Source: Candidatus Desantisiibacteriota bacterium (GTDB lineage: Bacteria > JACRDZ01). Taken from it: a stretch of 16,954 nucleotides of DNA. The notes under the pieces are model-generated. The model was not told the DNA's origin. It worked only from the letters and a program-made list of their open reading frames with translations, and ran no database searches. A program made the translations under genes and the position numbers. Shown here piece after piece: positions 1 through 16,954 of the stretch; positions within the stretch are counted from its first letter, which is position 1; the number at the start of each line of letters is the position of its first letter. The stretch lies in assembly GCA_016209155.1 (NCBI GenBank), contig JACQWU010000129.1, positions 1 through 16,954 on the forward strand, in the 5' to 3' direction.

Positions 1-2901
1 AAAACAATTGATGAGAAGCAGACGCTTGAATTTGCGGTAACCGCAATAGATCCTGATAATGATACTTTGAAGATTACAGCAACAGGATTACCTGCTGGAG
101 CAATCTTCGATACTACTAATACATTTAGCTGGATACCGGAATACAATCAAGCAGGAACTTATCCCGTAACATTCAGCGTAACTGATGGAATGTTAAGCGA
201 TACAGAGACAATAAATATATCAGTTGGTGATGTAAATAGAGCCCCAGTATTGACAGCGATAGGGAATAAGATGATTAAAGAAAAGCAGACACTGGAATTT
301 ACTGTTAATGCAACAGACCCTGATAACGACATCTTAAAAATTACAGCATCAGGTTTACCGGATGAAGCAATATTTGACACAACAAATACATTCAAATGGA
401 TACCGGAATATAATCAATCAGGTATATATACGATAATTTTTAATGTATCAGATGGAATTTTAAATAATACAGAAATAGTAAATATAATTGTGAATAATAC
501 AAATCGTGCTCCAATATTATCGGAAATAAGTTCAAAAACAATAAAAGAAAATCAATTACTGGAATTTACTATAAATGCAGTTGATACAGATGGAGATAAC
601 CTAAAATTTACAGCAGGAGGGTTGCCGGATGGGGCAATATTTGACAGCACAAATACATTTAGATGGAAACCGGGATTTAATCAATCAGGTATATATTACA
701 TTGATTTTATTGTCAATGACGGCAATCTAAGTGATAATAAAATAGTAAATCTAACCGTGGATAATGTTAATCGTCCACCTGTATTATCTTCAATAAGTGA
801 TAAGGTTTTGGAAGCTAATAATTTATTTACTTTTACTGTGAGTGCGTATGATCCCGATATGGACAATTTACAATTTACAGTATCTGGATTACCTGAAGGA
901 GCTGTATTTGACAGTGCAAATATATTTATGTGGATACCGGAATACATACAATCAGGGATTCATACAATTAGCTTTACTGTTTCGGACGAAATATTAAGTG
1001 ATACAAAAACTATGAATATAACAGTAGAAAAAGTAAATCGTGTACCTGTTTTAGCAGTAATAGGGAATAAAGTTATAGATGAAAAACAGATGTTGGAGTT
1101 TACTGTGAATGCAACGGATCCTGATGGTGACAAAACAATGATTATTGGCAATAGATTACCTGACGGGGCTATATTCGATACAACAAATACATTTAGATGG
1201 GTTCCTGAATATACCCAGTCCGGGACATATCCTGTTTCATTTAATGCAACAGATGGAATTTTAAGCAATACAGAAACTATAAATATAACTGTGAATAATG
1301 TAAACCGTACACCTGTTTTAACAGAAATAGGGGATAAAACGATAGATGAAGGAACTTTATTGGAATTTATAGTGAATGCGACAGATCCTGATAATGATAT
1401 TTTGAAAATTACAGTATCAGGATTACCAGATAAAGCTGTGTTTGATACAACAAACACATTCAAATGGATTCCTGATTATAATCAGTCAGGGATATATACT
1501 TTGATTTTTAATGTATCAGATGGAATTTTAAATAATACAAAAATAGTAAATATGATTGTAAATAATACAAACCGTGCACCAGTATTAGAAGTGATAGGAG
1601 ATAAAATAATAAACGAAAATCAAATGCTTGAATTTACTGTAACGGCAATAGATCCGGATGGAGATAATTTAAAATTTACAGTAGGAGGACTTCCAGATGG
1701 AGCTATTTTTGATAGTACAAATACATTCAAATGGTTACCAGTATATAATCAAGCAGGAATATATATAGTAACGTTTATTGTAACAGATGGTGTTTTGATT
1801 GATACTAAGAATGTAAAAATAACAGTAAAAAGTATAAATCGTACACCTACATTATCAGCTATTGGAGATAAAATAATAGATGAAGGGCAGATGTTAACAT
1901 TCGCTGCAAAAGCAGCAGATCCTGATGGAGATAACCTGGTGGTTACTGCAACAGGACTTCCTGATGGTGCAACATATGATAGTTCCAATATATTTAAATG
2001 GATACCTGGATATAATCAATCAGGAAATTATTCAGTAATGTTTATTGCAACAGATGGCATATTGAGTGATACAAAAATTGTAAATATAATAGTAAATGAT
2101 ATAAACCGTGCTCCAGTATTATCTAAAATAGGAGATAAAATAGCATTAGAAGGTCAGATATTGGAATTTGCTTTGGATGCAGTGGATAGCGATGGTGATA
2201 CTCTTACATTTACAGCATTAGGGCTTCCTGTCGGAGCGGTGATTGATAATAAAAAATTTAAATGGGAACTCGGATATACACATTTAGATAAATATTCTAT
2301 AACTTTTATTGTATCAGATAAGAAACTTAGTGATTCAGAGACAATCAATATCATAGTAAAACATATAAATCGTGCACCGGTATTTTCAGATATAGGAAAT
2401 AAAACAGTAAATGAAAATCAAATGCTTGAGTTTAAAATAAATGCAATAGATCCTGATGGAGATTCTATAAAATTTACAGCAATAGGAATTCCTGAAGGAG
2501 TGGTATTTGACAGTGTAAATATATTCAAATGGATACCCGGATATACCCAGGCAGGAATATATTCAGTAACATTTATTGGAACAGATGGTAAATTGAGTAT
2601 CACAAAAAATATAGAAGTAACTGTGGTGGACGTAAATCGTGCACCTGTTTTATCTGCTATAGGTGATAAGACTATAGATGAAGGAAAGATGCTTAAATTC
2701 AGGTTAAGTGCAAATGATCAAGATAGAGATTCCTTGAGTTTTAGAGCTATAGGATTACCTCTGGGAGCTTCATTAGATAGTACAAATACATTCAAATGGA
2801 TCCCGGATTATAACCAGTCAGGTATATATTCAGTAAAATTTATAGTAACCGATGGGCTTTTAACTGCTTCTGAAATAATAAAAATCAATGTTAATAACGT
2901 A
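1..2901 (+). repeat. Tandem 267-bp repeat array (11 Ig-like units)
   Basis: Unit boundaries at the Asn-Arg codons fall at 235, 502, 769, 1036, 1303, 1570, 1837, 2104, 2368 and 2635. The period is exactly 267 bp, except one unit of 264 bp (2104-2367), which has lost a residue in its F-D-x-x-N turn and the Pro of W-x-P. Ten units are complete and one (1-234) is cut by the window edge. Units have diverged at codon level, but neighbouring copies remain alignable throughout. Confidence 0.9.
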
Positions 2902-3189
2902 TCGGATATACCGGCAGCGCCGGATAATCTCACTGCAAAATATAATATAGGAATAGTCATGCTTTCATGGCATGATAATTCCAGAAATGAGACAGGATTT
3001 AAACTTGAACGTTATCATAATGGAAAATGGAAGCAGATAGCACTAATTAATCCGGATATTAAATCATTTATAGATATTAAAGGCAGAAGAGGTTTTTATT
3101 ACAGAGTCAGGGCATATAATGATATAGGTAATTCAGCTTATTCTAATATATACAAAGCTGTTGCAAAGAAGCTGGAAAAATCTAAATAA
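1..3189 (+). CDS. Large He_PIG/cadherin-like Ig-repeat surface protein, 3' part
   Basis: The reading frame is open from base 1, so the gene starts outside the window; 1062 residues are visible. It consists of tandem 89-residue Ig-like units, each starting N-R-x-P-V-L, with an acidic D-x-D-x-D site, a G-L-P-x-G-A-x-F-D turn, a W-x-P and a final T/S-D-G-x-L strand. This is the pattern of Pfam He_PIG ('putative Ig') and cadherin-like calcium-binding repeats. After the last unit (about base 2902) comes one fibronectin III-like domain, with P-A-A-P-D-N-L at its start and Y-Y-R-V-R-A-Y-N near its end, then a short Lys-rich tail. No LPXTG motif, T9SS-type sorting domain or transmembrane helix is visible at the C terminus. 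Such proteins are normally secreted or surface-exposed adhesins or glycan-binding stalks; that role is inferred here. The gene converges with the radical SAM gene, 10 bp away. Family assignment is firm, function is not. Confidence 0.85.
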   Translation, partial: KTIDEKQTLEFAVTAIDPDNDTLKITATGLPAGAIFDTTNTFSWIPEYNQAGTYPVTFSVTDGMLSDTETINISVGDVNRAPVLTAIGNKMIKEKQTLEFTVNATDPDNDILKITASGLPDEAIFDTTNTFKWIPEYNQSGIYTIIFNVSDGILNNTEIVNIIVNNTNRAPILSEISSKTIKENQLLEFTINAVDTDGDNLKFTAGGLPDGAIFDSTNTFRWKPGFNQSGIYYIDFIVNDGNLSDNKIVNLTVDNVNRPPVLSSISDKVLEANNLFTFTVSAYDPDMDNLQFTVSGLPEGAVFDSANIFMWIPEYIQSGIHTISFTVSDEILSDTKTMNITVEKVNRVPVLAVIGNKVIDEKQMLEFTVNATDPDGDKTMIIGNRLPDGAIFDTTNTFRWVPEYTQSGTYPVSFNATDGILSNTETINITVNNVNRTPVLTEIGDKTIDEGTLLEFIVNATDPDNDILKITVSGLPDKAVFDTTNTFKWIPDYNQSGIYTLIFNVSDGILNNTKIVNMIVNNTNRAPVLEVIGDKIINENQMLEFTVTAIDPDGDNLKFTVGGLPDGAIFDSTNTFKWLPVYNQAGIYIVTFIVTDGVLIDTKNVKITVKSINRTPTLSAIGDKIIDEGQMLTFAAKAADPDGDNLVVTATGLPDGATYDSSNIFKWIPGYNQSGNYSVMFIATDGILSDTKIVNIIVNDINRAPVLSKIGDKIALEGQILEFALDAVDSDGDTLTFTALGLPVGAVIDNKKFKWELGYTHLDKYSITFIVSDKKLSDSETINIIVKHINRAPVFSDIGNKTVNENQMLEFKINAIDPDGDSIKFTAIGIPEGVVFDSVNIFKWIPGYTQAGIYSVTFIGTDGKLSITKNIEVTVVDVNRAPVLSAIGDKTIDEGKMLKFRLSANDQDRDSLSFRAIGLPLGASLDSTNTFKWIPDYNQSGIYSVKFIVTDGLLTASEIIKINVNNVSDIPAAPDNLTAKYNIGIVMLSWHDNSRNETGFKLERYHNGKWKQIALINPDIKSFIDIKGRRGFYYRVRAYNDIGNSAYSNIYKAVAKKLEKSK

Positions 3190-3209
3190 ATAATTTTATT
3201 TATTTAGAT
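3180..3209. terminator. Convergent terminator hairpin spanning both stop codons
   Basis: A perfect 12-bp inverted repeat (arms 3180-3191 and 3198-3209) surrounds the six-base loop AATTTT, which could add two more A-T pairs. Both convergent genes end inside it. On the - strand the stem is followed at once by TTTTT, the usual layout of an intrinsic terminator for the radical SAM gene. On the + strand the T tract is missing, so termination of the repeat protein is less certain. Confidence 0.55.
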
Positions 3210-4972
3210 CTGGAGAAAAAAAGATTAAAAAAATACCTGGTTCTGCTAAAGAAAATATGAATATCAGTTAGAAAGTATTGTATTCTTTTTGGAATTCTGA
3301 TACCTTTAATAATAAACGGTCTGTCAAGTTCTTTTTTATCGCAGATAATATTTTCATTAAGTTTATCAATTATCGGTTTTAATTTATCAAATTCTTTTTG
3401 TCTCTCGGATTCAGGAAGTTTTTTAATTTCATCCAGACGTTCAATAATTTTAATTGACTGCTGAATAGCATTATGTATTTCAGCTGCTCTTTTTTCCGTC
3501 AACTGACCATACTTAAGTTTTAATTGATTAAGCTGTTCTCCAGCACGGTATGTGCTTTTAACTATTTCTTCTCTGGTCATCCAGTTGGTTTCGTAATTCA
3601 TCATATCTTTCCAGCTTGGGTTGAGAAGCGCAGTTCTGTGTTCTTCTAAAGTTTTGTAAAATATTTTGTATCCTGATTCCTCCGGATGTTCAAAAGCAGG
3701 ACTTCCCGGATCGATGTAAGGTACAAGAGGAGATATATAAAGGAAAAGTTTATCGGAATGTTCTTTGAATTTTCCCATAAGATATTCGCAATATTTAATA
3801 GTGTCATCTACTGACTGCATATTTTGATGTGGTAATCCGATTGTAAAGAATATATCAACTTTGGTATAGTTAAATTCCAGGCAATCACTTATCATTCTTT
3901 CTAATTTTTCATTTGAATACGGTCGTCCATATGCTAAGCGTATTTTTTCATCATGAGAATCAGGGGATATCTCTACACTTACATTAGGTACTGATTCTGA
4001 TACTTCTTTCAAAAAATCTCGCGGTGGCGGAGTGAAAAATTCAAGTATTAATTGATTTTTGAGTTTTGTTTCTTTGAGAAGTTCCAGCAATCGGCTTGCA
4101 TATTTTTTCCCCGGCTGATAAGGATCTCCGATAATAAAAATAGGTCCCTTAATGATACTGGCAGAAGTTTTAATTGTTTTAATTATGGACTCAGGGGAAA
4201 AAAATACAGGATGTTCTCTTTTGCACACCATTTCAAAAGCATGTGCGCCGCCCCCGCATGTTTTGCAGTTATAGATACAACCGTTAGCTGTCATAATTGC
4301 CGTTATTGGATAAGATGCCCAATATCGAAAAGGCATATGTCCTGAAATATCCCTGTATTTAAAAACCGATTTAATTATGTATTTATAATTTACCGAGATT
4401 TCATGTAGTTTATTCGGAATATGTGTAATTTTATTTACTGTTACCTTGCTGTCTTTTTTCCATGTTAAATTTGGAACAGAATAAAGATCCCCGTCATTTT
4501 TAAGTGCATCCATTAACATTAACATGGGAATTTCCGTTGAATCTCCGCGAATAACAAAATCAACCTGGGGATACTGAATGAGTTCTTCATGAAAATAGGA
4601 AGAGGATAATCCTCCGAAAACAACAGGTTTGTCAGGATGATATTTTTTTACTATTTTTGCAAGCTCCAGACTGCCATGAGCATGTGGAAGCCAATGCAGA
4701 TCAATTCCATAGAGAAGCTTTACTTTTTGTTTTTTAATAAAATGTTCAGGATTATAGTCCGAATTTAAAAGCATTTTTAAAGCTACATTTTTTATACGGC
4801 AATGGTAACCGTGTTCATCAAGATATGCGGCAATTCGTGTCATTCCAACAGGATACATTTCAAAAATAGGAGTGGATGGGATGACATCACTCATCGGACC
4901 AAAAAGGAGAGATAGCTTTCTGAAATCATAAACACTTGGTGCATGAAGTAATAATAAATCAAGATCTCGCAT
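3200..4972 (-). CDS. B12-binding/radical SAM protein, Ta0216-like (copy 1)
   Basis: This 590-residue protein has a cobalamin-binding-type N-terminal domain: G-I-D-L-H-W-L-x-H-A-H-G around residue 90, V-V-F-G-G near 120, and D-F-V-I-R-G-D near 140. A radical SAM domain follows with the [4Fe-4S] motif C-x3-C-x2-C at Cys232, Cys236 and Cys239, next to Gly-Gly-Gly. The opening L-L-L-H-A-P-S-V-Y-D-F-R-K and F-E-M-Y-P signatures match, from memory, the uncharacterised family named after Thermoplasma Ta0216. The C-terminal third is charged, helical and Lys/Glu-rich. The ATG at 4972 is chosen because AGAAAGG lies 8 bases upstream; a longer frame reaching 5053 reads through the heptamer repeat and has no good ribosome site. 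It is the last gene of the leftward cluster and a diverged paralogue of the gene upstream. Substrate unknown: such enzymes methylate unactivated carbons or rearrange skeletons. Confidence 0.85.
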   Translation of the reverse strand: MRDLDLLLLHAPSVYDFRKLSLLFGPMSDVIPSTPIFEMYPVGMTRIAAYLDEHGYHCRIKNVALKMLLNSDYNPEHFIKKQKVKLLYGIDLHWLPHAHGSLELAKIVKKYHPDKPVVFGGLSSSYFHEELIQYPQVDFVIRGDSTEIPMLMLMDALKNDGDLYSVPNLTWKKDSKVTVNKITHIPNKLHEISVNYKYIIKSVFKYRDISGHMPFRYWASYPITAIMTANGCIYNCKTCGGGAHAFEMVCKREHPVFFSPESIIKTIKTSASIIKGPIFIIGDPYQPGKKYASRLLELLKETKLKNQLILEFFTPPPRDFLKEVSESVPNVSVEISPDSHDEKIRLAYGRPYSNEKLERMISDCLEFNYTKVDIFFTIGLPHQNMQSVDDTIKYCEYLMGKFKEHSDKLFLYISPLVPYIDPGSPAFEHPEESGYKIFYKTLEEHRTALLNPSWKDMMNYETNWMTREEIVKSTYRAGEQLNQLKLKYGQLTEKRAAEIHNAIQQSIKIIERLDEIKKLPESERQKEFDKLKPIIDKLNENIICDKKELDRPFIIKGIRIPKRIQYFLTDIHIFFSRTRYFFNLFFSRSK

Positions 4973-5003
4973 TATTTTACCTTTCTTAAATACAAACCTA
5001 CTA

Positions 5004-5040
5004 TTCAGGCCTTTAGGCTGAAGGCTGAAGGCTGAAGGAA
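5004..5040. repeat. GGCTGAA heptamer tandem repeat
   Basis: Three perfect head-to-tail copies of GGCTGAA lie at 5016-5036, preceded by a partly related TTCAGGCCTTTA segment. It lies in the 115-bp gap between the two radical SAM genes, 30-45 bases before the start of the downstream copy. It is more G+C-rich than its surroundings. It resembles a simple intergenic repeat; no protein-coding role is likely. Confidence 0.55.
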
Positions 5041-5087
5041 TAGTTATATACAAATAAATATAAAGCTTAAAAAGAATTTTGTCAATG

Positions 5088-6842
5088 CTATCCCATCATT
5101 TTATCAATTAATGACCAGAAGAAGAAAAAAATTCTTCTAACAAATTTAGGAGCTTTTATTCCAAAGAACATAACAGCCCATTCAAGATCTTTCATATTGC
5201 AAATTGTTGAAACGCTGAATATGTCCATATTTTGTTTTAAGTCTTTTAAAAGGTCATTTCGGACGGATTCATTTTTGTTTTCAAGTATTTTATCTATATA
5301 ACGGCATAGATCTCGTGCCTGAATTATTCTTTTTTCCTGAGAAATGGCTTTTTTTTGTTCGATTATCCCATGTGCCATTTTTACCCTGTTCAATTCAATT
5401 GCAGCTTCATAGGAGCTTTCAACTATATCGTCCCTGGTCATCCATTTGGTTTCATAATTAAGTATATATTTCCAACTGGGTTGAAGTAATGCCATCCGGT
5501 GCTGTTCCAGAGTTTTGTAAAAAAGCTTGTAACCGTATTTTTCAGGATCTTCAAACACAGTTGAGCCGGGATCAAGAAAAGGTGCCATTGGTGCAATATA
5601 AACAGCAACTTTTTTAGAATAAGCATATTTACCTAAAATATAGTCGCAATATTTTATTGTGTCTCTTACAGATTGTCTTGTTTGTTCCGGAAGTCCTATC
5701 ATAAAAAAAAGATCAATACGTCCAACCCCAAGTTTAATAGATGTTTCTATCATCTCCTCAGTTTGTTTATTTGTAAAATTCCTGCCGAATAAACTGCGAA
5801 CCCTTTCATCATGTGATTCAGGGGAAAGAATAAGATTGAAGCTGGGGATTGCCTTTGCCATATGTTCTAACTCATCTCTTGCCGGAGGAGCAGATAATTC
5901 AAAAATGATCTGATTAGAAACATTAAGCCGTTCAAATTCATCGAAAAGATCCGAACTGTATTTTTTTCCGTTTAGGAACACATCACCGATCAAAAGTAAA
6001 GGCCCATTAATAAATCTGGACAAAATTTTTATTTCTTTTCCGATATCTTCCGGACTTCTATAAACAGTTTTTTTACGACTGCAGTGATTTTGATAGAATT
6101 GATTTGATCCGCCGCATACATTACATCTATAATTGCACCCGCGGCTCATAACAAGCGCCGTAACAGGATAATCCACCCAGGATGCGAACGGCAGGTATCC
6201 TGAAAAATCCAGATCCTTAATTGCTGATAAAAATATGTTTTTATAATCAACATAAATACCATCTAGAGAATCGGGAATAAATGTAAAAGGATTATAAATT
6301 ACTTCTCCTTGATCATTTTTCCAGCAGAGATTTTCAATTTTATCTAATGCTGTCCCGTTTTTTAATGCAATCAGCAGTTGTTCTAATAAAAGTTCAGTTG
6401 AGTCACCACGAATGCAATAATCAATAAATGGATATTCCATTAATTCTTTATTAAAATAAGTAGCAGAAATACCTCCAAAGATAACAGCAGAATCAGGATG
6501 AAGTTTTTTTACTAATTTAGCTACTTCAACACTACCATGTGCATGGCATAACCAGTGAAGATCTATCCCGAATGCCCGTGCATTTATTTTTTTTAAAAAT
6601 TTTTCAGGATCAAATTCAGGATTTAAAAGCATTTTAACCGCAAGATTAAGTATTCTGACACGGAAGCCTTTGTTTTTAAGATAACGGGAAATAGTAGCAA
6701 AGCCAATCGGGTACATTTCAAAAACAGAAGAAGAAGGGACTACATCACTTATAGGACCATACATGATAGAAGTTTTTCTAAAATCATATACTGATGGTGC
6801 ATGTAAAAGAACAAGATCATATTTATAACTTTTAAAATCCAT
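5088..6842 (-). CDS. B12-binding/radical SAM protein, Ta0216-like (copy 2)
   Basis: This 584-residue protein is a paralogue of the next gene downstream and shares its whole plan: L-V-L-L-H-A-P-S-V-Y-D-F-R-K at the start, G-I-D-L-H-W-L-C-H-A-H-G near residue 93, G-G-I-S-A and I-R-G-D-S-T-E in the B12-type fold, and the radical SAM cysteines at 236, 240 and 243 (C-N-Y-R-C-N-V-C). Further matched blocks are F-F-M-I-G-L-P, D-T-I-K-Y-C, D-P-G-S, Y-K-L-F-Y-K-T-L-E-Q-H-R and N-Y-E-T-K-W-M-T-R. The ATG at 6842 has GGAG five bases upstream. The canonical cobalamin D-x-H-x-x-G motif is only approximated, as is usual in B12-dependent radical SAM enzymes, so base-off binding without a His ligand is possible. 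Reaction and substrate cannot be read from the sequence. The glycosyltransferase and rfbC remnant upstream suggest surface-glycan or lipid work; this is inference. Confidence 0.85.
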   Translation of the reverse strand: MDFKSYKYDLVLLHAPSVYDFRKTSIMYGPISDVVPSSSVFEMYPIGFATISRYLKNKGFRVRILNLAVKMLLNPEFDPEKFLKKINARAFGIDLHWLCHAHGSVEVAKLVKKLHPDSAVIFGGISATYFNKELMEYPFIDYCIRGDSTELLLEQLLIALKNGTALDKIENLCWKNDQGEVIYNPFTFIPDSLDGIYVDYKNIFLSAIKDLDFSGYLPFASWVDYPVTALVMSRGCNYRCNVCGGSNQFYQNHCSRKKTVYRSPEDIGKEIKILSRFINGPLLLIGDVFLNGKKYSSDLFDEFERLNVSNQIIFELSAPPARDELEHMAKAIPSFNLILSPESHDERVRSLFGRNFTNKQTEEMIETSIKLGVGRIDLFFMIGLPEQTRQSVRDTIKYCDYILGKYAYSKKVAVYIAPMAPFLDPGSTVFEDPEKYGYKLFYKTLEQHRMALLQPSWKYILNYETKWMTRDDIVESSYEAAIELNRVKMAHGIIEQKKAISQEKRIIQARDLCRYIDKILENKNESVRNDLLKDLKQNMDIFSVSTICNMKDLEWAVMFFGIKAPKFVRRIFFFFWSLIDKMMG

Positions 6843-6890
6843 ATTGCTCCGTATACAAATTTATATTTCCCATCCCCATTTGTTCGTTTT

Positions 6891-7346
6891 TTACTCATTA
6901 TAATTAAAGAGCTCAGCTTTATCTAATTCGGGCAGATTTTTATCTTTTGCGGATAAAACAAAATTCTTTTTATTTATTCCAAAATCAATATTCAGGGTTT
7001 TATCATTAAAATTAATTCCTCTGTCATGTTCTTTAGAATAATAATTATCAACTTTATAATTTACAATACATTCTTTACTTAAAACGAGAAATCCATGGGC
7101 AAAACCTTTTGGGATGAAAAGTTGTCTTTTAGTATTTTCATCTAATTCAATTTTTAAAATTTTCAGGAATGTAGGCGATCCTTTCCTTATATCTACCGAT
7201 ACATCAAGAATTTTTCCTTTAATGACTCTAATTAATTTACTTTGCGCAAAAGGCGGAATCTGAAAGTGGAGTCCTCGTAAAACACCATGTGAAGATTTCG
7301 ACTCATTTTCCTGTATGAAATCAATTTTTTTTATATTTTTTTCAAA
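6891..7346 (-). pseudogene. rfbC: 5'-truncated dTDP-4-dehydrorhamnose 3,5-epimerase remnant
   Basis: A frame without any Met reads F-E-K-N-I-K-K-I-D-F-I-Q-E-N and then the RfbC signature H-G-V-L-R-G-L-H-F-Q, followed by K-G-K-I-L-D-V-S-V-D-I-R-K-G-S-P, I-P-K-G-F-A-H-G-F and a normal C-terminal end, L-S-A-K-D-K-N-L-P. The epimerase converts dTDP-4-keto-6-deoxyglucose to the rhamnose precursor. Complete family members run to about 180 residues; here 151 remain. Roughly the first 30 (the usual P-x-V-F-x-D-x-R-G-x-F-x-E-S strand) are gone. A TGA lies directly upstream in frame, and the preceding glycosyltransferase stop is only 11 bases before the open frame. The upstream bases encode a normal glycosyltransferase C terminus, so the missing part is not hidden in another frame. 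The body is otherwise intact and unmutated, which points to a recent deletion or an assembly join. Confidence 0.75.
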
Positions 7347-7357
7347 TCAAAATTTTG

Positions 7358-8500
7358 CTATTGCATTATCTTCTTAGTATTTAATTCATTTAAATAGATG
7401 ACTATATCTTTCCCAATAACATCCCATGAAAAATTTTCTTTGAATATTTTTTTTGCACCTTCTCCGATTTTTTCTCTTATTTCAGGATGTTCTTTTAAAA
7501 AAATAATACTTTTGGCTATTTCCTCTCCACTGCCTTCTTTGCATAAAAAAATATTTTTCTCATGCGTAAAAATTTCTTTTATTGCCGGTGAATCCCTTGT
7601 TATTACAGGTTTTCCCATGCCTATACAGTCATAAACCTTATTTGGAATAACTCTTGCTGATTTTTTAGTAATTCCAAATATTCCAAGACAGATATCTGCA
7701 TCCCGTATATAATTTAAAAGTTCATTTTCGCTGAAGAAAGACGAAACAAGAGTTATATTTTTTATGGATTCAGATTTTATTCTATTTTCGCAATTTTGAT
7801 AAAGCTGTCCGATTCCAACAAATAAGAAATGAATACTTTCATTTGATAAGAGTACTTTTGCGGCATCTAAAATATATTCAACTCCATGTAAAGGTATATA
7901 TTTGCCGTAATATACAACCGTGAATTTTTTTTGTTCATTTTTTAATTGCTGCACAGGATAAAATACATTCTCATTCGTACCTACCCATACACGTCTGAAT
8001 TTAGAGATTGGGATATTAAATTCTTTACTGAAATACTCTGCATGAGTTTGTGTATCCAGAAATATCATATCGGCTAATTTACATGATTTTTTGTCCATAT
8101 AATACATTATTTTTGCCAAAAACGATTCTTTTAAAAATTTTTCTCTGTCTTCAACAAAAGTATCATAAAGTGAAACGAGTGGGGCAAAAACAAGAGGTTT
8201 TTTTAATATAACCGAAAAAAATTTAGCTAAAAAAACATCATACTGTCCAACATATCCTACTATTATAATATCGTAATTTTTTATTTTAAATTGTGAAATA
8301 ATAAGTCTAAAATATATTTTTACAAGTTTCAAAAAAAACAAAAATTTATTTTTCGAAAGAATATTGCTCTTATCATCAATATTATCAACTAAAGATCCAT
8401 GACATTCAATTACTTCTATATTGTTTTTTTTTAAACCCTCAATTATCGTTCTGTTAGAATGTATTTTTTTTTCATATGTACCAAAAAAACAAACTCGCAC
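7358..8500 (-). CDS. GT4-family glycosyltransferase
   Basis: This 380-residue GT-B fold enzyme would move a sugar from a nucleotide donor to a lipid- or glycan-linked acceptor at the cytoplasmic membrane. The N-terminal Rossmann half starts R-V-C-F-F-G-T-Y and has a hydrophobic, membrane-hugging stretch near residues 50-75. The C-terminal half has the donor-site features Y-Y-G-K-Y-I-P-L-H-G (197-206) and G-I-F-G-I-T-K-K-S-A-R-V-I-P-N-K-V-Y (273-290), then G-M-G-K-P-V-I-T. The last is a variant of the family E-x7-E region in which Lys/Tyr residues replace the usual acidic pair, a form seen in a subgroup of GT4 enzymes. The start codon is GTG at 8500, with AGAGGAG seven bases upstream. It is first in the leftward cluster. 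The last residues run straight into the truncated rfbC. Specificity unknown. Confidence 0.85.
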   Translation of the reverse strand: MRVCFFGTYEKKIHSNRTIIEGLKKNNIEVIECHGSLVDNIDDKSNILSKNKFLFFLKLVKIYFRLIISQFKIKNYDIIIVGYVGQYDVFLAKFFSVILKKPLVFAPLVSLYDTFVEDREKFLKESFLAKIMYYMDKKSCKLADMIFLDTQTHAEYFSKEFNIPISKFRRVWVGTNENVFYPVQQLKNEQKKFTVVYYGKYIPLHGVEYILDAAKVLLSNESIHFLFVGIGQLYQNCENRIKSESIKNITLVSSFFSENELLNYIRDADICLGIFGITKKSARVIPNKVYDCIGMGKPVITRDSPAIKEIFTHEKNIFLCKEGSGEEIAKSIIFLKEHPEIREKIGEGAKKIFKENFSWDVIGKDIVIYLNELNTKKIMQ

Positions 8501-8561
8501 TTATTTCTCCTCTTGCAATATCTATTAATTAATAAAATACAAATAATTAATAGAATACAAA

Positions 8562-8590
8562 AATATAAATATAAAAACATAAAAAGTCAA
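8562..8590 (-). promoter_or_regulatory. Sigma70-type promoter for the glycosyltransferase/radical SAM cluster
   Basis: Read on the - strand: TTGACT at 8590-8585, a 17-base spacer, then TATATT at 8567-8562. Five of six bases match consensus in each box. Transcription would start near 8555, leaving a leader of about 55 bases before the GTG. The flanks are A+T-rich, so chance matches are possible, but the spacing is ideal. Confidence 0.5.
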
Positions 8591-8742
8591 GGTATTTTAT
8601 AGCTATGTAAAAGGTTGCATATTAATGGCACGTTCAGATAAACCATGAGGCTTTAATCTCATAAATATATATTTGTAAAAGGTTTTCCCTGAAAATTTAT
8701 TAGCAGTATTATTTTCTTTTTTATTATGAAAATTTATTAAAC

Positions 8743-8771
8743 TTGACTTTTATTTAAATTGTTGATTAAAT
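8743..8771 (+). promoter_or_regulatory. Sigma70-type promoter for lysC
   Basis: TTGACT at 8743-8748, a 17-base spacer, then TTAAAT at 8766-8771 (four of six bases match TATAAT). The predicted start near 8778 leaves a leader of about 58 bases, too short for a lysine riboswitch. Confidence 0.4.
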
Positions 8772-8835
8772 ACCTGTGTTTATATTAGATAATATAAAAA
8801 ATAAAGCTTTATGAAATGGAGATATAAAAAAATAT

Positions 8836-10059
8836 ATGGCTCTTATAGTGCAAAAGTATGGGGGTTCGTCAGTTGCAGATGCTGAAAAAGTGAAAAGAGT
8901 TGCCAAGCATATTGTTGGAAATAAAAGAAAAAATAATGAATTGGTGGTTGTTGTTTCTGCCCCAGGAGAGATGACCGATGATCTCCTTGATATGGCAAAA
9001 AAAATAACAGATAATCGCAGTGATAGAGAAATAGATATGCTGCTTTCCACCGGCGAACAGGTTTCAATTGCTCTTTTAGCTATGGCTATTCACGAACAGG
9101 GAGAACAGGCAATCTCTTTTACAGGACATCAAGTTGGGATTGTTACCGATACAACTCATACTAAAGCAAAAATAATAAGTATTAATGAAAAAAAAGTTTT
9201 CAATGCCCTTGAAAAAGGTAATATTGTAATAATAGCAGGATTTCAGGGAGTAGATGAGCACAATGATATTACTACTCTCGGAAGAGGTGGCTCTGATACT
9301 ACGGCAGTAGCTCTTGCCGCAGTTCTAAAAGCAGATTTATGTGAAATATATACTGATGTTGATGGTGTATATACAGCTGATCCTCGAATTGTTCCCAATG
9401 CTCAAAAAATAGATACAATTTCTTATGATGAAATGCTTGAAATGGCAAGTTTAGGGGCGAAAGTTATGCAATCCAGGTCAATTGAATTTGCCAAAAAATA
9501 TGATGTGGATGTTCAAGTGCGTTCAAGTTTTAATACGAATACCATAGGCACACTTATAACCAAGGAGGTTTTAAGCATGGAAAAAGTTGTTGTTAGAGGG
9601 GTTACCTGTGAAATGGATGAAGCCAAATTATCGTTAATCGGAGTTCCTGACAGGCCAGGAGTAGCTGCAAAAATATTTACAAGTCTGGCAAAAGTAAATG
9701 TCGGTGTTGATATGATAGTTCAAAGTACTGGAGAAGATGGGATTAATACTATTTCTTTTACAGTAAATAAAAGTGATCTTAAAAAAACTATGGAAATTCT
9801 TAATAAAGTAGCAATAGAGATTGAAGCAAAAAAAATTTTAGCTGATGAACATATAGCAAAAATTTCTATTGTAGGGGTAGGAATGCGCAGTCATTGCGGT
9901 ATTGCGGCAAGTATGTTTGAAGCTTTAGCTCTGAATAAAATAAATATTGATATGATTAGCACCTCGGAAATAAAGCTCTCCTGTATTGTAGAAGATTTGC
10001 GTGCTCATGAAGCTGTGAGAATTTTACATGACAGATTTAATTTAGCAGATATTAAGTAG
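8836..10059 (+). CDS. lysC: Aspartate kinase, alpha chain (full-length)
   Basis: This 407-residue enzyme phosphorylates aspartate with ATP, the first step to lysine, diaminopimelate, threonine and methionine. The N-terminal kinase domain shows K-Y-G-G-S-S (7-12), S-T-G-E-Q (71-75), G-F-Q-G (135-138), G-R-G-G-S-D-T-T (149-156) and Y-T-D-V-D-G-V-Y-T-A-D-P-R (172-184). Two ACT domains follow (about 260-407), with G-V-P-D-R-P-G-V-A at the first effector site. Length and layout match the Bacillus LysC / Corynebacterium type. The ATG is fixed by the M-A-L-I-V-Q-K-Y-G-G start typical of the family; the ribosome site GGAG lies rather far upstream. A second translation start is probably embedded (separate entry). 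Feedback control by lysine and/or threonine is expected from the family but cannot be read out here. Confidence 0.95.
   Translation: MALIVQKYGGSSVADAEKVKRVAKHIVGNKRKNNELVVVVSAPGEMTDDLLDMAKKITDNRSDREIDMLLSTGEQVSIALLAMAIHEQGEQAISFTGHQVGIVTDTTHTKAKIISINEKKVFNALEKGNIVIIAGFQGVDEHNDITTLGRGGSDTTAVALAAVLKADLCEIYTDVDGVYTADPRIVPNAQKIDTISYDEMLEMASLGAKVMQSRSIEFAKKYDVDVQVRSSFNTNTIGTLITKEVLSMEKVVVRGVTCEMDEAKLSLIGVPDRPGVAAKIFTSLAKVNVGVDMIVQSTGEDGINTISFTVNKSDLKKTMEILNKVAIEIEAKKILADEHIAKISIVGVGMRSHCGIAASMFEALALNKINIDMISTSEIKLSCIVEDLRAHEAVRILHDRFNLADIK
9577..10059 (+). CDS. Candidate aspartate kinase beta (regulatory) subunit from internal start
   Basis: A perfect ribosome site AAGGAGG (9562-9568) lies eight bases before an in-frame ATG at lysC codon 248. 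Starting here gives a 160-residue protein of just the ACT domains. In Bacillus subtilis aspartokinase II and Corynebacterium LysC, the same in-frame arrangement makes an alpha2-beta2 enzyme with a beta chain of about this size. The site is stronger than the one in front of the full-length gene. That the beta chain is really made here is inferred. Confidence 0.55.
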   Translation: MEKVVVRGVTCEMDEAKLSLIGVPDRPGVAAKIFTSLAKVNVGVDMIVQSTGEDGINTISFTVNKSDLKKTMEILNKVAIEIEAKKILADEHIAKISIVGVGMRSHCGIAASMFEALALNKINIDMISTSEIKLSCIVEDLRAHEAVRILHDRFNLADIK

Positions 10060-10097
10060 CTGTAATACTTAAAACTTTTTAAAGTAAAAATAATTTG

Positions 10098-10165
10098 AGG
10101 GCACAGAATTTTAAATAAATTATATTTTTTAAGGTTTCTCAGTGTTCTCTGTGGTTAAATTTTGA
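10098..10165. repeat. Degenerate dispersed intergenic repeat, copy A
   Basis: An imperfect palindrome: GGGCACAGA on the left, an A+T-rich middle, and TCTCAGTGTTCTCTGTGGTT on the right, with CACAGA (10102-10107) facing TCTGTG (10148-10153). It shares TCAGTGTTCT and CTGTGGT words with a second element after tyrS. It resembles the non-coding CACAGAG-type dispersed repeats of many environmental genomes. Confidence 0.4.
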
Positions 10166-10195
10166 CATTACTTATGATTTTCACAGGACACAAAT

Positions 10196-10768
10196 ATGGA
10201 AGTAGAATTCATAAAATCCGCATTTAATAAAAATCAATTTCCTGCTCATCTATTCCCTGAAGTTGCTTTTGTCGGAAGATCAAATGTGGGCAAATCTTCA
10301 TTGTTGAATTGTATTTCAGGTAGAAAGAAGCTTGCTCATGTAAGCAATAATCCAGGCAAAACAAAAATGATAAATTTTTTTTTAATAGATAAAAAATTTT
10401 GTTTTGTTGATCTCCCGGGATATGGTTTTGCAAAAGTTTCTATGGTTATAAAATTACACTGGAAGGATTTAATCGAATCGTATATAATAGGAAGAGAAAA
10501 TTTAAAACTTATAATTTTAATTTTAGACATAAGGCATATTCCTTCAAAAGATGATATGTTAATGAAACAATGGTTAGATGAATATAATATTAATTATATT
10601 ATTGCTGCTACAAAAACAGATAAACTTTCAAAAAATCAAAAATTAAAAAGTATATCGATAATTAATGAGATTTTAAATAAAAACATATTGCCCTTTTCCA
10701 GTTTTACAGGCGAAGGGAAAAAAGAAATATGGCAGGAAATTCATAATAATTTGCAAGGAAGGATATAA
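10196..10768 (+). CDS. engB: Ribosome-assembly GTPase EngB/YsxC
   Basis: A 190-residue single-domain P-loop GTPase of the TrmE-Era-EngA-YihA-Septin class, needed for late 50S subunit assembly. All GTPase motifs are present: G1 G-R-S-N-V-G-K-S-S (27-35), the G2 Thr after N-N-P-G-K (54-56), G3 D-L-P-G-Y-G (72-77), G4 T-K-T-D (139-142) and G5 S-S-F (168-170). The length is normal. The ATG has AGGA about ten bases upstream. It is followed after 3 bp by the HEAT lipoprotein gene, so the two are probably co-transcribed. Confidence 0.95.
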   Translation: MEVEFIKSAFNKNQFPAHLFPEVAFVGRSNVGKSSLLNCISGRKKLAHVSNNPGKTKMINFFLIDKKFCFVDLPGYGFAKVSMVIKLHWKDLIESYIIGRENLKLIILILDIRHIPSKDDMLMKQWLDEYNINYIIAATKTDKLSKNQKLKSISIINEILNKNILPFSSFTGEGKKEIWQEIHNNLQGRI

Positions 10769-10771
10769 AAG

Positions 10772-11680
10772 ATGAAAATAATAAGATGCTTAAGTGTTTT
10801 TTTATTAGTAATTACGTTAAGTGGGTGCAAGGAGATAAGAAAAACTCAAGAAAATGATAAAAAAGAATTATCGGCAGAAGATATACATGAAGTATTAATT
10901 TTATTAAAAAAAGCAGATACTGATACCCGGAAAAATTATGTGGAAAAAATTAAAAATATGGGTGCATCAGCAATTAACCCTTTAATATCAGAATTATCTT
11001 CTGATGATGCCGAAATTCAGGAATCTGCTGCTGCCTTACTCGGCATAATAGGGGATTCAACAGCATTTGTACCATTGATCAACGGACTTCAAGGCGGTAT
11101 AAAACGTAAATATATTGTCCCCTGGGCTTTAGCAAAACTTCATGATTCAAGAGCTATCCCTCATTTAATAAAAACATTAGGGAATAACGATCCTGAGGTC
11201 AGAATATATACTATCAAAGCTCTAATAAGTTTTGGTTATGAAGCAATTAATCCTCTTTTAGAAGCTATTAAATCACAGGACCCATTTGTACGCGCAGGTG
11301 CTGTTACAGCTCTTGGTGATATAGCCGGTTCTGAAGCCTTCAATCCGATTGTATCTCTTGTTAATGATAAAAACGAGGATGTTTTATTGGCCGTTTCCCA
11401 TGTTATGGGGAAAATTGGTAGTGACCTTGCAATTGAACCGCTTGTTAAATTTTTAAAACATAAAAATAAAAATATAAGAATAAATGCTGTCCGTTCGCTT
11501 GGAATTATAGGTAATATCGGTTATAGGAATAAAAATATATTAGAGAATGTTCTAATTGATGATAATGAAATGGAAGTAAGAGAATTGACTGCACGTGTAC
11601 TTGAAAATATTACAGGGACTAAATATAAATATAAAAATGATAAAGGAGAAATGGTATTTCCTAAGAATATAGATAAATGA
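10772..11680 (+). CDS. HEAT-repeat lipoprotein
   Basis: A 302-residue protein with a lipoprotein signal: basic M-K-I-I-R, a hydrophobic core, and the lipobox L-S-G-C with the lipid-accepting Cys at 19. Residues about 60-280 are HEAT/PBS-lyase-like repeats, seen as recurring A-x-x-x-L-G-x-I-G-D-S-x-A and P-L-I-x-x-L blocks separated by about 30 residues. They would form a curved helical scaffold for protein binding at the membrane. The ribosome site GGAAGG lies inside the end of engB. No catalytic motif is visible and no partner can be named. Confidence 0.8.
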   Translation: MKIIRCLSVFLLVITLSGCKEIRKTQENDKKELSAEDIHEVLILLKKADTDTRKNYVEKIKNMGASAINPLISELSSDDAEIQESAAALLGIIGDSTAFVPLINGLQGGIKRKYIVPWALAKLHDSRAIPHLIKTLGNNDPEVRIYTIKALISFGYEAINPLLEAIKSQDPFVRAGAVTALGDIAGSEAFNPIVSLVNDKNEDVLLAVSHVMGKIGSDLAIEPLVKFLKHKNKNIRINAVRSLGIIGNIGYRNKNILENVLIDDNEMEVRELTARVLENITGTKYKYKNDKGEMVFPKNIDK

Positions 11681-11733
11681 AAAGAGACAGCGGCAGTTAG
11701 AACCTTATATAAAAATATGTAATGGAGGATCTT

Positions 11734-12681
11734 GTGAAGGAAAATAAAATTAATAAAAAAATACACAATGTCGTAGACGAATTTGAGCTATTTAAGCAAA
11801 ATACAATAGAAATTTTACCTGAAAATGAGCTTAAAATAAAAATAGAAAAATCCCGTTTAACCAATACACCGCTAAGAATTAAATTTGGTGCTGATCCAAC
11901 AACATGTAATATCCATCTGGGACATACGGTTATTCTTCGTAAACTAAGACAACTGCAAAATATGGGGCATACGATAGTATTTATTATAGGCGATTTTACA
12001 GCAATGATTGGAGACCCATCAGGGAGAAGTGAAACACGGAAAAGGCTTTCAAAAGAAGAAGTTCTTCATAATGCTGAAACTTACCAAAGACAGATATCAA
12101 GAATTCTTAATATTAAGAAAGTTGAATTACTGTATAATGGTGATTGGCTTCAGGAAATGCCTTTAAGTGAATTAATCGATCTTTCCTCGAGGTATACAGT
12201 AGCCCGAATTTTAGAAAGAGCTGATTTTAAAGATCGTTATGAAAAGCAAAAAGATATCAGTGTTGTGGAATTTCTTTATCCTTTATTCCAGGGTTACGAT
12301 TCAGTAATAACAAGAAGCGATCTCGAAATTGGCGGAAATGATCAGAAATTTAATCTTTTAGTTGGAAGGGCTCTGCAAAAAAGTTATGGACAGGAAATGC
12401 AGGCTATACTGACTATGCCCCTTCTCGTTGGTACTGATGGTGTTCAAAAAATGAGTAAAAGTTATGGTAATTATATAGGAATAGACGAAGCACCGTCTGA
12501 AATATTCGGTAAAGTGACGTCAATTTCGGATGATTTAATGCTGGAATATTATCAACTACTTACAGATATAACGAAGGAGGAATTAAACTTAATTGCTTCA
12601 GGGATTAAAAATGAAGAGACTCATCCGTCGAAAAAATTTTTAAACATAAAGAAATACCGGAAATGGAACTTGAAGAAATAA
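11734..12681 (+). CDS. tyrS: Tyrosyl-tRNA synthetase, catalytic part of a broken gene
   Basis: The class I catalytic domain is complete: F-G-A-D-P-T, H-L-G-H (the HIGH motif, residues 61-64), I-G-D-F-T-A-M-I-G-D-P-S-G-R-S, G-G-N-D-Q-K-F-N-L-L-V-G-R and K-M-S-K-S (239-243). The sequence is of the subtype with a C-terminal S4 domain. The GTG at 11734 is preferred: GGAGG sits five bases before it, whereas the in-frame ATG at 11722 has no ribosome site and is itself part of that signal. After H-P-S (around 12630) the frame leaves the family alignment and ends in an unrelated tail of about 16 residues. The S4 domain continues in the -1 frame. The linker normally found there (about 27 residues, remembered from relatives) is absent, so this is an out-of-frame deletion, not just a single-base slip. 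Without the S4 domain, tRNA binding would be impaired. Confidence 0.85.
   Translation: MKENKINKKIHNVVDEFELFKQNTIEILPENELKIKIEKSRLTNTPLRIKFGADPTTCNIHLGHTVILRKLRQLQNMGHTIVFIIGDFTAMIGDPSGRSETRKRLSKEEVLHNAETYQRQISRILNIKKVELLYNGDWLQEMPLSELIDLSSRYTVARILERADFKDRYEKQKDISVVEFLYPLFQGYDSVITRSDLEIGGNDQKFNLLVGRALQKSYGQEMQAILTMPLLVGTDGVQKMSKSYGNYIGIDEAPSEIFGKVTSISDDLMLEYYQLLTDITKEELNLIASGIKNEETHPSKKFLNIKKYRKWNLKK
12627..12645 (+). other. tyrS deletion junction with slippery-like heptamer
   Basis: The two tyrS frames meet at TCGAAAAAATTTTTAAAC. The upstream frame reads H-P-S-K-K-F-L-N; the -1 frame reads V-E-K-I-F-K-H-K-E-I-P-E, the normal approach to the S4 domain. TTTAAAC (12639-12645) lies in the upstream frame as T TTA AAC, so a -1 slip there would join the frames exactly. 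No clear stimulatory hairpin follows. Confidence 0.6.
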
Positions 12682-12896
12682 ATTGGAATGAAGAAGATAT
12701 CAATCTGGCGAAACTTTTGAGAACAGTAGATCTGGTTGACAGCGCCACAGAAGCCAGGCGTTTAATCACACAGGGAGCTATATCTATAAATGAGGAACGC
12801 ATTAATGATATAAACAGTTCTCTTGATTTCTCAAAAGAATATATTATTAAAGTCGGAAAAAGGAAATTTAAAAAAATTAAAATAAATAAAAAATAA
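12663..12896 (+). CDS. tyrS: Tyrosyl-tRNA synthetase S4 domain, out-of-frame 3' part
   Basis: This 77-residue reading frame starts at an ATG that is an ordinary internal Met in relatives (I-P-E-M-E-L-E-E). It contains the S4 RNA-binding motif L-V-D-S-A-T-E-A-R-R-L-I-T-Q-G-A-I-S-I-N and a Lys-rich end, R-K-F-K-K-I-K-I. It overlaps the catalytic frame by 19 bases in the -1 frame. GGAA lies only a few bases before the ATG, so independent translation is not convincing. In a whole synthetase this domain grips the tRNA anticodon arm. On its own it is most simply the stranded tail of tyrS. Confidence 0.75.
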   Translation: MELEEINWNEEDINLAKLLRTVDLVDSATEARRLITQGAISINEERINDINSSLDFSKEYIIKVGKRKFKKIKINKK

Positions 12897-12918
12897 TCTT
12901 TAGAAAGTATGAAAAATC

Positions 12919-12963
12919 AACCACTGAGACCACAGATAAAAATTAAGAATCCTTCAGTGTTCT
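12919..12963. repeat. Degenerate dispersed intergenic repeat, copy B
   Basis: An imperfect palindrome, with CACTGA (12922-12927) facing TCAGTG (12954-12959) across an A+T-rich middle. It shares the 10-mer TCAGTGTTCT with the element after lysC, and the reverse complement of its left arm has the same CTGTGGT word. Both lie in untranslated gaps. Confidence 0.4.
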
Positions 12964-13155
12964 ATAAAACAAAAGATATAAGCAATGATGTTATGTGATT
13001 TTTCTGTTATTTTTCTTGAACAATTCACGTTGATATGGTCTTATTATATTACCTAAAAAGTTTTAATTTAGATATCATATCTTCTGTCTTTCTTTAGAAT
13101 TATTAATCTTCATAAAATTAATATTGTAATATATTAAAACATAAGGAATAAACTT

Positions 13156-13842
13156 ATGGATCTCAATGCATTGCGTAATATAAGCTATGGGATGTATATT
13201 ATTTCTTCTAATAAGGGAAGTCAATTTAATGCTCAAATTGCAAATACTGTATTTCAGATAACCAATGAACCGATAATAATAGCAATAAGTATAAATAAAA
13301 AAAATTTTACCCATGAGTATATAGAATCAAGCCAACGATTTTCCATATCAATTCTTGAAGAAAATACACCGCTTGATTTTATTGGTAAATTTGGTTTTAA
13401 ATCAGGCAGAACAGAAAATAAATTTATAAATATTAAATCAAAAGTACTTTCCTCGGGATGTCCGGTAGTCCTTGATTTTTCTCTTGCATATCTTGAAGCA
13501 AAAGTAGTAAATAAATTTGACTGCTCAAGTCATACGATTTTTCTTGGAGAAATTACAGAATCTGAGATATCTAAAAGCGGAAAAGTCATGACATATGCCT
13601 ATTATCATCAGATTAAGGGAGGAACAACACCAAAAACAGCTCCTACATTTATGAAAAATGAAACGAAAGGAAGTGTATCTATGCAGAAATATAAATGTAA
13701 AATTTGCGGTTATATTTATGACCCAAAAATTGGGGATCCTGATAACGGAATAAAGGCAGATACTCTCTTTGAAGATATTCCCAATACATGGGTATGTCCT
13801 GTATGCGGTGCAGATAAAAGTCAGTTTGAAAAGGAGGAATAG
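13156..13842 (+). CDS. hrb: Flavin reductase-rubredoxin fusion (high-molecular-weight rubredoxin)
   Basis: This 228-residue protein fuses an FMN-binding flavin-reductase-like domain (about 1-155; [10 protein letters not shown] near 25-34) to a rubredoxin (about 176-225). Rubredoxin iron ligands are Cys181/Cys184 ([10 protein letters not shown]) and Cys214/Cys217 (W-V-C-P-V-C-G). This is the plan of Moorella Hrb, which passes electrons from NADH to the flavodiiron protein FprA to reduce NO or oxygen. No FprA gene is in the window, so the partner may be the rubrerythrin next door or lie elsewhere. The ATG has AAGGA eight bases upstream. It is first gene of a tight trio, with two bases before rubrerythrin. 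Confidence 0.88.
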
Positions 13843-13844
13843 AT

Positions 13845-14417
13845 ATGAACATTAAAGGAACACAAACAGAAAAAAATTTATTAGCATCTTTTGCTGGAGA
13901 GTCTCAGGCAAGGAACAGATATACATATTTTGCCAGTGCGGCTAAAAAAGAAGGGTATGAACAAATATGTGCTATTTTTCTTGAAACTGCCGATAATGAA
14001 AAAGAACATGCTAAAAAATTTTTTAAATTTTTAGAGGGGGGAGAATTAGAAATTACTGCTACTTTCCCTGCGGGGGTGATTGGAAATACTGCGGCAAATC
14101 TTAAAGCCGCAGCTGACGGTGAGAATTTAGAATGGACAGTTCTTTATAAAGAAGCCGAGAAAATAGCGCGTAAAGAAGGTTTTGATAAAATTGCTGATGT
14201 TTTTAAAGAAATAAGTAAAGTCGAAAGCCATCATGAAGCTCGATACCGGAAATTGCTTAAAAATATTCAAGATGGTAAGGTTTTCAAAAAGGATACTATT
14301 GTTAAATGGAAATGCCGCAATTGCGGTTATATTAATGAGGGAATGGAAGCACCGGAAGAATGTCCTGCATGCGCACATCCTAAAGATTATTATGAGATTT
14401 TATGTGAAAATTATTAG
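13845..14417 (+). CDS. rbr: Rubrerythrin
   Basis: A 190-residue cytoplasmic peroxidase that reduces hydrogen peroxide in anaerobes. The ferritin-like four-helix part carries the diiron ligand pattern: Glu19 (G-E-S-Q-A-R-N-R-Y), E-K-E-H (Glu52/His55), Glu93/Glu96 (G-E-N-L-E-W) and E-S-H-H-E-A-R-Y (Glu127/His130). The C-terminal rubredoxin-like domain binds iron with Cys157/Cys160 and Cys173/Cys176. Length is normal. The ribosome site AAGGAGG lies inside the last codons of the preceding gene, and the start is two bases after its stop, so translation is coupled. Electrons probably come from the Hrb-type protein. Confidence 0.95.
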   Translation: MNIKGTQTEKNLLASFAGESQARNRYTYFASAAKKEGYEQICAIFLETADNEKEHAKKFFKFLEGGELEITATFPAGVIGNTAANLKAAADGENLEWTVLYKEAEKIARKEGFDKIADVFKEISKVESHHEARYRKLLKNIQDGKVFKKDTIVKWKCRNCGYINEGMEAPEECPACAHPKDYYEILCENY

Positions 14418-14494
14418 TTTAAATAATAACTATAAAGGTGAATATATTGATGGGAAGGGCTATAATAGCTTATAAATAAATCATGAGGTGTATT

Positions 14495-14971
14495 ATGGCA
14501 GCTAATTTTGCAGGTAGTGAAATTGTTGAGTTAGGAATTCAGATAGAAAAAAATGGCAGGGATTTTTATAATATTCTTGCAGGAAAAGCAAATAATAAAA
14601 AAATTACTCAAACATTTATTTATCTTGCAAAAGAGGAAGATGGACATATAAAAGTATTTAATGATTTATTAAATTCTGTATCAAAGTATGAGCCTGTTGA
14701 AGCCTATCCTGAAGAATATTTTGCTTATATGCATATTCTGGCGGATGAATATGTATTCATACAAAATAATAAAGGAACTGAATTAGCTCAAAAAATAAAT
14801 ACCATTACAGATGCTATTAAAATGGCAATTGAGTTTGAAAAAGATTCTATCCTTTTTTTTGAAGGTATGAAAAAACTTGTAAATCAAAAAGATCAAAAAA
14901 TAATTGAAGATTTAATAAGTCAGGAGCAAAATCATCTCAGGCAACTTTCCGCAATCAAAAACATAACATGA
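14495..14971 (+). CDS. Ferritin-like diiron protein (rubrerythrin family, no rubredoxin domain)
   Basis: This 158-residue protein is mostly helical, with diiron-type motifs: E-K-N-G-R-D-F-Y-N (first helix), A-K-E-E-D-G-H (second, E-x-x-H type), E-F-E-K-D-S-I-L-F-F-E-G-M (third) and I-S-Q-E-Q-N-H (fourth). It lacks the rubredoxin tail of the preceding gene. Such short proteins are usually annotated 'ferritin family' and act in peroxide or iron handling; the exact reaction is not known. The ATG at 14495 is preferred because GAGG lies six bases upstream. The in-frame ATG at 14483 overlaps that ribosome site and has none of its own. It lies 77 bp after rubrerythrin, same strand, and probably belongs to the same transcript. 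Confidence 0.8.
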   Translation: MAANFAGSEIVELGIQIEKNGRDFYNILAGKANNKKITQTFIYLAKEEDGHIKVFNDLLNSVSKYEPVEAYPEEYFAYMHILADEYVFIQNNKGTELAQKINTITDAIKMAIEFEKDSILFFEGMKKLVNQKDQKIIEDLISQEQNHLRQLSAIKNIT

Positions 14972-14998
14972 TTTTTTTATTGAAGGGAGGCGATTAAA

Positions 14999-15076
14999 AT
15001 GAGAATTATAATAAGATATATGCTGCGTCCTATCGCACATTGCAAAACCGGCTGCCTTATTTTGTCCTGGGTATGA
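14999..15076 (+). CDS. Possible 25-residue small protein
   Basis: A very strong ribosome site AAGGGAGG (14983-14990) sits eight bases before an ATG that opens 25 codons (M-R-I-I-I-R-Y-M-L-R-P-I-A-H-C-K-T-G-C…), with a C-x3-C pair and a hydrophobic end. It follows the ferritin-like gene by 27 bases. The peptide matches no family I know, and it could be a remnant or a leader. The surrounding island (about 15015-15095) is visibly less A+T-rich than its neighbours. Confidence 0.25.
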   Translation: MRIIIRYMLRPIAHCKTGCLILSWV

Positions 15077-15113
15077 CTTTAAACTACCCGCTATCTAATT
15101 TTATAGTAATAGC

Positions 15114-15153
15114 AAATGAGTAGATGAGTCAAAAATATCTCATCTACTCATTT
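15114..15153 (+). terminator. Terminator-like perfect 15-bp hairpin
   Basis: Left arm 15114-15128 and right arm 15139-15153 are perfect reverse complements around the ten-base loop TCAAAAATAT. The stem is followed by ATTTTTA. This is the form of an intrinsic terminator closing the rubredoxin/rubrerythrin/ferritin transcript. It also means that an ATG at 15124, inside the stem, is an unlikely start for the next gene. Confidence 0.6.
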
Positions 15154-15186
15154 ATTTTTAGAAATGGAGACTTTTTCAATTATCTA

Positions 15187-16863
15187 ATGATAGAATTGAA
15201 ACATAATAAATTTTTAATTCCCGCCGTTTTTTTCGTTTATTTATCCATAATTTCATATATATATGCTTATAATATTCCCGTTATGCAAGAAGAAGATATT
15301 TACGAGCTTTTTAATAACGGTGAAATAACTGAGGAAGAAAAAAATAATATGCTGTATCTTTTGGCAAGTCCAATTGATATTAACCACGATCCATTGATTA
15401 GAATTGCGTCTTTACCCGGAGCAGATATTGAGCTTGCCGAAAAAATTATCAGATTAAGAGAAAAAATAAATGGATTTAAATCCTTATCCGATTTAATAGC
15501 ACTCCCTGAAATATCTGAAAATAGAATTAGTATGTGGCAGTCTTTTATATTAATTTTTCCGCTTCAAAAAAATTATTTCTACCAGAAAATAAAATATCAG
15601 GATGATTTAAACAAAACATACGAACCTTACATTTCAGATGAATTATTTTTTCGAAGCGGTAAATATTATATTGGCATTTTAGGTATATATAACCCGGGGA
15701 AAAAAATAGAAGATAAAAATGGAATACATAAATATTTTATTTTCCATGAAGGAAACAGTTTATTGAAAAAACTTATTATTGGTAATTATAAAGCCGGGTT
15801 TGGTTCAGGAGTAACATTAAGTAACTCATGGCAAAATTATAATGAATTTATCTATGATAATGGAATAGAAAATAAATTTTATGGAATAGGTATAAAAATA
15901 AAACCTGATAAAAAAATATCTGCTACTTATATCTATTCGATGCCTATCCCTAATACTGAACAAAAATATGAAAACATACTAAATGGAATTAATTTAAATT
16001 ATGAAATAAAAGATTCAAAATGGGATGCCGGAATAACCTGGTACCAGAGTAAACTTATAAACAGTTTTGATTCAACCTCATATAAGACCGGTAAGAAATA
16101 TATTTCAGCATATGGAGCGTATAGTGATTTTATTCTTAATCCTTATTTGTTTTCTTTTGAAATATCGCAGATTAAAACAGGCTCAAATGGTGAATTATTT
16201 AAAATTGATGCTCATTTCCCTAAGACTAAGACTCTATTTATTTACCGCTCTTATGACAAGGATTTTATAAATCCTTATAGTGCTAGTTTTTCAGCATCAG
16301 ATGATGAACCGGATAATTCTGACGAAATGGGAATATACTTGAAATTAACACATAGATTATCGGATGAATTTGAATTTGGCGGATACTATGATTTATGGAA
16401 GCATCCTTCTACAGCTATGTCTGGTACCAGAAAAAATGTGCAATTTAAATCTTTTTATGGAAAATATTTATGCAGTGAATTTTATCGAACGTGGAAAACT
16501 GATGATATAAAGAATCCTGTTGAAACAAATAATGGTATGCAGTTTCAACTTTATTTTAATTCTGAATGGAAATTCTTAATTAATTTTTGGGAAAATACGA
16601 ATGATTATTTACTAAACCGGAAATATAGCTTAAAATTATTTTACAGACTTAGCAAAATTTCATTATATGAATACCAGATAAAAAAAGAAGAAAATGACAT
16701 CCATCATACTGATAAATATATTTTAGAACAATATTTGCAATATAAAATAATTTTATCGAAAAATGGGCAGATTGTGCTGCGTTTAACTGATAAGGATTAC
16801 AGTAACGAATATAGGAAAGAAAAAGATTATAAATTAAATCTGGAATTAAGATTATTATGGTGA
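15187..16863 (+). CDS. Exported helix-hairpin-helix protein with beta-barrel-like body
   Basis: With the ATG at 15187 the product has 558 residues. It opens with a signal peptide: basic M-I-E-L-K-H-N-K, a hydrophobic stretch to about residue 27, then a polar region. Residues about 62-115 are a ComEA-like helix-hairpin-helix unit (D-I-N-H-D-P-L-I-R-I-A-S-L-P-G, I-I-R-L-R-E-K-I-N-G-F-K-S-L-S-D-L), normally a DNA- or protein-docking fold. The rest alternates polar and aromatic residues, with I-I-G-N-Y-K-A-G-F-G-S-G-V-T-L-S, and ends in Trp, as outer-membrane barrels often do. Similar HhH-plus-barrel proteins occur in Bacteroidota and related phyla and remain uncharacterised. The longer frame from 15124 was rejected because its start lies in a terminator hairpin. 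The ribosome site for 15187 is poor (GGAGA about 16 bases away), so the start is the least certain part. Confidence 0.7.
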   Translation: MIELKHNKFLIPAVFFVYLSIISYIYAYNIPVMQEEDIYELFNNGEITEEEKNNMLYLLASPIDINHDPLIRIASLPGADIELAEKIIRLREKINGFKSLSDLIALPEISENRISMWQSFILIFPLQKNYFYQKIKYQDDLNKTYEPYISDELFFRSGKYYIGILGIYNPGKKIEDKNGIHKYFIFHEGNSLLKKLIIGNYKAGFGSGVTLSNSWQNYNEFIYDNGIENKFYGIGIKIKPDKKISATYIYSMPIPNTEQKYENILNGINLNYEIKDSKWDAGITWYQSKLINSFDSTSYKTGKKYISAYGAYSDFILNPYLFSFEISQIKTGSNGELFKIDAHFPKTKTLFIYRSYDKDFINPYSASFSASDDEPDNSDEMGIYLKLTHRLSDEFEFGGYYDLWKHPSTAMSGTRKNVQFKSFYGKYLCSEFYRTWKTDDIKNPVETNNGMQFQLYFNSEWKFLINFWENTNDYLLNRKYSLKLFYRLSKISLYEYQIKKEENDIHHTDKYILEQYLQYKIILSKNGQIVLRLTDKDYSNEYRKEKDYKLNLELRLLW

Positions 16864-16866
16864 ATT

Positions 16867-16954
16867 TTATTTCATGGATTTGTTATTTATATCAGGATTT
16901 AAATCTACTAATTCATTTTTTGCTAATATCTTGTTTTTAATTTTTATTTTCAAT
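16867..16954 (-). CDS. C-terminal end of a convergent gene, partial
   Basis: On the - strand a frame is open from the right edge for 28 codons and ends in TAA, three bases beyond the stop of the HhH protein gene. The visible residues are polar and end N-P-D-I-N-N-K-S-M-K. The composition resembles ordinary local coding sequence, and the tight convergent stops fit a real gene end, but the fragment is too short to assign a family or exclude chance. Confidence 0.4.
   Translation of the reverse strand, partial: LKIKIKNKILAKNELVDLNPDINNKSMK

Follow-up and report, generated by a model that had tools for sequence, protein, structure and literature searches.

The tyrosyl-tRNA synthetase gene (tyrS) in the window, a stretch of 16,954 nucleotides that constitutes one entire contig (C345) from a draft genome of 352 contigs and 3.08 Mb with a completeness of 78.8%, is recorded in two reading frames, and 82 bases of family sequence are absent where the frames meet. 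This gap is very probably a local assembly error, a join made at a short chance overlap. The sequence-only reading had stated that tyrS is split by a deletion. As a description of the record this holds; as a statement about the organism it is unsupported, similar losses and join faults being found across the assembly.

The two reading frames of tyrS

The catalytic frame lies on the + strand at 11722-12681 and encodes 319 residues. We used the ATG at 11722 as its start; the GTG at 11734, chosen in the sequence-only reading, is an alternative. A profile search matched this frame to TIGR00234 (tyrS) over positions 5-284 (E 1.8e-86), and Pfam assigned it to tRNA-synt_1b (PF00579, E 5.7e-73). Both the class I W/Y-fold catalytic domain and a KMSKS-type motif (KMSKS) are present. 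The last ~16 residues, past the HPS motif, are out-of-frame read-through. The S4 domain and the rest of the C-terminal part follow on the + strand at 12618-12896 in the -1 frame, which matched TIGR00234 positions 316-405 in the profile search (E 7.2e-13) as well as Pfam SYY_C-terminal and S4 (S4, E 3e-6). This frame is open to a stop at 12896 and carries no additional lesion, and no start codon occurs in it before 12663. A single open frame from the catalytic domain through the S4 domain is absent. The course of the gene as first read, catalytic to H-P-S and then S4 in the -1 frame, is borne out by TIGR00234, Pfam and tblastn with 30 relatives.

Both parts are members of the bacterial TyrRS family (TIGR00234) and stand in the correct order. 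Compared with bacterial TyrRS (TIGR00234; structures including 6BQY, 6BYQ, 1H3E, and 2TS1), the tyrS of the window lacks 26 residues preceding the S4 part, and its frame is broken. The TyrRS core of B. stearothermophilus, residues 1-319 (the 319-residue PDB chains 4TS1 and 1TYA-1TYD), is an N-terminal piece of similar length and, like the catalytic frame of the window, has no S4 domain. That core is a laboratory construct that keeps the linker, whereas the open frame of the window ends in out-of-frame residues.

The missing segment at the junction

The size of the missing segment was determined by alignment with 30 relatives, taken from 29 other genomes and one public contig and 48-62% identical. 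In tblastn, most alignments to the catalytic frame end at 12627-12633, on the His-Pro of the HPS motif, and homology to the S4 frame begins in most cases between 12618 and 12651. From the serine of HPS to the conserved phenylalanine of FEKIF (F-E-x-I/V-F) there are exactly 26 residues in all 30 relatives, a segment absent in the window, where the codons for this serine and this phenylalanine begin at 12628 and 12627. The spacing in the relatives and these codon starts together give 81 + 1 = 82 bases lost, wherever the exact break lies. This equals 27 codons and one base (82 mod 3 = 1), consistent with the observed frame. The earlier estimates, about 27 residues and a loss of roughly 80 bp that is not divisible by three, are correct, as is the frame. 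Since 30/30 relatives agree, chance is no concern for the missing segment. The segment connects the catalytic and S4 parts, and all relatives keep it. No close relative sharing the short linker was found, the nearest genomes compared being of the same phylum only (58-62% identical). The missing 82 bases were found nowhere.

At the junction (12618-12636, + strand) the homologies of the two frames overlap by some 10 bases, around 12618-12633 in tblastn. Such an overlap is expected where a short sequence like tcgaaaaa occurs in both flanks, and the junction sequence, ccgtcgaaaaaattttt, is consistent with a short shared tcgaaaaa. An internal loss at a short repeat had been proposed for this site; the loss is present in the record and the junction agrees with it, the exact repeat being presumed, as the missing flanks cannot be seen.

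Similar losses in other genes of the assembly

We examined a sample of 81 contigs of the same genome (715 kb). The control set comprised 20 contigs per genome from three genomes of the same phylum (826 kb). Conserved genes were located with the proteins of relatives, and breaks were scored by homology on either side. These homology tests replaced a screen for frames without a start codon, which lacked specificity: it counted normal gene boundaries with atypical start codons, and the control genome G001 reached as high a score as G000.

An out-of-frame loss breaks four of the 102 conserved genes in the 715 kb sample. The controls gave one flagged gene among 166, with a 13-base difference only, which is not a deletion. 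The four broken genes encode PorA of pyruvate synthase (L045, ~3627; 140 bases; NF040682 105, then 158), a CapD-like epimerase (L039, ~9401; 134 bases; PF02719 73, then 126), a histidine kinase (L168, ~2690; 100 bases; Pfam halves), and a large unnamed protein (L162, ~14541; 209 bases). At each of these joins the homologies overlap by 2-10 bases. The tyrS gene fell under the threshold of the conserved-gene test and counts as a fifth case, with a homology overlap of the same kind. Profile searches on the two halves confirmed the PorA and CapD-like cases and pointed to internal losses in three more genes, for a Ca2+-ATPase (L049, ~12608; TIGR01522 583, then 647), an exopolyphosphatase (L059, ~1900; TIGR03706 90, then 132), and the methylase HsdM (L076, ~884; HsdM_N, then N6_Mtase only from position 58). 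In-frame losses were limited to two weak cases in this genome and none in the controls.

Scaffold gaps and unmerged overlaps

Within the first 524 kb sampled, we counted 15 internal N runs of 9-106 bases (~29 per Mb); the controls contain two in 826 kb. Four of the 15 runs have identical flanks, of 10, 10, 13, and 18 bases (L079:3509-3522, L075:10391-10412, L039:1769-1874, and L089:1794-1804), which indicates that the contig ends overlap and were left unmerged by the scaffolder. One of these four sits within a gene that, by its sequence alone, resembles acetolactate synthase. Near position 7324 of L035, an unmerged 29-base overlap is present as two tandem copies, which puts the NnrE and NnrD parts of a single gene out of frame with each other. 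In size, the losses from the broken genes (82-209 bases) coincide in part with the longest N gaps written by the scaffolder. The tyrS lesion itself has neither an N run nor a duplicated flank.

For short-read metagenome assemblies, Chen et al. 2020 (PMC7111523) describe joins that no reads support, Ns placed between flanks that overlap, and incorrect protein-coding genes as a consequence, and report such local errors for IDBA-UD and CLC assemblies. Errors in that work were judged by reads, and here by a pattern across genes; the portions of it drawn on here do not describe a loss of 80-210 bases in such terms.

An assembly join as the favoured explanation

An assembly cause is strongly favoured because similar losses, N gaps whose flanks are duplicated, and an overlap left unmerged are seen across this assembly and hardly occur in the three same-phylum genomes. 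Two contig ends with about 80 bases between them in the actual genome would have been fused through a short chance overlap resembling tcgaaaaa, with no Ns inserted; such a join would drop 82 bases from an intact tyrS and shift its frame. The pattern suggests an intact tyrS in the organism itself and, as the cause of the gap, a join by the assembler or scaffolder; it is through this pattern, rather than through direct proof, that we link the tyrS lesion to the artefacts. Several further observations were counted for an assembly error: the neighbouring genes, for aspartate kinase, YihA, a rubredoxin-domain protein, and rubrerythrin, are full length, the S4 frame is free of lesions, and the assembly has no other tyrS.

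The result is a caution and not a discovery. Several per cent of the sampled conserved genes carry a frame-breaking join, so calls of lost genes, split genes, or apparent pseudogenes that are based on this draft cannot be relied on. Its biological interest is low, and it is useful as a quality flag.

Alternative explanations

The gene for tyrosyl-tRNA synthetase is essential, and a truncated TyrRS core from B. stearothermophilus activates tyrosine and does not charge tRNA. If the loss were real, the open frame alone would resemble that core. It is unlikely that slippage or recombination at a short direct repeat inactivated tyrS in a cell or a sub-population and that an unseen second synthetase supplies tyrosylation. 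A short sequence common to the junction flanks is also what replication slippage leaves, and a second copy could be missed in a genome that is 79% complete and in which three of the 61 contigs of the first sample are wholly N. Against this, at least seven other conserved genes in ~0.7 Mb show a like loss, alongside scaffold gaps and unmerged overlaps, and a decaying gene would be expected to bear more lesions, but the S4 frame has none.

Nor was a second tyrS found in the assembly. The search for another tyrosyl-tRNA synthetase returned this locus and a trpS, the sole other member of the fold family, in an assembly that is 79% complete and has some contigs masked. The scan of genome contigs gave one distant relative, the pattern scan of viral contigs gave no match, and the plasmid matches are ordinary distant tyrS genes. 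Three contigs of 2.5-2.8 kb, L046, L065, and L073 (C55, C150, and C190), are wholly N, and the genome searches are thus not exhaustive. The sequence-only reading had left a choice among a second copy, a tolerated defect, and an assembly collapse; the last is strongly favoured, and the first was not found.

A chimera formed before assembly is a very improbable source of the lesion. Single-cell whole-genome amplification or library PCR would have joined two sites via short homology, and the product would have become the consensus where coverage was thin. Amplification chimeras are well established, and amplification from a single cell would be in keeping with a fragmented, incomplete genome that has short-homology deletions at many sites. 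The N runs with duplicated flanks and the unmerged 29-base copy, however, are scaffolding faults that a chimera does not explain. Fainter still is the prospect that a living lineage underwent a genome-wide wave of real deletions of 80-210 bases at short repeats, with tyrS among the genes hit and unseen second copies making the losses tolerable. If such deletions were real, it would be remarkable for a lineage to shed parts of essential genes so often.

That the window encodes a working short-linker TyrRS, with ribosomes slipping -1 at UUUAAAC to give a fused enzyme minus 26 residues, is scarcely conceivable, although the heptamer TTTAAAC does lie at the junction (12639-12645, + strand) in the correct register for -1 frameshifting and a slip there yields HPSKKFLN-HKEIPE. 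All 26 residues are kept in 30/30 relatives, a like lesion recurs in unrelated genes, and, of the coding stretches of 66 nt in this genome, 25% contain an in-frame XXXYYYZ heptamer by chance and 0.6% contain TTTAAAC; the heptamer at the junction is probably a coincidence. Slippage at UUUAAAC would not restore the 26-residue segment. Programmed -1 frameshifting was rejected, the arrangement not being conserved: each of the 30 relatives encodes the linker in a single frame.

Other genes in the window

The start of the window (1-3189, + strand) holds the end of a large surface-type protein with at least 10 Ig/cadherin-like repeats, which runs off the contig. Two adjoining paralogous genes on the - strand (3200-5053 and 5088-6842) are both strong members of TIGR04190 (B12-binding/radical SAM). 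At 13156-14971 on the + strand, consecutive genes encode a flavin reductase-rubredoxin fusion, a rubrerythrin, and a second rubrerythrin-like protein, likely an oxygen-stress cluster of an anaerobe.
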